Origin: Aquimarina algiphila
GTDB taxonomy: Bacteria; Bacteroidota; Bacteroidia; Flavobacteriales; Flavobacteriaceae
NCBI RefSeq assembly: GCF_007489275.1
Contig: NZ_VLNR01000018.1
Coordinates: 1-64,000, forward strand
DNA: 64,000 nucleotides
Reading direction: 5' to 3'
Every line of letters begins with the position of its first letter. The stretch's first letter is position 1. A program made the position numbers and the translations under genes. The notes under the pieces were generated by a model. That model worked only from the letters and a program-made list of their open reading frames with translations. It did no database searches and was not told where the DNA came from. Positions 1 through 64,000 of the stretch are shown here, one piece after another.

Positions 1-32
1 TAGAACCGAAATTAACTCGACTCAATTTACAT

Positions 33-123
33 TGGCACAATTCGAACTGTAAAAAGTGGCACAGTTTGAACTGAAATTACTGGCACTATAGCTCCGAAAT
101 CAGTGGCACAAATCAAACCGAAT
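33..123. repeat. IS21-like element terminus (four spaced TGGCAC repeats)
   Basis: TGGCAC occurs at 33-38, 57-62, 81-86 and 104-109, a spacing of 23-24 bp, and each copy is followed by a related stretch such as GAACTG, CTCCG or AAACCG. Several imperfect terminal repeats of this kind are known at the ends of IS21-family elements, where the IstA transposase binds. No istA or istB is inside the window, so the element body would lie to the left. The exact boundary is not visible. The family call is inference from repeat pattern only. Confidence 0.45.
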
Positions 124-252
124 TATCCAACAATCGAACAGCTTAAAAATAAAGAAAAGCAAGTTCTAAACAAACAATCCTTATTCAAAGTATATGGAGG
201 AGGAGGAGCAAAAAGACCAATTTTTGATCTTCCTGGTCCTTCACCTGTATAA
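70..252 (+). pseudogene. C-terminal gene tail fused to an IS-like end
   Basis: The +1 frame is open from after the TGA at 67-69 to the TAA at 250-252. It starts inside the IS-like repeats and ends in a protein-like tail rich in Lys and Gln, then a Gly run and a terminus reading DLPGPSPV. There is no start codon with a plausible leader. It looks like the 3' remnant of a gene cut by the element on its left. I do not recognise the tail. A terminator follows at 280-310, which fits a genuine gene end. Confidence 0.35.
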
Positions 253-279
253 TAAAAGAAAGATGTATTCTTTAATTAA

Positions 280-310
280 AAAAGCCATTATACGACGTAT
301 AATGGCTTTT
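280..310. terminator. bidirectional hairpin terminator
   Basis: A perfect inverted repeat (arms 280-293 and 297-310, 3-nt loop GAC) is bounded by an A run on the left and a T run on the right. It can terminate the plus-strand gene tail and the minus-strand PorP/SprF gene that ends at 339. Confidence 0.8.
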
Positions 311-338
311 ATCAGTTTTAAGGTTTTGATTATTATTT

Positions 339-1259
339 TTACATAAAACCATTTCCAAAACGATAACTTAATACAATTCCATGTGTATTATTTATGGGCG
401 TACTTTTTAACGTCTGATTATAATTATATAATACTCTTAAATGATTAGAAACATAGAATCCAGCAAGAAAATTCATTGAAGAATTCGTTCTATATCCTGC
501 TCCAACTTCAATTTTGTTTTTATAATTAACCTTAGTATTAAAATCTGCCTGAGTTGGTGCTCCAGAAACATACTTAATGAGTACACTAGGATTTATCATA
601 ACTTCTTCAAAACGGGTTGCAAAAAAACGATATCCGGCATAAGCATAATAGGGACTTTCTATATTTACATTATCTTCTGAGGATAATGAGTCTCCCAATA
701 AATTAGGTGCTGAAACCCCCACGTAAATACGTTCTCTATTGTACAGTATCCCTATCCCTAAAGTGGGTATAATCGTATTAATGTTATTTGCAAAGTTTGG
801 ATCATTCTGAATACCTAGTTCTAACAGGTTTTCATCATAGATCATTACTCCTCCTGTTATTCCAAAAGATAATACGTTGGGATTATAAGACCACCATCTA
901 GCACGATTATAATTATGATCAAAAAACAATTTATAAGAATATGCCCCAAAAAGGCTTGTAGCAGTCGTGACTCCAACCTGATCACTATACACACCAGCTC
1001 CAAGTCCAACATTTTCTGAACCTAATGGGGAGTTAAATGTTAATCCAATATTTCTTGGACTTCCTTCTATTTGATTTAAGTATCCCCTATTGGTAATTGT
1101 AACATCTGCATCTGGATAAAACCCTGCATGTGCTGGATTTATGATCACAGTATTGTAGTTATAGTTTGCAAAAACCGGAGTTTGTTGCCCAAATATTGGA
1201 CATAAAATCCCTTTTGATAGCATTACAGCTATCAACATTATTATATATTTTGTTTTCAT
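339..1259 (-). CDS. PorP/SprF family type IX secretion outer-membrane protein
   Basis: This 306-residue protein has a signal peptide ending near FGQ and a long series of beta-barrel strands. The opening of the mature part (QTPVFANYNYN, then INPAHAG) is the hallmark of the PorP/SprF family. In flavobacteria SprF is needed to deliver the giant adhesin SprB through the type IX secretion system, and sprF-like genes commonly lie directly downstream of genes for secreted proteins with a CHU_C-type C-terminal domain. Here the ATG lies 3 nt after the adhesin stop codon, so the two are almost certainly co-transcribed and functionally paired. The specific partner is inferred from this linkage. Confidence 0.85.
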   Translation of the reverse strand: MKTKYIIMLIAVMLSKGILCPIFGQQTPVFANYNYNTVIINPAHAGFYPDADVTITNRGYLNQIEGSPRNIGLTFNSPLGSENVGLGAGVYSDQVGVTTATSLFGAYSYKLFFDHNYNRARWWSYNPNVLSFGITGGVMIYDENLLELGIQNDPNFANNINTIIPTLGIGILYNRERIYVGVSAPNLLGDSLSSEDNVNIESPYYAYAGYRFFATRFEEVMINPSVLIKYVSGAPTQADFNTKVNYKNKIEVGAGYRTNSSMNFLAGFYVSNHLRVLYNYNQTLKSTPINNTHGIVLSYRFGNGFM

Positions 1260-1262
1260 GAA

Positions 1263-3797
1263 TTAACGTTTTAAAACAAGGAATCCTGTTTCTTTTTTCA
1301 AATTATGAGCTCCTTCTATTTTTATATCAAAGAAATATGTCCCTTCTGGTAATTTATCCCCTCCTAAACTTCTCTTTCGGTTTGCAATTCCCCTAAAAAC
1401 TCTTGAAGTATTATTATAACCATCAACTTCAAAAACTAAATCTCCCCATCTATTATATATCAATACTTTGTTATTGGGGTAATTATCGATACCATTAATC
1501 TCCCAATATTCATTGATACCATCATCATCAGGAGAAAATCCATATCTTGTTTGGTCCTCTTCTAATGGAGTTACAAATACGGTAACCATATCCTCTGCGG
1601 TACACCCATCACTACCAGTAAAAAGCAAAGTATATGTTGTAGTTTCTGTTGGATTAGCTATTGGGTCTGTGATATTTGTGTTACTCAGCCCTCTGGAAGG
1701 TGACCAAATCAACGTACCAGGATTTGAAACCATAGCATTTAATTGTATTTCTTGTCCTTCAACGATTTCCTGATCTTCTCCTGCTTCTATAGTACATATT
1801 GCAAGGTCATTATCTGTAATAACAACATCTTGGGTTGTAATCGTTCCAAGAGTAATACCTGATGATGGGGTACTAATCGTTAGTGTTGCCGTTTCTGTAC
1901 CTTCTACAGCAGTATCATCTTCAATAGTAAAAGTTACTGTACCTGTAGTCATACCATCAGCAATAGTAATCGTAGTACCACTTAAAGTAAAATCTGTGCC
2001 TGTAATTCCTGTTCCGGTAACATCAAGATCAATAGTTTGATCACCTACTACAGCTACCGTAGAAGTAGCTGTTACCGTGATTACAGTACCCACATCTTCT
2101 GTACCCGTATTGGATGAAACCGAAAGGTTTACTGTAGGAATAGGTGCTGAATCATTATCAGTGATAGTAATATCCTGCGTTGTAATTGTTCCAAGGGTAA
2201 TGCCTGATGAAGGATTGCTAATCGTTAATGTTGCCGTTTCTGTACCTTCTACAAGAGCATCATCTTCAATAGTAAAAGTTACTGTACCTGTAGTCATACC
2301 ATCAAGAATAGTAATCGTAGTACCACTTAAGGTAAAATCTGTGGCTGTAATTCCGGTTCCCGTAGTAGCAAGATCAATAGTTTGATCACCCACTACAGCT
2401 GTCGAAGAAGTAGCTGTAACCGTAATTACTGTACCTGCAGCTTCTGTACCTGTATTTGGTGAAACCGAAAGATTTACTGAAGGGATATCATTATCTGTAA
2501 TAACAACATCCTGGGTGGTAGTCCCTCCAAGAGTAATACCTGATGATGGGGTACTAATCGTTAGTGTTGCCGTTTCTGTACCTTCTACAACAGCATCATC
2601 TTCAATAGTAAAAGTTACTGTACCTGTAGTCATACCATTAGCAATAGTAATCCTAGTACCACTTAAAGTAAAATCTGTGGCTGTAATTCCGGTTCCTGTA
2701 GTAGCAAGATCAATAGTTTGATCACCCACTACAGCTGTCGAAGAAGTAGCTGTTACCGTGATTACAGTACCCGCATCTTCTGTACCTGTATTGGATGAAA
2801 CCGAAAGATTTACTGTAGGAATAGGTGCTGAATCATTATCTGTGATATCAACATCCTGAGTGGTAGTCCCTCCAAGAGTAATACCTGATGAAGGATTGCT
2901 AATCGTGAGTGTGGCCGTTTCTGTGCTTTCTACAAGAGCATCATCCTCAATAGTAAAAGTTACTATACCTGTAGTCATACCATCAAGAATAGTAATCGTA
3001 GTATTACTTAAAGTAAAATCTGTGCCTGTAATTCCTGTTCCGGTAACAGCAAGATCAATAGTTTGATCACCCACTACAGCAGACGAAGAAGTAGCTGTTA
3101 CCGTGATTACAGTACCCGCATCTTCTGTACCCGTATTGGATGAAATCGAAAGGTTTACTGTAGGAATAGGTACTGAATCATTATCTGTGATATCAACATC
3201 CTGGGTGGTAGTCCCTCCAAGAGTAATCCCTGAGGATGGATCACTAATCGTGAGTGTGGCCGTTTCTGTGCCTTCTACAGCAGTATCATCTTCAATAGTA
3301 AAAGTTACTGTACCTGTAGTCATACCATCAAGAATAGTAATCGTAGTATTACTTAAAGTAAAATCTGTGCCTGTAATTCCAGTTCCTGCCACAGCAAGAT
3401 CAATAGTTTGATCACCCACTACAGCAGACGAAGAAGTAGCTGTTACCGTGATTACAGTACCCGCATCTTCTGTACCTGTATCTGATGAAACTGAAAGGTC
3501 TACTGTAGGCGTAGGTGTTCTAACTTCAAAAGTACATTGATCCTCTTTCCCACTATTATCAGTTACCGTAATGGTAACCGTAGTATTTGCTGTAAATCTA
3601 GTTCCTGCTTCTGGGCTTTGTGTAATCTCAAGATTGGTATCACAATCATCTGTAGCTCTAACAGAACTTGTATAATCAGGTAAGTTCGATCCAGAACTTA
3701 AAGTTTGATCACTTAGACAGTCGGTAATCTCTGGCGCATCGATATCTGGGATATCCTGACCAAAAATCACATATGCAAAACCTGGATCTGTATTCAC
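1263..3797 (-). CDS. 3' half of the adhesin: HYR, five Calx-beta repeats, T9SS type B sorting domain
   Basis: The only start codon after the TAG is the GTG at 3795-3797 (844 residues), but homology runs further upstream to 3962, so this start is probably not native. Residues about 1-15 are the end of an FG-GAP blade, about 18-95 an HYR domain with DNSG and paired Cys, about 97-665 five Calx-beta units each ending in ITDND, then a Cys-containing PKD-like stretch, and from about 747 a gliding-motility-type C-terminal domain (FSPDDDGIN, then YNRWGDLVFE, ending in FLVLKR). That domain targets proteins to the type IX system. There is no signal peptide, so this half alone could not reach the periplasm. 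Confidence 0.7.
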   Translation of the reverse strand: MNTDPGFAYVIFGQDIPDIDAPEITDCLSDQTLSSGSNLPDYTSSVRATDDCDTNLEITQSPEAGTRFTANTTVTITVTDNSGKEDQCTFEVRTPTPTVDLSVSSDTGTEDAGTVITVTATSSSAVVGDQTIDLAVAGTGITGTDFTLSNTTITILDGMTTGTVTFTIEDDTAVEGTETATLTISDPSSGITLGGTTTQDVDITDNDSVPIPTVNLSISSNTGTEDAGTVITVTATSSSAVVGDQTIDLAVTGTGITGTDFTLSNTTITILDGMTTGIVTFTIEDDALVESTETATLTISNPSSGITLGGTTTQDVDITDNDSAPIPTVNLSVSSNTGTEDAGTVITVTATSSTAVVGDQTIDLATTGTGITATDFTLSGTRITIANGMTTGTVTFTIEDDAVVEGTETATLTISTPSSGITLGGTTTQDVVITDNDIPSVNLSVSPNTGTEAAGTVITVTATSSTAVVGDQTIDLATTGTGITATDFTLSGTTITILDGMTTGTVTFTIEDDALVEGTETATLTISNPSSGITLGTITTQDITITDNDSAPIPTVNLSVSSNTGTEDVGTVITVTATSTVAVVGDQTIDLDVTGTGITGTDFTLSGTTITIADGMTTGTVTFTIEDDTAVEGTETATLTISTPSSGITLGTITTQDVVITDNDLAICTIEAGEDQEIVEGQEIQLNAMVSNPGTLIWSPSRGLSNTNITDPIANPTETTTYTLLFTGSDGCTAEDMVTVFVTPLEEDQTRYGFSPDDDGINEYWEINGIDNYPNNKVLIYNRWGDLVFEVDGYNNTSRVFRGIANRKRSLGGDKLPEGTYFFDIKIEGAHNLKKETGFLVLKR
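1800..3510 (-). repeat. five near-identical Calx-beta coding repeats, about 342-345 bp each
   Basis: The same block recurs with a period of about 342-345 bp, one junction being shorter by a few codons (loss of the PIPT linker near 2490). Landmarks such as GATCAATAGTTTGATCACC and the ITDND-coding segment repeat with few changes. The similarity holds at DNA level, including synonymous sites, which suggests recent duplication or gene conversion between units. Repeat number is likely to vary between strains. Confidence 0.85.
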
Positions 3798-3962
3798 TAC
3801 GAAGTTAAAACTACTGCCTCTATATTGTCCAATAATAATATCATCAATACCATCATCATTAACATCTCCCGCATGTGATGCGGATCCATTAAAATTACTA
3901 TTTCGTAAATTTATCCTTAATCTATTATCTGTTACTCCGGAACCTGTCGGAATTATATCTTC

Positions 3963-6900
3963 CTAAGTTTCTTTTCCATAGATAACGTAATAAGAACTAG
4001 AACGTCCAAAAATTAAATCATCATAACCATCGTTATTAAAATCACCGGCGTAATTAAGATTGGATACATTGCTAGAAAATGAAAAACCATTGGTTCCATC
4101 TAGGTTTACCAAATCAAATATTGATGGAAAGGCATTTCTCCCAAATAAAACATATCGTCCTCCAAAAGTAACATCATTAAATCCATCGTTATTGATATCC
4201 CCTGCTTTACTGACCTCTAGAGACAAGGATTCTAAAGAATGTTCGACTGCAAAACCATTGATGCCATCTAATTCATCAACATTAAGAGTCGCTGGAAAAC
4301 TAGAACCTCTTGGTCTTCCAAAAACTACAAACTTTCGCGCTTTATTTCCTCCAATGGTTATATCATCTATAGCATCTCCATTTATATCCCCCAAACCAGC
4401 TACATAATAACCTATTTTACCTGAAGTCCCAACATCTCCAACAATAGTAAAGCCATTACTACCATCAATTTCATTAACTCTAATAATTGCTGGAAAACCC
4501 GAACTATTACCATATAAAATATGACATTTTCCAGTTAAACTACTTCCACTGCCTGATCCTTCTGACAGGGCAATATCATCAATCCCATCATTATTGATAT
4601 CACCAACTGTATCAAGAGCATATCCAGGTCTTTCAAAAGGATCAGCTCCTATTACTGTAAATCCATTAGAACCATTAAGTGTGGAAAGATTAAATTCTAA
4701 AGGAAAACCAGTAGCCCTTCCAAAAATTATATAGTTATATCCAAGTTCTGATCCTAAACTAGTTTTTCGAAAAGGATCACTAACCATAATATCATTAATA
4801 CCATCGTTATTGATATCTCCTGCACTGCTCGCCGCAAAAGCTGTATTAGGCTGGCTACTATAGGCTGTATCATCTCTAATAATAAATCCATTTGAACCAT
4901 TAAGCATTTTTAAATTTATATTTGGTGGAAAACCCGAAGCTGTTCCAAAAACAACATATCCACCTCCTATAATATCTATAAAATCTGTACCATAAGGGCC
5001 TGCAAAAGAAAGGTCTTCACCTCTTGCTGCTACTATAAAATCATCTATCCCATCTCCGTTAACGTCTCCTAAAGAATTTACATCGGTTCCTGTTCTACTT
5101 AGTGCTTTCTCTCCATATAAAATAAGACCATTTGTTCCATTTAAATCATTTACAGAAAAACTTGTAGTATTACAATCTATTTCAGCAGTTGTAGTTTTTA
5201 AGCTTACTAAAAATGTACAAGTCTCCATATTACCAGATCTATCAGTTACCGTGATAGTGACATTTGTATCTGAAATGAAAGGTGTTCCTTCGGGAGGATT
5301 TTGACTATAAGTCATGTCTGTATTATAAGTACAGTTATCACTCACAGATGGTAAAAAATGAATATAATTAGGCAACACAGCATTTGCATATAGTTCTTGA
5401 TTGGAAGGGCAACTAATTGTAGGAAGTTCTGAATCATCAAGATCAAAAGTTTCACCATAAAAAACATAAGCTTTTCCATTATTTCTAAATGAAGTTGCCG
5501 ATCTAATTGCGCCCACAATAAAATCGTTTATTCCATCTGCATTGAAATCCCCGATAGAACTAACTGATTGTCCAAAACGTTGCCTACTAAACCTTTCATC
5601 TTCAAAAACCTGATAACCCACATTACCAAAGACCTCCCCAGCATTAATTATATCAGGATTGGAAGAAGAACCAAAAATAACATATGCACCTCCTTGATTA
5701 CCTGCTCCTCCTCCTGTTGCTGAAACTATTATATCACTTATTCCATCATCATTTATGTCATGCAATCCATCTACTGCATATCCTAAATTATTAAATCCCG
5801 AATTTCTTATATAATCAGGTCTTTGGATTCCTCTAATAGTCATACTATTTGCCCCATTCAGATCCGAAGAGTTAAAAGTAGAAGGAAAAGAACCTCTTCC
5901 ATAAATAACGTAAGCCTCTCCAATATCTCTAATAGTGTTAACATCTTTTCTTGGAGCCCCTACAATAAAATCATTTATTCCATCATTATTAAAATCTTCT
6001 GCAGCACCTACAGAAAAACCTAATGCTGTATTAGCCTCTTCACCAAGAATTGAAAAACCATTGCTTCCATCTAATGACAACAAATTTAGAGACGCTGAAA
6101 AACCAATACTATTGCCATAAATAACACAAACTCGTCCCGTAGATAGGTTACTCCCCTCATCATATCCCGGAAACCCCAAAATAATATCATCAATTCCATC
6201 GTTATCAATATCTCCGGCATCGCTTACTTTTGATTGACTCCCTGAATCATTCTGAGGAAAACCATTTATTACAAAGCCATTATTACCGTCCAGTGCAGAT
6301 ACGTCTATATTAGTAATTGTTGAACTCCCAAAAATCACATAAGTCCTTCCATTATTTCTAAAACCAGAACCATCATATAGCGGAGCGTTTATGGTAACAT
6401 CGTCCACCCCATCATCATTAACATCTCCAGCAAAACTAACTGATTCACCAAAATTATCACTACCTTCTCCGCTAATAATAATGCCGTTTCCAGCATTAAT
6501 ATCTGAAATTGTATATAATGAAGAAAAAACCGTATTAGTTCCAAAAATCACTATGGTATTCCCCACATTAGGAAAAGAACTACTTCCAATAATAATATCA
6601 TCAACCCCATCATCATTAAAATCCCCTGCTGTACTTACTGACGTTCCTAATCTATCATTTTGATTTGTTCCTCTTATTATAAAACCATTTGTCCCATTTA
6701 ATGATGTAATGTCAAAAGAAGTTGAAGATACTCCTGACCCTCCAAATATAACATATGCTTCTCCTACATCCTCTATGCTTCCAGAATCTACAAATGGAGC
6801 TCCAATAATAATATCTGAAATTCCATCTCCATTAACATCTCCAGCATCTTTAACGGAATACCCCAAATCATCTTGTTCATTCTCTCCTTCTACGACAAAA

Positions 6901-7040
6901 CTATTTGTTTCATCTATTCCTGATATTGGAACCTCTGGGCATCCTTGTCCAAAAGATATGGACGCATTAAAAATTAGTATTAAACCGACTAAATTAAGTT
7001 TCAATTTTGTTGTAAACACGTTTTTACTAGTATTTCCCAT
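3963..7040 (-). CDS. 5' half of the adhesin: signal peptide, FG-GAP propellers and HYR domain
   Basis: The ATG at 7038-7040 is preferred over the TTG at 7046; it gives 1,025 residues starting with a signal peptide that ends near SFGQ. Seven FG-GAP repeats follow, each with a calcium-binding core such as DVNGDGISD or DFNDDGVDD and a closing strand YVIFG. Next comes an HYR domain with DRSGNMETC, then six further FG-GAP repeats. Such repeats form integrin-alpha-like beta-propellers, usually seven-bladed, so the second propeller lacks its last blade because of the TAG at 3963. The product would be exported by Sec but would lack the sorting domain for surface delivery. Confidence 0.8.
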   Translation of the reverse strand: MGNTSKNVFTTKLKLNLVGLILIFNASISFGQGCPEVPISGIDETNSFVVEGENEQDDLGYSVKDAGDVNGDGISDIIIGAPFVDSGSIEDVGEAYVIFGGSGVSSTSFDITSLNGTNGFIIRGTNQNDRLGTSVSTAGDFNDDGVDDIIIGSSSFPNVGNTIVIFGTNTVFSSLYTISDINAGNGIIISGEGSDNFGESVSFAGDVNDDGVDDVTINAPLYDGSGFRNNGRTYVIFGSSTITNIDVSALDGNNGFVINGFPQNDSGSQSKVSDAGDIDNDGIDDIILGFPGYDEGSNLSTGRVCVIYGNSIGFSASLNLLSLDGSNGFSILGEEANTALGFSVGAAEDFNNDGINDFIVGAPRKDVNTIRDIGEAYVIYGRGSFPSTFNSSDLNGANSMTIRGIQRPDYIRNSGFNNLGYAVDGLHDINDDGISDIIVSATGGGAGNQGGAYVIFGSSSNPDIINAGEVFGNVGYQVFEDERFSRQRFGQSVSSIGDFNADGINDFIVGAIRSATSFRNNGKAYVFYGETFDLDDSELPTISCPSNQELYANAVLPNYIHFLPSVSDNCTYNTDMTYSQNPPEGTPFISDTNVTITVTDRSGNMETCTFLVSLKTTTAEIDCNTTSFSVNDLNGTNGLILYGEKALSRTGTDVNSLGDVNGDGIDDFIVAARGEDLSFAGPYGTDFIDIIGGGYVVFGTASGFPPNINLKMLNGSNGFIIRDDTAYSSQPNTAFAASSAGDINNDGINDIMVSDPFRKTSLGSELGYNYIIFGRATGFPLEFNLSTLNGSNGFTVIGADPFERPGYALDTVGDINNDGIDDIALSEGSGSGSSLTGKCHILYGNSSGFPAIIRVNEIDGSNGFTIVGDVGTSGKIGYYVAGLGDINGDAIDDITIGGNKARKFVVFGRPRGSSFPATLNVDELDGINGFAVEHSLESLSLEVSKAGDINNDGFNDVTFGGRYVLFGRNAFPSIFDLVNLDGTNGFSFSSNVSNLNYAGDFNNDGYDDLIFGRSSSYYVIYGKET

Positions 7041-7071
7041 AACCAATTTTGGTGTTTTTAGTTTTACACAA

Positions 7072-7151
7072 CAAAATTATTTATGATCCAATACATACCA
7101 ATCACCATAAATGGGGTTTTACCATAATATACACCCCCCTGTTTTCAGGGG
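7072..7151 (-). promoter_or_regulatory. promoter with CCCTG-N4-CAGGG box for the adhesin operon
   Basis: Reading on the minus strand, a palindrome (7136-7151) is followed after 30 nt by GGTGATTGGTATG (7106-7094) and then by TAATTTTG (7079-7072). The TTG in the middle element and the TAnnTTTG box are 19 nt apart, matching the Bacteroidota consensus TTG-N19-TAnnTTTG. The ATG at 7040 lies about 25 nt beyond the predicted start site. The palindrome centre is near -78, a position typical of an activator site. The same design recurs at 7325-7393 and 27536-27604. Confidence 0.6.
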
Positions 7152-7324
7152 TTTTTTAATTTCAAAACAAAACACCTCTTCAATTCTTACATTAATTACT
7201 ACTTTCTTTTATAGATCATACTCAAAATCATTTAATACTTAAAAAAACAATTTATTTAGAATAAAACTATTCATGATTATCAGTATTAGTAGAATTTAAA
7301 ATTAGATACCTATTCAACATACCC

Positions 7325-7393
7325 CCCTGTTTTCAGGGTATTGTTTTTCACTAGAAAAGGTGTTTTCCTCACCATGCTTCTATCTCATCTTTG
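7325..7393 (+). promoter_or_regulatory. promoter with CCCTG-N4-CAGGG box for the 7510 cluster
   Basis: The palindrome CCCTGTTTTCAGGG (7325-7338) is followed after exactly 20 nt by GGTGTTTTCC (from 7359) and by CATCTTTG (7386-7393), the likely -7 box. The palindrome centre would be near -68. The geometry matches 27536-27604 almost base for base and differs from 7072-7151 by one helical turn. The rest of the 7041-7509 spacer is AT-rich, and I see no gene in it. Confidence 0.55.
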
Positions 7394-7509
7394 TACTGTG
7401 ATTTTTTAGTCTCTATATCACATCTTGATATATACAGATAATAGATATAGAGGCATTTTAAAAAACATATAAAGTAAAAAACAAGTACTAACCCTTAAAA
7501 ACTAAAATT

Positions 7510-7932
7510 ATGACTTGGGGAATCACTTTAATTCTATTGAGTATTATAGCAGTACCATCATTATTGCTATCTAAAAAACCAAATGCAAAAGAGCTATTAG
7601 AAAAAATCGAACCTTATCAAGGCTGGATCGGACTTGTATTCTGTTTCTGGGGAGTGTGGGGAATTATCTCTGCAGTTCTTAACCTGGGATGGCTTACAAC
7701 ATATCCTATCTGGTGGATAACGCTATTAGCTGGAAACATTATCGAAGCTATTTTAGGATTCATGTTAGGTTTTGGTCTAATCAATAAACTCTTTTTATCC
7801 AAAAACGAGGCAGCTAAAGAAAAAGCTAATCAGCTTAGAGAAAAATTAGCTCCAAAACAAGGTAAACTAGGAATCTTAGGAATCATAGTTGGTTGTTGGA
7901 TGATCGTTGCTTCTTTCTTATTCTTTATATAA
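7510..7932 (+). CDS. four-helix membrane protein of unknown function
   Basis: This 140-residue protein has four predicted membrane segments: the N-terminal [16 protein letters not shown], one around [15 protein letters not shown], one around [20 protein letters not shown], and the C-terminal [18 protein letters not shown] charged cytosolic-type linker ([17 protein letters not shown]) separates the last two. I do not recognise a family. It is the first gene of a same-strand cluster running to 12989 with mostly short gaps and follows the palindrome-type promoter at 7325-7393, so it probably belongs to an envelope-stress-like operon. Function is not inferable from the sequence. Confidence 0.7.
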
Positions 7933-7995
7933 TTGAAAGTAACCAAAATTAAAATTCTAGAATAACAAGTATCTAAACCTATAAAGTAATACATC

Positions 7996-8340
7996 ATGAT
8001 CATATTCGGAACAGGTTCTTCTACAATACAACCTAAACAATTAGAAGGAGGAAGTTGCCCGCATTGTAATACACAAAATAATATGTGGATACAAGGGTAT
8101 AAAAAATACTTCCACGTATTTTGGATACCATTCTTTCCTATCGGAAAAAAAGTATACACCGTCTGTGGTCATTGTAAAGGTGCTTTTGAAAAAAGAGAAA
8201 TTCAAAACCAAGAGTTGATAACAAGTTTTACTGATTTCAAAAATAACCACATCAAAACTCCTTGGTATCACTTTATAGGCTTGATCATTTTTGCAGCAGC
8301 CGTTATGCTAATTGCCATACTACCTCTACTGGGTAAATAA
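7996..8340 (+). CDS. zinc-ribbon membrane protein (zinc_ribbon_15-like)
   Basis: This is 114 residues long. A first Cys pair CPHC (residues about 21-24) and a second pair CGHC (about 56-59) make a zinc ribbon, with the intervening segment FHVFWIPFFPIGKK typical of the zinc_ribbon_15 family. A C-terminal membrane helix (about 92-112) anchors it. It starts at the ATG at 7996, 63 nt after the previous gene. Together with two other zinc-ribbon proteins and an SPFH protein downstream it suggests a membrane-associated assembly; its actual role is unknown. Confidence 0.65.
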   Translation: MIIFGTGSSTIQPKQLEGGSCPHCNTQNNMWIQGYKKYFHVFWIPFFPIGKKVYTVCGHCKGAFEKREIQNQELITSFTDFKNNHIKTPWYHFIGLIIFAAAVMLIAILPLLGK

Positions 8341-8367
8341 AAATAAGTGTATCAAAATCTTTTTATC

Positions 8368-8979
8368 ATGAAAAAACTCGTTTTTATACTACTATTAGCT
8401 ATTACACCAAGTATAGCACAAGAAAATGGTAAAACATTAACCGTAGTTGGAGAAGCTAATAAGCAAGTAGAAGTTAGCAGTTATTTTCTCACTATTTCAT
8501 TAAAACAAATCGTTGCAGATGGGTACCAGCAGCTAGAACCCAAAAGTTTGGCAGAGGTACAACAAATGTATAGTGACAAATTAAAAGCTATAGGTGTTGA
8601 TTTTAGCAAATACAGCAAAAATATTCTTTATCAATTGTATGCATCTTACTCAGAAGTAAATGATGTTGCATACTACAATTACACCTCAACTTCTGAAGAA
8701 GAGATAATGAAAATTATCAAACAGAAAATGAACGGTTTAACTGTAGTACAAGTACAAGCAGATGCAAAGGAAAAAACAAATAAAGAATGGGCTAACTTAA
8801 CCCTTACTGCTGTAGAAGATGCTAAAACAAAGGCGCAAAAAGCAGCCGAAGGACTTGGTAAAAAATTAGGTGAAATCACAAAGGTTGTGAATTCTGACAC
8901 CAAAGCACAATACATAAACATGTACAAACCAGACGAAATTCAAAAACATCTTGTAACGGTAACCTTTACTATAGAGTAA
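8368..8979 (+). CDS. SIMPL domain (DUF541) periplasmic protein
   Basis: A GTG at 8347 opens the frame, but the ATG at 8368 begins a clean signal peptide (MKKLVFILLLAITPSIAQ), so it is the better start, giving 203 residues. The mature part starts with KTLTVVGEANKQVEV, the SIMPL/DUF541 opening, and continues with the mixed alpha/beta pattern of that family, ending in a beta strand KHLVTVTFTIE. SIMPL proteins are secreted or periplasmic and are linked to stress tolerance in other bacteria, but the biochemical role is undefined. It sits 27 nt after the zinc-ribbon gene. Confidence 0.65.
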   Translation: MKKLVFILLLAITPSIAQENGKTLTVVGEANKQVEVSSYFLTISLKQIVADGYQQLEPKSLAEVQQMYSDKLKAIGVDFSKYSKNILYQLYASYSEVNDVAYYNYTSTSEEEIMKIIKQKMNGLTVVQVQADAKEKTNKEWANLTLTAVEDAKTKAQKAAEGLGKKLGEITKVVNSDTKAQYINMYKPDEIQKHLVTVTFTIE

Positions 8980-9020
8980 AAAACTTTTAAACACATTTAA
9001 TAAATCATAAAAACCAAAAA

Positions 9021-9704
9021 ATGAAAACAAAAATTCTAATTGTAGCAGCAATACTAGCTTTTGGAAGCACTTTTAACGCTAATGCACAAAAACTAAAGAA
9101 ATTTGGTAGTTCTATTGAAAAAAAGATTGGTCCTAAAACTATAAAAGTACCATATACAGATGTCGTATCCTATATGGGATATGCTGCTCCTGGAAATGAA
9201 GATGAAGTAAAAGACGGAAAGAAATTTTATTACATCTATGTTTGGATACCTGCTGTTGCTCCAGAACTAGGAGTAAGAATGATGTCTCCTGTTGGTAAAA
9301 CCAAAATCAAAAAGGCTACAAAATCTGCAGCATATACAGAAAATGCTGGTTCTAGTGATTATTTTGATACTTACATTACTCTAGAACGTTCTGATATTAT
9401 AAGTAAAGATAACATTAGCGAAGAGGCTGCAAAAGCTGCTAACTGGGTAACCCTGGAACGTAATGACGATAGTGGTGAAATGCCTAAGCAACCAAGCGGA
9501 AGAGGATACAACTCATTATTAAGATATAAAAGTGAAGTAAGCGATCCTCTTAAAGCATTAACTGTTGGATTATACCGTATTGGTTTTACAACCTATAAGA
9601 CTGGTGAAGTAAAAGGTACATTCTTAGCTGAAGTTGCAGCTCCGATAAAACTTCCTGGAGTAGTTATGGCAAAGACTATTGCAGACTTAAAAAAAGGGTT
9701 ATAA
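9021..9704 (+). CDS. LipL32-like secreted protein, copy 1
   Basis: This 227-residue protein matches the leptospiral major surface protein LipL32 in several segments that I recognise from that protein: YYIYVWIPAV, then GVRMMSPVG, FDTYITLER, YNSLLRYK, and GLYRIGFTTYKTGEVKGTF. LipL32 has a calcium-binding jelly-roll fold and no settled function. The signal peptide ends at NANAQ with no lipobox Cys, so unlike LipL32 it is probably cleaved by signal peptidase I and not lipidated. The acidic Asp run of LipL32 is also absent. A close paralogue lies at 13313-13996. It is embedded in the 7510-12989 cluster. Confidence 0.8.
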   Translation: MKTKILIVAAILAFGSTFNANAQKLKKFGSSIEKKIGPKTIKVPYTDVVSYMGYAAPGNEDEVKDGKKFYYIYVWIPAVAPELGVRMMSPVGKTKIKKATKSAAYTENAGSSDYFDTYITLERSDIISKDNISEEAAKAANWVTLERNDDSGEMPKQPSGRGYNSLLRYKSEVSDPLKALTVGLYRIGFTTYKTGEVKGTFLAEVAAPIKLPGVVMAKTIADLKKGL

Positions 9705-9814
9705 TATAAAATTGGAATATTAATCCCAATGGTTATTCCTATATTTTTTAATACAAAAATATGGGGATAACCACTTTTGTCAAATTCTTTTTTTTCTAAA
9801 ACCCACGATTCGAA

Positions 9815-10015
9815 ATGCAAGAAAACGATAACGAAAAACCAAAAAAAGAAAAAAATCTTTTGGATGATATTCTAGCCAATGCAATCTCTTCTACCAAAAA
9901 ATATGAAGAAACAAATGCTGGTCTGGAAACTAAGAAATGTAAAGGTTGCGGAGCAGCCAGGCCTGATGATACAGATCTTCAGTATTGTGATTTCTGCGGA
10001 GGTCAATTCTATTAA
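9815..10015 (+). CDS. small zinc-ribbon protein
   Basis: This is a 66-residue protein with a charged, helical N-terminal half rich in Lys and Glu, and a C-terminal zinc ribbon made of CKGCG and CDFCGGQFY. It ends 26 nt before the next gene, which also has two CxxC pairs. No catalytic residues are visible. Zinc-ribbon partners of SPFH proteins occur in the Bacillus ydjFGHI operon, which makes a role as an adaptor plausible, though this is analogy only. Confidence 0.6.
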   Translation: MQENDNEKPKKEKNLLDDILANAISSTKKYEETNAGLETKKCKGCGAARPDDTDLQYCDFCGGQFY

Positions 10016-10041
10016 AATACAACTAACAACTCCTTACAACT

Positions 10042-10806
10042 ATGTCTTTCATTGAAACACAAAATAGATGGGATGGTTTTCTCAAAAAAATTAAAGAACG
10101 ATTTCAAGAAGTACTAGAAAAAACCGAAGCTGCATTACCTGTATTATTCGAAGCTACAGATTTTGAGACCACTACTTTTAGTAATGCCTGGCAAGGAATT
10201 TATTCTCAAGCTAGTGATTTGATTTATAAAATAGATGATACCTGGGATGAAAAAGTTGAAGAAGCTTTTGAAAATGCAGGTGTCGATTTTGGTTCAGATC
10301 AATTTAATAAAGAAAGAGACAAAGGGTTCAACACCAGATTTGATTTGGAACAAAAACTAAAATCATACGAAGTTAAAATTTTTGCAGATGCAGCAAAAAA
10401 ATTAGTTCAGGAAGTAAAAGATACATTATCCAAAGATTTTTGTTGTACACAATGTCAGGCAAAACTTCCTGTAAAAGATAATTTTTTCAGATCCTATTAC
10501 AGTACATGCGAGTATTGTCAGACTGTAAACACTTTTGAACCTGGAACCAAAGCTAGAAATATAGAACATTTTGCTGTTCATGCTTTAGGTGAAGAAGCTG
10601 CACTAGAACATTATCTACACCACGAGGAGCTTAAGTTTCAAAATTATCTTAAAAGTAAAGAGATCTACAAAAAAGAAGAATTAGATGCTATATATCAAAA
10701 ATATGTAGAGACTTATCTTAAAAAAAGAATTGAAATTATCCCAGATTATAAAGATCGCTACGAAAAAGATTTTAAAGCTAAAACAGCATTTTTAACTAAC
10801 TATTAG
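10042..10806 (+). CDS. zinc-finger, helix-rich protein of unknown function
   Basis: This is a 254-residue cytosolic-type protein with no signal peptide. The N-terminal part is helical. Residues about 134-163 carry a zinc finger with CCTQC and CEYC pairs separated by about 20 residues. The C-terminal half contains HHEELKF and a Lys/Glu-rich helix. Spacing is 26 nt upstream and 21 nt downstream to the SPFH gene, so co-expression is likely. I do not recognise a specific family, though the order zinc ribbon, zinc finger, SPFH resembles Bacillus ydjG-ydjH-ydjI. Confidence 0.6.
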   Translation: MSFIETQNRWDGFLKKIKERFQEVLEKTEAALPVLFEATDFETTTFSNAWQGIYSQASDLIYKIDDTWDEKVEEAFENAGVDFGSDQFNKERDKGFNTRFDLEQKLKSYEVKIFADAAKKLVQEVKDTLSKDFCCTQCQAKLPVKDNFFRSYYSTCEYCQTVNTFEPGTKARNIEHFAVHALGEEAALEHYLHHEELKFQNYLKSKEIYKKEELDAIYQKYVETYLKKRIEIIPDYKDRYEKDFKAKTAFLTNY

Positions 10807-10827
10807 TAATTCTAAAAAGGAACAGCT

Positions 10828-11880
10828 ATGTCAAATTCATTTAGTAATCAATTACGTTCGGTAATCGAATGGCAAGATCCAAAACCTGAAACTCTTTTTG
10901 AAAAATGGACAGAAGACGGAGATGAAATAAAAAACGCATCAAAGTTGATTGTAGGTCCAGGGCAAGGGTGTCTTTTTGTATACGAAGGAAAAGTGGAAGG
11001 CTTTTTTGAAGAAGAGGGCCTATATGACCTTAAAACAGGAAATATTCCTTTTTGGACAACGATCAAAAACATTATGTACAAGTTTGAATCTGCTCATAAA
11101 GTAGGTATCTTCTTTTACAGAAAGGCTGAAATGCAAAATATACGTTGGGGAACTCCTTCTCCAATTACATATAAAGATCCTGTTTATAATTTTCCTGTGG
11201 GACTTGGCGCCTTTGGAAATTTCTCTTTTAAAATCACAAAACCTGTTGATTTTTTTAGAAATGTGATTGCTGGTGATGATTATTATCCTGTAAAGGCCAT
11301 ACAAAAAGTTATCTTATCCAGAATTACTCAGCCAATAAGTGATTTTCTTGCCAATGCTTCTTTTAGTTATACAGAAATTGATAAACATCGTAATGAAATT
11401 GCATCATTTTCTAAGAATTCATGCACTCAGATTTTTGACGAGCTTGGATTTGAATTGCTTGATTTTAGAATAGAAGGCACCAGTTTTGACGAAGAAACCA
11501 AAACGAGAATAGGAAGAATTGCAGATATGAGTGCAGAAGCTCAAGCAATGAAAGAGCTAGGCGTTAGTTATCAAGATTATCAACAACTTGAAGCCTTAAA
11601 AAATATGGCAAAAAATGAAGGAGGAGGTAACATTGGTATGCAAATGGGAGCTGGATTAGGAATGGGGCAAATGTTAGGGAACATGATGAATAATCAGAAT
11701 AACCAAAACCAAGGGGGGCAGCAGGCTTCGCAACAACAATCTCCACAACAACAAAACACTCCTCCACAAAATGATGATCCAATGCAAAAATTAGAAAAAT
11801 TAAAAAAAATGTTTGATGCTGGATTTATCGATGAGCAGGAGTACAAACAAAAAAAACAAGAAATATTATCTCAATTTTAA
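10828..11880 (+). CDS. SPFH-domain protein with C-terminal SHOCT domain (YdjI-like)
   Basis: This is 350 residues long. The N-terminal two thirds resemble the SPFH 'virion core protein'/YdjI family: it opens with VIEWQDP, has LIVGPGQGCLFVYEGKVEG as the start of the SPFH core, and continues with a long domain ending near residue 235. A low-complexity Gly/Met/Asn/Gln stretch (about 270-315) leads into a SHOCT motif near the end (LEKLKKMFDAGFIDEQEY). SPFH proteins assemble on membranes. In Bacillus, YdjI works with a PspA-type protein and zinc-ribbon partners; here small zinc-ribbon genes precede it but no pspA is visible. Confidence 0.75.
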   Translation: MSNSFSNQLRSVIEWQDPKPETLFEKWTEDGDEIKNASKLIVGPGQGCLFVYEGKVEGFFEEEGLYDLKTGNIPFWTTIKNIMYKFESAHKVGIFFYRKAEMQNIRWGTPSPITYKDPVYNFPVGLGAFGNFSFKITKPVDFFRNVIAGDDYYPVKAIQKVILSRITQPISDFLANASFSYTEIDKHRNEIASFSKNSCTQIFDELGFELLDFRIEGTSFDEETKTRIGRIADMSAEAQAMKELGVSYQDYQQLEALKNMAKNEGGGNIGMQMGAGLGMGQMLGNMMNNQNNQNQGGQQASQQQSPQQQNTPPQNDDPMQKLEKLKKMFDAGFIDEQEYKQKKQEILSQF

Positions 11881-11909
11881 TACAAAATCAATCTTAAAAA
11901 TTAAAGACT

Positions 11910-12989
11910 ATGAGCACTATAAATGAATTATATCAAAATGTTTCAGGAAAAAACAAAGATGAATATAGAGACTATTTATTAGTACTAGATCGCATGGATT
12001 GGCATAGTTATGATTATACTACATGGCCATGTGCAGATCTTTCTTTTCAGGACCTTGATACTAACGAGAACTATGATGTCTGGCCATTTAAACCAAATTT
12101 AAACGAGCCTCATTGGGTTGACCTTAATAATCAATTTCCTTCTGGCATAAGAAGGTACGGATATGTAAATAAATTTGTAATGCCTGAGCAAGTTCGTGAA
12201 CTTTCTCATGATGATGCTACAGATATACTAAACGATATTAAAGACCTCAAAGACAATAATGCAGAAGAGTTTAATGATCAAATCAATGAATATGGATTCT
12301 CTGATGAAAAACATTTTTTATGGGGAATAGCTTTATTAGATGATGCAGAAGAGAAAGCATATGATGCTGCAGATGATTTCTTAAAAGAACAAAAAGCTAA
12401 ATTAGATGCTCAAATGGATGCTCATGTAGAAGCGGCAGAAGCAGGTGGTTTATTAGATCCCATTTCGGGAATTGATATGGAAACCTGGGCTGCTGCTAAT
12501 GCGAAGATTGCAGGAGGTATGGATCTAGAAGAAGTACTAAAAGTAGTTGGAACCGAAAAACCAATCTGGGATGAAGTCTCTGCAGAGTGGACGGCAAGAA
12601 TGTCCCAAGATACTACATTTGCAATATCAAAGGTGTATGGTGATGCATTTATGAATTCAAATATTGGAAAATTTGCAAGTGAAGAAACTAATCAAGGTTC
12701 AGCATCAAGCAGCTCTAATGGTAGTGGTGGTTTAAATGAAGTAATGGAAGATTTTGAGCTATATATCAAAATTATGTGTCATCAAAACATGGGAGCTACA
12801 CAAGGAAAAGATGCTGCTTCAATTTTACAAGAATATGGGCTTACAGTTACCGATTGGAGTTCTGTAGGGGCGCACTGGTCTCCAAAAATGGCTACAGATA
12901 CACGTATGGCACTCCAAATGGGTGAACTTATGGAGAAATACAATGCAGAATTTGCATCGGCAAAAGCAGGTGATGATATAGATTTCTAA
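11910..12989 (+). CDS. acidic protein of unknown function with an internal repeat
   Basis: This 359-residue, strongly acidic, cytosolic-type protein may match a DUF found in flavobacterial SPFH clusters, but I cannot name it with confidence. The N-terminal part is aromatic-rich (DRMDWHSYDYTTWPC). Two related 60-residue segments follow: one around METWAAANAKIAGGMDLEEVL with a Trp-containing turn, and one around FELYIKIMCHQNMGATQGKD, each ending in a [WT]-x-x-x-M-[SA]-x-D-T pattern, separated by a Ser/Gly linker. It is the last gene of the same-strand run and is followed by a strong inverted repeat at 13001-13068. Confidence 0.6.
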   Translation: MSTINELYQNVSGKNKDEYRDYLLVLDRMDWHSYDYTTWPCADLSFQDLDTNENYDVWPFKPNLNEPHWVDLNNQFPSGIRRYGYVNKFVMPEQVRELSHDDATDILNDIKDLKDNNAEEFNDQINEYGFSDEKHFLWGIALLDDAEEKAYDAADDFLKEQKAKLDAQMDAHVEAAEAGGLLDPISGIDMETWAAANAKIAGGMDLEEVLKVVGTEKPIWDEVSAEWTARMSQDTTFAISKVYGDAFMNSNIGKFASEETNQGSASSSSNGSGGLNEVMEDFELYIKIMCHQNMGATQGKDAASILQEYGLTVTDWSSVGAHWSPKMATDTRMALQMGELMEKYNAEFASAKAGDDIDF

Positions 12990-13000
12990 AATCAATTTAA

Positions 13001-13068
13001 AAGATGACCCGGGGTTTGTTGAATCCCCATAACACTACACTACGAATACTGTGAAACCGGGTCATCTT
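13001..13068. other. long inverted repeat with nested GC-rich hairpin
   Basis: Arms AAGATGACCCGG (13001-13012) and CCGGGTCATCTT (13057-13068) are perfect complements. The 44-nt interior carries a second, smaller pairing between GGGGTT and ATCCCC. There is only a weak T tract after it, so it is either a terminator for the 7510-12989 cluster or a structured RNA. The rest of the 12990-13312 spacer is AT-rich and includes TTCATATTTGCG near 13206, a possible -7 region for the next gene. Confidence 0.5.
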
Positions 13069-13312
13069 GTTCTATACATCAAAAACAAATTACAAACACA
13101 CATTAAACTTTTGAGAAACATCGATGCAAATCACTGAAAATCAAAATCTTAAATTGATTAAAAATATAATATTTCATTATGAGTATCATTCTCGTTAGAA
13201 AAGTTCATATTTGCGTAAATAATTATTTCAATATATTTAACAAAATATTAAATAGAAATAATGCGTGTGTCTAACCAACTAATCATTAATAACTATAACT
13301 AAATCAATTATT

Positions 13313-13996
13313 ATGAAAACAAAAATCTTAATTCTACTAGCCATCTTTGCTTTGGGAACATCTGTCGAAACTCAAGCTCAAAAACTTGGTAAATTTGGTG
13401 GTTTAACTGAAAAAAAAATAGGTCCTAAAACTATAAAAGTACCATATACTGATATTGTATCTTACATGGGATATGCAGCTCCTGGTAACGAAGATGAAGT
13501 AAAAGATGGGAAGAAATTTTATTATATCTATGTATGGATACCTGCTGTAGCACCAGAACTAGGAGTAAGAATGATGTCTCCTGTAGGTAAAACTAAAGTA
13601 AAGGGAGCTACTTCATCTGCTGCGTATACAGAAAATGCTGGATCTAAAGATTTCTTTGATACATATATTACATTAGAGCGTTCTGATATTATTAGTAAAG
13701 ATAATATTACAGAAGAAGGTGCAAAAAATGCAAATTGGACTATCTTAGAACGTAATGATGATAGTAGTGAAATGCCAAAACAACCTAGTGGAAGTAAATA
13801 CAACTCACTATTAAGATATAAAAGTGAAGTAAGTGATCCTCTTAAAGCATTAACTGTTGGGTTATACCGTATTGGTTTTACTACATACAAAACTGGTGAA
13901 GTAAAAGGTACATTTTTAGCACAAGTTGCAGCTCCAATAAAATTACCTGGAGTAGTAATGGCTAAAACTATTGAAGATTTAAAAAAAGGACTATAA
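13313..13996 (+). CDS. LipL32-like secreted protein, copy 2
   Basis: This 227-residue paralogue of 9021-9704 is nearly identical from the KKIGPKTIKVPYTD segment to the end. Differences are mostly in the signal peptide, the KTKVKGATSS loop and a few surface positions, while many codons differ silently, so the duplication is not very recent. It keeps every LipL32 landmark (YVWIPAV, GVRMMSPVG, LYRIGFTTYK) and also lacks a lipobox. It has its own 323-nt upstream spacer and its own terminator, so unlike copy 1 it is probably a single-gene unit. Confidence 0.8.
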   Translation: MKTKILILLAIFALGTSVETQAQKLGKFGGLTEKKIGPKTIKVPYTDIVSYMGYAAPGNEDEVKDGKKFYYIYVWIPAVAPELGVRMMSPVGKTKVKGATSSAAYTENAGSKDFFDTYITLERSDIISKDNITEEGAKNANWTILERNDDSSEMPKQPSGSKYNSLLRYKSEVSDPLKALTVGLYRIGFTTYKTGEVKGTFLAQVAAPIKLPGVVMAKTIEDLKKGL

Positions 13997-14028
13997 TAAG
14001 TTCTAAATAACAGACACACGATAAATAC

Positions 14029-14069
14029 AATCTCCCTATGTTTTCTATAAAAGAAAATATAGGGAGATT
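14029..14069. terminator. hairpin terminator between convergent genes
   Basis: Arms AATCTCCCTAT (14029-14039) and ATAGGGAGATT (14059-14069), with further A/T pairing inside, are followed by TTGTTTTG. It lies between the LipL32 copy 2 stop and the convergent YkgJ-like gene. Confidence 0.75.
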
Positions 14070-14085
14070 TGTTTTGTAATAATAT

Positions 14086-14580
14086 TTACAAAGGTAACCT
14101 GGCTTTCATCTTTTCGACAATATTAAATGCTGCAGGACATATAGCCACATTCTTTAGTGTTAAATTGGATATTTGCTGAAATTTTTTACGATCTGTATGA
14201 GGATATTCACGGCAAGCTTTTGGCCTTACTTCATAAATACTACAATAATTATCTGCTCCAAGAAAAGTACAAGGCGTTCCTTGTAAAATCAAATCTCCAT
14301 CCTCATCTATTTGCAAGTATTGTTCTTCAAATTGCCTGGGTTTCATCTTTAAGAATTTTGCAATTCGTTCTACATCTTTATCTGTAAACAATGGCCCGGT
14401 AGTTTTACAACAATTTCCGCAAGATAAACAGTCGGTAACACTAAACTCTTCGTCGTGCAAATCCTGCATGATATGATCCAACTTTTTGGGCGGTTTTTTT
14501 TTAAGTTTAGCAAAGAACTTTTTATTCTCGTTATGTTTATCTTTGGCCAGTCGTGGTAATTGATCTATAAATTCTTGCAT
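14086..14580 (-). CDS. YkgJ-family cysteine-cluster protein
   Basis: This 164-residue protein has a Lys-rich N terminus (KKKPPKK) and a CxxCGNCC cluster (CLSCGNCCKTTGP), followed by CTFLGADNYCSIY and RPKACREYP. This spacing of Cys residues is the YkgJ (CxxCxxCC) family, expected to bind zinc or an iron-sulfur cluster. The cellular role is not established. It is a single gene, convergent with LipL32 copy 2 and divergent from the methyltransferase at 14642. Confidence 0.8.
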   Translation of the reverse strand: MQEFIDQLPRLAKDKHNENKKFFAKLKKKPPKKLDHIMQDLHDEEFSVTDCLSCGNCCKTTGPLFTDKDVERIAKFLKMKPRQFEEQYLQIDEDGDLILQGTPCTFLGADNYCSIYEVRPKACREYPHTDRKKFQQISNLTLKNVAICPAAFNIVEKMKARLPL

Positions 14581-14641
14581 ACTGCAAAAATAAGATTTTT
14601 AAGTACTAATCATAACCACCAAAATTATAAACCCAAAAAGG

Positions 14642-15355
14642 ATGAATACAGATGTCTTTGGAAAAGCTATCAAAGATTTTTATAATAAGGAATATACAGA
14701 AGATATTGTCGTGAAAGCTGATGATTTTGATGATGATCATATACCTATACCCTATCTTTTCAGATCTTATCCAGAAATGCCTAAAATAGAACAAAAAGCA
14801 TTAGATATTTCTTACGGAAAAGTACTTGATGTCGGATGCGGTGCAGGTAGTCATAGTCTATTTCTTCAGGACAAAAAAAAACTCGATGTGACTGCAATTG
14901 ATATTTCGGAAGGTGCCATAGAAATCTGTAAAAAAAGAGGGATCCAAAATGCGCTGACTCAGGATATTTTTCAATATAATCACACATCATTTGACACTAT
15001 ACTATTCTTAATGAATGGGAGTGGCATTATAGGTACTTTGAGTAATATTGATATGTTCTTCACACATATAAAAAGACTCTTAATTCCTGGTGGGCAAATT
15101 CTTATGGATTCTTCAGACATTTCATATCTTTTTCAAGATGATGATGGGGGTTTTTGGGTAGATGCATCTGCTGGATATTATGGCGAAATGAGGTACTCAT
15201 TACAATATAAAAATCAAGAATCAGAAAAATTTGACTGGTTATATATTGACTATAATACATTACAAAATGCAGCTAATACTAATGGTTTTTTAACCGAATT
15301 GTTATTTGAAGGAGAAAACAACGACTACTTAGCCAGACTTACTTTAGCAATTTAA
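14642..15355 (+). CDS. class I SAM-dependent methyltransferase
   Basis: This is 237 residues long. Motif I is VLDVGCGAGSHSLF at about residues 60-73, followed by an acidic end of strand 2 (AIDISEGAIEICKKRG) and a motif IV-like segment (FDTILFLMNGSGIIG). These define the Rossmann-type methyltransferase fold and the SAM pocket. The C-terminal part is a mixed sheet without a recognisable substrate domain, so the substrate is unknown. It has no obvious operon partner and is divergent from the YkgJ-like gene with a 61-nt spacer. Confidence 0.8.
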   Translation: MNTDVFGKAIKDFYNKEYTEDIVVKADDFDDDHIPIPYLFRSYPEMPKIEQKALDISYGKVLDVGCGAGSHSLFLQDKKKLDVTAIDISEGAIEICKKRGIQNALTQDIFQYNHTSFDTILFLMNGSGIIGTLSNIDMFFTHIKRLLIPGGQILMDSSDISYLFQDDDGGFWVDASAGYYGEMRYSLQYKNQESEKFDWLYIDYNTLQNAANTNGFLTELLFEGENNDYLARLTLAI

Positions 15356-15494
15356 AAAAATACTTCTTATACTAAAATTGATGGTACAATCTTTGTGGCA
15401 CAGAAGTACATACAAAAACAATGTTAAAGTAAAAATAAGATACTGTGTAAATTCGTTTATTTACCAACACTAACTAATCCTTAAAAATACTCCT

Positions 15495-16265
15495 GTGCAA
15501 ATAACAAAATTTTTAACCTACTTATTGATCTCTTCATTTATTCTCATTGGGTGTTCTAATGATGATGATAATACTCCTTCAACTAATGCCTTACAGGTAA
15601 ACAATAAACAACCACTTGGTAGCTCTGCGAATGACCTTCTAAGCGCTACAAATTTTACCAGTATCACTATAGAAATGGTATCTGTACAAGGGTTTGAACC
15701 ATCAGCTACTGCTGTAAATGGATTTAGAGATTTTTTGCAGGAAAGATTATTTAAGCCCGATGGAATTACCATTACTCAACGTTCTGTTCCTTCTTCTGGT
15801 AAAGCTCCTTTTACTATCGAAGAAATTGCAGAAATAGAAAATGATACCAGAACACTATTCAATGAAGATGGTAATATCACTGTATATGTATATTTTGCAG
15901 ATGGAAGTAGAGAAGATGACACAACTGAACAAGTAACTTTGGGTTCTGCTTATCTCAACACTTCTATGGTTATTTATCAAGGTACATTGCTGGCATTAAA
16001 CGCAAGGCCTAACTCCCCTGCTCTTAGCACAGTAGAAATTGCTACACTTAATCATGAATTTGCTCACCTAATGGGATTAGTCGACCTAGGAAGTCCTTTA
16101 CAATCCCAACATGAAGATGAAGAAGCTGAAGGTCACTGTAATGTTTCTAATTGTCTAATGGAAGCGGCTATACAATTTGGCAGTGGTATGATGGGTATGG
16201 GAGATGTAATTCCAGAACTGGACCCTCAATGCATTGCAGATTTACAAGCTAACGGTGGAAGATAA
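15495..16265 (+). CDS. lipoprotein zinc metalloprotease (HExxHxxGxxD)
   Basis: The start is a GTG at 15495 because no ATG fits the leader; 256 residues. A lipoprotein signal ends in LIGCSNDDD (Cys at about 20, then an Asp-rich tether typical of surface or outer-membrane lipoproteins). The catalytic motif HEFAHLMGLVD (from about residue 187) has two zinc His, the catalytic Glu and a third ligand Asp, as in some metzincins, and a Met is present downstream in SNCLMEA, which could be the Met-turn. A Cys pair (GHCNVSNC) may form a disulfide. The substrate is unknown. Confidence 0.75.
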   Translation: MQITKFLTYLLISSFILIGCSNDDDNTPSTNALQVNNKQPLGSSANDLLSATNFTSITIEMVSVQGFEPSATAVNGFRDFLQERLFKPDGITITQRSVPSSGKAPFTIEEIAEIENDTRTLFNEDGNITVYVYFADGSREDDTTEQVTLGSAYLNTSMVIYQGTLLALNARPNSPALSTVEIATLNHEFAHLMGLVDLGSPLQSQHEDEEAEGHCNVSNCLMEAAIQFGSGMMGMGDVIPELDPQCIADLQANGGR

Positions 16266-16310
16266 AATGAATATAACTAAATCATTCGTATACACCTTTT
16301 GTACAGACAA

Positions 16311-17000
16311 TTAAGAACCACTTAAAAATGACAACAAAGTATTTCTATAGGTTAAACTTATAGGAATATGCGTTTTTTTAATTTCTACATACTCTTTTGT
16401 ATATGTTTTTATTTTTCTGGTATTTACGATATAGGATTTATGTATACGCATAAAAGATTGTGATGGTAACCTTAATATAAGATCGCTCATTTTTTCATAC
16501 ACAACCAATGTATCTTCTATAGTATGAATTTTTACATAGTTACTTAAACCTTCGATATAAAGTAATTCTGAAAAATTGACTTTTACCATTTTTTTATCAG
16601 CTTTGATAAAAATATGATCTACAACAGGAGGAATAACAATATTAGAAAATTGAGGTGTCATTTTCTGAATCGCTTTTAGAAAACGGTCAAAAGAAAAAGG
16701 TTTTAATAAATAATCAACAGCACTAAGATCAAATCCCTCTAAAGCAAATTCTCGATGTGCAGTAGTAAAAACTATTTTGACTTTATTTTCTATAATTTTT
16801 GCTAGGTTCAAACCAGAAAGTTTAGGCATTTCTATATCCAGAAAAACCAGGTCTACTGGATTATTCTGAAGATAATTAAGAACCTCCAGGGCATTCTTAA
16901 ATTCTGCAATTAGTTCTAAGTTTGAAACATCACCGATATACTTTTTTAAAATATTTCTAGCAGTCTGCTCGTCATCTACTATAATACATTGAAGTTTCAT
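16311..17000 (-). CDS. LytTR-family response regulator
   Basis: This is 229 residues long. The receiver domain (1-120) has the acidic pocket VDDE (8-11), the phospho-acceptor Asp55 in VFLDIEMP, and the conserved Lys in LLKPF. The C-terminal half is a LytTR DNA-binding domain (KVNFSELLYIEGLSNYVKI, then FMRIHKSYIVN). It lies 58 nt downstream of a LytS-type histidine kinase on the same strand, so the two form a two-component system. No target site for it is evident in the window. Confidence 0.9.
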   Translation of the reverse strand: MKLQCIIVDDEQTARNILKKYIGDVSNLELIAEFKNALEVLNYLQNNPVDLVFLDIEMPKLSGLNLAKIIENKVKIVFTTAHREFALEGFDLSAVDYLLKPFSFDRFLKAIQKMTPQFSNIVIPPVVDHIFIKADKKMVKVNFSELLYIEGLSNYVKIHTIEDTLVVYEKMSDLILRLPSQSFMRIHKSYIVNTRKIKTYTKEYVEIKKTHIPISLTYRNTLLSFLSGS

Positions 17001-17058
17001 CTGTTTATTTTATTAGTCTGAGCCATTTCACAGTTATTTTTCAAACACAATCACATCT

Positions 17059-18075
17059 TTACACATTAATTTTCAATACAATAGAGTATGATTCATCCTC
17101 ATCTTCAATTTGCAATTTGTATTGATCATCGTACAAAATATTTAATCTTTTCTTGATATTTTCTAATCCGATACCTCTGGGAGAAGAATCCTCAATAGTT
17201 TGATCCGGTTTAGAATTTTTAACCTCATAGATCAATTGACCATCGACAACTTCTAATTTAACAAATATATGGGCAATTCTTGTTTCATTTTTTAAACTAT
17301 GTTTGAAAGCATTTTCAACAAATGGCACCAAAATCAAAGGAGGTATAGATATCTGATTGATATTTTCTGGGATGGATACTTCTACCGCTACTCTATCGTC
17401 GAATCGAGATTTCTCAAGGTCAATAAAATCATTCAATAAATTGATTTCCTTCTCTAAAAGAATAAATTTTTGAGTACTCTCATACAGAGAGAAACTAAGA
17501 AAATCAGATAATTTGAGAATTAATTCGGGAGTCTTTTTCGAATTTTCCAGTGACAATCCATAAATGTTATTTAATGTATTAAAAAGAAAATGAGGATTGA
17601 TCTGCGATTTCAGGTATTTTAACTCTGATTGTAATTTTTCGTTTTCAAGGGTTTTAGCTCGCTTTTGTAGTTCTGCTACCTTCCATATCACAGAAATTCC
17701 AATAATGAGAATTAAAGGGGACGCAATAATCATAGAAGTCTGCAGAAATTTATATGGTAGCCACACTCCAAAATCATACAAATCAGAGTAAAATATGGAT
17801 AGTATCTTGTAATTGGCTAGTCGTTGGATAAACCCTGCAACAATTAATGTTAATAGTGTATATGTAAAATATTTTGCTGTTTTTCCTTGCAATAAAAATC
17901 TAGGAAGTAAAACAAAGTAATTAAAATAAACAACAATAAGCCGCATGGGCATATTCATAAGCTCAAAAGCTAATGCTTCTGTATATTTTCCTTTATAACT
18001 AGCTTCAACTACAGTAAATATAGCAGTATATATAATCCAAAATCCTATATGAAACCAGATGCTTTTAATTTTCAT
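17059..18075 (-). CDS. LytS/YehU-type sensor histidine kinase
   Basis: The frame opens at a TTG (18084), but the ATG at 18075 is the better start, giving 338 residues. Four membrane helices span about the first 135 residues. A coiled linker (ELQKRAKTLENEKLQSELKYL) leads to the phospho-acceptor segment SQINPHFLFNTLNNI, the signature of the His_kinase (LytS) family, and to an ATPase domain with the N box PLILVPFVENAFKHS and the G box GIGLENIKKRL. There is no extracellular sensor domain, so sensing is probably within the membrane. Confidence 0.9.
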   Translation of the reverse strand: MKIKSIWFHIGFWIIYTAIFTVVEASYKGKYTEALAFELMNMPMRLIVVYFNYFVLLPRFLLQGKTAKYFTYTLLTLIVAGFIQRLANYKILSIFYSDLYDFGVWLPYKFLQTSMIIASPLILIIGISVIWKVAELQKRAKTLENEKLQSELKYLKSQINPHFLFNTLNNIYGLSLENSKKTPELILKLSDFLSFSLYESTQKFILLEKEINLLNDFIDLEKSRFDDRVAVEVSIPENINQISIPPLILVPFVENAFKHSLKNETRIAHIFVKLEVVDGQLIYEVKNSKPDQTIEDSSPRGIGLENIKKRLNILYDDQYKLQIEDEDESYSIVLKINV

Positions 18076-18297
18076 TGATAACAAAGCTATAGGATTTTAG
18101 GATTTGACACTCACTTAAACCTATAATTTATGTAAACCCATAATTTATTTATGTGTAATGAATTTACATAAGTAAAGAGTAAGCACACATCAAAAAAGTG
18201 AAGATTTATATAAAATTAATCTTTTCGATTTCTTTATGAAATACATTAGTTATGCTGGAAAACACTTTATGTAATTCGCATTTTTAAAAGAACACCA

Positions 18298-19308
18298 ATG
18301 AAGAAGGTTATTTACATCTTATTTTTTGCTGGATTTAGTTTTTCAGGAATCGCTCAAGAACCAATAGAACAATTTAATAAAAGTTTTATAGCTTTTACAA
18401 TTCCTGAAAAAGATCTGCTACCCGAAAATGTTGCATATGACAGCAATGATGGAACTTTTTATATTGGAAGTACCCGAAAAGGAAAAATTATAAAACGAAC
18501 AAAAGATGGACTATATCAGGACTTTATACAACCTAAACAAGATGGTTTACATATGATTATTGGGATGAAAGTTGATCCGGTAAGAAAACATCTATGGGTA
18601 TGTAGTTCTGGAGGAAATAACCTTATTGGATATACCAAAAATGACACGATAGAAGGTCGCCCTTCTGGAATTTTTAAGTACGACCTGACAACCGGGAAAC
18701 TTATTAAAAAATATTGGGTAGATATCCCTGGAGAAGTTCATTTCTTTAATGATATTACTTTGGATACATCTGGAAATATATATGCTACCCATATGTTTTC
18801 TAAACCTAAACTATATACTATACAAAAAGATGAAGGTCGATTAAAAGTCTTATCTGACCTCTCTGAATTAAGATATCCTAATGGAATAACGATTTCTAAT
18901 GATAATACATATTTGTTTATTGCTTGTACTGAAGGAATTGTCCGTGTACATATCAAAACTGGTAAAAAAGAAATATTACAATGTTTTGAAGGTATTAAAG
19001 TAACAGGAGAAAAAAGTGTTGATGGGCTATATTTTTATAAAAACTCTCTAATTGGTATTCAACCTGATGAGAATTCGGTTAGAAAATTAGTACTTAATAC
19101 AGAACAGAATACAATCATTAAAACGATACTAATAGAATATAATCATCCAATGATGAATAATCCATCAACTGGTGTTTTGATAGAAGATGAGTTGTACTAT
19201 ATCGCAAATGCTCAGTTTGGAAGTTTCAATAAAGATGGATCTCTTTTTCCTATGGAAAAATTATACGAACCTACAATCCTAAAAGTAAAATTGGATGATC
19301 AGAATTAA
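18298..19308 (+). CDS. secreted SMP-30/gluconolactonase-like beta-propeller
   Basis: This 336-residue protein has a signal peptide ending at SGIAQ. The mature part follows the SMP-30/Gluconolactonase/LRE-like plan: PENVAYDSNDGTFYIGS, GEVHFFNDITLDTSGNIYATH, YPNGITISNDNTYLFIAC and DGLYFYKNSLIGIQPDEN. These are blade motifs that usually place metal ligands (Glu, Asn, Asp) at the centre of a six-bladed propeller. A lactonase or hydrolase activity is possible, but the substrate is not evident. It is a single gene followed by a terminator. Confidence 0.7.
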   Translation: MKKVIYILFFAGFSFSGIAQEPIEQFNKSFIAFTIPEKDLLPENVAYDSNDGTFYIGSTRKGKIIKRTKDGLYQDFIQPKQDGLHMIIGMKVDPVRKHLWVCSSGGNNLIGYTKNDTIEGRPSGIFKYDLTTGKLIKKYWVDIPGEVHFFNDITLDTSGNIYATHMFSKPKLYTIQKDEGRLKVLSDLSELRYPNGITISNDNTYLFIACTEGIVRVHIKTGKKEILQCFEGIKVTGEKSVDGLYFYKNSLIGIQPDENSVRKLVLNTEQNTIIKTILIEYNHPMMNNPSTGVLIEDELYYIANAQFGSFNKDGSLFPMEKLYEPTILKVKLDDQN

Positions 19309-19349
19309 TAAAAGAACACTTAAAACCGAAACATAGATAAAGAAAATTA

Positions 19350-19423
19350 AATAGGCCTCTTTCAAAAACAATCAAAAAACAATCAAAAATCGAACAGACA
19401 ATCGAATGAGGTCTATTTTTTTT
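19350..19423. terminator. terminator with a long A-rich loop
   Basis: Arms AATAGGCCTC (19350-19359) and GAGGTCTATT (19408-19417) pair with one G-U, and a T run follows. The loop holds a small direct repeat (AACAATCAAAAA). It separates the SMP-30-like gene from the convergent amidohydrolase. Confidence 0.65.
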
Positions 19424-19466
19424 TAATATTTTATGTTGATCAGTATATTATGATTTGCACAACAAA

Positions 19467-21092
19467 TTAATATACTTTCTCCCCTGCCAAATATGTAGTT
19501 TTTACTTTTATTTTTGGAATTTGATCTTCTTCGACTTCCATAATGTTATCTTCCAAGATTACAAAATCAGCAAATTTACCTACAGTGATGCTTCCTTTTT
19601 CTAGTTCTTCAAAATTACTATATGCCGCCCAAATAGTCATTCCTTTTAAGGTTTCTTCTCTTGTAAGAGCATTTTCTTTTTGAAAACCTCCTTCTGGATA
19701 TTGTTTTAAATCTTTTCGTGCTACAGCAGCATAAAATGTATAGAAAGGACTTACATGTTCTACAGGGTAATCGGTTCCTAAAGCAACTTTACCCGTTTTT
19801 TCAAGTAATTTTTTATACGCATATGCTCCTTTAATACGATCTTCTCCTAATCGCTCATCAGCCCAATACATATCACTGGTAGCATGGGTGGGTTGCACAC
19901 TCATTACCAAGTTATCATTAAGAATATCAAATTCTTCTGGAGCTACTACCTGAGCATGCTCTACACGCCATCTTCTATCTGATTTATTCTGTAATACTTC
20001 ATAATATGTTTTCATCACTACTGCATTTGCAGAATCACCAATAGCATGTGTATTCATCTGAAATGGAGATCCTGCTAATCGTTTTGCTAACGTTTTAAAA
20101 TCAGCATTCCCTATTACCATTGCTCCATGATGGTTTTCTTTATCTGAATATGGCTCTTTTAATGTAGCTCCTCGAGATCCTAATGCTCCATCTGCGTATA
20201 CCTTAAAAGAAGAAACATTCAGTTTATCTGTTTTATACACTCCTTTTTCTAAATAATAATCTACGTATTCTGGCACATTACTCACCATAGTATACATTCT
20301 AATCTTCAACTCATCGTTTTTTTGCAAACTATCAATTAAAGCAATTACTTCTGGGCTTAATCCAGCATCATCTACTGTAGTCAATCCATAACTAAAGTTA
20401 ATCGCTTCTGCATCCTTTAGTGCTTGTATCTGCTCCTTTATCGTTGGTTGAGGGATAACCGACCTAATCAATCCCATAGGGTTATCAATAAGTACCCCTG
20501 TGAGTTTTCCTTCTTTTTGAACAATTTCTCCACCTTCTATCTTTGTATCAATTGTAATTTTGGCAAGATCTAAGGCTTTCTGATTTACAATCATCGCATG
20601 ACCATCAACCCTTGTAATAGCCACCGGGGTATCAGGAAACAAACTATCTAACTTTTCTTTTGTTGGAAATTCTTTTACCTCCCAATCATTTTGATCCCAA
20701 CCTCTTCCGGTTATAAATGGCACATTTTTTTCCTTTTGAAATCCAACAATACGATCCAATACTTCCTTATAACTTTTAGTGCCAACTAAGTCAACTTTTT
20801 GTTGTTGTAATCCAAGTCCATAAAAATGACAATGAGCATCAATCAATCCTGGCACAATTGTTTTTCCCTTAGCATCCAAAGTATCACCTGCGTCATATCC
20901 ATTTAACAACTCATCATTACTACCTACATCTAAGAATTTACCATCTTTTATCACAAAGGCTTCAGCTTTTGGGTACGCATCATCTACTGTGTATACATTG
21001 GCATTTAGCACAAGTAAATCTACTTTCTCTTTGTGTTGTTGACATGAAACAACAGATAGTGCGATGATAAATAATAAAGGAAATTTTTTCAT
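19467..21092 (-). CDS. YtcJ-like amidohydrolase lipoprotein
   Basis: This is 541 residues long. A lipoprotein signal ends in VVSCQQ. The metal-binding HxH motif is DAHCHFYG (about 85-92), followed by GRGWDQNDW, IVNQKALDLA and later HAIGDSANAVV, all hallmarks of the amidohydrolase_3 (YtcJ) family. The C-terminal part rebuilds the small beta-sandwich (GSITVGKFADFVIL). Members hydrolyse amide or ester bonds; the natural substrate is not predictable here. It is likely tethered to the outer membrane or periplasm and is a single-gene unit. Confidence 0.8.
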   Translation of the reverse strand: MKKFPLLFIIALSVVSCQQHKEKVDLLVLNANVYTVDDAYPKAEAFVIKDGKFLDVGSNDELLNGYDAGDTLDAKGKTIVPGLIDAHCHFYGLGLQQQKVDLVGTKSYKEVLDRIVGFQKEKNVPFITGRGWDQNDWEVKEFPTKEKLDSLFPDTPVAITRVDGHAMIVNQKALDLAKITIDTKIEGGEIVQKEGKLTGVLIDNPMGLIRSVIPQPTIKEQIQALKDAEAINFSYGLTTVDDAGLSPEVIALIDSLQKNDELKIRMYTMVSNVPEYVDYYLEKGVYKTDKLNVSSFKVYADGALGSRGATLKEPYSDKENHHGAMVIGNADFKTLAKRLAGSPFQMNTHAIGDSANAVVMKTYYEVLQNKSDRRWRVEHAQVVAPEEFDILNDNLVMSVQPTHATSDMYWADERLGEDRIKGAYAYKKLLEKTGKVALGTDYPVEHVSPFYTFYAAVARKDLKQYPEGGFQKENALTREETLKGMTIWAAYSNFEELEKGSITVGKFADFVILEDNIMEVEEDQIPKIKVKTTYLAGEKVY

Positions 21093-21293
21093 TCTAGTTG
21101 AGTTTAAAGGCCTAAATGTAAATATATCTTAGTAGTGAAGTGGTTAAGATTTTCTTAATATAAGAATTCAAACATCAAATAATTACATCTAGATTATTAA
21201 AAAAACTGTCACTTCTGCTTCATAGATTCTAATGTATTGGTAACAAAATTGAAACGAATTCGTCGTAAATATATCTTAACAAATACATTTTCT

Positions 21294-21812
21294 ATGAAAT
21301 TTAAAATTATAGTAATCGGCTTAACTTTCTTATCATTTTTCTCAAATGCACAAAGCAGTGATGTTACTAATCATAAATTAGAACAAGTCATCGAGGATTT
21401 TAGAACCTCAATTATAGAACACAATAATTTCGAAAAATTCTCTAATTTATTTTTACATGATTCTATTACTTGGGCTGCTATTTTTACCAATAAATCAAAA
21501 GAAATGGTAGCGAAGAAAATGCCTGATTTTGTTTTTACTTCTAGTGATTACAAAACATTTTATAACAATCTAGCAGATGGATCTGAAGAAAAATTCTATA
21601 ATATCAAAATGGATGTAAGAGATCAGTTTGCAACGATATCTTTTGATTATACTTTGGCTGTTAATTCTACAATTCAAAACTGGGGTACAGAGTACTGGTC
21701 ACTCATGCTAGTCAATAATTCCTGGAAAATAACAAGTGTAACCTGGTCTATGAATATAGAAAAAGTAGAAAAATGTCCTTTTGTATCTGAGCATTATTTT
21801 AAATTACAATAA
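21294..21812 (+). CDS. secreted NTF2-like (SnoaL/DUF4440-type) protein
   Basis: The frame is open from 21237, but the ATG at 21294 starts a signal peptide (MKFKIIVIGLTFLSFFSNAQ) and is the better start, giving 172 residues. The mature region has the NTF2 fold pattern: a long N-terminal helix (LEQVIEDFRTSIIEHN), the segment FSNLFLHDSITW, and late strands QFATISFDYTLAV and WGTEYWSLMLVNNSWKITSVTW. These domains are small binding or enzymatic barrels; no catalytic residue set is clear. It has no operon partner. Confidence 0.6.
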   Translation: MKFKIIVIGLTFLSFFSNAQSSDVTNHKLEQVIEDFRTSIIEHNNFEKFSNLFLHDSITWAAIFTNKSKEMVAKKMPDFVFTSSDYKTFYNNLADGSEEKFYNIKMDVRDQFATISFDYTLAVNSTIQNWGTEYWSLMLVNNSWKITSVTWSMNIEKVEKCPFVSEHYFKLQ

Positions 21813-21910
21813 TACATTTTTGATTTCACCTCATTAAATTTTTATTCCTATCTGACCAATACCCAGCAGTAACAACGGGTATAATTCCAAAAAACACCCC
21901 TTAACAAAAA

Positions 21911-22072
21911 GGGAGGTTATCCCCTAATTTTCAAAAAATATTTGCTTTAGGTTTGTCACTCAATATTAGTATTGGCGCTATCATTTATATCACTATAGAA
22001 GAAGAAACTGTAGCGTGATCGTCATAGTGTCTACCCACTTTACTATAAAAACCGTCTTAAGGCGGTTTTTTG
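21911..22072 (+). other. intergenic unit with GC-rich box, short hydrophobic frame and terminator
   Basis: The 354-nt spacer 21813-22166 contains GGGAGGTTATCCCC (21911-21924), an AT-rich segment with ATATTTG near 21940, a short frame ending in a TGA near 22018 that would encode a hydrophobic peptide with SIGAIIYITIEEE, and a hairpin terminator (22047-22056 with 22061-22070, then T's). No ATG precedes the frame, so a peptide is only a possibility; a small RNA ending at the hairpin is equally likely. Confidence 0.3.
22047..22072 (+). terminator. hairpin terminator
   Basis: Arms AAAAACCGTC and GGCGGTTTTT around a TTAA loop, followed by T's. It terminates whatever is transcribed from the 21813-22040 spacer. 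Confidence 0.7.
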
Positions 22073-22166
22073 TATATCATAATATACTACTATGAATATA
22101 AAAAGCACAATTAAAATGTCATAGGTTTTCTTTATTTTGGTTGTCTAATTATCTTTTCAGAAAATA

Positions 22167-22883
22167 ATGTATATCAAGAATAAAGTTGAGTTAGAAGAAA
22201 TAGGGTATTCGGTTTTAACTAATCTGTATACTGAATCTGAAATTAATAAGATGTCAACATGTATTAAAAACTCTGAACAGAATGGGGATTCTTTCTTAAA
22301 AACAAAAGATGTATTTGCCATTAGACAACTTATAAATGTAATTCCTGAACTGAAAACAATTCTTTTCAACAAGAATTTGATTGATTTTTTGCCTGATTCT
22401 AGTTATTTTTCGACTAAAGCCATTTATTTTGATAAACCGAAAGAATCCAATTGGTTTGTAGGTTATCATCAAGATTTAAGTATAGCTGTTGATCAGAAAG
22501 CAAATCTAAAAGATTACATAAACTGGACTTTTAAAAAAGGGCAATTTGGAGTTCAACCACCAATTAAGATACTACAAGATACCATTACCATAAGAATTCA
22601 TTTGGACAAAACTGATAAAAACAATGGAGCACTTAAAGTAATTCCTAAATCACATCTACAAGGAATTCATCGATCAAAATCAATTGATTGGAAAAATGAA
22701 ACCGAACATATTTGCGAAATTGAGAAAGGAGGAGCAATGTTAATGAAACCATTGATATTGCATGCTTCAAATCGGACAACTAATAATAAACAAAGGAGAG
22801 TTATTCATTTAGAATTTTGCAATCACGAACTTACTAACCCTCTAAATTGGTTAGAACGCCAAGAAATAAATTTAGGACAATAA
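22167..22883 (+). CDS. phytanoyl-CoA dioxygenase (PhyH) family protein
   Basis: This is 238 residues long. The iron-binding triad of Fe(II)/2-oxoglutarate oxygenases is visible: His and Asp in YHQDLS (about 100-102) and the distal His in LILHASN (about 199), followed after 6-8 residues by Arg (KQRRVIHLEF) that would bind 2-oxoglutarate. KVIPKSHLQGIHR is the typical PhyH loop. The product is a cytosolic oxygenase or hydroxylase; the substrate is unknown. It has its own start region with no close operon partner upstream. Confidence 0.8.
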   Translation: MYIKNKVELEEIGYSVLTNLYTESEINKMSTCIKNSEQNGDSFLKTKDVFAIRQLINVIPELKTILFNKNLIDFLPDSSYFSTKAIYFDKPKESNWFVGYHQDLSIAVDQKANLKDYINWTFKKGQFGVQPPIKILQDTITIRIHLDKTDKNNGALKVIPKSHLQGIHRSKSIDWKNETEHICEIEKGGAMLMKPLILHASNRTTNNKQRRVIHLEFCNHELTNPLNWLERQEINLGQ

Positions 22884-22922
22884 ATCTTACAATTTTCACA
22901 CCTTTTAGTAAAACTTTAAATC

Positions 22923-23654
22923 ATGAAAAAACTACTCTTTTTACTATTAATTATTATCATGTATTCTTGTGATAGAGATCATCCTAAGATTGAAATAATA
23001 GAAAATGAAAACCTCACTCAACATCAGATTGATTCTATATTAACCAATTTTAAATTTGAATATGACAAACCTGTTTTTATAGATAGCACCTCTCAGGTTT
23101 TATTACCTATTACTACACAACATTCAGAAAGAAAAAAAACATTTAGCAGATATAGTGGTGATGAATATTCCTGGGCAGATTATCCAAGATATTGGAATAT
23201 TCTTTTTTATGACAAAAACTCTAATCAGACTAGACTATTAACTGAATCTAAGATGAGAATTACTGATTATATAGTGAATATTAAAGAAACCGGGGCAATC
23301 TTATCTAAAAGTATTTTATATAAAATTGGAGATATTGATTACAATAATGATAAAAAACTTAATCATAATGATCCCGAACATTTATTTATATCAAGGACAG
23401 ACGGCACTGAATTTAAAAGGTTATCTCCTAAAAACGAAGACTTAATATCATATACACTAATACCTAAAAGTGATCAAATTATGATAGAAACCATACGAGA
23501 TACAAATTCTGATTTAGAATTTAAACCCGATGATGAAAAAATATGGTATTTGATAAATCTAAGTTCAGATGTAGAACCCATAGAAATTATAAACTCTGGA
23601 CTGCGAAAGAAAATTGAGAATTTATATTTTGAACAATGGCTTAAAAAGAAATAA
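22923..23654 (+). CDS. lipoprotein of unknown function
   Basis: This 243-residue protein has a short lipoprotein signal with Cys at about residue 16 (IIMYSCDRD). The mature part has no family that I recognise. It contains an EF-hand-like acidic stretch DIDYNNDKKLNHNDPEH and several Trp/Tyr-rich strands (SWADYPRYWNILFYD), suggesting a beta-propeller-like or beta-sandwich fold. It starts 39 nt after the PhyH gene on the same strand, so the two may be co-transcribed, and ends at a perfect terminator. Confidence 0.65.
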   Translation: MKKLLFLLLIIIMYSCDRDHPKIEIIENENLTQHQIDSILTNFKFEYDKPVFIDSTSQVLLPITTQHSERKKTFSRYSGDEYSWADYPRYWNILFYDKNSNQTRLLTESKMRITDYIVNIKETGAILSKSILYKIGDIDYNNDKKLNHNDPEHLFISRTDGTEFKRLSPKNEDLISYTLIPKSDQIMIETIRDTNSDLEFKPDDEKIWYLINLSSDVEPIEIINSGLRKKIENLYFEQWLKKK

Positions 23655-23656
23655 AA

Positions 23657-23694
23657 AAAAGAGGTTGTTTAAAAGCTTTTAAACAACCTCTTTT
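23657..23694. terminator. perfect 19-bp palindromic terminator
   Basis: Positions 23657-23675 are the exact reverse complement of 23676-23694 with no spacer (the tip would open to form the loop), bounded by A and T runs. It serves the convergent lipoprotein and DUF885 genes. Confidence 0.8.
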
Positions 23695-23712
23695 AACGAT
23701 ATAGAATAATAA

Positions 23713-25506
23713 TTACTTGTTATTTGCAATCCAGGTATTGATTTTATCTTCCAGCAATGCTAGAGGTACACATCCAGTCTCTAATACTTGATTATGAAAC
23801 TTACGGATATCGAATTTGTCTCCTAATTCTTTTTCTGCTTTAGCTCTTAACTCTCTTATTTTTAACTGACCAATCTTATATGACAGCGCTTGCCCGGGAT
23901 TAGCCATATAACGTTCGATCTCTGAAGTAATTCCAGCTTCTGATTCAGCCTCATTATCCAACGAATATTGTATTGCTTGTTCGCGAGTCCATCCTTTTGA
24001 ATGTAATCCAGTATCTACCACCAAACGTATAGCGCGATGCATTTCTGCACCTAACATTCCAAAATACTGATATGGATCTGTATACAACCCAAGTTCTTTA
24101 CCTAAAGATTCACTATATAACGCCCATCCTTCTCCGTATCCACTATACCATAATGTTTTTCTAAATTTTGGTAATTCTTCACTTTCCTGGGTAAGTGAAA
24201 TCTGATAATGATGTCCCGGAATAGCTTCATGTAAAAACAGAGACTCATCGCTATATGTATTATACTTTGTTACCTCGGGAATTGGTGTATAAAAAATACC
24301 TGGTCGTGTTCCATCCAAAGATCCTGGATTATACTCTGCGCTTGCAGAATTTTCACGAAATGCTTCTGTGCGACGTACTTCGAATGGTGTTTTTGGTTTT
24401 ACATCAAATAATTTTTCAATTTGTGGTTTCATACGATCATGAATCGCATTAAAATTATCTATAACTTGTTGAGGTTCTGTAAATGGCATTAACTCTTTCT
24501 TATTACGTACATGATCAAAGAAAGATTTTAGATCACCTGTATATCCTACTTCTTCCTTGATTTTTTCCATTTCAGAAGAAATTCTTGCCACTTCAGCAAG
24601 CCCTAATTCATGAATTGCATCAGCCGTCATTGTTGTCGTGGTATACAACTTGATTTGATATTGATAAAATTCTTTTCCGTTGGGGATTTCAGAAATCCCA
24701 GAACTAGCTCTTCCTGCTTCCATATAAGTTGTACTCATAAATTGATGTAAACTTTTGTAAGCGGGAATGATTTTCTCAGATACCATTTTACTATATGCTT
24801 CAGTTAATTGTTTTTTATCCTCCTCTGTAAAACCTTCAGGGAAATTTTTAACGGGAGTATAAAAAAGATGTTTATCCAAATCTTCTACAGTCAATGCCTC
24901 TAATTGCGGAAGTACTTTTACAATTAGAGATTTTGGCAACACATATCCTGCTGTCATCCCCTCTTTCATTTTTGCTTCAGCCGAGGTCATCCATGCAATA
25001 TATCCTTCAAGACGCTTTAACCAATTGTTATAATCTTCTACAGTTTTAAATGGCTGAGCACTAGAACCACTAGCTAACTGCCCAGCGACAAGGTTAATAG
25101 ACCACATTTGATCTATTGGAAAATAGTCTTGTTTAAAATTAAACGCCTCTAAACTCATGTCACATTCCCAATTGAGAATTGCTTTGGTCATTTTTTCGCT
25201 TTCAGATAATGTAGCATCATCAAACTGTGCTAATTGTTCTTTATATTTTTGAAAATACGCTTTAGATTTATTTACGGTTTCGTCGGCCAAAGGATTTGGG
25301 AATTGATCGTTAAATCTATTATCTCCTGCAAAAGTTGCTTGCACAGGGTTGAGCTGTAAACCTTCTTCATAGTAGTTGTCCAGCATCTCATTAAATTTAG
25401 CGCTAACATTAATTTCTTCTGTGGGCTCTTTTGTCGTGGTTGTTTCATTTTTACAAGCTGTAAAAATCAAGGTGAGACAAACCATGGCAAGTGTCTTTTT
25501 AATCAT
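23713..25506 (-). CDS. DUF885 family lipoprotein (putative zinc peptidase)
   Basis: This 597-residue protein has a lipoprotein signal with Cys at about residue 18 (IFTACKNE). It is full length for the DUF885 family. The conserved motif LFLHEAIPGHHYQ (His at about 425) holds a zinc-type HExxxGH arrangement, and further conserved segments are YSGYGEGWALYSE and MEAGRASSG. DUF885 proteins are thought to be peptidases of the periplasm or outer membrane. It is a single-gene unit. Confidence 0.8.
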   Translation of the reverse strand: MIKKTLAMVCLTLIFTACKNETTTTKEPTEEINVSAKFNEMLDNYYEEGLQLNPVQATFAGDNRFNDQFPNPLADETVNKSKAYFQKYKEQLAQFDDATLSESEKMTKAILNWECDMSLEAFNFKQDYFPIDQMWSINLVAGQLASGSSAQPFKTVEDYNNWLKRLEGYIAWMTSAEAKMKEGMTAGYVLPKSLIVKVLPQLEALTVEDLDKHLFYTPVKNFPEGFTEEDKKQLTEAYSKMVSEKIIPAYKSLHQFMSTTYMEAGRASSGISEIPNGKEFYQYQIKLYTTTTMTADAIHELGLAEVARISSEMEKIKEEVGYTGDLKSFFDHVRNKKELMPFTEPQQVIDNFNAIHDRMKPQIEKLFDVKPKTPFEVRRTEAFRENSASAEYNPGSLDGTRPGIFYTPIPEVTKYNTYSDESLFLHEAIPGHHYQISLTQESEELPKFRKTLWYSGYGEGWALYSESLGKELGLYTDPYQYFGMLGAEMHRAIRLVVDTGLHSKGWTREQAIQYSLDNEAESEAGITSEIERYMANPGQALSYKIGQLKIRELRAKAEKELGDKFDIRKFHNQVLETGCVPLALLEDKINTWIANNK

Positions 25507-25670
25507 GATGTGATGTGTTTTTGTTTTAGGAAGGAAAGATAGGAAAATTCACAAGAAAAGAAATGTTTCTTATAGAACCTATAATGAAGTTAATCACTCT
25601 TAATTTGTAAAAAATCAGATTTGTAGACACATCTAATATTCTAAACTTTTTTCTACTTTTTTATTAGTTA

Positions 25671-25982
25671 TTACTTAGTCTTTCTCTTTTTTAAAAAAGT
25701 AAAGAAAAAAATGAGACGTTCTATTATTAATCCATATAATAAAATATTAAAAATAAGACGAATAATAAAAATGGAAAAACCTTGTCCTTTGACACTAATC
25801 AAATTAAACAATGTTTGTGTTGGATACATAAGCACCGTATACGTTTTTCTCAAAACTATAGATATTGCATTAGAACTTAGTGTACCTTCTTCACTGGCGT
25901 ACTCAGCCATAACACTATAGGTCATTAAAACAGAAAGTACAATTACTGATAGACTAAAAATGTGGAAATTAATTCTTGTCAT
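25671..25982 (-). CDS. small membrane protein, paralogue of 27186-27488
   Basis: This is 103 residues from the ATG at 25982 (the TTG just upstream is less likely). It has an N-terminal membrane helix (IFSLSVIVLSVLMTYSVM), a middle loop with LMYPTQTLFNL, and a C-terminal helix with RLIFNILLYGLIIERLIF ending in FLKKRK. The second half matches 27186-27488 and the relic at 26068-26154 (NVLLYSFAFE). No family name known to me. The three copies in 1.8 kb show local duplication. Confidence 0.6.
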   Translation of the reverse strand: MTRINFHIFSLSVIVLSVLMTYSVMAEYASEEGTLSSNAISIVLRKTYTVLMYPTQTLFNLISVKGQGFSIFIIRLIFNILLYGLIIERLIFFFTFLKKRKTK

Positions 25983-26067
25983 CAACTTAAATATTTATGA
26001 TATGCTCTATATAATTCTAAAAAAGAAAGTCAGGTATCCTATATCAGTTTAGTTTCTGATCATGCTT

Positions 26068-26154
26068 TTAAATTGACTTACTTTTTAAACGCTTCAAACA
26101 AAAAGCAAAATGCTCGAATGCAAAAGAATATAACAATACATTAAAAACTAGTCT
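26068..26154 (-). pseudogene. 3' relic of the small membrane-protein family
   Basis: On the minus strand the frame from the TGA at 26155-26157 to the TAA at 26068 reads RLVFNVLLYSFAFE, then a cationic tail FCLKRLKSKSI. This matches the C-terminal end of 27186-27488 (LILNVLLYSFAFE, then FCLKSLKRKLI) and the RL-FN-LLY core of 25671-25982. It has no start and joins directly to the 3' end of the gene at 26148, which overlaps it by 7 nt. It is the leftover of a third copy truncated by rearrangement. Confidence 0.7.
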
Positions 26155-27119
26155 TCAATTATTTTTTCCTTACACTCTTTTACTAATTCAAAATTCAATC
26201 CATTAAACATAAAAACACATTGACATTTGAAAGTATTTGATTGATTCACATTTTGAAAATAGTCTTGGTCATTATTATTAGATTCACTTTCAATGTAATT
26301 TTTACAATTACAATCGGTTGTTAAGTCATCTGTTTTATAATCTACCGATATCATTCTTGTTTTAGGCTCATATTTAACACCTCCATCCCAATCCCTCAAA
26401 ACAAGAGAGTATGAAAAGTCTTGTTGAAATATTCCATCATTGTAGGTTACCAACATCACACCGCTCAGAAAACAAAGCGAGCATCCTCTGACAAATTTTG
26501 TTAGCACGTATTTAGTTCCTTCTGTTGTTGGTATCGAAAAAATACCAGTAAAACCATCACCATCAAAAACTTCATAAACTTTTGATTTTTGGGTATTCAT
26601 TGAATCTTCTTCTTTTTGTACACTATTGTTTAATTCTGTATAGTGCATCAATGAAACTCTACTTTTATATGTACCTCCTGTTTTTTCATCAATAGAAAAA
26701 TTATAAAGTTTACCATCATCTGATTTTATGACATCTAATTCAGATGAATTAAGTAATTGAGTAATATCATTTTTACCAAACTCGGCATTAGTAACAACTC
26801 TATTTAGGTTATACATTATTTTTTTCTGTAAAAAGAGAATTAAATCATATTTACCAATGGAGTCTCTGACTACAAATTCATAGTCTTTTTTATTTTTAAG
26901 TATGCCTTTTTGATCTTTTTTAGATATCCCTATTTCATTAAACGAATATGAATTTTTTCCATAAATTGAAATCTCCCCGTAGAATTCGAGGTATTTATTG
27001 GTTTTGGAGATAAGTCTTTTAAATGAAATATTTTCTTGAGCAAAAGTAAAATTACTTAGTATCAAAAAAAATAAAATGAATTTTAATGTATTTGTATTTT
27101 TTTCAAGAGCACACAGCAT
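26148..27119 (-). CDS. secreted protein of unknown function
   Basis: The ATG at 27119 is preferred over a GTG at 27122; 323 residues. A hydrophobic signal sequence (TLKFILFFLILSNFTFAQ) is followed by a mature part I do not recognise. It is strand-rich, with a Cys-containing loop GCSLCFLSG and a C-terminal Cys cluster (CNCKN, then FKCQCVF) that could form disulfides or bind metal. It sits between two copies of the small membrane-protein family, and its 3' end overlaps a relic of a third, so it may have arrived with, or been captured by, that duplication. Confidence 0.6.
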   Translation of the reverse strand: MLCALEKNTNTLKFILFFLILSNFTFAQENISFKRLISKTNKYLEFYGEISIYGKNSYSFNEIGISKKDQKGILKNKKDYEFVVRDSIGKYDLILFLQKKIMYNLNRVVTNAEFGKNDITQLLNSSELDVIKSDDGKLYNFSIDEKTGGTYKSRVSLMHYTELNNSVQKEEDSMNTQKSKVYEVFDGDGFTGIFSIPTTEGTKYVLTKFVRGCSLCFLSGVMLVTYNDGIFQQDFSYSLVLRDWDGGVKYEPKTRMISVDYKTDDLTTDCNCKNYIESESNNNDQDYFQNVNQSNTFKCQCVFMFNGLNFELVKECKEKIIED

Positions 27120-27185
27120 CACACCAATGATTTGAACGATTCTAAGATAATGTTTTTGGTCAAGTTGGTAATCTATTTTTTGATT

Positions 27186-27488
27186 TTAAATCAATTTTCT
27201 TTTTAAACTTTTCAAACAAAAAACAAAACGTTCAAATGCAAACGAATATAACAGAACATTAAGAATTAGTCCTCCTATTAAACCATATATCCCTTTTACA
27301 ACTCCAGAATATCCAATAGCATCTGTAGGTAATTTAAATATCGTATTTAGTTTCATTAAAAACTCTGTCGTGGGAGTAAAAACTAGTGTTCCCCTATCAT
27401 TAGCATTCCCTAATATGCTGCAGATTGCTGCTAAAACAAAAAGTAAAATAAATGTTACAATGTACGTATGTATATTAATCTTTTTCAT
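27186..27488 (-). CDS. small membrane protein with palindrome-type promoter
   Basis: This is 100 residues long. An N-terminal helix (YIVTFILLFVLAAICSIL) and a C-terminal helix (LIGGLILNVLLYSFAFERF) flank a loop with KLPTDAIGYSGVVKG. The end is Lys-rich. It is a paralogue of 25671-25982. Its promoter (27536-27604) carries the same palindrome design as the adhesin operon and the 7510 cluster, so the three are likely controlled together. The function is unknown. Confidence 0.6.
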   Translation of the reverse strand: MKKINIHTYIVTFILLFVLAAICSILGNANDRGTLVFTPTTEFLMKLNTIFKLPTDAIGYSGVVKGIYGLIGGLILNVLLYSFAFERFVFCLKSLKRKLI

Positions 27489-27535
27489 CTGTAGTTGCGT
27501 ATTAAAAGTTAAAATGAATTATTCTTAATACTGTG

Positions 27536-27604
27536 CAAGATATAGTCGTTTGGAAGTATACCAAACACCATAAACAATGAAAATTAGTGCCCTGAAAACA
27601 GGGG
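27536..27604 (-). promoter_or_regulatory. promoter with CCCTG-N4-CAGGG box
   Basis: On the minus strand the palindrome (27604-27590) is followed after exactly 20 nt by GGTGTTTGGTATAC (27569-27556) and by ATATCTTG (27543-27536) as the -7 box. GGTG-to-box distance is 33-34 nt, as at the two sites in 7072-7393. The palindrome centre would lie near -67. The gene start at 27488 is about 42 nt downstream of the predicted start site. Confidence 0.55.
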
Positions 27605-27677
27605 ATTATTAATAAGGAAAAAAGGGGTTGGAATTTCTTATATCCAATTTATAAAAGAGGTTCAATAAAAAAAGGAG

Positions 27678-28490
27678 TTAATAACCACGCGTGTACTTTT
27701 CTTTTTCGACAAGAGCAATTGCCTGTTTACCATTACCTGTAAGAAATTTTGTTTTTAGCGTTACTCTTTCTTTTAACCTTTGAAAAAATACAATAAAATG
27801 CAAATGTGGCCCGGTAGCCCAACCTACATCTCCACTATATCCTATAAACTGACCTATTTTTATTTGATCTCCAATCTTTACTTCTGCTCCATTCTTTTTG
27901 ATATGAGTATATTCAGCAAAAGTACCATCACTATGATATATAAGAATAAAATTATTATATTTTGCACATTCTGATGTTGTACAACTTTTACTAAAACTTT
28001 CTTCTATATCTACTACAACTCCATCTCTAGCGGCATATATTTTAGTTCCTACAGGCATTTTAAAATCTAGCGCATTTTCATTTTTGTGGGAGACAGCGCC
28101 ATTATATCCTTGGGATAACCAATATTCTTTTCCTTTTGGAAACGGTAAATAATACTTAAAGTTAGTATCATACTTCTTCAGGTTATGATTCCCATGATTA
28201 TAGGTAGACTCATACCCTAATTTTATACGTTTTTTTCTATCAATTACGGTTAGATCTGTAATGATGTGTTTCTTGGTTTTTGCAGGCACAACAAACACCT
28301 TATTATTTCCATTAGTAGAGTTTAAATTCTCTAATCTGAAATCTATCTTAGCTGAAACCGGACTATACTCATCATTATCTGCAAGGATAGCAAAACCATT
28401 CTCAGTTTCTTCATAATAAAGTTTAAAGTTATCCTGAGAAAACAGAGATATCGAAAATAAACTTAAAATAAGAAGAGTACTGGTTTTCAT
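27678..28490 (-). CDS. M23 family metallopeptidase (LytM type)
   Basis: This 270-residue protein has a signal peptide ending near SLFSQ. The LytM domain occupies about residues 115-240: zinc His and Asp in HKNENALDF (about 134-141), a core strand YAARDGVVVD, GEVKIG-like turn (VKIGDQIKIG) and the HLH motif in GPHLHF (about 228-232). Such enzymes cut peptidoglycan peptide bridges. Two Cys in SCTTSEC could form a disulfide. The catalytic set is complete, so an active periplasmic endopeptidase is likely. It is a single gene. Confidence 0.85.
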   Translation of the reverse strand: MKTSTLLILSLFSISLFSQDNFKLYYEETENGFAILADNDEYSPVSAKIDFRLENLNSTNGNNKVFVVPAKTKKHIITDLTVIDRKKRIKLGYESTYNHGNHNLKKYDTNFKYYLPFPKGKEYWLSQGYNGAVSHKNENALDFKMPVGTKIYAARDGVVVDIEESFSKSCTTSECAKYNNFILIYHSDGTFAEYTHIKKNGAEVKIGDQIKIGQFIGYSGDVGWATGPHLHFIVFFQRLKERVTLKTKFLTGNGKQAIALVEKEKYTRGY

Positions 28491-28642
28491 ATTTTTTTAG
28501 TTTTTAATGATTGTCTAGAGGTTTTATACTTTTATTTTAATTAGTACCAAAAACTATACCGAGTATATTTCCCTTTTATATTGGATACTATAACCTCTAT
28601 AAGTTACAAAAAAAAATAAATCTAGTTTTTAAGAAACCTAGT

Positions 28643-30424
28643 CTAATAATTAAACTTATAAGTAACTCCTCCTAAAACCTGTATCCCTTGAACTGGGAAA
28701 TTGACCCAGCGTTCATAATTTTCTCCAGCCAGATTATTTCCTTTTACAAAAAATGAAAGCTGATCACTTAAACGATACCCCAGATTAACATTAGCATCAA
28801 AATAGTTATCCAAAGTAACTATAGACTCTGGAAGTGAAGGAAGAGCAATAACTTGATTGTTTATATCCTTTCTTTCACCTACATAAAATAGTTGAGCTCC
28901 AAAATACCATTGTTTATTAATTTGATAATCCATAAGCACTGAAGCTTTGATTTCAGGTAAATTCCATGCTTCTTGTTCGTCTTCTGTACTATAATTAAAA
29001 TATTCTGCAGAAGCTCCCAGTTTAAACTTCTTATTAATTTCAAAATTTAACTCCCCGTATCCTACTAGAGTATTGATATCATCATAACGATACGAAAATG
29101 AATTTCCATAATCAAAACCTTCTAGTTGTAATGTTGGTCTAGCATTGTTTACAAATAATGGTTTTTCATCTTCAGAAACATAACTTCCTCTAAAATTATA
29201 ACTTACTACATCAGATATCTTTCCTTTTAATCCTATATATGCATCATATAAAGTATTTGTAGGTTCTATAATTAATGTAGGAGAAACAAAAGGGTTTTGT
29301 TGTACAGCATCTCTATAACTATTCTGTTCTAATTCTCCTTCTAAACCACCATACGCAATAACAGCTTCCTCTAGTAATCTATAAGAAGCAGTAACTTTTG
29401 GATAAATAAAGAAATCATTATCGCTATTTTCTGTATCAATACTGTAATATACAGCTGCTCCCAGATTTACCGTAAGATTATCCCTAAGAATCACCAGGCT
29501 TGGATTTACTCCCAAATTTAGAATACCATATTTATTGGGAGTTTGCGAAGCAAAGTCAAGATCTCTCTCAAAATTACCACTTAGATAATCAACAATAAAA
29601 TTAGTGGTAATCAAATTATCTCCTATTTCAAACTCAAAAGTCGGTTTTGCAACGACATGATGTTCTACAGAGCTTAAAGCATCACCAAAAAATCTATAAT
29701 TTAATGATGCTTTCTTAAAATATAAATCATCAAATTGAAGCTTCCCTCCAATTTTGGCACCAAAATAACTTTGTTGTGGATCGATGGCATCAATTTGTAC
29801 TTGCGTTAGCTCAGGAATTTCTGGAAGTCCATACCAATTATACAACTGATGTTCTACTCCAACTTCTATTCCGTATGTATAATCTCTTGTTCGGGAAGTA
29901 TAATTAAGATCCAGAAAAGTATTATAAAACTTATCATCCAGTTGTACATCTTCAATACCACCTTGTGAAGAATTATGATGCAAATACAATCCTATATTAT
30001 CTGATCTATTGATCTGAAAGTTACTATAAAATTCTGCAAGAACCGATGTGAAATTTCCAAATCCTAATGTTGCATAATTATCATAGATCTCAATGGGTTT
30101 AGGTCTATCAATATTAGCTGCGCGACCTTTGGCTGGAGTATATGTTGATGCTACAGGTACCGAAAATATACTATATCGAATTTCTTTTTTTTGTTGTGTC
30201 ACCGAATCATTAAGAATTGGCGTAGATTTAATTTTAAACGCATCACTAATTGTTGGTGTATATGCCTTAACAATAACTACCCTTTCAGTTTCAAGCGTTT
30301 CTTTTTCTTTTTCCTGTGAAAAAGTTACTGTACTTATAAAAGTACTTATAAGAAGTAATACTCCAGACCCAATTGGTTTTGAAAAACTACAAGGGCTATT
30401 CATTTTTTTAAAATATGTAAGCAT
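28643..30424 (-). CDS. TonB-dependent-receptor-like outer-membrane barrel
   Basis: The frame opens at 30532, inside the upstream gene; the ATG at 30424 is the first that avoids this overlap, with a second ATG at 30403. From 30424 the protein has 593 residues and a signal sequence ending near VTFSQ. The rest is a long beta barrel (for example LGFGNFTSVLAEFYSNFQ and YTYGIEVGVEHQLYNWYG) ending in aromatic VTYKFNY, as in outer-membrane barrels. A plug domain is not obvious, and the N-terminal part is shorter than in full TonB receptors. It lies downstream of, and probably co-transcribed with, a large TPR protein, a pairing common in this phylum. Confidence 0.7.
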   Translation of the reverse strand: MLTYFKKMNSPCSFSKPIGSGVLLLISTFISTVTFSQEKEKETLETERVVIVKAYTPTISDAFKIKSTPILNDSVTQQKKEIRYSIFSVPVASTYTPAKGRAANIDRPKPIEIYDNYATLGFGNFTSVLAEFYSNFQINRSDNIGLYLHHNSSQGGIEDVQLDDKFYNTFLDLNYTSRTRDYTYGIEVGVEHQLYNWYGLPEIPELTQVQIDAIDPQQSYFGAKIGGKLQFDDLYFKKASLNYRFFGDALSSVEHHVVAKPTFEFEIGDNLITTNFIVDYLSGNFERDLDFASQTPNKYGILNLGVNPSLVILRDNLTVNLGAAVYYSIDTENSDNDFFIYPKVTASYRLLEEAVIAYGGLEGELEQNSYRDAVQQNPFVSPTLIIEPTNTLYDAYIGLKGKISDVVSYNFRGSYVSEDEKPLFVNNARPTLQLEGFDYGNSFSYRYDDINTLVGYGELNFEINKKFKLGASAEYFNYSTEDEQEAWNLPEIKASVLMDYQINKQWYFGAQLFYVGERKDINNQVIALPSLPESIVTLDNYFDANVNLGYRLSDQLSFFVKGNNLAGENYERWVNFPVQGIQVLGGVTYKFNY

Positions 30425-30452
30425 ATGATACAACTCGTTTAATAACTGATTA

Positions 30453-33400
30453 TTATTGTTCGGTTTGGATAGATGAATTTGTTTTTGCCTCTTCGGCTTT
30501 GATTTTTTTAAGTTCGATAGTTGCCTCATCAATTACCTCTGGGTAATCTGTAAAGTTTTTAATCACACTTTCCAAAATATAGGTTGCCTGATATGCATCC
30601 TTAAGGCCATAGAAATTTTTTGCCATAAGTACTAATCCTTTAGACCCATACAATCGATATCCGGGGAAATCTTTAGATAGTTTTTGAACAGTTTCATTAG
30701 AGCTTTTATAATTTCCTTCTTGGTTCTTAAAGTAAGCTTCATAATATAAAGCCTCTGCAGCCAATTCTCCTGTTGCAATTTTCTGCACTTCGGCATATGC
30801 TCGTTTTGCCCTCTCCATATCGACAGTTTGGAAAGCTGCCCGTGCTGTAAAAATTTTAGCATCACTTTTTACATCGTTTTGGATTTTTGGATTAGCCAAC
30901 ACTTTATCCGCATATTCAATAGTCTTTTGATACTTTAGTAACTGATAATATGATTTCATCAAATTAGATTGTGCAAAGATTATGTTCTGAGGATAATCTG
31001 CATCACTTTCTAGACGTTCTAATACCGGAATTGCTTTTTCATAATTGCGGTTCTCCAGGTGTATCTGGGATAATCTTGCAAGAGATTGTTCTGTATACTC
31101 TGTGCGATCCTGTTGTAATACATATTCATAATGGGGTACAGCAGTTTCTTTTTGTCCTTTTTTGAAATATAATTGTGCCAGATGAAAATTACTTTTTAAA
31201 GCGTGTAATCCATTTGGAAATTCATTTAAATATTTTTCAAAACCATTAATTGCTGCATTATCATTATTCTCCAAAAATTGTTTCTCTGCAGCTTCAAACG
31301 AAGTGTTATCCAAATCTGCATCACTCACATCAACAAAACTCAGTCCTTTAACCCAAGTAGCGTATTCTTCTGTTCTACCCAGATCTACATAAATCAACCT
31401 AGCTGTATTTACTGCTTGAATAGCTTCATCGGTACCTGGATATTCTGCTACTACCTTTTTAAATTTTGATAATGCCTGATCTCCTTTATCTCCATTGTAA
31501 TAGATCAAGCCTTGTTTTAATAGAGCTTTTGGCACATATGAACTTCTGGGTAAGTCACGGATAAGACGATCATAGGCATCAATCCCTCGTTGCACCTTAT
31601 TTTCAGACACATACACATCACCTAGAGCAAACATAGCATCATCACGATACGTAGATCTAGGATATTTTTTTAAGAACATCTCAAGATCCTGAATCTTTTT
31701 ATTATGTTTATTTACAAAACCATAACTAATTGCTTTCTGATAATGTGCATAATCAGAATCAGGTCCGTTTTTATCAATTGCCTGGTTATATGCTTCCATA
31801 GCCGGCCAATATTTACTAGATATAAAATGACTATCTCCTAGTCTTAAATAAGTATCAACCTGCCTTGCTTCATCTATATTATCCTTTTTAGAAAACGTAT
31901 CAAAATACGTTGTAGCTTGAGGGTATTGTTTTAATTTAAAATACGTATATCCCAAATTATAATCAATCTGTTGATATTCATTCGTGGTAGAAGCTCCTGC
32001 ACTACTTTGAAAATCTTTAAACCCAATTAACGCATCATCAAAATTAGTAAGTAAATAATCACTTTCTGCCTTCCAATACGTTGCCTTAGCCGTAAACTTA
32101 GGATCAACTTGCTCTTTTAAGGATTTATCAAAATATAAGATGGCTTCTGTATATTTATTTTCATTATACAATTCGATCCCTCTATAAAAAGCAACTTTTT
32201 GATATACTTCCTTATCTGCAAAGTTTCGACTACCTTCAAGCAAATCCATTGCTTCTTTATAATTTTTTGAGGTGATATACGAACTGATTAAAAGTTCCTT
32301 AATCTCTTCTTCAAATTCGGTATTAGGATATTGATCCAGATATGATAATAATACTTTTGGAGCACTCTCAAAAGAATTTCCTATCTCATAACTAAGTTTT
32401 GCATAATTATATGTAGCATCTTCTTTTATTTTAGCTTCAAAATCCATTTCTGAAGCATTCTTAAAAGCATTTAATGCTTGTTGTTTTTGGTCAGTTTTTA
32501 AATACGATTCTGCCAAGTGATAATATGCATTTTGAGCAGTAGCATTGCGGCCGTCTACAATTTTATTGAATTGAGAAATTGCATTTTGATACTCACCTTG
32601 CTTATAATATGCATATCCTAAGAAATAATGATCTGTATTATTCCATTTTCCTTTTCGACCTCTATATTCTTTAAGATACGGAATCGCTTTTTGATATTCG
32701 CCAAGGTTGAAATAACTCTCTCCAATAATCTTATTTAATTCAGATTTTTCTGAAGGTTTTGATTTTGGTATCTGAGTCAAGCCTTCGTTAATAGCTTCTT
32801 GAAAATTACCCGACTTAAAATTCATGTCACTTTGAAAATAAGATAGGTTCTTATTATATTGATCTAAATCCTTAACTTCATCAAATAATTTATCTGCTTC
32901 CTTATAATTATCTCCTTCATATGCAATAAAGCCCAAATAGTATTTTGCCTTTGCTCCATACTCTGGTGAATCTTCTACCTGATTAAGGAATTTTTTAGCT
33001 TCGTTAAATCGTTGGATTTTGAAATAAGCATACCCATTATTAAAGTCATACTTTTCTTTTTCTGTTCGGCTTAAATTTCCTTCATCTACCTTATCGTACC
33101 ATTTACGGGCATATGCATATTTCCCATTATCAAAATAATATGTAGCTGCATCAAGATAAGCAGCATTACGCTTAATACTTGTTGGATATTGTACTACAAA
33201 TTCTTCTAAAAGTTGATCTGCATCTTTTTGATTTAACCAGACAGCACAATTAGCAATATAATAACTACAATTGGCGTCAATATTTTCATCTCCTGAAGCT
33301 TCACGCACTTTATCAAAAAGAGTTTGAGCTGCCAGAAACTGCTTATTGTTATACAATTCTAGTGCCTGATTATATTGCACTAATTCATTGGTATAAATTG

Positions 33401-33470
33401 CGGATTGCTGTGCAGATATATGTGCAGACAGGCAAATCACAAAAAGCATCGAGGTGATGTATTTGTTCAT
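30453..33470 (-). CDS. large periplasmic TPR-repeat protein
   Basis: This 1,005-residue protein has a signal peptide ending at SAQQ. Nearly the whole mature protein is tetratricopeptide-like repeats (for example AKYYLGFIAYEGDNYKEAD, DHYFLGYAYYKQGEYQNA, DDAMFALGDVYVSENKVQR). Such proteins act as protein-binding scaffolds, often in outer-membrane complexes. The barrel protein at 28643-30424 follows after 28 nt on the same strand, which suggests that the two work as a unit. Which process they serve is not shown by the sequence. Confidence 0.8.
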   Translation of the reverse strand: MNKYITSMLFVICLSAHISAQQSAIYTNELVQYNQALELYNNKQFLAAQTLFDKVREASGDENIDANCSYYIANCAVWLNQKDADQLLEEFVVQYPTSIKRNAAYLDAATYYFDNGKYAYARKWYDKVDEGNLSRTEKEKYDFNNGYAYFKIQRFNEAKKFLNQVEDSPEYGAKAKYYLGFIAYEGDNYKEADKLFDEVKDLDQYNKNLSYFQSDMNFKSGNFQEAINEGLTQIPKSKPSEKSELNKIIGESYFNLGEYQKAIPYLKEYRGRKGKWNNTDHYFLGYAYYKQGEYQNAISQFNKIVDGRNATAQNAYYHLAESYLKTDQKQQALNAFKNASEMDFEAKIKEDATYNYAKLSYEIGNSFESAPKVLLSYLDQYPNTEFEEEIKELLISSYITSKNYKEAMDLLEGSRNFADKEVYQKVAFYRGIELYNENKYTEAILYFDKSLKEQVDPKFTAKATYWKAESDYLLTNFDDALIGFKDFQSSAGASTTNEYQQIDYNLGYTYFKLKQYPQATTYFDTFSKKDNIDEARQVDTYLRLGDSHFISSKYWPAMEAYNQAIDKNGPDSDYAHYQKAISYGFVNKHNKKIQDLEMFLKKYPRSTYRDDAMFALGDVYVSENKVQRGIDAYDRLIRDLPRSSYVPKALLKQGLIYYNGDKGDQALSKFKKVVAEYPGTDEAIQAVNTARLIYVDLGRTEEYATWVKGLSFVDVSDADLDNTSFEAAEKQFLENNDNAAINGFEKYLNEFPNGLHALKSNFHLAQLYFKKGQKETAVPHYEYVLQQDRTEYTEQSLARLSQIHLENRNYEKAIPVLERLESDADYPQNIIFAQSNLMKSYYQLLKYQKTIEYADKVLANPKIQNDVKSDAKIFTARAAFQTVDMERAKRAYAEVQKIATGELAAEALYYEAYFKNQEGNYKSSNETVQKLSKDFPGYRLYGSKGLVLMAKNFYGLKDAYQATYILESVIKNFTDYPEVIDEATIELKKIKAEEAKTNSSIQTEQ

Positions 33471-33884
33471 TTAACTAAGTATTACAATAAAAAAGTAAAT
33501 ATCGTTTCCCGTGGATAAATTTTATGTTAAAGATAGCCTAATCTTCATTTTAATAACGAAAGATTTTCGAGATAATTACATTCTTAATTTATAATTATGA
33601 ATTCTTTATGAATGTCATCTACTGAAAACACTGCATTTAGAAAGCTTTTATTAAGAAAACACAGTCTTCGCACTTAGCAAAAAAATATTAAATCACTACA
33701 GAGTTTACCTTATGATCATCTATAAGTATTCATTCCTTTCTTGTTTTACTCTGAGAAATCTAAAATATTTATTCTAAATTTTGGTTAATTATATAAGTTG
33801 GTTGAAAACTATTAGTATACCTAATTTTTTTTAACAGAAAACTTTTTACTTTTACCAAATACTATTAATTCTGAATCATAAACT

Positions 33885-34568
33885 ATGTCCAATACGGTAT
33901 TAAGCCTTAAAAATGCTTCAATCTATCAACGTGAAAGCTTAATTCTATCTGATGTCAATGTAGAAGTAAACAAAGGTGATTTTGTATACCTTATTGGTAA
34001 AACCGGTACAGGAAAAAGTAGTTTTATGAAAACCTTATATGGTGACCTTCCATTATTAGAAGGCGAAGGAAGTATTGTTGACTTTGATCTTCCTTCATTA
34101 CAAGAAAATCAAATTCCTTTTCTGAGAAGAAAACTGGGTATTGTATTTCAAGATTTCAAATTATTAAATGACCGAACTGTAAAAGGTAATCTTGTATTTG
34201 TGCTTAAGGCTACTGGATGGACAGATGAAAAAGCAATGGATAGTAAAATTGATGATGTTTTGGATAAGGTAGGAATGAAAACTAAAGATTTTAAATTTCC
34301 TTATCAATTATCTGGTGGAGAACAACAACGCATTGCGATTGCAAGAGCACTATTAAACGATCCAGAATTAATATTAGCAGATGAGCCTACTGGGAATCTT
34401 GATCCACAAACCTCTGTTGAAGTTATGGAAGTATTACAAGATATTAATAAAAATGGTAATACCATTCTTATGGCTACTCATGATTATGCTTTACTTCTTA
34501 AATACCCTTCTAAAACCTTAAAGTGCGATGGAAATAAAGTTTTTGAAGTTGTACAAAGAAAAGGATAG
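33885..34568 (+). CDS. ftsE: cell division ATP-binding protein FtsE
   Basis: This 227-residue ABC ATPase is the usual FtsE length. Walker A is GKTGTGKS (38-45), the Q loop lies in IVFQDFKLL, the signature is LSGGEQQRIA (about 143-152) and Walker B is LILADEPTG (about 162-170). The short form with VFQDFKLL is characteristic of FtsE, which with FtsX activates septal hydrolases. ftsX is not adjacent, as is common in this phylum. The 33471-33884 spacer upstream is AT-rich with no gene seen; a box reading TTTACTTTTACC near 33845 could be its promoter. Confidence 0.85.
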   Translation: MSNTVLSLKNASIYQRESLILSDVNVEVNKGDFVYLIGKTGTGKSSFMKTLYGDLPLLEGEGSIVDFDLPSLQENQIPFLRRKLGIVFQDFKLLNDRTVKGNLVFVLKATGWTDEKAMDSKIDDVLDKVGMKTKDFKFPYQLSGGEQQRIAIARALLNDPELILADEPTGNLDPQTSVEVMEVLQDINKNGNTILMATHDYALLLKYPSKTLKCDGNKVFEVVQRKG

Positions 34569-34749
34569 CATAAAACATCAACTTTAATCAATTCGAAAAC
34601 ATTTAAGTTTAAAAACTTCCCGAAAACGAGTACTAAAACTGATGAAATACAGTAATTTGTGTTTTTTGTCGTAAAAAAAATGTGTTTTACCGAATATTTA
34701 ACGTTTTTTACAAGTTCCACTCCGGTTTTTCTTATTACATTTGTAATGT

Positions 34750-34876
34750 CAAAAAATAAAGAAATTAAATACGGCAATTCGCCCCAAATATCGAATAAGC
34801 CCCCAAACATTTAATTCGCCCCAAACCAAAACCCCAAAATATCGAAAGAAAAACCCGAGTCAGCTCGGGTTTTTTC
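34750..34876 (+). ncRNA. candidate small RNA between ftsE and the peptide gene
   Basis: A perfect TAnnTTTG box (TACATTTG, 34736-34743) lies about 125 nt before a strong terminator (34849-34876). The interval contains two copies of AATTCGCCCCAAA and of ATATCGAA. A 22-codon frame from the ATG at 34746 would start upstream of the predicted transcript start, so I prefer a non-coding transcript. It is a weak call: no -33 element is clear. Confidence 0.3.
34849..34876. terminator. strong bidirectional terminator
   Basis: Arms AAAAACCCGAG (34849-34859) and CTCGGGTTTTT (34864-34874) with a 4-nt loop and a T run. It ends the candidate RNA downstream of ftsE. Confidence 0.85.
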
Positions 34877-35038
34877 GTTTTTATAGTATTGATGTTTTTA
34901 GTGCACTCTCCAAATTCTTAAAGTTTTTATAAAAATCTAAACATTAATTAGTTTGGCCCAATTCCTGTAATCTATCCTATAAAAGAGTACTCTATTATCT
35001 CTTTTTAAAAATTTTTGTATCACATAAAAAGTAAGGTT

Positions 35039-35137
35039 ATGAAATTATTCTATGGGATTATGATTATTGATATCAAAGCATTAAAGAATTTTTTGAAACA
35101 ATTACCCGGGGCTAGTAGGTATGCTATGAGAAAGTAA
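35039..35137 (+). CDS. 32-residue peptide of the LPGAS family, copy 5
   Basis: ATG at 35039, preceded by AAGG (35033-35036), then 32 codons and TAA at 35135-35137. The peptide starts MKLFYGIMIIDIKALK and ends FLKQLPGASRYAMRK. It aligns without gaps to four peptides at 62018-63318 and is closest to copy 2 (shared LFYGI, KALK and FLKQLP). Synonymous codons differ from the other copies, which argues for selection on the protein. It has its own terminator at 35196-35225. No signal peptide or metal motif; net positive. Function unknown. Confidence 0.75.
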   Translation: MKLFYGIMIIDIKALKNFLKQLPGASRYAMRK

Positions 35138-35195
35138 AGTTTTTCAGGTTGTATTTAAAAAAAGATCAAGAATATCTGTTTTTGATTTGGTATAA

Positions 35196-35225
35196 AAAAA
35201 CCCCAGACAAAAATCTGGGGTTTTT
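35196..35225. terminator. terminator of peptide copy 5 and of typA
   Basis: Arms AAAAACCCCAGA (35196-35207) and TCTGGGGTTTTT (35214-35225) with a 6-nt loop. It lies between the plus-strand peptide gene and the minus-strand typA stop. Confidence 0.85.
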
Positions 35226-35247
35226 ATTTTAAACTTCATTATACCGT

Positions 35248-37047
35248 TTACACAATCTTATTTCTTTTACGTTCAACCTCTGTAAGGAAGATTTTTCGTA
35301 ATCTTAAATGATTCGGAGTTACCTCAACATACTCATCTTTTTGAATATATTCTAAGGCTTCTTCTAAAGAAAATTTAATTGCAGGTACGATCTTAGCTTT
35401 ATCATCAGCACCAGAAGAACGTACATTTGATAATTTTTTAGTCTTCGTAATATTCACGGTCATATCATCTCCACGAGAATTTTCACCAATTACTTGTCCT
35501 TCATAGATATCTTCTCCCGGATCTACAAAAAACTTACCTCTATCCTGAAGCTTATCAATAGAATAAGGAATTGCTGATCCTTTTTCCATAGATACTAATG
35601 ATCCATTAATACGTCCCGGAATATCTCCTTTTAGGGGTTGATACTCTTTAAAACGGTGTGCCATAATTGCCTCTCCTGCTGTAGCAGTCAATAATTGGTT
35701 ACGCAAACCAATAATCCCTCTTGATGGTATCATAAATTCACAAACCATACGATCTCCTTTGGCTTCCATGCTAAGCATCTCGCCTTTACGCAATGTCACC
35801 ATTTCCACAGCTTTTCCAGAAACATTTTCTGGTAAATCAATGGTTAATTCTTCTATAGGTTCACATTTTGTACCATCAATTTCTTTGATAATTACTTGTG
35901 GTTGTCCTATCTGTAACTCATAACCTTCACGTCTCATCGTTTCGATCAATACAGATAAGTGCAATACTCCTCGACCAAATACTAAAAATTTATCAGCACT
36001 ATCGGTATCATTAACTCGTAATGCAAGGTTCTTCTCTAATTCTTTAGCTAGTCTCTCCTTAATATGTCTTGAGGTTACAAACTTTCCATCCTTACCAAAG
36101 AAAGGTGAATCATTGATGGTAAACAACATACTCATTGTTGGTTCATCAATAGCAATTGTTTTTAACCCTTCGGGGTTTTCTATATCTGCTACTGTATCTC
36201 CAATCTCAAAACCTTCTAGTCCAACCAATGCACAGATATCACCAGCTTCTACTTTATCTACTTTCATTCTCCCTAAACCTTCAAAAGTATGGAGTTCTTT
36301 GATTTTTGATTTTTTAATAGTTCCATCACGTTTTACCAAAGAAACCTGCATCCCTTCTGTCAACGTTCCTCTTTGTAAACGCCCGATAGCAATACGTCCT
36401 GTAAATGAAGAGAAATCCAAAGATGTAATTAACATCTGTGTAGTACCTTCCTCAATTTTTGGTGCAGGAATATGCTCTATAACCATATCTAATAATGGTT
36501 CGATATTATCAGTTTCATTCTTCCAGTCCTCACTCATCCAGTTATTCTTAGCAGAACCATATACTGTTGGAAAATCCAACTGCCATTCTTCTGCGCCAAG
36601 TTCAAACATCAAATCAAAAACTTTTTCATGAACTTCGTCAGGAGTACAATTTTCTTTGTCAACTTTATTAACAACTACACAAGGTTTTAATCCCAGATCA
36701 ATTGCTTTTTGCAACACAAAACGTGTCTGAGGCATTGGCCCTTCAAAAGCATCAACAAGAAGTAATACTCCATCTGCCATATTTAAAACACGCTCTACCT
36801 CACCACCAAAATCGGCGTGACCAGGAGTATCTATAATATTAATTTTGGTTCCTTTATAAATAACTGAAACATTTTTTGAAGTAATCGTTATTCCTCTTTC
36901 ACGTTCCAGGTCGTTATTATCCAAAATCAAATCGCCCGTATTCTCATTTTCACGAAATAATTGACAATGGTACATAATCTTATCTACCAACGTAGTCTTA
37001 CCGTGATCTACGTGAGCAATTATTGCAATGTTCTTTATAGCTGTCAT
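35248..37047 (-). CDS. typA: ribosome-associated GTPase TypA/BipA
   Basis: This is 599 residues long, matching family length. The N-terminal GTPase domain has G1 AHVDHGKTT (11-19), the switch region RERGITI, G3 DTPGHADF and G4 NKVDKE. Domain II and the EF-G-like domains follow, with EAKGDRMVCEFMIPSRGIIGLRNQ typical of BipA, and the C-terminal BipA-specific domain ends in LTEVERKRNKIV. TypA acts on the 50S ribosomal subunit, mainly at low temperature or stress. It is a single gene. Confidence 0.95.
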   Translation of the reverse strand: MTAIKNIAIIAHVDHGKTTLVDKIMYHCQLFRENENTGDLILDNNDLERERGITITSKNVSVIYKGTKINIIDTPGHADFGGEVERVLNMADGVLLLVDAFEGPMPQTRFVLQKAIDLGLKPCVVVNKVDKENCTPDEVHEKVFDLMFELGAEEWQLDFPTVYGSAKNNWMSEDWKNETDNIEPLLDMVIEHIPAPKIEEGTTQMLITSLDFSSFTGRIAIGRLQRGTLTEGMQVSLVKRDGTIKKSKIKELHTFEGLGRMKVDKVEAGDICALVGLEGFEIGDTVADIENPEGLKTIAIDEPTMSMLFTINDSPFFGKDGKFVTSRHIKERLAKELEKNLALRVNDTDSADKFLVFGRGVLHLSVLIETMRREGYELQIGQPQVIIKEIDGTKCEPIEELTIDLPENVSGKAVEMVTLRKGEMLSMEAKGDRMVCEFMIPSRGIIGLRNQLLTATAGEAIMAHRFKEYQPLKGDIPGRINGSLVSMEKGSAIPYSIDKLQDRGKFFVDPGEDIYEGQVIGENSRGDDMTVNITKTKKLSNVRSSGADDKAKIVPAIKFSLEEALEYIQKDEYVEVTPNHLRLRKIFLTEVERKRNKIV

Positions 37048-37202
37048 AAACGCCTCATTTTTAAGGCTGCAAAGGTACGAGTTATTTTGACAGGTTGTAT
37101 ATGAAAACTCAATTATTAAAAAAGCTTTAAAATCTAGCTTACAAAACCTTCATATAAAGCTTGTTTAATATTAAGAAATGGTATATAATTTAATAAAATC
37201 AA

Positions 37203-37739
37203 TTATTTCCCAAATGCCCAACCTAATCTAAAGTTGACAATTGGAGCCATAGATTGATCATTATCATTAAAAGCATACCCTACTCCAAGTTCCAAACCTA
37301 GGTTAAATCCCGAATTATAGGTGCGCTGAAATCCCCAAACTGGCCCTACTTGTCCTACATAATCTATATCTGTATCTAAATCTCCTAGTATAGGATCTCC
37401 ATGTGCAATATAGGTAGTCATAGCCAAATAATTTGCAGAATTGCCTGAAGTATTCTTTCCTTTATTCGCTCGTTTTTCAAAATTATAGTAATACCTGTAA
37501 GCCCCTTCAAACGTAAGAAACACCCCATAATCCTCATCATTATTCGATTTCACATAGGCCAATCCGGTTCCTAACCTAAAATCTAAGGTAGCATTCTCAC
37601 TTACCCCGACTTCATACTCTACCCCTGGAGTAATCAATAAGCTGGCTTTAAACATTTGTTTTTCTACTTTATTTGTCTGGTTTTGTGCTGATAATAATAA
37701 TGTACTAAAAAGGAAAATTGCTGTGAGTATTTTCTTCAT
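37203..37739 (-). CDS. outer-membrane beta-barrel protein of unknown function
   Basis: This 178-residue protein has a signal peptide ending near LLSAQ. Alternating strands (SLLITPGVEYEVGVSEN, TLDFRLGTGLAYVKS, YGVFLTFEGAYRYYY, GFNLGLELGVGYAFN, IVNFRLGWAFGK) suggest a small barrel of about eight strands ending in a membrane-inserting strand with terminal aromatic residues. No specific family recognised. It is divergent from kdsA with a 124-nt spacer. Confidence 0.65.
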   Translation of the reverse strand: MKKILTAIFLFSTLLLSAQNQTNKVEKQMFKASLLITPGVEYEVGVSENATLDFRLGTGLAYVKSNNDEDYGVFLTFEGAYRYYYNFEKRANKGKNTSGNSANYLAMTTYIAHGDPILGDLDTDIDYVGQVGPVWGFQRTYNSGFNLGLELGVGYAFNDNDQSMAPIVNFRLGWAFGK

Positions 37740-37863
37740 GATTTTGCGTGTTTAATGTAAATGGTTTGGTTTTAATCAAACTTCTTGCCATGATTACTTT
37801 TATTAATAATTCTTTCCCTTCAAATTCTAAAAGGATTATCTTTACTGCCTCAAAAAAAGTAAA

Positions 37864-38682
37864 ATGGATCTTTCTGAAATCAAAAACATAAAAAATCTAG
37901 ATGCAAACAATTTTTTTCTTTTGGCTGGACCATGTGCCATCGAAGGAGAAGAAATGGCATTACGCATTGCAGAAAAAGTAGTTGGTATTACTTCAAAACT
38001 TAAAATACCATATGTTTTCAAAGGGTCTTTTAAAAAAGCTAACCGCAGTAGAATTGATAGTTTTACAGGGATAGGTAATGAAAAAGCCTTAAAAATCTTA
38101 CGTAAAGTAGGTGAAACATTTGAAGTCCCAACGGTTACTGATATTCATGAAAATGAAGATGCTGCACTTGCAGCAGAATATGTTGACATTTTACAAATCC
38201 CTGCATTTTTAGTACGCCAGACAGATCTTGTAGTAGCTGCCGCTAATACAGGAAAAACGGTTAACTTAAAGAAAGGGCAATTTATGAGTCCTGAAGCCAT
38301 GCAGCATGCAGTAAGAAAGGTTAAAGATAGTGGTAACAATAAAGCTATGATTACAGATCGTGGAACCATGTTTGGTTACCAGGATATGATTGTAGATTTT
38401 AGAGGAATACCTACTATGAAACAATATGGAACTACTGTTCTTGATGTTACACATTCTCTACAACAACCTAATCAATCCAGTGGCGTTACGGGAGGAAGAC
38501 CAGACATGATAGAAACCATAGCTCGTGCCGGAATTGTTACAGGTGTTGACGGTTTATTTATGGAAACTCATTTTGATCCTGCTAATGCCAAAAGTGATGG
38601 AGCAAATATGCTTCACTTAGATTATTTAGAAAAGCTATTAAGCAATTTGGTTGCTATAAGACAAACGGTAAACAGTTTATAA
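37864..38682 (+). CDS. kdsA: 3-deoxy-8-phosphooctulonate synthase
   Basis: This 272-residue protein condenses arabinose 5-phosphate with phosphoenolpyruvate to make Kdo-8-phosphate for lipopolysaccharide. Conserved motifs are LLAGPCAIEGEE, YVFKGSFKKANRSR, GTMFGYQDMIVDFR (metal and substrate region), DVTHSLQQPN and METHFDPANAKSDG. The catalytic set is intact. The gene converges on a DUF1801 gene with only 12 nt between stops. Its presence confirms an outer membrane with Kdo-type lipopolysaccharide. Confidence 0.95.
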   Translation: MDLSEIKNIKNLDANNFFLLAGPCAIEGEEMALRIAEKVVGITSKLKIPYVFKGSFKKANRSRIDSFTGIGNEKALKILRKVGETFEVPTVTDIHENEDAALAAEYVDILQIPAFLVRQTDLVVAAANTGKTVNLKKGQFMSPEAMQHAVRKVKDSGNNKAMITDRGTMFGYQDMIVDFRGIPTMKQYGTTVLDVTHSLQQPNQSSGVTGGRPDMIETIARAGIVTGVDGLFMETHFDPANAKSDGANMLHLDYLEKLLSNLVAIRQTVNSL

Positions 38683-38694
38683 GTAAACTTCATT

Positions 38695-39054
38695 CTATTT
38701 GTAGAACTTTTTATCTTTAACGAGATAAGCATTTTGTAAAACTTCAATTAAAACAGTTTCATTGATCTCATCTATGCTTTTATAGCGCAGTGATTTCATT
38801 ACTTTACGTCCCGCAGTAGTCATATGCTCAAGATGTACTGTGATATGGCCTGCATTCCAAAACCCTACATCCACATAGCCTTTGTTAGCATTTAGATAAC
38901 AAAAGGGTCTATTGCTTATGTAATAAAAAGGGATTTTATATTTATATAATAATTCTACAGATGGAATAGTACTCTCAATCAACATCTGAAGGTGTAATAA
39001 AATCGTTTTAAAAGGTTCTGACTGATTTAGAATATAGTGTTCTGCCGGTTTCAT
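38695..39054 (-). CDS. DUF1801 (YdhG-like) domain protein
   Basis: This is a 119-residue cytosolic protein. The DUF1801 pattern is visible: a helical opening HYILNQSEPFKTILLHLQMLI, then SVELLYKYKIPFYYISNRPFCYLNANKGYVDVGFW. Such small proteins have a frataxin-like fold and no settled function. It is convergent with kdsA and divergent from the M48 gene. Confidence 0.7.
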   Translation of the reverse strand: MKPAEHYILNQSEPFKTILLHLQMLIESTIPSVELLYKYKIPFYYISNRPFCYLNANKGYVDVGFWNAGHITVHLEHMTTAGRKVMKSLRYKSIDEINETVLIEVLQNAYLVKDKKFYK

Positions 39055-39244
39055 ACATCAAACATATTTTAAAGTTTAAATACTATATAACTACCATTCA
39101 TGAATTGTTAAATCCTAAAGCATTGTTAATCTTTAATTTGTCTTTTTCCTAAAAAAAATTAACTTCGACAAGGACTAACAAAAAAACTTTATCAACCTAA
39201 CTGTATTTAAACCACCCCAATAATACGATAATCTACAATTATTT

Positions 39245-42200
39245 ATGGAAAATCTTTACGAAAAAACCTCTGCCGAGGTTCCAGAAAATTTAACAAAACC
39301 CACCTCTTCTTTTAGAAGACATGTTTGGCTTGCTATGGGAGGGTTAATACTATTTGTTGCAGCTTATACTACTTTAACATGGTGGTTTGGGCATACGGCG
39401 TACCGATTATTTTCTGATTCATTTTCTGGAGGCAAAGATGCATTTATGGATTTTGTAATTGCATTACCAAATCTATTCCTTTTTATTTTCATGATCAAAG
39501 CATTATTCTTTATAAAAAGAGGTGGTGACCCAAATCAAAAAGAAATTACTGAAAAAGAAGAACCTACATTATTTAGTTATTTATATCAACTTGCAGATGA
39601 TGCAGGCGCTCCACGCCCTCATAAAGTGTTTTTATCCAGCCGAGTAAATGCCAGTGTATCTTATGACCTATCGGTGCTTAATTTTTTCTTTCCATCAAAG
39701 AAAAATTTAGAAATTGGTATCGGCCTTATTAATGTACTTAACTTGGGTGAATTTAAAGCCGTACTTGCTCATGAATTTGGTCATTTTGCACAACGATCTA
39801 TGTTGGTTGGTAGATGGGTATATATGTCCCATCAGATCGCAGCTCATATTATCGGAAAGCGAGATGCTCTTGATAAATTCCTTCAAACCATCTCATATCT
39901 AGATCTAAGAATAGCATGGATAGGATGGATTCTATCTCTAATCGTTTGGTCAATTAGAGCTCTTGTAGAAATATGCTTTAAAATAGTAGTTATTGCGCAC
40001 AGAGCACTTTCTAGAGAAATGGAATTTCATGCAGATCTTATTGCTGTATCCTTAACAGGAAGTGATGCTCTTATACATGCATTACATAGGTTACAAGCTG
40101 CAGATGATGCCTATGACAAATCATTAAACATGGTTAATCACGCTCTTAATAAAGAAAAAGCAGTAGTCGATATGTTTGCTCTACAAACTAATGCTATCGA
40201 GCGAATGGCTTATATTCTTAACGAAAAAGAATATGGCGTTTCACCTATTATCCCAAAAGAATCTCCTGAAAAAAATAGAATTTTTACCTCAAAATTGGCA
40301 AACCCACCAAAAATGTGGGCAACCCATCCGGCCGACCATGATAGAGAAAACAATGCAAAAAAAATATATGTAAGTGCTCCTATTGATAATCGACCAGCCT
40401 GGGTTCTATTTAAAAACCCTGAAGAGATAAAAAGAAGTATTACTGCAGCATTAGTTGAAACCGCAAAAATAAAAACCACTCCCCTTTCTACCGAGGAAAG
40501 TATTGCAGAACAAAATAAAATATTTGATAAAGTATACTATGATCCAAAATATAGAGGTGTTTATCTAGATCGTGATTTTTTTAGAACGTATGAAAATGCT
40601 TCCGAAATTTATTTAAAAGACACTTCTTTTGCTGACTTAAAAAAAGAAATCACATCCCTATATCCAGAATCACTAAATGAAGATTTAGAAATTCTTAAAA
40701 CTATAAATGAAGAACATGTATTACTTACAGCCTTAAAAGAAAAAATACTTACGGCACCGGGAGGAGTAATTATGTATCGAGGAGAACAAATCTCAAGAAA
40801 AGATCTTCCTGCGGTAATTAAAAATGTAGATAAAGAGTTAGTCGAAGCTCAAAATAAAGTTCGATCTCATGATCAATTAAGTCGTTCTGTTTCTCTAGCC
40901 TCGGCTAAACAAATTGGCAATGGGTGGGAAAAGTATTTAAACAATTTATCTTGTATTCTACATTATGCAGAACATAGTCGCGCAAATATAGAAGATGCCG
41001 AAAATGTACTGTATAACGTACTTAATGTAGTCATGGCAGATGGAAAGGTTACCTCTTCAGAACTAGACAGATTACTTAGAGTAGCTAATGATCTTCACGG
41101 AGTTTTACAAAAAGTATATGTAAATGGTGAAAGTATACAACTTACCAAAGAACTTCTCGATCAACTAGACACCAAAAGCTGGCAAGAATATACAGGTAAA
41201 TTTGATTTGGTATATGCCAATCGAGACAATATTAATAAATGGATGGAAGTTATTGAGAGTTGGACTAATACAATTAAATCTGCCCTATCAAAACTTCGTT
41301 CTATTGCACTCGAAAGCCTTCTTAAAAGCGAAGAATATGTAAACAATCTGGTTCTTAATGAACAAGTTTCAGAGCAACCAGCTCCCATGCCATCATCTTT
41401 ACCAGAAAAATATAATTTACTTATCCCTGGTTCAGAAAGACCTATTCAGAAAAAACTTGGATGGTGGGATCGTTTCCAAACCTCGGACGGAGTACTACCT
41501 TCTATAGCAAAATTAGCTGTTGCTGCTGCTATTATAAGTATTACTGTTTTTGCCGGAAGTTATGTCGGCACTTCCTCCCTTGCTATTTACAATGGGCTCG
41601 GAAAACAAGTTATTGTTCAAATTGATGGAAAAGAACTCGAATTAGATCCTTATACTTCAAAGAAAATAGCCTTAAGTACTACTGATGGAATTTCTGTAAG
41701 AACAATTTCTGCTGATGATCAAACAGAAATTGAATCTTTTACTCCAGAAACAGAATCTACTTCTGAGATGTATATTTATAATATTGGAAATGCTGCCGCC
41801 TTATTAAAATGGACTATTTTCTATGGAGGCACACCTTACAATAACGATAAATATCTTGGAGCAGCACGTTGGAGTACTACTAATGCAGATTATGTCATGG
41901 AAGAGCCTCCTTCTTCTATGTCAACAAGTGGATCATCTACCACCAGAGATGTTCTGGACGCTTATGCCAATATTGCTCCGGGAAATTTATTAAGTATGGT
42001 AGAGTCTAAAGAAGATATGACAGCAATGGTCCTTTCTCATGCCAAATGGGATAGTCGTGAGTCTCCACATATTATGACTTGGTTAAGTGTTGCACAAAAT
42101 TTTGAAGGTTTTAACGACATTCTTAAAGATCGATTAGGTAAAACCCCGGATGATCCACTTTTTCTAAGAATGCAACAAGAAAGTGCTGCAGGAGATGCTA

Positions 42201-43063
42201 AATCCAAAGTATGTGAAGAACATAGTAAACTAGCAGCTTCTCATCCGGACAACGGAAATTATTTTTACCTCAAAACGCGTTGTATGGGGGATGGGCCAGC
42301 ACAAGACAACGCCTTTAAACAAGGAAATAAGAAATGGCCCGATAACCCATGGCTAGCTTTTGCTGCTGGATATACATACGCCAACTCTCAAAACTGGAGA
42401 AATGCAGAAAAATGCATGAAAACGGCTATAAAAAACGAACCTGCATTGAGTTATTATATAAGTATTGATTTAAAAAGAATTCAAAATGTACTTGGGAAAA
42501 ATGACAAAGGAGCATTTAGATCAGATATCAAAATAGAGTATTTGGATTATATAGAAAATCTGGAGAAAAATGAATTTAAAATTAAAGATTCTCCAGATTA
42601 TGCGTATACTTTATTAAATAAAGGAGATATTAAAGCGGCTATTGAACAAGTAAAAAATGACGACTTACAATATGTTATCCTAAGACAAGCCGCTGTTTCT
42701 GATGGAGCAGAACCAAAAGTTATAGAATCTGCATTATCATTAAGTCTTCAAAAAGGAATAAATGATTATACGATTTGGTCTGCAATTGGTCTTGCTGTTA
42801 GAGAAGGACAAAACCTTCAGCCCTATAAAACTAAAATTAAAGAACTCTATCCCGAAAGAGAAACCATAATATTTGATTTTGTTGACTTAGTTAAAAACAA
42901 TAACATGGCAGCTGCAGAGGCAATAATAAAAGACATGAGACCCCTAGAAATAGGATCTTTTTATTCTTTAGGTACTATCATTTTAAGAGATAAAGCTCCA
43001 AAACGATGGAGAGCTAATGCAAAAGGACTCTTATTTTTAAATGAACGACCATATTTCGAGTAA
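39245..43063 (+). CDS. giant M48-type membrane metalloprotease with C-terminal TPR-like region
   Basis: This is 1,272 residues, far longer than typical M48 proteases. Two helices near the N terminus (about 27-45 and 75-90) precede the zinc motif LAHEFGHFAQRSM (HExxH at about 176) and the third-ligand region SREMEFHADLIA (about 258). A segment around VVMADGKVTSSELDRLL resembles a TerB-like helical domain. A third helix lies near residue 760 (LAVAAAIISITVFAGSYVG), followed by an extracytoplasmic part and a C-terminal TPR-like region. The protease is probably active; the targets are unknown. A single gene with its own terminator. Confidence 0.75.
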   Translation: MENLYEKTSAEVPENLTKPTSSFRRHVWLAMGGLILFVAAYTTLTWWFGHTAYRLFSDSFSGGKDAFMDFVIALPNLFLFIFMIKALFFIKRGGDPNQKEITEKEEPTLFSYLYQLADDAGAPRPHKVFLSSRVNASVSYDLSVLNFFFPSKKNLEIGIGLINVLNLGEFKAVLAHEFGHFAQRSMLVGRWVYMSHQIAAHIIGKRDALDKFLQTISYLDLRIAWIGWILSLIVWSIRALVEICFKIVVIAHRALSREMEFHADLIAVSLTGSDALIHALHRLQAADDAYDKSLNMVNHALNKEKAVVDMFALQTNAIERMAYILNEKEYGVSPIIPKESPEKNRIFTSKLANPPKMWATHPADHDRENNAKKIYVSAPIDNRPAWVLFKNPEEIKRSITAALVETAKIKTTPLSTEESIAEQNKIFDKVYYDPKYRGVYLDRDFFRTYENASEIYLKDTSFADLKKEITSLYPESLNEDLEILKTINEEHVLLTALKEKILTAPGGVIMYRGEQISRKDLPAVIKNVDKELVEAQNKVRSHDQLSRSVSLASAKQIGNGWEKYLNNLSCILHYAEHSRANIEDAENVLYNVLNVVMADGKVTSSELDRLLRVANDLHGVLQKVYVNGESIQLTKELLDQLDTKSWQEYTGKFDLVYANRDNINKWMEVIESWTNTIKSALSKLRSIALESLLKSEEYVNNLVLNEQVSEQPAPMPSSLPEKYNLLIPGSERPIQKKLGWWDRFQTSDGVLPSIAKLAVAAAIISITVFAGSYVGTSSLAIYNGLGKQVIVQIDGKELELDPYTSKKIALSTTDGISVRTISADDQTEIESFTPETESTSEMYIYNIGNAAALLKWTIFYGGTPYNNDKYLGAARWSTTNADYVMEEPPSSMSTSGSSTTRDVLDAYANIAPGNLLSMVESKEDMTAMVLSHAKWDSRESPHIMTWLSVAQNFEGFNDILKDRLGKTPDDPLFLRMQQESAAGDAKSKVCEEHSKLAASHPDNGNYFYLKTRCMGDGPAQDNAFKQGNKKWPDNPWLAFAAGYTYANSQNWRNAEKCMKTAIKNEPALSYYISIDLKRIQNVLGKNDKGAFRSDIKIEYLDYIENLEKNEFKIKDSPDYAYTLLNKGDIKAAIEQVKNDDLQYVILRQAAVSDGAEPKVIESALSLSLQKGINDYTIWSAIGLAVREGQNLQPYKTKIKELYPERETIIFDFVDLVKNNNMAAAEAIIKDMRPLEIGSFYSLGTIILRDKAPKRWRANAKGLLFLNERPYFE

Positions 43064-43142
43064 ATTCAAAAGAAATATAATCTTGTCATAAAACCACAAC
43101 AAGATCCAATTTTATACTAAGACATACTCTAACATATTACTG

Positions 43143-43170
43143 AAAGAACCCAATTAGATTGGGTTCTTTT
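43143..43170 (+). terminator. terminator of the M48 gene
   Basis: Arms AAAGAACCCAAT (43143-43154) and ATTGGGTTCTTT (43158-43169) with a 3-nt loop, then a T run. Confidence 0.85.
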
Positions 43171-43298
43171 TTTACATCCCTCAATCGCTATTTTCATTCA
43201 GTATTATGAAATCATTTAAAAGCTATTCTTACAAATGCAAGAACATCCTGAATAACTTAATTCATACTAAAACTTGCATAATTCAATATTTTAAATTT

Positions 43299-43320
43299 AC
43301 TTTGTATTTCAAAGTACTTT
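43299..43320. promoter_or_regulatory. operator palindrome 1 in front of 43325
   Basis: ACTTTG-N5-CAAAGT (43299-43315) followed by ACTTT (43316-43320), ending 4 nt before the ATG. It differs at one base from the site at 44361-44382. The nearby winged-helix regulator (44047-44340) is the obvious candidate to bind both. It overlaps the expected promoter or leader, so repression is most likely. Confidence 0.55.
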
Positions 43321-43324
43321 TAAT

Positions 43325-43939
43325 ATGAGCACAGAAGACTACTTAAAAGACATTACAGAGATTAAAGACATGATGAACAAATCATCTCGTTTTTTCTCTC
43401 TTAGCGGTTTATCAGGGATAATGGCAGGAATCTACGCACTTATTGGCGCTGCAGTAGCTTTTTATTTGGACAGCATCATTGGTAGAGGATATCTGATTTT
43501 AAACAGTAAACTTTTTTATTATATCCTGATTGATTTAGTTATCATAGCATTACTTAGTATTCTAACTGCTATTATTTTAAGCGTTAGAAAAGCTAAAAAA
43601 AATAATGAAACCTTATGGAATAGTGCTTCCAAAAGATTGCTTACTGCATTTCTGATCCCGTTAATTACAGGCGGAATATACATTATCATAAAAATTTCTA
43701 GTCACCATTATGGACTTACCGGTTCACTAATGCTAATTTTCTATGGTCTTGCTCTTGTCAACGCATCAAAGTACACAATTGGGAATGTAAAATATTTGGG
43801 ATATATAGAAATTGTATTAGGTTTGATCTGTGCAATATATCCAGGATATGGTTTTTGGTTTTGGGTACTTGGTTTTGGAGTTATGCATATTATATACGGA
43901 AGTTTGATATATTTTAATGAAAATTCAAAATCTTCATGA
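43325..43939 (+). CDS. polytopic membrane protein of unknown function
   Basis: This 204-residue protein has a short cytosolic N terminus (KDITEIKDMMNKSSRFFSLSGLSGI) and about six membrane helices, the first pair around IMAGIYALIGAAVAFYL and the last around FWFWVLGFGVMHIIYG. This plan is common in proteins encoded next to small winged-helix regulators in this phylum. The operator upstream (43299-43320) is shared with 44394, so it probably belongs to the same regulon. No enzyme motif seen. Confidence 0.65.
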   Translation: MSTEDYLKDITEIKDMMNKSSRFFSLSGLSGIMAGIYALIGAAVAFYLDSIIGRGYLILNSKLFYYILIDLVIIALLSILTAIILSVRKAKKNNETLWNSASKRLLTAFLIPLITGGIYIIIKISSHHYGLTGSLMLIFYGLALVNASKYTIGNVKYLGYIEIVLGLICAIYPGYGFWFWVLGFGVMHIIYGSLIYFNENSKSS

Positions 43940-44046
43940 CAGAAAATTAAATGGGTGTATTTGAATTAACTCTGATGTTATTAAATTATATATTAAACTA
44001 GCCAGAATGTAATCTGAAAAGATTCTTGCCTTTGTAAGAATGAAAA

Positions 44047-44340
44047 ATGGGAAGTATAATTAACAATATAAACAAAGCTTTTGATCATCGAATTCGATTA
44101 GGGATTATGTCGGTTTTAATGGTGAATGAATATGCTGATTTCAAAATGCTGAAAGAACTTCTCGGTGCTACTGATGGTAATTTAGCGAGTCATACTAAAG
44201 CTTTGGAAAAAGAAGACTATATAAAAGTGGAGAAATCCTTTATTGGAAGAAAACCTAACACAAGATACAATGCAACAAAGAAAGGTCGTGAAGCTTTTAA
44301 AAAACATGTAGAAGCTATTGAAAAGTTATTAAAGCAATAG
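44047..44340 (+). CDS. winged-helix transcriptional regulator
   Basis: This 97-residue protein is a compact winged helix: an N-terminal helix (INKAFDHRIRLGIMSVLMV), a recognition helix region in LLGATDGNLASHTKALEKEDYI and a wing with FIGRKPNTRYNATKKGREAF, as in the small MarR/ArsR-like 'transcriptional regulator' family (HTH_34). It has no metal site or ligand domain. Palindromes lie both upstream of the preceding gene and between this gene and the next, so auto-regional control is likely. Confidence 0.8.
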   Translation: MGSIINNINKAFDHRIRLGIMSVLMVNEYADFKMLKELLGATDGNLASHTKALEKEDYIKVEKSFIGRKPNTRYNATKKGREAFKKHVEAIEKLLKQ

Positions 44341-44360
44341 CTATATTTTTTTATCAATTA

Positions 44361-44382
44361 ACTTTGAATTTCAAAGTACTTT
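44361..44382. promoter_or_regulatory. operator palindrome 2 in front of 44394
   Basis: ACTTTGAATTTCAAAGT (44361-44377) followed by ACTTT, 11 nt before the ATG at 44394. It is a perfect palindrome around the central T, and 21 of 22 positions match 43299-43320. Confidence 0.6.
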
Positions 44383-44393
44383 AAAATATTATA

Positions 44394-44855
44394 ATGAGAG
44401 CATTTATTTTAGAAACAATATACGAGTGGAGTAAAAAACCGTATCAAAAATGGTTTAAAAACCAACCTTCATGGGATATTCCTATAAAAGCTTTAATCCA
44501 ATATCCTAAAGAAAGCCTGGGGTTTCATCTGGGTTGTTTTATGCTGCAACATGATTTTAGTCCACAACCAAAATTAGAGAATCATGATGTTTTTCATGTA
44601 TTAACCAATACAGGAGTGTCTGTCCCAGAAGAGATTTCAATGCAATATTATCTTTTAGGAAATGGGAAAAGGAGCATATATCTTATTTCTGTAATTTTTC
44701 TTGGTACTCTACTCTATCCAGATAAATTCCAATTGTTTAGTAAAGCATATAAAAAAGGGAAAGTTGCATATACTTTTTACCAACTTGATTATAAAAAACT
44801 TTTACATCAACCTATACAAAACTTACAAACCACGTTTTTAATATCGAAAGTATGA
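44394..44855 (+). CDS. Coq4-like protein
   Basis: This is 153 residues long. The segment ENHDVFHVLTNTGVSVPEEI carries HDxxH followed 11 residues later by Glu, the zinc-binding signature of the Coq4 family, and the following YYLLGNGKRSIYL fits. Coq4 acts in ubiquinone biosynthesis in mitochondria and proteobacteria, but flavobacteria mainly use menaquinone, so another role is likely here. The gene follows an operator for the adjacent winged-helix regulator and overlaps the next gene by 4 nt (ATGA). Confidence 0.7.
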   Translation: MRAFILETIYEWSKKPYQKWFKNQPSWDIPIKALIQYPKESLGFHLGCFMLQHDFSPQPKLENHDVFHVLTNTGVSVPEEISMQYYLLGNGKRSIYLISVIFLGTLLYPDKFQLFSKAYKKGKVAYTFYQLDYKKLLHQPIQNLQTTFLISKV

Positions 44856-45154
44856 AAATAGCACAGCGTATTAATAAAATTGCAATCATCATAGCTATTA
44901 CAAGCTTTATTTTAGGAACCATACTCTTATTATACTATAGTATCACTCAACATCGTGAAACCATAGAAATAGGCATGCTCTATGTTCAGATCACATTTGT
45001 CATAAACGCAATAGTACTCATCACACTTATTTTAAATGCTATAATCAACTACAAACGCTATAAAGAAAACCTAATAACAATATTATTAATCTCTTTAAAC
45101 ATTCCGATTGTATATGTATATATAATGATTGCAGAGGTTATCTATTTTGGCTAA
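44852..45154 (+). CDS. small three- to four-helix membrane protein, paralogue 1
   Basis: This is 100 residues, with its ATG overlapping the Coq4-like stop. The helices are near IIIAITSFILGTILLLYY, MLYVQITFVINAIVLITLILNAI and LLISLNIPIVYVYIMI. It is a clear paralogue of the next gene (shared INK-AI--I-SFLLGTILLL opening and NY--YKENL-TILL core). Unknown function; part of the regulator operon. Confidence 0.7.
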   Translation: MKIAQRINKIAIIIAITSFILGTILLLYYSITQHRETIEIGMLYVQITFVINAIVLITLILNAIINYKRYKENLITILLISLNIPIVYVYIMIAEVIYFG

Positions 45155-45206
45155 CAATCACATCAACATATTCAAAATTTATAAATCACATTTTAATATC
45201 AGTACT

Positions 45207-45524
45207 ATGAGAATTATACAACCTATTAATAAAAAAGCATTGGCAATAGCAACGATAAGTTTTCTTTTAGGGACTATCTTATTACTATTCTACCTGATTT
45301 CACAATCCAGCATAGTTGCAGACATAGGATTCTTCTATGTTATCATAGCAACCATCTTAAACAGCATCACTTTTATAGGGCTAATTACCAATGCTATGAT
45401 TAATTATCAATATTATAGAGAGAACCTGACCACAATCCTTTTAGTCATTCTCAATATCCCAGTCACGTTGGGATATATCACTATTGCTATCAATAATCCT
45501 TTACAAAACTTTTTTGCATCATGA
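45207..45524 (+). CDS. small membrane protein, paralogue 2
   Basis: The frame is open from 45129, but the ATG at 45207 aligns with the start of the preceding paralogue and is preferred; 105 residues. The helices and the NY-YREN loop match 44852-45154, so this is a tandem duplication. Its stop overlaps the next start (ATGA), which indicates translational coupling with the DUF1361 gene. Confidence 0.7.
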   Translation: MRIIQPINKKALAIATISFLLGTILLLFYLISQSSIVADIGFFYVIIATILNSITFIGLITNAMINYQYYRENLTTILLVILNIPVTLGYITIAINNPLQNFFAS

Positions 45525-46168
45525 ATACTATTTATAAAGAACTACCTTTTATTAAAGGTTTTATAACTGCAGTAACCTTCAGCTTTGTACTCTTACTTAC
45601 CAGAATTATAAAAACCGATTCTTCGTTCTATCTTTTCCTGGTTTGGAATCTCTTTTTGGCTTGTATCCCTTATGGTATCACAATCCTCATTAGTTTAGGC
45701 AAAACAAACCGTTTTGTGTTCTGGTTAGGTTTTATAATCTGGTTACTCTTTTTGCCTAATTCACCATATATACTTACCGATCTACAGCACATTAGATTAA
45801 GCACTTTGCAATCAGTATGGTTCGATGTTTTATTGATACTTTCTTTTGCCATTAACGGGTTAATTATTGGTTTCGCTTCATTATGGATGATGCAGACATT
45901 ACTTAGGGAAAAGTTTTCAAAAACAACTACCAATATTATTACCTATTTGATTTTACTGCTTTGCGGTTTCGGAATTTACCTGGGAAGAGTTTTAAGATGG
46001 AATAGCTGGGATGTATTACAGGATCCTACCGGAATTTTATCTGATGTTTTAAAACGAATTATATTCCCATCTCAACATATTAATACCTGGGCATTTACAA
46101 TTGGTTTTGGCGGTTTTTTAATCATCACATATCGATGTATACAATACTATCAAGAAAAAAATAATTAA
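45521..46168 (+). CDS. DUF1361 membrane protein
   Basis: This 215-residue protein has six or seven membrane helices. The DUF1361 hallmarks are LVWNLFLACIPYGI, WLLFLPNSPYILTDLQHI and GIYLGRVLRWNSWDVL. The role is unknown. DUF1361 genes are often found next to creD in this phylum, and here creD follows after 26 nt. Confidence 0.8.
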   Translation: MNTIYKELPFIKGFITAVTFSFVLLLTRIIKTDSSFYLFLVWNLFLACIPYGITILISLGKTNRFVFWLGFIIWLLFLPNSPYILTDLQHIRLSTLQSVWFDVLLILSFAINGLIIGFASLWMMQTLLREKFSKTTTNIITYLILLLCGFGIYLGRVLRWNSWDVLQDPTGILSDVLKRIIFPSQHINTWAFTIGFGGFLIITYRCIQYYQEKNN

Positions 46169-46194
46169 AAACAAACACTATAAATTTTATACTT

Positions 46195-47550
46195 ATGGAA
46201 AATCAAAAACAAAAAAAGTCTTTTGGGCAATGGCTCAAAACTTCAATAACGGTTAGAATGTTAATGGTTGGAATACTAATACTAGTATTATTAATTCCAC
46301 TATCCTACATCAAAAACTTAATTCAGGAACGAGCCTATAGACAAGAAGAAGTGGTTAGAGAAATTAATCAAAAATGGGGAAATGAGGTGTTATTATATGG
46401 CCCGGTACTTAAAGTACCATATCAAATACACACCCTTAAAAAAACCTGGGATGATAAAACTAAATCGTATTCAGAAGAAGATATCATCACTATACAGCAT
46501 GCATTTTTTTTCCCAAACACATTAAATATAGAAAGTAATATAGAGTCGGAAACTCTTGGAAGAAGCATTTATGAATCTGTTGTATATACTGCTGATATGA
46601 AAATAAAAGGCTCTTTTACCACTCCTAATTTTGAAACACAAGATATTGCTGAATCTGATATCCTCTGGAATAAAACTACAGTGATTATTAACTCTACAAA
46701 TCTAAAAGGAATTAAAAGTAACCTGGAATTAAAACTAGGAGTTGAAAGCTATCCTTTAAGATCCAGATATACCCAAAATTCATACACCAATACTTTAGAA
46801 ACTAAATTCTTAAAAGAAAATTCATTACCAAAAGAAAATGCAATTGACTTTAGTCTCGATCTAATCATTAATGGTAGTGAACAATTACGATTTATTCCTG
46901 TTGGTAGAGAAACTAATGTTTCTATGACTTCAAATTGGGCTTCTCCAAGTTTTAACGGTAACTATTTGCCAAATCCAAAAACCAAAGAAATTTCACAGAG
47001 CGGGTTTAATGCAAATTGGAAAGTACTACAAATTAATCGGGAGTTTGAACAAGAGTTTTTTGGAGAATTACCACAGATTAATTCATCTGCTTTTGGAGTA
47101 AAATTACTTATCCCTGTCGATGAATATCAAAAAAGTGAGCGCGCTACCAAATATGGATACCTGGTTATTGCACTAACCTTTTTAGTATTTTTTCTAATTC
47201 AGACGATAAGTAAAATCCATATACATCCTTTTCAATACCTTATGATTGGATTAGCGTTATCTATGTTCTACACGCTATTAATTTCGATTTCAGAACATTC
47301 GAGTTTTCTACAAGCATATGCGATAGGAGGCGTTTCTGTAATCCTCCTTATTTCTATGTATTCTAAGGCAATACTCAAAAGTTTTAAGTTTATGGGATTC
47401 ATAGCCGCTTCATTAATCGCATTGTATACTTTCATATTTGTTATCATACAATTAGAAAACTATGCTCTACTTGTAGGAAGTATTGGGTTATTCCTGATTT
47501 TGGGGACAATAATGATGGTATCTCGAAAAATCGATTGGGGTAATGATTAG
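46195..47550 (+). CDS. creD: cell envelope integrity protein CreD
   Basis: This is 451 residues long. An N-terminal membrane anchor (MLMVGILILVLLIPLSYI) and the start of the periplasmic domain (IQERAYRQEEVVREINQKWG) are characteristic of CreD. The domain ends near residue 320 at LLIPVDEYQKSERATKYG, and four to five C-terminal helices follow. In enterobacteria CreD belongs to the CreBC response and affects envelope integrity; here it is controlled within a winged-helix regulator operon. Confidence 0.85.
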   Translation: MENQKQKKSFGQWLKTSITVRMLMVGILILVLLIPLSYIKNLIQERAYRQEEVVREINQKWGNEVLLYGPVLKVPYQIHTLKKTWDDKTKSYSEEDIITIQHAFFFPNTLNIESNIESETLGRSIYESVVYTADMKIKGSFTTPNFETQDIAESDILWNKTTVIINSTNLKGIKSNLELKLGVESYPLRSRYTQNSYTNTLETKFLKENSLPKENAIDFSLDLIINGSEQLRFIPVGRETNVSMTSNWASPSFNGNYLPNPKTKEISQSGFNANWKVLQINREFEQEFFGELPQINSSAFGVKLLIPVDEYQKSERATKYGYLVIALTFLVFFLIQTISKIHIHPFQYLMIGLALSMFYTLLISISEHSSFLQAYAIGGVSVILLISMYSKAILKSFKFMGFIAASLIALYTFIFVIIQLENYALLVGSIGLFLILGTIMMVSRKIDWGND

Positions 47551-47586
47551 TAATTAAAATATGAATACCCGATTTTAGTTAGTTGT

Positions 47587-47625
47587 AAAAAGTCGTACTT
47601 CAAATTTTTGAGGTGCGGCTTTTTT
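47587..47625 (+). terminator. terminator of the creD operon
   Basis: Arms AAAAAGTCGTAC (47587-47598) and GTGCGGCTTTTT (47613-47624) pair with G-U allowance, then T's. Confidence 0.7.
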
Positions 47626-47736
47626 ATCTACTTTTAGCTCTTGTAAAAGAATCGTTCCAAAAACAATCAGTATCCAATTTATGAATGAACTTAGTTTTAG
47701 AACGCATTTGACTTTTTAAACACAAATTCAAAACAG

Positions 47737-48234
47737 ATGAGAAAAAGCATTTATATTCTAAGTTTCGCATGTACTGCACTAAGTATATTTTCGTGCAAAA
47801 CAGATACTGAAAATAATCAAAATCTTGTTAAAGAAATCCCTTTTACTAAAGAAGGAGAACTTTCTTTATTTGACCTCAAAGATTCTATCCCAAGCCCTAT
47901 TGTAAAATTAGACATCGAATTTGCAGAAAATGAATACCAAATTCAAACGGGGTTGATGTATCGTAAATCTATGGAAGACAAACAAGGAATGCTATTTATA
48001 TTTCCTGAAGAAGCTCCAAGATCTTTCTATATGAAAAACACTAAATTTTCGTTGGATATTATTTTTATCGATAGCAACAACAAAGTAGTGAGTATTCAAA
48101 AAAATGCACAACCATTGAATGAATCTTCATTACCTTCTGAAGGTCCTGCACAATACGTACTTGAAGTAAATGCAAAACTAACCGATACCTGGAATCTTAA
48201 AAAAGGAGACTCTATTTCTTTTCAAAAATTCTAA
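47737..48234 (+). CDS. DUF192 lipoprotein
   Basis: This 165-residue protein has a lipoprotein signal ending in SIFSCKTD. The DUF192 core is visible: LDIEFAENEYQIQTGLMYR, DKQGMLFIFPEE, RSFYMKNTKFSLDIIFI and AQYVLEVNA. These small beta-rich domains are common periplasmic or outer-membrane proteins of unknown role. The next gene starts 24 nt downstream, so co-transcription is possible. Confidence 0.85.
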   Translation: MRKSIYILSFACTALSIFSCKTDTENNQNLVKEIPFTKEGELSLFDLKDSIPSPIVKLDIEFAENEYQIQTGLMYRKSMEDKQGMLFIFPEEAPRSFYMKNTKFSLDIIFIDSNNKVVSIQKNAQPLNESSLPSEGPAQYVLEVNAKLTDTWNLKKGDSISFQKF

Positions 48235-48258
48235 AAACATAATCTTTTTTATTATCCT

Positions 48259-49881
48259 ATGTTTAAAATAGCTCTCAAAATAATCATTATTCTATGTATT
48301 GTTATGCACACTCGTGCTCAAGAAAAAAAGACAAATACAGAAACCTTAATTAGAGAAAATATTGAGAGGCTTACAAAGAATCAAAGCTACTATTATGATA
48401 AAGGAGAATATGAACGATTTAAGCTATATACAGATTCAATTTTACATATTGCAAAGAAAAACAATTTACAAGAAATTGAAATCGATGCTATTACAAGGTT
48501 AGGAATTTACCATAAAAAGAAAGCTGAATATGACAAGGCATTACTATACTACTTAGAATCCCTAAAACTAGTTAATTTAATACCAGAAAGCTACAAAAGA
48601 CGCACTGTTATTTTGATTAATTTAGGTAATACCTATAACGAAATAGGAAACCGCGAAAAGGCAAAAAAAGCATTTAAAGAAGCTCTTGACTATGTCAATA
48701 ATCATGGAGGCCCTAGTATATATAGAATGGCAATTTATGTAGGTCTGGGAGAGTTATCTGCAGCAAACAACAACTATAAAAAGTCATTAGAATATTTTGA
48801 AAAATCCAAAAAAATTGGAGAAGAACTTAAACGTAATGATATCATCATTTCTGCTCTTAATAGCATAGCAGATAATTATTACCAACTAAAAGAATATGAA
48901 CTATCACTAAAAAATAGTCAAGACGCACTAGCGCTTAATGACAACAATATATCCAAGGAACTTATAGCATCAACTCACTATAATATAGGTAGTGCCCTAA
49001 TAAAACTTAATCGTTTAGAGGACGCAGAACAACCTCTCCAAATCGCCTTAGGGTTAGCTTTTACTTATGAATACAGAAAAACCGAAATGTATGTTCATCA
49101 AAAATTAGCATACATTTATACTAAGTTAGGAAAACTTGAAAAGGCAATTAATCATCAAAAAGGTTATGATCATAAAAAAGGATTATATCTATCATCATTA
49201 TCTGAAGCAAAACAGTTAGAATTAGAAATAGAACTTAAGAAGTTAGAAGAAGATTTAGCTGGTCTATCAGAAGAAAAGAATTTCTTCATCATATCAGGTA
49301 TTATTGTCTTTCTGCTATTATCCGGAGTCTTGTTTTACTATTTAAAAAAGAGTAGAAAATTTAAACAAGAAACACGAGAATTAAAGGAAGACAGAATGCT
49401 TTTGAAAAATGAAAACGAAACTCTTAAGATCAAAATCTATAAACTGGCACAACAAAACATTTCTTCTTTAGTCCAAAAAAACACTAACACACACGCATAT
49501 CAAAACTCTTCTTTAACTCAAGAAGATCGAGAGAAATATCTACAGAAAATTCTGGATTATATGGAAAAAGAAAAACCATATCTTAATTTTGAGATTAAGC
49601 AATCCGATTTAGCAAAAGAGCTTTCAATGAGTGTTCATCAATTTTCTGAGGTATTGAACGTTTGTCTAAAAAAGAACTTTAATAACTTTATTAATCTATA
49701 TCGAATTAATGAAGCAAAAAGCTTAATGAAGAAAAATAAATATGAAAACTATAAAATCCTTGCAATCGCATACGATGCAGGCTTTAATAGTAAGACATCA
49801 TTTAACAGAGCTTTTAAACAATTAGTTGGCAAAACTCCATCAGAATATCGCGAGAAATCCTTAAAAGATCTTACATTATAA
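48259..49881 (+). CDS. membrane-bound TPR regulator with AraC-type DNA-binding domain
   Basis: This 540-residue protein has a signal or anchor sequence (FKIALKIIIILCIVMHTRAQ), about 300 residues of TPR repeats that would lie in the periplasm, a membrane helix near residue 350 (NFFIISGIIVFLLLSGVLFYYL), a coiled coil, and a C-terminal AraC-type helix-turn-helix region (DLAKELSMSVHQFSEVLN, then ILAIAYDAGFNSKTSFNRAFKQLVGKTPSEYRE). It would link an envelope signal directly to transcription without a phosphorelay. No target site identified. Confidence 0.85.
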   Translation: MFKIALKIIIILCIVMHTRAQEKKTNTETLIRENIERLTKNQSYYYDKGEYERFKLYTDSILHIAKKNNLQEIEIDAITRLGIYHKKKAEYDKALLYYLESLKLVNLIPESYKRRTVILINLGNTYNEIGNREKAKKAFKEALDYVNNHGGPSIYRMAIYVGLGELSAANNNYKKSLEYFEKSKKIGEELKRNDIIISALNSIADNYYQLKEYELSLKNSQDALALNDNNISKELIASTHYNIGSALIKLNRLEDAEQPLQIALGLAFTYEYRKTEMYVHQKLAYIYTKLGKLEKAINHQKGYDHKKGLYLSSLSEAKQLELEIELKKLEEDLAGLSEEKNFFIISGIIVFLLLSGVLFYYLKKSRKFKQETRELKEDRMLLKNENETLKIKIYKLAQQNISSLVQKNTNTHAYQNSSLTQEDREKYLQKILDYMEKEKPYLNFEIKQSDLAKELSMSVHQFSEVLNVCLKKNFNNFINLYRINEAKSLMKKNKYENYKILAIAYDAGFNSKTSFNRAFKQLVGKTPSEYREKSLKDLTL

Positions 49882-49904
49882 AGAATTCCCCTTCTTTTAA
49901 AAAT

Positions 49905-49940
49905 AAAAAATCCGTTCTGATTACTCAAAACGGATTTTTT
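49905..49940. terminator. bidirectional terminator
   Basis: Arms AAAAAATCCGTT (49905-49916) and AACGGATTTTTT (49929-49940), 12-nt loop, between the convergent AraC-type gene and secDF. Confidence 0.85.
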
Positions 49941-49959
49941 AAATTATAATAACAAAAGA

Positions 49960-52900
49960 TTACTTTTTCTTTTCTTCTTCTTTTGGTTCTTTTGTTTTTA
50001 AACCAACTTTACTTACCGTATCAAACATTATTGGTGTTGCTATAAATAAAGAGGAATACGTACCAACTAGTACCCCAATAATAAGAGAGAACATAAACCC
50101 TCTTAATGGTACTGCAAATATAAAGATTGCCACAAGTACTAATAAAGTCGTTAACGATGTATTAAGCGTACGACTCAATGTACTATTCAAAGCTCCGTTT
50201 ACATTTTTATTTAATGGCCAGGTAGTATGTTCATTGAAGAATTCTCTAATTCTATCAAACACAACCACCGTATCATTTAATGAATACCCAATTACTGTTA
50301 GTATAGCTGCAATAAATGCTTGGTCAATTTCCATATTAAACGGCATAAACTTATACGTAAGCGAGAAGATACCAAGTACGATTAATACATCATGGAATAC
50401 TGCTGCTACGGCACCTAAACTAAACTGCCATCTTCTAAATCTTAATAAGATATATAAGAATACTACGATCAATGATCCTAAAACAGACCAAAAAGCAGCT
50501 TGCTTAATATCATCAGCAATAGTAGGTCCAACTTTCATAGAAGACATTATACCTACTTGTTTATCCTTATCTCCATTAGCAAATTGATCATACGTCAAAC
50601 CATCTGTTAAATATGGCTTTAAAGATTCGTAAAGCTTATTTGCAATTTCGGCGTCTATTTCTTCACCGGTTTCATCTACTTTATATTTTGTTGTGATTTT
50701 CAATTGGTTGTTTGATCCGTATGTTTTTGCTTGTGCACTTTCGAATGTTGCTACAAGATCTTTCTCTACATCTGTAGGAACTACATCATTAGCAAAACGA
50801 ACTGTATACGTTCTTCCTCCTACAAAATCAACTCCGTAATCCAAACTTTGAGTCACTAAAGACCCAATACCTACTAAAATCATAATTCCTGATATTACAT
50901 AAGCAATCTTACGTTTCTTCAAGAAATCGATATTAATATTTTTAAATAGGTTCTTTGTAGCCCCTGTAGAGAACGCTAATTCTTTACCATTTTTACCGTA
51001 TCCATTAATAAATAATCGAGTTACAAAAATTGCAGTAAACAAAGAGGTTAAAATACCTATTAGTAAGGTGGTAGCAAATCCTTTTATTGGCCCTGTACCT
51101 ATTACTAATAAAATCAAACCTGTAAGACCAGTAGTAATATTAGCATCTAGTATTGATGATAATGCATTACTAAAACCATCTTTTATGGCATCTGCCTGAG
51201 ATTTTCCTTTAGCTAATTCTTCCCTGATTCTTTCGAATATAAGTACGTTTGCATCAACCGACATACCAATAGTTAATACAATACCAGCGATACCAGGAAG
51301 TGTTAACACTGCTTTTAATCCTGCAAGAACTCCGAAGATAAATAAGATATTTACGACTAACGCCACATCTGCAAAAGCACCTGCTTTACCATAATAGAAT
51401 ATCATCCAGATCAGAATAAGCACTAATGCAATTGCAAAAGACATGATCCCACTATCAATAGCTTCCTGTCCAAGAGAAGGTCCAACTATTTCTGACTGAA
51501 TAATATCTGCAGAAGCTGGTAATTTACCAGCTCTTAGCACATTGGCTAAATCCTGACCTTCTTCGATAGAGAAATCACCTGTAATCTCACTTCTACCTCC
51601 GCTAATTGCTCCAGAAGTTACTCCCGGCGCAGAATATACAACATCATCAAGTACAACGGCAATCTGACTTTGTTGACTAAATGCCCGACCAGTCATTTCT
51701 TCCCACTTCTTAGCACCTTTACCATCCATCTGCATAGTTACCGTTACTGCTCCAAGTTGGTTATATTCTTGTCTTGCATCTGTAATAACACCACCGCTTA
51801 ACTCAGGATCATTATCACGATTTCCTTTAATTACATATAAATCTAAAAGTTCTGAATCTTTAGAAGGCTTTCCCCATGCAAATTTTGCATAACGTTGTTC
51901 TACAGGCAATAACGCTCTAACTTTTGAATCGTTAAGATAGGCCATAAATTGATCAGCATTCTTTTGCTCTACTGATACGATAACCGGACCACCTTGTCTT
52001 CCTTGTACCGCAATTAAATCAAATAATGGGTTAACCTGTGCTGCAATGTCAGTCGAATCCTCTGCATCCTCTAATAATTCATCAATAGCTGCATCTGCAT
52101 CTGTTTTTGTAGAATCTACCTGAGTAGTATCTACTTCTGTAGTATCAGCAACTACTTCGTTTGTTTCTTCAACTCCAGCTTTTGCTTTTTCTACTTTATC
52201 TGCTTCTTCCTTTAAAAGGTTATTGGCAGAAAATAAGAAAGGAAATATTTCTTCTGACTTATATACATCCCAAAACTCAAGTTGAGCAGTACTTGTCACT
52301 AAACTTCTAACTCTATCAATATCTCTGGCACCGGGAAGCTCAACTAAGATACGACCAGACTCTCCTAAACGTTGAATATTAGGTTGTGTTACCCCAAATT
52401 TATCAATACGTTTACGTAATACTTCGAAAGCAGATGCTACAGATTCATCTATTTTTTTTCTTAAAACCGGCTTAACCTGATCATTGGTCATGTCATAAGT
52501 GATATCATCACTTAGGTTTTTATTCGCAAAAATATCAGGAGATGCTAATTTAGCATCTGGGATTTTTTCAAACTCTGAAAAGAAATCCTCTATGTATGTA
52601 TTCTGACTATTTTTTTGCAATTCATCTGTAGCCAGTAATGCCTGATTAAATGATGGATCTTTAGTTTTATTAGCAAGTCCACTTAAAATATCTTTTACAG
52701 AAATTTGAAGGATAACATTTATACCTCCCTCAAGGTCAAGCCCTTTATTAAGTTCTTTATCCTTTGCATCATTATACGTAATACCAGCAAAAATTTCTTC
52801 TTTACCAATAGAATCTAAATAATTACGTTCTGCAGCTTCTCTTAACTCAGAATAGCCTTCTCCATCATCGGGATACTTTTGCTGTGCATAAACCTCAGCT

Positions 52901-53001
52901 TCTTTTTCTTTTGTGTAGCTCAAATACGTATACGATAATTGGTATACACATACCAATCCGAATAAAATTGCAAATGCTCTAACAAGTCCTTTATTTTGCA
53001 T
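49960..53001 (-). CDS. secDF: fused protein translocase subunit SecDF
   Basis: This 1,013-residue natural fusion of SecD and SecF is usual in this phylum. The first helix (about 8-26) is followed by the SecD opening GLDLEGGIN, the large periplasmic P1 head (AVVLDDVVYSAPGV, ISGGRSEITGDFS) and six helices with LTIGMSVDANVLIFERIREE. SecF begins near 690 (INIDFLKKRK), has its own P4 domain and ends with YSLNDTVVVFDRIREFF. It uses the proton gradient to help preproteins through SecYEG. An acidic Asp/Thr/Glu-rich insertion (about 270-320) is present in P1. Confidence 0.95.
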   Translation of the reverse strand: MQNKGLVRAFAILFGLVCVYQLSYTYLSYTKEKEAEVYAQQKYPDDGEGYSELREAAERNYLDSIGKEEIFAGITYNDAKDKELNKGLDLEGGINVILQISVKDILSGLANKTKDPSFNQALLATDELQKNSQNTYIEDFFSEFEKIPDAKLASPDIFANKNLSDDITYDMTNDQVKPVLRKKIDESVASAFEVLRKRIDKFGVTQPNIQRLGESGRILVELPGARDIDRVRSLVTSTAQLEFWDVYKSEEIFPFLFSANNLLKEEADKVEKAKAGVEETNEVVADTTEVDTTQVDSTKTDADAAIDELLEDAEDSTDIAAQVNPLFDLIAVQGRQGGPVIVSVEQKNADQFMAYLNDSKVRALLPVEQRYAKFAWGKPSKDSELLDLYVIKGNRDNDPELSGGVITDARQEYNQLGAVTVTMQMDGKGAKKWEEMTGRAFSQQSQIAVVLDDVVYSAPGVTSGAISGGRSEITGDFSIEEGQDLANVLRAGKLPASADIIQSEIVGPSLGQEAIDSGIMSFAIALVLILIWMIFYYGKAGAFADVALVVNILFIFGVLAGLKAVLTLPGIAGIVLTIGMSVDANVLIFERIREELAKGKSQADAIKDGFSNALSSILDANITTGLTGLILLVIGTGPIKGFATTLLIGILTSLFTAIFVTRLFINGYGKNGKELAFSTGATKNLFKNINIDFLKKRKIAYVISGIMILVGIGSLVTQSLDYGVDFVGGRTYTVRFANDVVPTDVEKDLVATFESAQAKTYGSNNQLKITTKYKVDETGEEIDAEIANKLYESLKPYLTDGLTYDQFANGDKDKQVGIMSSMKVGPTIADDIKQAAFWSVLGSLIVVFLYILLRFRRWQFSLGAVAAVFHDVLIVLGIFSLTYKFMPFNMEIDQAFIAAILTVIGYSLNDTVVVFDRIREFFNEHTTWPLNKNVNGALNSTLSRTLNTSLTTLLVLVAIFIFAVPLRGFMFSLIIGVLVGTYSSLFIATPIMFDTVSKVGLKTKEPKEEEKKK

Positions 53002-53233
53002 TATTTATTTATTTAGGTCAAACCTTTTAAAATTAGGTAATTATAAAATTCACCTTCTGCGATCTGACAATTGTTTTTAATGATTTAAAATATGATGTGA
53101 TTAAGCTTTATCACAATAGTGATAAGCTATACTTAAAAATTAAAATAACTTCTAAGAGCTATGAATTACTCTTCGTTTTTAACTTTTAAAAATACGGGTA
53201 GTCTTCAGGAGTTTTTAAAATGCTAAACTCCAA

Positions 53234-53860
53234 TTAAGAAATTGGTCCAGCTCTTACTTCAGGAGTATTACGAGAAGTATTATCTATTGCTATTGCAATA
53301 TTTGTATTGACCTTTTGGGCTACTTTTACAAGCCTATTGATATGATCAATATCAATTATTGCAATAAAACTATATGTATTATCGCCAGAATATCCATCAC
53401 GTTCATGTTTTATTTCTAAAACATATTTACCATTAAAGTCAGCATTAGAATCTGTACTTTTTTGGATTTCATAAACATCGAGGTTATAGTCTTTTGAATT
53501 TTGATCTAAAGGAAATTGCTTATCATTTTTATTTTCATTTTGACCATAAAAAACATGATCCAACGCTACATTTTGTTCTTCTGAAAGTATTCTCTTTATA
53601 TACTCTACATCTGCATCGCTATAATATGCGATTTTGAGCTTACCATCTTTTAGTCCCTTAGAAATTCTGGTATTTTTCACTCCAATGGATTGCAATTGTT
53701 TCTTTACAATTGTTATCGCATTTTGAGCTTCTTTAGAAGTAACCTCAATATCAACAAATTCTAATACAATTTCCTGATTAGGTACTACGGTTTGCTGCTG
53801 AATAACAACAAGTGTTGCCAATGCAGTGATTAAAATCGCGAAGTACCATTTTTTCTTCAT
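53234..53860 (-). CDS. small anchored protein related to the SecD periplasmic base
   Basis: This 208-residue protein has one N-terminal helix (WYFAILITALATLVVI) and a periplasmic part opening with EIVLEFVDIEVTSKEAQNAI and ISKGLKDGKLKIAYYSD. The strand-helix-strand order recalls the ferredoxin-like base of SecD/SecF periplasmic domains, but similarity is weak. Position between secDF and a clear SecD-like gene, on the same strand, supports the link. I give the relation as inference. Confidence 0.5.
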   Translation of the reverse strand: MKKKWYFAILITALATLVVIQQQTVVPNQEIVLEFVDIEVTSKEAQNAITIVKKQLQSIGVKNTRISKGLKDGKLKIAYYSDADVEYIKRILSEEQNVALDHVFYGQNENKNDKQFPLDQNSKDYNLDVYEIQKSTDSNADFNGKYVLEIKHERDGYSGDNTYSFIAIIDIDHINRLVKVAQKVNTNIAIAIDNTSRNTPEVRAGPIS

Positions 53861-53913
53861 TCGGCAAATATAAAAAAATTAAAACTTCATTTCTTAAGTC
53901 TTTAAATAAATAT

Positions 53914-54849
53914 CTATTTTAATTTTTCTACATCCATATTAACTACTGTCATCATAGGAATGGATCCTGACTCTAAAACAGCAGCAAAATCCTGTGCTTC
54001 TTCAACCGTAAAGTTTCCTGTAATTTGCGACATACCCCCTATTATTGGTCCTGACATAACCCCTGGAGCACTATATACCAAATCATTAATAACTATGGCT
54101 ATCTGAAACCTTTCCTGAAAGGCTCTACCGGTTAGATCTTCCCATACTCTAGCCCCTTCTTCGTTCATTACTATAGTAACCGTTGGTCTTGCTAATTGAT
54201 CAAATTCCTGACGTGCCTGATTAATAACCTTTCCGGTTAAAGCAGGTTTAACTTGCTTATTTAACTTCAGGGCATAAAGAGGCAATTCTTCTATACCTTT
54301 TTCTTTTCTTCCCCATAAAAATTTAACAAATCGTCTTTGCGCGGGAAGAGAAGATTCTGCTCCTTTTACAGATAAATAGGTTCGTACTAAAGCCGTATCT
54401 TTTTCTGACACATTAAAGAGTACTGAACCTCCTTCATAGCCTTGACTTTTAACTAGATCAAACAATGGGTTTTCATCTTCTTTATCTTTTTTCAATATAT
54501 CATTTACATTCATCATAAAACTCATCATTTCTTCCATCTGATACGTTTCATAAAAATCCAGCCTACCCTGGTTGGTTACTAAATTCTTAATTCGTTCTGA
54601 ATCATGATGAGTTTTCAAATTAATAGCAATCTGATGGCCATTAGTCACTTTCTCTACATTAAAATCTCTAGAAACCTTACTAATTCTTTTCTTTAGCACT
54701 TCGACAATAGCATTAGTTTCTATATCAGATTGCTGATTACTATCAAATTCTAAGGTTATCTTAATCACTTTATCTGGTTGTGGTCCAAAATTACAAGAGC
54801 TCACACTTATAGATAAAAGACTCACAAGTATTCCTTTTAAAAATGTCAT
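53914..54849 (-). CDS. SecD P1-domain lipoprotein paralogue
   Basis: The frame is open from 54888, but a terminator of mdh (54875-54902) lies across that start; the ATG at 54849 (or 54855) starts a lipoprotein signal ending in SISVSSCNFGP and is preferred. The mature region tracks the P1 head of SecDF next door: NPLFDLVKSQGYEGGSVLF, RRFVKFLWGRKEKG, EEGARVWEDLTGRAF, IAIVINDLVYSAPGVMSG, GGMSQITGNFTVEEAQDFA. All transmembrane parts are missing. It may act as a stand-alone periplasmic chaperone-like or decoy domain. Confidence 0.75.
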   Translation of the reverse strand: MTFLKGILVSLLSISVSSCNFGPQPDKVIKITLEFDSNQQSDIETNAIVEVLKKRISKVSRDFNVEKVTNGHQIAINLKTHHDSERIKNLVTNQGRLDFYETYQMEEMMSFMMNVNDILKKDKEDENPLFDLVKSQGYEGGSVLFNVSEKDTALVRTYLSVKGAESSLPAQRRFVKFLWGRKEKGIEELPLYALKLNKQVKPALTGKVINQARQEFDQLARPTVTIVMNEEGARVWEDLTGRAFQERFQIAIVINDLVYSAPGVMSGPIIGGMSQITGNFTVEEAQDFAAVLESGSIPMMTVVNMDVEKLK

Positions 54850-54874
54850 ATACATAAGTACTATTATATTAAAC

Positions 54875-54902
54875 AATAAGAGCTGCATAAAGCAGCTCTT
54901 AT
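54875..54902 (-). terminator. terminator of mdh
   Basis: Arms AATAAGAGCTGC (54875-54886) and GCAGCTCTTAT (54892-54902), 5-nt loop. It separates mdh from the SecD-like gene and shows that the longer start of the latter (54888) is unlikely. Confidence 0.75.
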
Positions 54903-54925
54903 CAAATTTTATATTACATGGGTTA

Positions 54926-55852
54926 TTAAAGTTCTAACAATCCATTAGTCTTCTTAACACCTTCTGCACTTTCTACCATTTTGCTTTTTTCTGCATCACT
55001 CAAATCGATCTCTACGATATTTTCTATACCATTTCTACCTAATACTACAGGTACACCAATACAAAGATCATTTAATCCATACTCTCCTTCTAACAAGGTT
55101 GAGCAAGGGAAAATTTTCTTTTGATCACAAGCAATTGCTTGAACTAGTCCTGATACAGCAGCTCCAGGAGCATACCATGCAGATGTGCCTAATAATTTAG
55201 TAAGTGTTGCTCCACCAACTTTAGTATCTGCTGCTACTTGCTCTAATCTATCTTCTGCAATAAACTCTGAAACTGGAACACTATTTCTAGTTGCCAATCT
55301 TGTTAATGGCACCATTCCTTTATCACTATGTCCGCCAATTACCATTCCATCAACATCAGAGATAGGAGCACCAAGTGCTTCTGCTAATCTATATTTGAAA
55401 CGAGCACTATCCAATGCCCCACCCATTCCTATAATTCTACTTTTAGGAAGATTAGTAGTTTTATGCACTAAATATGTCATCGTATCCATTGGGTTACTTA
55501 CAACGATAATAATTGTATTTGGAGAGTGTTCTATTAAGCTAGAAGATACTGATTTAACAATTCCTGCATTAATACCAATTAATTCTTCACGAGTCATTCC
55601 CGGTTTACGTGGGATTCCTGAAGTTATCACAACAATATCACTTCCTGCAGTTTTAGAATAATCTCCTGTAGTACCTGTGATTTTAGTATCAAATCCGTTT
55701 AAAGATGCGGTTTGCATAAGATCCATTGCTTTACCTTCTGCATATCCTTCTTTAATATCTAACAATACTACTTCTGAAGCAAAATCTTTAATTGCTATAT
55801 ATTCGGCACAACTTGCACCCACTGCACCAGCACCTACTACTGTAACTTTCAT
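54926..55852 (-). CDS. mdh: malate dehydrogenase
   Basis: This 308-residue NAD-dependent enzyme of the lactate/malate dehydrogenase family interconverts malate and oxaloacetate in the TCA cycle. The Rossmann loop is GAGAVGASCAE, substrate Arg residues lie in GIPRKPGMTREELI, NAD contact is VVSNPMDTMTYL, and the catalytic His is in GGHSDKGMVPL (about 172). Arg rather than Gln in the substrate loop supports malate rather than lactate. A single gene with its own terminator. Confidence 0.95.
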   Translation of the reverse strand: MKVTVVGAGAVGASCAEYIAIKDFASEVVLLDIKEGYAEGKAMDLMQTASLNGFDTKITGTTGDYSKTAGSDIVVITSGIPRKPGMTREELIGINAGIVKSVSSSLIEHSPNTIIIVVSNPMDTMTYLVHKTTNLPKSRIIGMGGALDSARFKYRLAEALGAPISDVDGMVIGGHSDKGMVPLTRLATRNSVPVSEFIAEDRLEQVAADTKVGGATLTKLLGTSAWYAPGAAVSGLVQAIACDQKKIFPCSTLLEGEYGLNDLCIGVPVVLGRNGIENIVEIDLSDAEKSKMVESAEGVKKTNGLLEL

Positions 55853-55938
55853 GGTATTTTTTTTTGATTGTAATTAAACATATTTGTTTCGCGAAAATAC
55901 GAATTCTTTAACGAATTCATTAACAAATAGTATGTTAA

Positions 55939-56937
55939 TTACCAGCCAAAATTAAGCCCTAGAGAAAGGTTATTATAGTTCTGTAATGTGTAATCTAAAT
56001 TAGCCTTAAAAACACCATATTGGACTTTTGCACCAATAGTTGCTTTAATTCCGTTTGTTCTACTTTTAACACTTATAGGATCCGTAACGGTTTCAGAAGC
56101 TAAGGGGCCATTTTGTATCTGGTATGTCCCTAATAAATCGGCATCACTGGAGCCAAAATAATACCCTAAACCACCATAAAAATTTAAAACAGGTAATTTG
56201 GTAGAAACAATACTTGTAAGTAACCAAGAATTTGTATTTAACCGAACTTCCTGATCTACTCCGTCAATACCACTATCCACTATATCATAAAAGCCTTTAA
56301 TATTTGTATACCCCAATAAAGCCGAAAGTCGCACAGGCCATCTTTTTAATGGATAAACCCAATCAGTAAATTCATGTTGAAAACCAACTCCATATAACTG
56401 TATCTCTGCGTCTTCTACCGCTTTTATTCTTGGTAAAAACCGCAATTTAATTTCTGTACTTTTTATTAACCCCAAAGATCCTTGAATAAAACCACTTGGT
56501 AAAGAATTAATTTCTGCATTCCCAATACCATCAGGCAAAACCACTTCTAAAGCAGAAGCCTGACCAGGGTTTACTATGACGACAATATCTTCTTGATTTG
56601 TTCCCAACGCATTAGCCACTACCTGACTTACTTGTCCTGAACTAAAGGCCAGATTCTCATAATCCAATACATTTAAAATAAAAGATTGTTTCTCTTCTCT
56701 GACAAAAGACAGATTACCTACTATACCTACTTCAAAATGCCATAATTTTTTGACTTTTGCAGTATTATACCATCCATTCGATGTTGCATTTATGAGTGAC
56801 TCTCCTGCCGAAGCAAAATAATCATCACTAAAGCGTTGTGCATTCTCTATTCCTATCTCGAGAATTTGATCAATATCTGTTTGTGAAGTAGCTGTATGAC
56901 CGAGAAGTAATGCTAGTAGTAAAGCACATTTTTTCAT
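55939..56937 (-). CDS. outer-membrane barrel protein (DUF6588-like)
   Basis: The frame opens at 57009 inside the gyrB terminator; the ATG at 56937 starts a signal peptide (MKKCALLLALLLGHTATSQ) and is preferred, giving 332 residues. The mature part is strand-rich (FEVGIVGNLSFV, VRLSALLGYTNIKGFYD, VLNFYGGLGYYFGSS) and ends in LSLGLNFGW, as in an outer-membrane barrel. I believe it fits DUF6588 but cannot confirm. It lies directly downstream of gyrB, separated by a terminator. Confidence 0.6.
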   Translation of the reverse strand: MKKCALLLALLLGHTATSQTDIDQILEIGIENAQRFSDDYFASAGESLINATSNGWYNTAKVKKLWHFEVGIVGNLSFVREEKQSFILNVLDYENLAFSSGQVSQVVANALGTNQEDIVVIVNPGQASALEVVLPDGIGNAEINSLPSGFIQGSLGLIKSTEIKLRFLPRIKAVEDAEIQLYGVGFQHEFTDWVYPLKRWPVRLSALLGYTNIKGFYDIVDSGIDGVDQEVRLNTNSWLLTSIVSTKLPVLNFYGGLGYYFGSSDADLLGTYQIQNGPLASETVTDPISVKSRTNGIKATIGAKVQYGVFKANLDYTLQNYNNLSLGLNFGW

Positions 56938-56992
56938 AAGATTTGGGTTTAATAGGCTCTGCAATATAGAAAAAACGTTAATAAATCCATAA

Positions 56993-57026
56993 AAAAAACC
57001 GCCATACAAATATATGGCGGTTTTTT
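56993..57026. terminator. terminator of gyrB
   Basis: Arms AAAAAACCGCCATA (56993-57006) and TATGGCGGTTTTTT (57013-57026), 6-nt loop. Confidence 0.9.
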
Positions 57027-57047
57027 AATATCATATCAAAACACTAA

Positions 57048-59000
<1,953 letters not shown>

Positions 59001-59312
59001 TTAATTATTTTATTTTTTTGACAACAAACAAAGATAAAAAAACAGTAAAAGGATAAAAGGGTTTTATCAAAGATGATTTAAAGAGTTATCAACAATTAGT
59101 TAAGAATAGTACCAGAAAAATAAAAAATGCTCTTAAAACTGATAAAAACAGCCTTAAATTGAATTTAAGATTATAATAACATTTTAAAGCCTTTTCTGAT
59201 TTAATAACCTAGACACTTCAAAATGAATACAATACATTAATTCACTATTACGCCTACAAAACTCAAAGAAAAGACATAAAAGATAATTCTAAGTAAATTT
59301 CCTTTTAAATAA

Positions 59313-59344
59313 TAAAGCCCCAAGAAATTCTTCTCAGGGCTTTA
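59313..59344 (-). terminator. terminator of asnB
   Basis: Arms TAAAGCCC (59313-59320) and GGGCTTTA (59337-59344), with further AGAA/TTCT pairing inside. It lies 50 nt after the asnB stop; the rest of the 405-nt spacer up to gyrB holds nothing else I can support. Confidence 0.7.
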
Positions 59345-59393
59345 CATCTCAATTAACTCAACTTCTAGTTAGTAATAAAAATAAATTGTATGT

Positions 59394-61079
59394 TTATTGC
59401 ACGACTTCTTCGGCTTCATAGGCCTCTTCGTGTACGTTAGCTACTGCTCGGCCACTTGGATCATTCATATTTTTAAAAGCTTCATCCCACTCTAATGCTA
59501 TTTTTGTACTACATGCTACCGATGGCTCCTGAGGCACACTCATAGCTGCAGCATCACTAGGAAAATGCCCTTCAAAAATTGAACGATAATAGAATTCTTC
59601 TTTATTCTGAGGAGTTTGAATCGGGAACCTAAAGTGTGCATTTGCCATTTGTTCATCCGTTACTTCTGTTTCAACTACTTCTTTTAAAGTATCTATCCAA
59701 CTATATCCAACCCCATCAGAAAACTGTTCTTTTTGTCTCCAAGCCACACTTTCTGGTAAATATGACTCAAAAGCCTTACGAATAACCCATTTCTCCATTC
59801 GTTCTCCATTAATCATTTTATCTTTTGGATTAATTCTCATGGCCACATCCATGAATTCTTTATCTAAAAATGGTACACGTCCTTCGATCCCCCATGCGGC
59901 AAGTGATTTATTTGCACGCAAGCAATCATACATATGAAGTTTATCAAGTTTACGCACAGTCTCCTCATGAAATTCTCTAGCATTTGGTGCTTTATGAAAA
60001 TAAAGATATCCTCCAAAAATCTCATCAGCTCCTTCTCCAGAAAGTACCATTTTCACCCCCATTGACTTAATAACTCTAGCCATCAAATACATTGGAGTCG
60101 ACGCCCTAATTGTTGTTATATCGTAGGTTTCTAAATTATAAATAACATCTTTTATAGCGTCAAGGCCTTCTTGTATTGTAAATTTAATTTCGTGATGAAC
60201 GGTACCAATATGATCTGCCACTTTTTGTGCTGCCTCAAGATCTGGAGATCCTTCTAATCCAACAGAAAAAGAATGTAATTTTGGCCACCAGGCATCTTTT
60301 ACATCATCTGATTCTATTCGTTTTTCTGCATATTTTTTTGCAATAGCTGAAGTAACCGAAGAATCTAATCCACCAGACAACAATACTCCATAAGGAACAT
60401 CAGACATTAATTGTCTATGAACAGCTGCTTCAAGCGCATCTCTAAGCTCATCAATACTTGTTTGATTTTCCTTTACAGCTTCATAGTCTTCCCAGTCTCT
60501 TACATACCATTTTTTCAATTCCCCCTCTTCACCAGACAAGTAATGCCCAGGAGGAAACAATTCTATTTTTGTACATACTCCTTCTAGAGCTTTTAATTCT
60601 GAACCTATATAAAAGCTACCATTTTGGTCCCATCCCATATATAAAGGAATAATACCCATATGATCTCTTGATATAAGGTATGTGTTTTTCTCCACATCAT
60701 ACAAAGCAAATGCAAAAATACCGTTCAGATCATCTAAAAAATCAGCACCTTTTTCCTTATATAAAGCTAATATCACTTCACAATCTGACTCTGTCTGAAA
60801 ATTATATTTTCCTTCGAATTGCTTACGAATCTCTCTATGATTATAAATTTCTCCATTAGCAGCAAGCACTAACTTCTTATCTTCACTAAAAAGAGGTTGT
60901 TTACCAGACACCGGATCAACAATTGCCAATCTCTCATGCGCCAATATCGCATGTTCATTTGAATATATCCCACTCCAATCCGGACCTCTATGACGAATTT
61001 TTTTTGACATCTCCAGTAATTGAGGTCTTAAAACCTCTGAATCTTGCTTTAAATCAAAAGCACAAACAATTCCACACAT
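59394..61079 (-). CDS. asnB: glutamine-hydrolysing asparagine synthase B
   Basis: This is 561 residues, the usual length. Cys2 of MCGIVCAFD is the glutaminase nucleophile; HRGPDWSGIY and NGEIYNHREIR complete that domain. The synthase half has the pyrophosphate loop LLSGGLDSSV (about 229), SVGLEGSPDLEAA, LSGEGADEIFGGYLYFHKAP and the C-terminal WRQKEQFSDGVGYSWID. It makes asparagine from aspartate, glutamine and ATP. A single gene. Confidence 0.95.
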   Translation of the reverse strand: MCGIVCAFDLKQDSEVLRPQLLEMSKKIRHRGPDWSGIYSNEHAILAHERLAIVDPVSGKQPLFSEDKKLVLAANGEIYNHREIRKQFEGKYNFQTESDCEVILALYKEKGADFLDDLNGIFAFALYDVEKNTYLISRDHMGIIPLYMGWDQNGSFYIGSELKALEGVCTKIELFPPGHYLSGEEGELKKWYVRDWEDYEAVKENQTSIDELRDALEAAVHRQLMSDVPYGVLLSGGLDSSVTSAIAKKYAEKRIESDDVKDAWWPKLHSFSVGLEGSPDLEAAQKVADHIGTVHHEIKFTIQEGLDAIKDVIYNLETYDITTIRASTPMYLMARVIKSMGVKMVLSGEGADEIFGGYLYFHKAPNAREFHEETVRKLDKLHMYDCLRANKSLAAWGIEGRVPFLDKEFMDVAMRINPKDKMINGERMEKWVIRKAFESYLPESVAWRQKEQFSDGVGYSWIDTLKEVVETEVTDEQMANAHFRFPIQTPQNKEEFYYRSIFEGHFPSDAAAMSVPQEPSVACSTKIALEWDEAFKNMNDPSGRAVANVHEEAYEAEEVVQ

Positions 61080-61338
61080 ATTCTTCTTTTTCTATGATTT
61101 GAGAAGTCAAAGATGTACTTATAGTTACATTATAAAAACAATAAAGCTTAAATAGACTACAAATTATAACTAAAAAAACACTATAACCATAAAAATGAAA
61201 CAAATATTAAGCAATACCTTTATAAATACTATCAAACTGTCACAAACAACATTTAACACAATTTATAGATACGATTAACATTTCGCTTGTAAGTTCGAGT
61301 ATATCTTTACGTCTGTCATAAAAACAAAAATCACTCTT

Positions 61339-61872
61339 ATGAAAAAATCAATCTTATTAGTTGCAATTATGTTGATAGGAACATTATCAACTGTAAATGC
61401 TCAAAAATTTGCTGGGTTACAAAAAAGCCCTACCGACATTTCTTATGCAAAGAAAGACCGAAGTGCTAAACCAGAAATCAAAGTTGTATATAGTCGCCCA
61501 CAAAAAAAAGGTCGTCAAATTTTTGGTAATTTAGCCGCTTACGACAAGGTTTGGAGAACTGGTGCTGATGAAGCTACAGAAATTAAATTCTTTCAGGATG
61601 TAAAAATGGGAGATAAAACTGTTAAGGCAGGTACATATTCATTATTTACAATACCTGGAGAGAAGGAATGGACTATAATTCTAAATTCTGACCTAGACAG
61701 CTGGGGAGCATATACTTATGATGAAAGCAAAGATGTTGCAAGAATTAAGGTTCCAGCTGCAAGTGGAGAGGAATTAGAAGTATTTTCTATAGCTTTCAAA
61801 AAAGTTGACAAAGGGTACCATATGGTTATGGGATGGGACAAAGCTCGGGTAGAAGTTCCTTTTTACCTATAA
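61339..61872 (+). CDS. DUF2911 secreted protein
   Basis: This 177-residue protein has a signal peptide ending at NAQ. The DUF2911 pattern is clear: IKVVYSRPQKKGRQIFG, VWRTGADEATEIKFFQDV, GTYSLFTIPGEKEWTIILN, WGAYTYDESKDVARIKV. The family is widespread in Bacteroidota and has no known role. It converges on the first peptide gene, sharing the terminator at 61904-61944. AGTATATCTTTACG near 61300 may be its -7 region. Confidence 0.85.
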   Translation: MKKSILLVAIMLIGTLSTVNAQKFAGLQKSPTDISYAKKDRSAKPEIKVVYSRPQKKGRQIFGNLAAYDKVWRTGADEATEIKFFQDVKMGDKTVKAGTYSLFTIPGEKEWTIILNSDLDSWGAYTYDESKDVARIKVPAASGEELEVFSIAFKKVDKGYHMVMGWDKARVEVPFYL

Positions 61873-61903
61873 ACAAGAAACTTAGAGTTTAAAAAAACCA
61901 ATA

Positions 61904-61944
61904 AAAAAATAGCATGAAACTTCGGACGTTTCATGCTATTTTTT
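61904..61944. terminator. 17-bp hairpin shared by DUF2911 gene and peptide copy 1
   Basis: Arms 61904-61920 and 61928-61944 are perfect complements (7-nt loop TTCGGAC), flanked by A and T runs, so it works in both directions. Confidence 0.9.
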
Positions 61945-62017
61945 ACCTCATATAGTATTTGTTGATACTAATGATTCCCCCAACAGAGATTAGATATTAT
62001 CTCCTCTCTTTTTTTAG

Positions 62018-62116
62018 TTATCTGTGGATAGCGTGACCAGACGCTCCAGGTAACTCTTTTAGAAAATCCATTACGACTCTAAAAGTTAATCTAAATTTCG
62101 TGTAAAATAGCCCCAT
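62018..62116 (-). CDS. 32-residue peptide of the LPGAS family, copy 1
   Basis: ATG at 62116-62114, TAA at 62018. The peptide starts MGLFYTKFRLTFRVV and ends MDFLKELPGASGHAIHR. Gapless alignment with copies 2-5; the core FLKELPGAS is the best conserved part. It has no cleavable signal, no Cys and several positive charges. A candidate -7 box (TATATTTA) ends about 31 nt upstream. TTTAGATATAAA at 62193-62204 and a GGGG-N6-CCCCC box at 62290-62304 upstream recur in front of copy 2. Confidence 0.7.
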   Translation of the reverse strand: MGLFYTKFRLTFRVVMDFLKELPGASGHAIHR

Positions 62117-62346
62117 ATGTTATTTTTAAATTAATTAAATACTACATAAATATAACACCAATATGATGTGATTTCAATAATTATTTATGCATTTTAGATA
62201 TAAATCAAGATTTTATCGATAACAAACACAAAAATCTCAATTCTAGTACTTTCCATTCTAATCAGCTTGTTATTTTTTACTAGGAAAATGGGGTAATTTC
62301 CCCCTAATTTCATTTTGTAATCAACAAACTATTCTTTTTAATTTCC

Positions 62347-62370
62347 AAAAATTGTCCCTCAACAATTTTT
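62347..62370 (-). terminator. terminator of peptide copy 2
   Basis: Arms AAAAATTGT (62347-62355) and ACAATTTTT (62362-62370), 6-nt loop, 7 nt beyond the copy 2 stop. Confidence 0.7.
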
Positions 62371-62376
62371 AAAAAA

Positions 62377-62475
62377 TTATCTATGGATTGCATTACTGCA
62401 AGCCGATGGCAATTGCTTTAAAAAAGCTTTTAATGCCTTTACATCTATAACCAAAATACCGTAAAATAGCCTCAT
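62377..62475 (-). CDS. 32-residue peptide of the LPGAS family, copy 2
   Basis: ATG at 62475-62473, TAA at 62377. It starts MRLFYGILVIDVKALK and ends FLKQLPSACSNAIHR. It is closest to the distant copy 5 in the first half and to copy 1 at the end (AIHR). The motif is degenerate here (LPSAC). A perfect TAnnTTTG box (TATCTTTG, 62509-62502) lies 27 nt before the ATG. Confidence 0.7.
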   Translation of the reverse strand: MRLFYGILVIDVKALKAFLKQLPSACSNAIHR

Positions 62476-62501
62476 AATCTTTTGATTTATAATTTGTTGT
62501 A

Positions 62502-62509
62502 CAAAGATA
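62502..62509 (-). promoter_or_regulatory. -7 promoter box of peptide copy 2
   Basis: On the minus strand TATCTTTG matches TAnnTTTG exactly. Distance from its last G to the ATG is 27 nt, the same as at copy 4. The small palindrome ATCTCAAATGAGAT lies just upstream (62516-62529). Confidence 0.5.
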
Positions 62510-62789
62510 ACACTCATCTCATTTGAGATAAAAAAATTAACACTTCTCAAACAAGGTTTTTAGATATAAAGCATTTTAGAAACGACGTGAGGTATAAAAA
62601 TGAACTATCAACCACTTTATTTTAAAGAAATTTCCCACATGAAAAAGTTGTATTTAAGGGGTTTTCTCCCCCTTTTTGATTCTTTAAAACTAGTAATTAA
62701 ACCCCCTCAGATTTACAAAAAAGCCATATGATATATCAATACCGGTCAGCTATTTCTAAATACTATTATTTCCCCTTCATTACAAATAT

Positions 62790-62832
62790 AAAAAAAGAGA
62801 CTATACACCGCTGGGGGACAGTCTCTTTTTTT
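62790..62832 (-). terminator. terminator of peptide copy 3
   Basis: Arms AAAAAAAGAGACT (62790-62802) and AGTCTCTTTTTTT (62820-62832), 17-nt loop, about 44 nt after the copy 3 stop. Confidence 0.85.
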
Positions 62833-62875
62833 TATGTTTTTAACAAATATTTCAATGTCTAAAAAGTAGTCTTCA

Positions 62876-62974
62876 TCACTTTCGCATCACATAAGCAGAT
62901 GCTCTCGGAAGATCTTTCAAGAATTTAATAATGTTTTTAAAAATAAGCCCTTTAAAAGTAAAAAATGTCCCCAT
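62876..62974 (-). CDS. 32-residue peptide of the LPGAS family, copy 3
   Basis: ATG at 62974-62972, TGA at 62876. It starts MGTFFTFKGLIFKNI and ends IKFLKDLPRASAYVMRK. Same length and alignment as the others, though the core has Arg in place of Gly. It has its own terminator. A clear promoter box is not visible in the AT-rich upstream region. Confidence 0.65.
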   Translation of the reverse strand: MGTFFTFKGLIFKNIIKFLKDLPRASAYVMRK

Positions 62975-63126
62975 ATGTGATTCATTAAATATTAATTCTC
63001 AATCAATTTAATTAAAGACATTAAAAAATACAAGATTTTTGTTAAATAATTAACAGATTTCCAGAGACATACAAGAATAAGTACTTCAAAAAAATAAACC
63101 TAAATAGGTTTTTTACTTTTCAAATA

Positions 63127-63161
63127 AATAAGAGATTGTTTTATTTAAACAATCTCTTATT
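63127..63161 (-). terminator. terminator of peptide copy 4
   Basis: Arms 63127-63140 and 63148-63161 (AATAAGAGATTGTT and its complement), 7-nt loop. A second small hairpin (63096-63111) with T runs on both strands lies just beyond. Confidence 0.8.
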
Positions 63162-63219
63162 AAAGGTTCAAAACATATGACAATGCATAATATGAAAACA
63201 TACTCATATTAATTTCTTA

Positions 63220-63318
63220 TTATTTATACATCGCGTATCGTGAAGCTCCTGGTAGTTCTTTTAAAAAACTAATGACAACATTAAAGTTTAATCCGAAAAT
63301 AGTAGTAAAATATTTCAT
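63220..63318 (-). CDS. 32-residue peptide of the LPGAS family, copy 4
   Basis: ATG at 63318-63316, TAA at 63220. It starts MKYFTTIFGLNFNVV and ends ISFLKELPGASRYAMYK, with the full consensus core. A TAnnTTTG box (TAAATTTG, 63352-63345) lies 27 nt before the ATG, predicting a leader of about 20 nt. Its terminator is at 63127-63161. It is the first of the row, nearest queE. Confidence 0.75.
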   Translation of the reverse strand: MKYFTTIFGLNFNVVISFLKELPGASRYAMYK

Positions 63319-63344
63319 AACATCCTGATTTTTAATTACACTTA

Positions 63345-63352
63345 CAAATTTA
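63345..63352 (-). promoter_or_regulatory. -7 promoter box of peptide copy 4
   Basis: TAAATTTG on the minus strand matches TAnnTTTG. The spacing to the ATG (27 nt) equals that of copy 2. A TTTTTTG run lies about 23 nt upstream as a poor -33 element. Confidence 0.45.
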
Positions 63353-63426
63353 TAGGATATACACTCTTGTAACCGCAAAAAATCGCTGGTTAATCAAAAA
63401 GGCAGATTAAACCGGCATTTACTTTC

Positions 63427-63451
63427 GACGAAAGGTAATTTCGTCTTTTTT
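63427..63451 (+). terminator. plus-strand terminator upstream of peptide copy 4
   Basis: Arms GACGAAA (63427-63433) and TTTCGTC (63439-63445), followed by a T run only on the plus strand. No plus-strand gene precedes it, so it implies a plus-strand transcript running antisense to the copy 4 leader. Confidence 0.6.
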
Positions 63452-63496
63452 ATTATTTAATTAAGTCATGATGTTTTGTATAACACATATACTTGA

Positions 63497-64000
63497 TTAT
63501 GGAATATTAAGATACTTATGGGTCTGCAGAGAAACCTTCCATTTTGGGTTTTTCATAACATAATCCACTATCATTGGAATCATTTTTTCGCGAACGCTCC
63601 ATTCTGGTTGAAGATATAATATACAGTGATCAGAAACCTTAGCAGCTTGCTCTTCTGCAAAAGCAAAATCACTTTTATTATAGACAATGCACTTTAATTC
63701 ATGGGCTTTTTGATAAATCTCTTCTTTAGGAAGTTTTACTTTCTTGGGGGAAAGACAAATCCAATCCCATTCTCCTGTCAAAGCATAAGCTCCAGAAGTT
63801 TCTATATGAGTTTTTGCTCCTCTATCTCTAAGGCCCTGGGTTAACAAACTCATATCCCATGTTAAAGGTTCACCACCAGTAACAACTACTACATCACTAT
63901 ATTTCAAAGAATTTTCTATAATTAAGCCTGTATCTGTAGGAGGATGCAGGTCAGCGTTCCAACTCTCTTTTACATCACACCAATGACATCCAACATCACA
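63497..64000 (-). CDS. queE: 7-carboxy-7-deazaguanine synthase, 3' part
   Basis: The frame is open to the window edge (167 codons seen); the 5' end lies outside. The visible part begins at the radical-SAM cluster motif CDVGCHWCD, whose Cys residues bind the 4Fe-4S cluster, followed by VKESWNADLH, the glycine-rich VVTGGEPLTWD (SAM binding) and THIETSGAYALTG. QueE makes the 7-deazaguanine ring for queuosine and related modified bases from carboxy-tetrahydropterin. The shorter TTG start at 63907 is internal and not real. Neighbouring pathway genes, if any, lie beyond the window. Confidence 0.9.
   Translation of the reverse strand, partial: CDVGCHWCDVKESWNADLHPPTDTGLIIENSLKYSDVVVVTGGEPLTWDMSLLTQGLRDRGAKTHIETSGAYALTGEWDWICLSPKKVKLPKEEIYQKAHELKCIVYNKSDFAFAEEQAAKVSDHCILYLQPEWSVREKMIPMIVDYVMKNPKWKVSLQTHKYLNIP

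Follow-up and report, generated by a model that had tools for sequence, protein, structure and literature searches.

A family of small proteins of about 32 residues is, by the comparison of its members, present in the Flavobacteriaceae and expanded in Aquimarina. Four of its genes stand in a row on the minus strand of the 64,000-nucleotide stretch of Aquimarina algiphila DNA analysed here (the window), and the substitution patterns in related genomes demonstrate that the peptide genes are protein-coding and under purifying selection. The four 33-codon ORFs described by the initial annotation were found at the same positions and align without gaps (Table 1). A five-member family had been proposed. 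The fifth member is indeed present on the plus strand, and six unnamed relatives of 32 residues were found for it in the protein databases, but the family is larger: a profile search detected 11 copies in the window's genome.

Table 1. Positions of the peptide genes and associated elements in the window
Feature	Position	Strand	Remark
Peptide gene, copy 1: MGLFYTKFRLTFRVVMDFLKELPGASGHAIHR	62018..62116	-	33-codon ORF
Peptide gene, copy 2: MRLFYGILVIDVKALKAFLKQLPSACSNAIHR	62377..62475	-	33-codon ORF
Peptide gene, copy 3: MGTFFTFKGLIFKNIIKFLKDLPRASAYVMRK	62876..62974	-	33-codon ORF; genome profile search
Peptide gene, copy 4: MKYFTTIFGLNFNVVISFLKELPGASRYAMYK	63220..63318	-	33-codon ORF; genome profile search
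Peptide gene, fifth copy: MKLFYGIMIIDIKALKNFLKQLPGASRYAMRK	35039..35137	+	ORF; genome profile search
Terminator hairpin 3′ of copy 1, common with the convergent DUF2911-like gene (61339-61872)	61904..61944	-	Terminator scan and inverted-repeat list
Hairpin 3′ of copy 3	62790..62832	-	Inverted-repeat list (I4); absent from terminator scan
Hairpin 3′ of copy 4	63127..63161	-	Inverted-repeat list (I14); absent from terminator scan
-7-like box TATATTTA, copy 1	62147..62154	-	7/8 match to TAnnTTTG consensus
-7 box TATCTTTG, copy 2	62502..62509	-	26 nt between box and ATG
-7 box TAAATTTG, copy 4	63345..63352	-	26 nt between box and ATG
TTTTAC motif, copy 1	62102..62107	-	+10 to +15, codons 4-5
TTTTAC motif, copy 2	62461..62466	-	+10 to +15, codons 4-5
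TTTTAC motif, copy 3	62958..62963	-	+12 to +17, other frame
TTTTAC motif, copy 4	63305..63310	-	+9 to +14, other frame
Conserved upstream module, copy 1, hairpin at 62290-62304	62150..62337	-	nhmmer E 1.5e-31, model R1 E 5.9e-15 (both contain this sequence)
Conserved upstream module, copy 2, G5..C4 hairpin at 62658-62672	62504..62694	-	nhmmer E 2.3e-32, model R1 E 4.5e-18 (both contain this sequence)
Possible divergent upstream module before the fifth copy	34813..34957	+	nhmmer E 2e-9, copy-4-like profile
Shared element TTTATATCTAAAA in the copy-1 module	62192..62207	-	Repeat family D7; second instance at 62558-62573 (copy 2)

Copy number and distribution

The profile used for the window's genome was built from the five window copies, which are thus its own training set. 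Outside the window it detected six further copies with E values of 1.8e-12 to 5.4e-7, none of them with an internal stop, which places the family far beyond chance. As the initial annotation had anticipated, more copies were found in relatives. The family is carried by 57 of the 66 genomes of the genus, with 1 to 15 copies each and 449 matches at E ≤ 0.01, counts that are not independent since the sequences are related; in other Flavobacteriaceae genera the copies are divergent and number one to three per genome among the candidates scored. A class-wide draw of 196 other genomes gave no match at E ≤ 0.001. The class-level matches of a first, broader profile (E 9.9e-5 or weaker) were rejected as chance, being long frames, interrupted by internal stops or devoid of the C-terminal ending. 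In the family-level search, many matches at E 0.001-0.05 were left out of the counts because of internal stops or long frames. Copies may be missed in the class- and family-level searches because the best 20-40 candidates per genome were scored in many genomes. Broken copies of the peptide gene exist, indicating that single copies are dispensable.

Evidence for translation and selection

The pN/pS ratio was 0.11 in the copy-1 group (28 orthologs), 0.24 in the copy-2 group (26 orthologs) and 0.25 in one dispersed group (13 members), and the corresponding fractions of differences at third positions were 71%, 55% and 56%. The length is 32 residues in 115 of 138 distinct peptides (range 28-40). 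Homologues thus preserve frame and length with pN/pS well below 1, and the sequence data support the earlier proposal of a translated, selected and unnamed peptide family. The checks by which sequences might have refuted it did not do so. Its argument that silent codon changes accompany a constant protein holds as well, except that the first codons are additionally constrained at the nucleotide level.

None of 13 peptides (five from the window, eight from other genera) reached the cut-off of a Pfam or NCBIfam model, the best sub-threshold scores being 13-15.3 bits against cut-offs of 21-33, and bacteriocin families were absent from these matches. Rfam 15 gave no match within the window at the gathering threshold. 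A description of the family was not found among the literature matches listed for Aquimarina, Flavobacteriaceae and Bacteroidota small ORFs, small RNAs and type I toxins, a scope outside which lie preprints and most subscription journals. The main text of a Ribo-seq study of marine biofilm strains (PMC11683478) does not mention Aquimarina.

The C-terminal signature and the predicted helix

Across the five window copies M1, F4, F18, L19, K20, L22, P23 and A25 are invariant. The family as a whole ends in a nearly fixed C-terminus, [LY][PAG]x-A-[SC]-x-[YHN]-A-[IM]-[HR]-[RKH]-stop, preceded by a basic amphipathic helix. Counted back from the stop codon, position -1 is R, K or H in 141 of 141 distinct peptides, -2 is H or R in 132, -3 is I or M in 134, -4 is A in 128 and -8 is A in 132, in a set pre-filtered by a loose C-terminal filter, at which 8 of 154 distinct frames had dropped out. 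Among these eight, three are family members of one genome, G013, with other endings (GASQR, GAANR), and the other five look like chance. Furthermore, other genera have the same ending behind unrelated N-termini (e.g. ...AEYAKASSYAIHR).

The peptides have a mean charge of +3.7 and a mean hydropathy of 0.06, near zero. Over the first 24 residues, the observed helical moment was reached by 11% of shuffles on average (50% expected). Helices of this amphipathic, basic kind occur in many small peptides, including secreted ones. No signal peptide was evident by eye. From an alignment of only five sequences, AlphaFold2 predicted one helix (residues 2-31) with a mean pLDDT of 70. The single helix is a structure model of modest confidence, weakest at the tail that is claimed below to matter (mean pLDDT of 60 for residues 21-30 and of 53 for residues 31-32). 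An RNA hairpin formed at the C-terminal end of the coding sequence through the codons of A25 and A29, which are able to pair in some copies (e.g. GCGT..ACGC in copy 1), was also considered. It is not a general feature since, over 130 copies, third-base pairing occurred in 61 against 54 expected (Watson-Crick pairs, 53 against 40) and T-T was the commonest combination.

Transcription signals and the TTTTAC motif

The -7 box of Bacteroidetes promoters has the consensus TAnnTTTG. The boxes described before copies 2 and 4 are real, but their distance from the ATG is 26 nt and not 27. TAnnTTTG was found within -48 to -18 in 47 of 153 copies, compared with 2.2% per 30-nt window, and 42 of its 93 sense-strand sites (149 copies) fell inside one 10-nt bin. 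A terminator had been assigned to each copy. This stands for copy 1, which shares it with the DUF2911-like gene and whose hairpin is the single minus-strand site of the terminator scan; hairpins also follow copies 3 and 4, but no clear terminator was found for copy 2. A strict sense terminator lies within 200 nt of 52 of 149 copies. Most copies look like short stand-alone genes with a promoter directly 5′ of the ATG and an mRNA of about 200 nt.

We also found the motif TTTTAC in all four cluster copies, starting at +9 to +12 in two reading frames. In most motif-bearing copies it occupies +11, in one common frame. TTTAC occurred within the first eight codons of 80 copies out of 153, where resampling of synonymous codons gave 25.1 ± 3.8, and in the 5′ UTR of five of the seven 28-residue copies. 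Of 95 copies, 82 encode Tyr5 by TAC, a codon used for 15 of 108 other tyrosines. The initial annotation had described an N-terminal M-x-x-F pattern. M1 and F4 are constant in the window, but the nucleotide motif explains part of the pattern better: judged from these codon statistics, that part is a nucleotide signal not noted before, TTTTAC, and not protein alone.

Genomic neighbourhood and upstream module

In six genome stretches the peptide genes lie at the same position, flanked by queE and the DUF2911-like gene. A copy-1 ortholog is present in all six Aquimarina queE loci holding peptides, and two of eight Aquimarina queE loci have none. The peptide genes are intergenic, and several positions are common to different species. 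The next gene downstream has the convergent orientation in 41 of 60 blocks (P 0.006, counting related loci separately). A constant partner gene, which had been suggested as something to look for, was found near neither all nor most of the 56 loci. Outside the queE cluster the commonest neighbour families, which we take from their sequences to be SDR-like and EamA-like, lie within 4 kb at seven and six of 56 loci and within 1 kb at none and two, respectively. EamA-like genes are common, and one shared place accounts for three of the six loci that have them nearby. An origin from phage, plasmid or mobile element was rejected: for copy 1 the phage comparison gave a single weak, partial match (E 7) and the plasmid comparison none, and several positions are shared between species.

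Copies 1 and 2 have a common upstream module of about 170 nt, which includes an element, TTTATATCTAAAA, conserved across orthologs. Model R1 did not detect the possible module preceding the fifth copy. A wider regulon was rejected, as the 11 strong matches in four genus genomes (E 6.6e-21 to 1.6e-7) were all in the queE cluster and the remaining matches began at E 1e-3. This does not prove that the module is absent elsewhere, because the search, done with a sequence-only model, scored 150 of the 6,607-11,199 first-look candidates per genome and missed the possible module of the fifth copy.

Possible functions

The reading that we favour, while giving it somewhat less than an even chance, is that of intracellular small proteins, made from short genes of their own, which act on one common target through the C-terminus. 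The peptide would stay inside the cell and its helix would either rest on the inner membrane or occupy the groove of a protein; more speculatively, the C-terminal tail might bind a single target common to all copies. If so, the action of the paralogs would be the same and the conditions under which they deliver it would differ. The copies of genome G013 with another C-terminus argue against it. UUUUAC near the start codon, which occurs in either of two reading frames and sometimes in the 5′ UTR, could allow one factor or RNA to govern many copies at once. The complete picture, an undescribed intracellular Flavobacteriaceae system in which 32-residue proteins, as many as 15 per genome, have one conserved cellular target for the C-terminal tail and, in Aquimarina, mRNAs often sharing a UUUUAC control element, is rather unlikely to be right in all its parts.

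We consider it unlikely that these genes are a new family of type I toxins, in which a membrane-active peptide would be silenced by an antisense or trans RNA as in AapA/IsoA or Ldr/Rdl, with TTTTAC as the RNA target. The small basic amphipathic peptide, the several stand-alone chromosomal copies and the nucleotide-level constraint at the mRNA start fit such a system, as does the cationic C-terminal pair, which is essential for the toxicity of AapA1 (according to passages of PMC8309996 and PMC10537873). Upstream of copies 1, 2 and 4, the plus strand has three terminator-like hairpins, which are compatible with divergent small RNAs; the terminator scan of the window listed five sites on both strands, four of them distinct, against 0.5 expected. 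However, antisense TAnnTTTG had no peak (41 scattered sites against 93 sense sites in 149 copies), and no cognate complementarity was seen between the divergent strand of the upstream region and the mRNA, the values being -36.4 against -37.5 kcal/mol for shuffled sequences at copy 1 (n=26), -34.3 against -36.4 kcal/mol at copy 2 (n=25) and -37.3 against -37.3 kcal/mol for 28 others, a part of the rest. The T-run of the module hairpin showed no strand preference (29 against 27 of 53), strict upstream terminators numbered 24 on the divergent and 19 on the sense strand (149 copies), and the mean hydropathy is low for a membrane-spanning toxin. A divergent antisense RNA was rejected on the box distribution, the complementarity and the module hairpin, and retains low weight given the plus-strand hairpins of the window. 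A cis-overlapping RNA made from another promoter, or a trans RNA, would still be compatible with these results. Secreted or membrane-active peptides, signalling peptides and type I toxins had been suggested initially, with no preference among them. Membrane activity fits the amphipathic basic helix, but analysis of the divergent strand revealed no cognate antisense RNA.

Secretion of the peptides, as leaderless membrane-active or signalling molecules acting on neighbours or kin in the manner of phenol-soluble modulins or leaderless bacteriocins, appears quite unlikely. LsbB and EntK1 are likewise built of an amphipathic helix and then a conserved tail, and they bind their receptor through the C-terminal part (passages of PMC5413573); the peptides are leaderless, cationic and tandem, and the EamA-like family, of transporters, lies close to some loci. 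Yet no transporter or immunity gene recurs beside most copies, and purifying selection maintains the copies across most of the species in the genus, which sets them apart from strain-specific bacteriocins. NCBIfam PSM_epsilo matched one of the eight distant members at 13.2 bits, against a cut-off of 33, and none of the five window copies, and the phage and plasmid comparisons of copy 1 argue in the same direction. It is very doubtful that the transcript is a regulatory RNA with the peptide as its second product. The two frames of TTTTAC in the window, TTTAC in 5′ UTRs and its excess over resampled codons would suit a dual function, but most motif-bearing copies keep the same frame, third positions change freely beyond the first codons, and consensus folding of the mRNA yielded a single stem of 3-4 pairs for either cluster group and, for the dispersed one, a larger fold that was unremarkable (sense z -4.0, -0.5 and -1.3 against a crude column-shuffle control). 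In termination-stalling peptides the conserved residues end at the stop codon, exactly as they do here. Nevertheless, a leader peptide or attenuator that would stall at the conserved C-terminus to control the downstream gene is extremely improbable: the convergent orientation of most downstream neighbours shows that the copies are not operon leaders, the downstream gene is never constant, and gene order largely refutes this reading.

No part of bacterial genomes is less well charted than the proteins shorter than 50 residues, and coverage of the Bacteroidota is poor. Here a single genus gave about 450 matches, which are under clear selection, unnamed in the records examined and without a matching Pfam or NCBIfam model. 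The C-terminal signature is sharp enough for pull-downs and mutagenesis, and the TTTTAC motif adds a putative layer of control that can be addressed by one silent change. If the shared-target reading is true, the family would reveal a hitherto undescribed regulatory or membrane peptide system in abundant marine bacteria.

Comparison with known systems

The smalltalk proteins of Bacteroides are an NCBIfam family of similar length, and the likeness is that of very short Bacteroidota proteins; none of the five window and eight distant members matched this model. Phenol-soluble modulins are short, leaderless, amphipathic and tandem, as are the peptides of the window, which differ in being basic, in their conserved C-terminal signature and in the single sub-threshold NCBIfam match. 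AapA/IsoA-type loci are several, stand-alone and chromosomal, and the window family resembles them in its nucleotide-level constraint. AapA/IsoA of Helicobacter pylori, Ldr and Fst are further alike in their length of about 30 residues, the amphipathic helix and the C-terminal basic pair (passages of PMC8309996). In contrast to AapA/IsoA, the window family has no detected antisense promoter or cognate complementarity, a near-zero hydropathy and eight strongly conserved C-terminal residues. The LsbB family (LsbB, EntK1, EntEJ97) comprises leaderless bacteriocins with RseP as receptor, and the Pfam and NCBIfam searches gave no sequence match to it. Unlike LsbB, the window family is chromosomal and present in many copies in nearly every species of the genus, its host is a Gram-negative member of the Bacteroidota, and no recurrent transport or immunity neighbours were found at the peptide loci. 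By analogy, the design of a variable amphipathic helix with a constant C-terminal recognition tail would work like that of LsbB-type and AapA-type peptides, while the family is a member of neither.

A multicopy family of small coding ORFs

Four minus-strand ORFs of 33 codons were found exactly where the initial annotation had placed them, and their gap-free alignment was confirmed; with a fifth, plus-strand copy, the five peptides share eight invariant columns. The four lie between the ends of queE and of a DUF2911-like gene, with asnB adjoining (presumptive names, assigned from the gene sequences). The annotation had described a family of five members. The five copies stand, but the size does not: a profile of the five peptides retrieved 11 copies on seven contigs of the 7.0-Mb genome (E <= 5.4e-7), none of the 11 with an internal stop.

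Coordinates of the features discussed
Feature	Stretch	Position	Strand
Copy 1	window	62116-62018	-
Copy 2	window	62475-62377	-
Copy 3	window	62974-62876	-
Copy 4	window	63318-63220	-
Fifth family member (peptide ORF)	window	35039-35137	+
queE, end	window	63497	-
DUF2911-like gene	window	61339-61872	+
Terminator-like hairpin	window	63427-63445	+
Module with decayed peptide ORF	L117 (G008)	5350-5900	
Split copy	L095 (G020)	6071-6195	
Copy at contig end	L198 (G313)	7205-7315	

Three ortholog groups gave pN/pS ratios of 0.11 (28 copy-1 sequences), 0.24 (26 copy-2 sequences) and 0.25 (13 of a dispersed group), and 55-71% of the differences within them fell at third positions. All 116 copies of 32 residues in this set gave a pN/pS of 0.48 with a pS of 0.66. 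Furthermore, peptide length is nearly constant (32 residues in 115/138 distinct peptides). The low ratios, steady length and third-position bias together indicate that the family is coding. Protein databases hold seven 32-residue predictions similar in sequence to the fifth copy, including that of the window itself, all unnamed and none with a Pfam domain; the family was thus not wholly unpredicted, yet it has no name there.

Distribution among genomes

Within the genus, 57/66 genomes carry 1-15 copies, with 449 matches in total (28-sequence profile, E <= 0.01). The closest named relatives by QueE protein include Aquimarina atlantica and A. litoralis (87% identity), so the window's genome belongs within Aquimarina or beside it. 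Among 80 QueE loci kept, three to four copies were found in 6/8 of those titled Aquimarina and no peptide in the other two, and the 72 remaining loci gave no match. The peptide is also present in Flavobacteriaceae outside the genus, as detected with a still wider profile built on 25 sequences, of which other genera contributed 10. At E <= 0.05 this profile matched 47/249 genomes, many of the weak matches being due to chance; at E <= 1e-4 it retained 15, two within the genus and 13 spread across 12 others; of these 13, six had supplied profile sequences and seven were new. The frames at the latter threshold measure 33-59 residues, and one copy has an internal stop. A degenerate SYAIHR-stop pattern gave 23 matches in 18/249 genomes, some of them outside the family, versus 7 in 7 for the reversed control. 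A class-wide draw of 196 other genomes gave no match at E <= 0.001. In all, the family far exceeds the five copies first noticed.

Two copies lie 4-8 kb apart in four other genera (L193, L194, L195 and L196, from G191, G233, G240 and G153), where the surrounding gene families are shared only in part. In L206, L207 and L208, from two other genera, copies adjoin what we take from sequence to be rplU-rpmA (L21-L27), the arrangement being similar; one genome carries two copies in tandem. The L198 copy sits a few bases from its contig end, which may reflect repeated sequence at an assembly break.

A conserved C-terminus and a predicted helix

The C-terminal residues are nearly fixed. Counted back from the stop in 141 distinct peptides, a set pre-selected by a loose filter on the last eight residues, position -1 is R/K/H in all 141, -2 is H/R in 132, -3 I/M in 134, -4 A in 128, -5 Y/N/H in 139, -8 A in 132, -10 P/A/G in 139 and -11 L/Y in 138. 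The filter, when repeated, kept 146 distinct frames and dropped 8, among which were three true relatives from genome G013 ending in GASQR or GAANR. In this genome, stretch L116 has two near-identical copies and a third, all with such endings, located between queE and asnB, the DUF2911-like gene being absent there.

Outside the genus, N-termini show no sequence relationship, yet most are again basic and resemble a helix, as in MKDLKQLWSEKLSKWNEKLAEYAKASSYAIHR. AlphaFold2 predicted a single helix over residues 2-31 for the five window sequences (mean pLDDT 70, lower in the tail). The peptides average a net charge of +3.7 and a hydropathy of 0.06, and their helical moment exceeds that of most shuffles.

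A nucleotide motif at the start of the ORF

Unexpectedly, many copies carry a nucleotide motif at their start. The Tyr5 codon is TAC in 82/95 copies, against 15/108 for other tyrosines of the same peptides and 23% in neighbouring genes, and TTTAC occurs within the first eight codons of 80/153 copies versus 25.1 +/- 3.8 upon synonymous resampling, all counts in this section being of related sequences. The four clustered copies of the window have TTTTAC from +10 (copies 1 and 2), +12 (copy 3) or +9 (copy 4) onwards, spanning two reading frames (F-Y, F-F-T, Y-F-T); it is absent from the fifth copy. Over the whole set the F-Y frame predominates, with a few groups as exceptions. TTTAC sits in the 5' UTR rather than the ORF in 5/7 copies of 28 residues, and the motif is missing in 8/11 dispersed copies with an SSYAIRK-type ending. 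The M-x-x-F pattern noted initially is thus in part a feature of the DNA or RNA.

The promoter and the upstream module

TAnnTTTG is the Bacteroidetes promoter consensus. Among 149 copies, 42/93 sense-strand occurrences fell into one 10-nt bin directly before the ATG, whereas the 41 antisense occurrences were scattered. Where this -7 box is exact, the TTTTAC motif lies 34-36 nt from it in most copies; in five copy-1 orthologs the distance is 42-51 nt.

A further module, about 170 nt long, precedes copies 1 and 2 as well as many of their relatives. It is composed of a G3-5/C3-5 hairpin followed by GTAGG, TTATCGATAA, TATRTCTAAAA and TGTTAA blocks. The hairpin was found in 53/153 copies (searched from -120 to -250), 50 of these at -180 to -202, and its pattern in the 130 nt 3' of the gene in 13/153. 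Its T-runs show no strand preference in the 53 copies (29 vs 27). In the window, module profiles matched copies 1 and 2, weakly the fifth copy, and not copies 3 and 4. A module model gave 11 strong sites in four genomes, two in that of the window, all in the queE cluster; 150 of 6,607-11,199 initial candidates per genome were scored, and the model missed a possible fifth-copy module. The module may consist of sites bound by proteins or, alternatively, encode a small RNA.

A large dispersed group has a different upstream arrangement with repeated TTATTAACA. Copies beside a 158-aa gene (L080, L096, L102, L118) mostly have several TTATTAACA-like repeats upstream, one of them reversed (GTTAATAAC); a regulator might bind at such repeats.

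All three upstream terminator-like hairpins of the window are on the plus strand. The one between queE and copy 4 has no obvious plus-strand gene ahead of it and could be the end of an unrecognised small RNA.

Conserved positions and broken copies

Some dispersed copies hold their position across species, for instance by the 158-aa gene in four genomes. In L117 an intact upstream module precedes a peptide ORF decayed by an in-frame stop and a frameshift, showing that a single copy can die while the module remains recognisable. A split copy lies inside the cluster in L095, and a copy of another genus (L134, G036) has an internal stop. The family thus appears to expand and decay through duplication, and to be retained as a whole.

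Possible function and comparison with known systems

The ORFs belong to a genuine small-protein family that is present in many copies, under selection and marked by a sharply defined C-terminus; it is nameless in the sources searched. Our preferred reading, held tentatively and somewhat short of an even chance, is an intracellular small protein. The peptide would remain inside the cell with its helix lying along the inner membrane or occupying a protein groove, the C-terminal tail would engage one target common to every copy, and the copies would differ in when they are produced. A leader peptide acting on an operon is nearly excluded. Of 60 blocks of copies, 41 have a convergent gene downstream (P 0.006, with related loci treated as separate) and 29 have a divergent gene upstream, and no neighbour gene is constant outside the queE cluster, which argues against leader activity as a general function.

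The other alternatives are less improbable. A type I toxin is unlikely, and no antisense RNA was detected on the divergent strand of the peptide copies; a secreted peptide is slightly less probable again, and genes for transport or immunity were not observed alongside the copies. An RNA with a dual function, as regulatory transcript and as message, appears distinctly doubtful. The AapA1 type I toxin requires a C-terminal basic pair (PMC8309996, PMC10537873), and LsbB and EntK1 combine an amphiphilic helix with a receptor-binding C-terminal part (PMC5413573). We claim membership in neither group, since none of the family models matched the peptides and the searches turned up neither an antisense RNA nor accompanying genes for transport or immunity. 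The likeness to LsbB and EntK1 lies in the proposed division of labour between the helix and the C-terminal part of the peptides.
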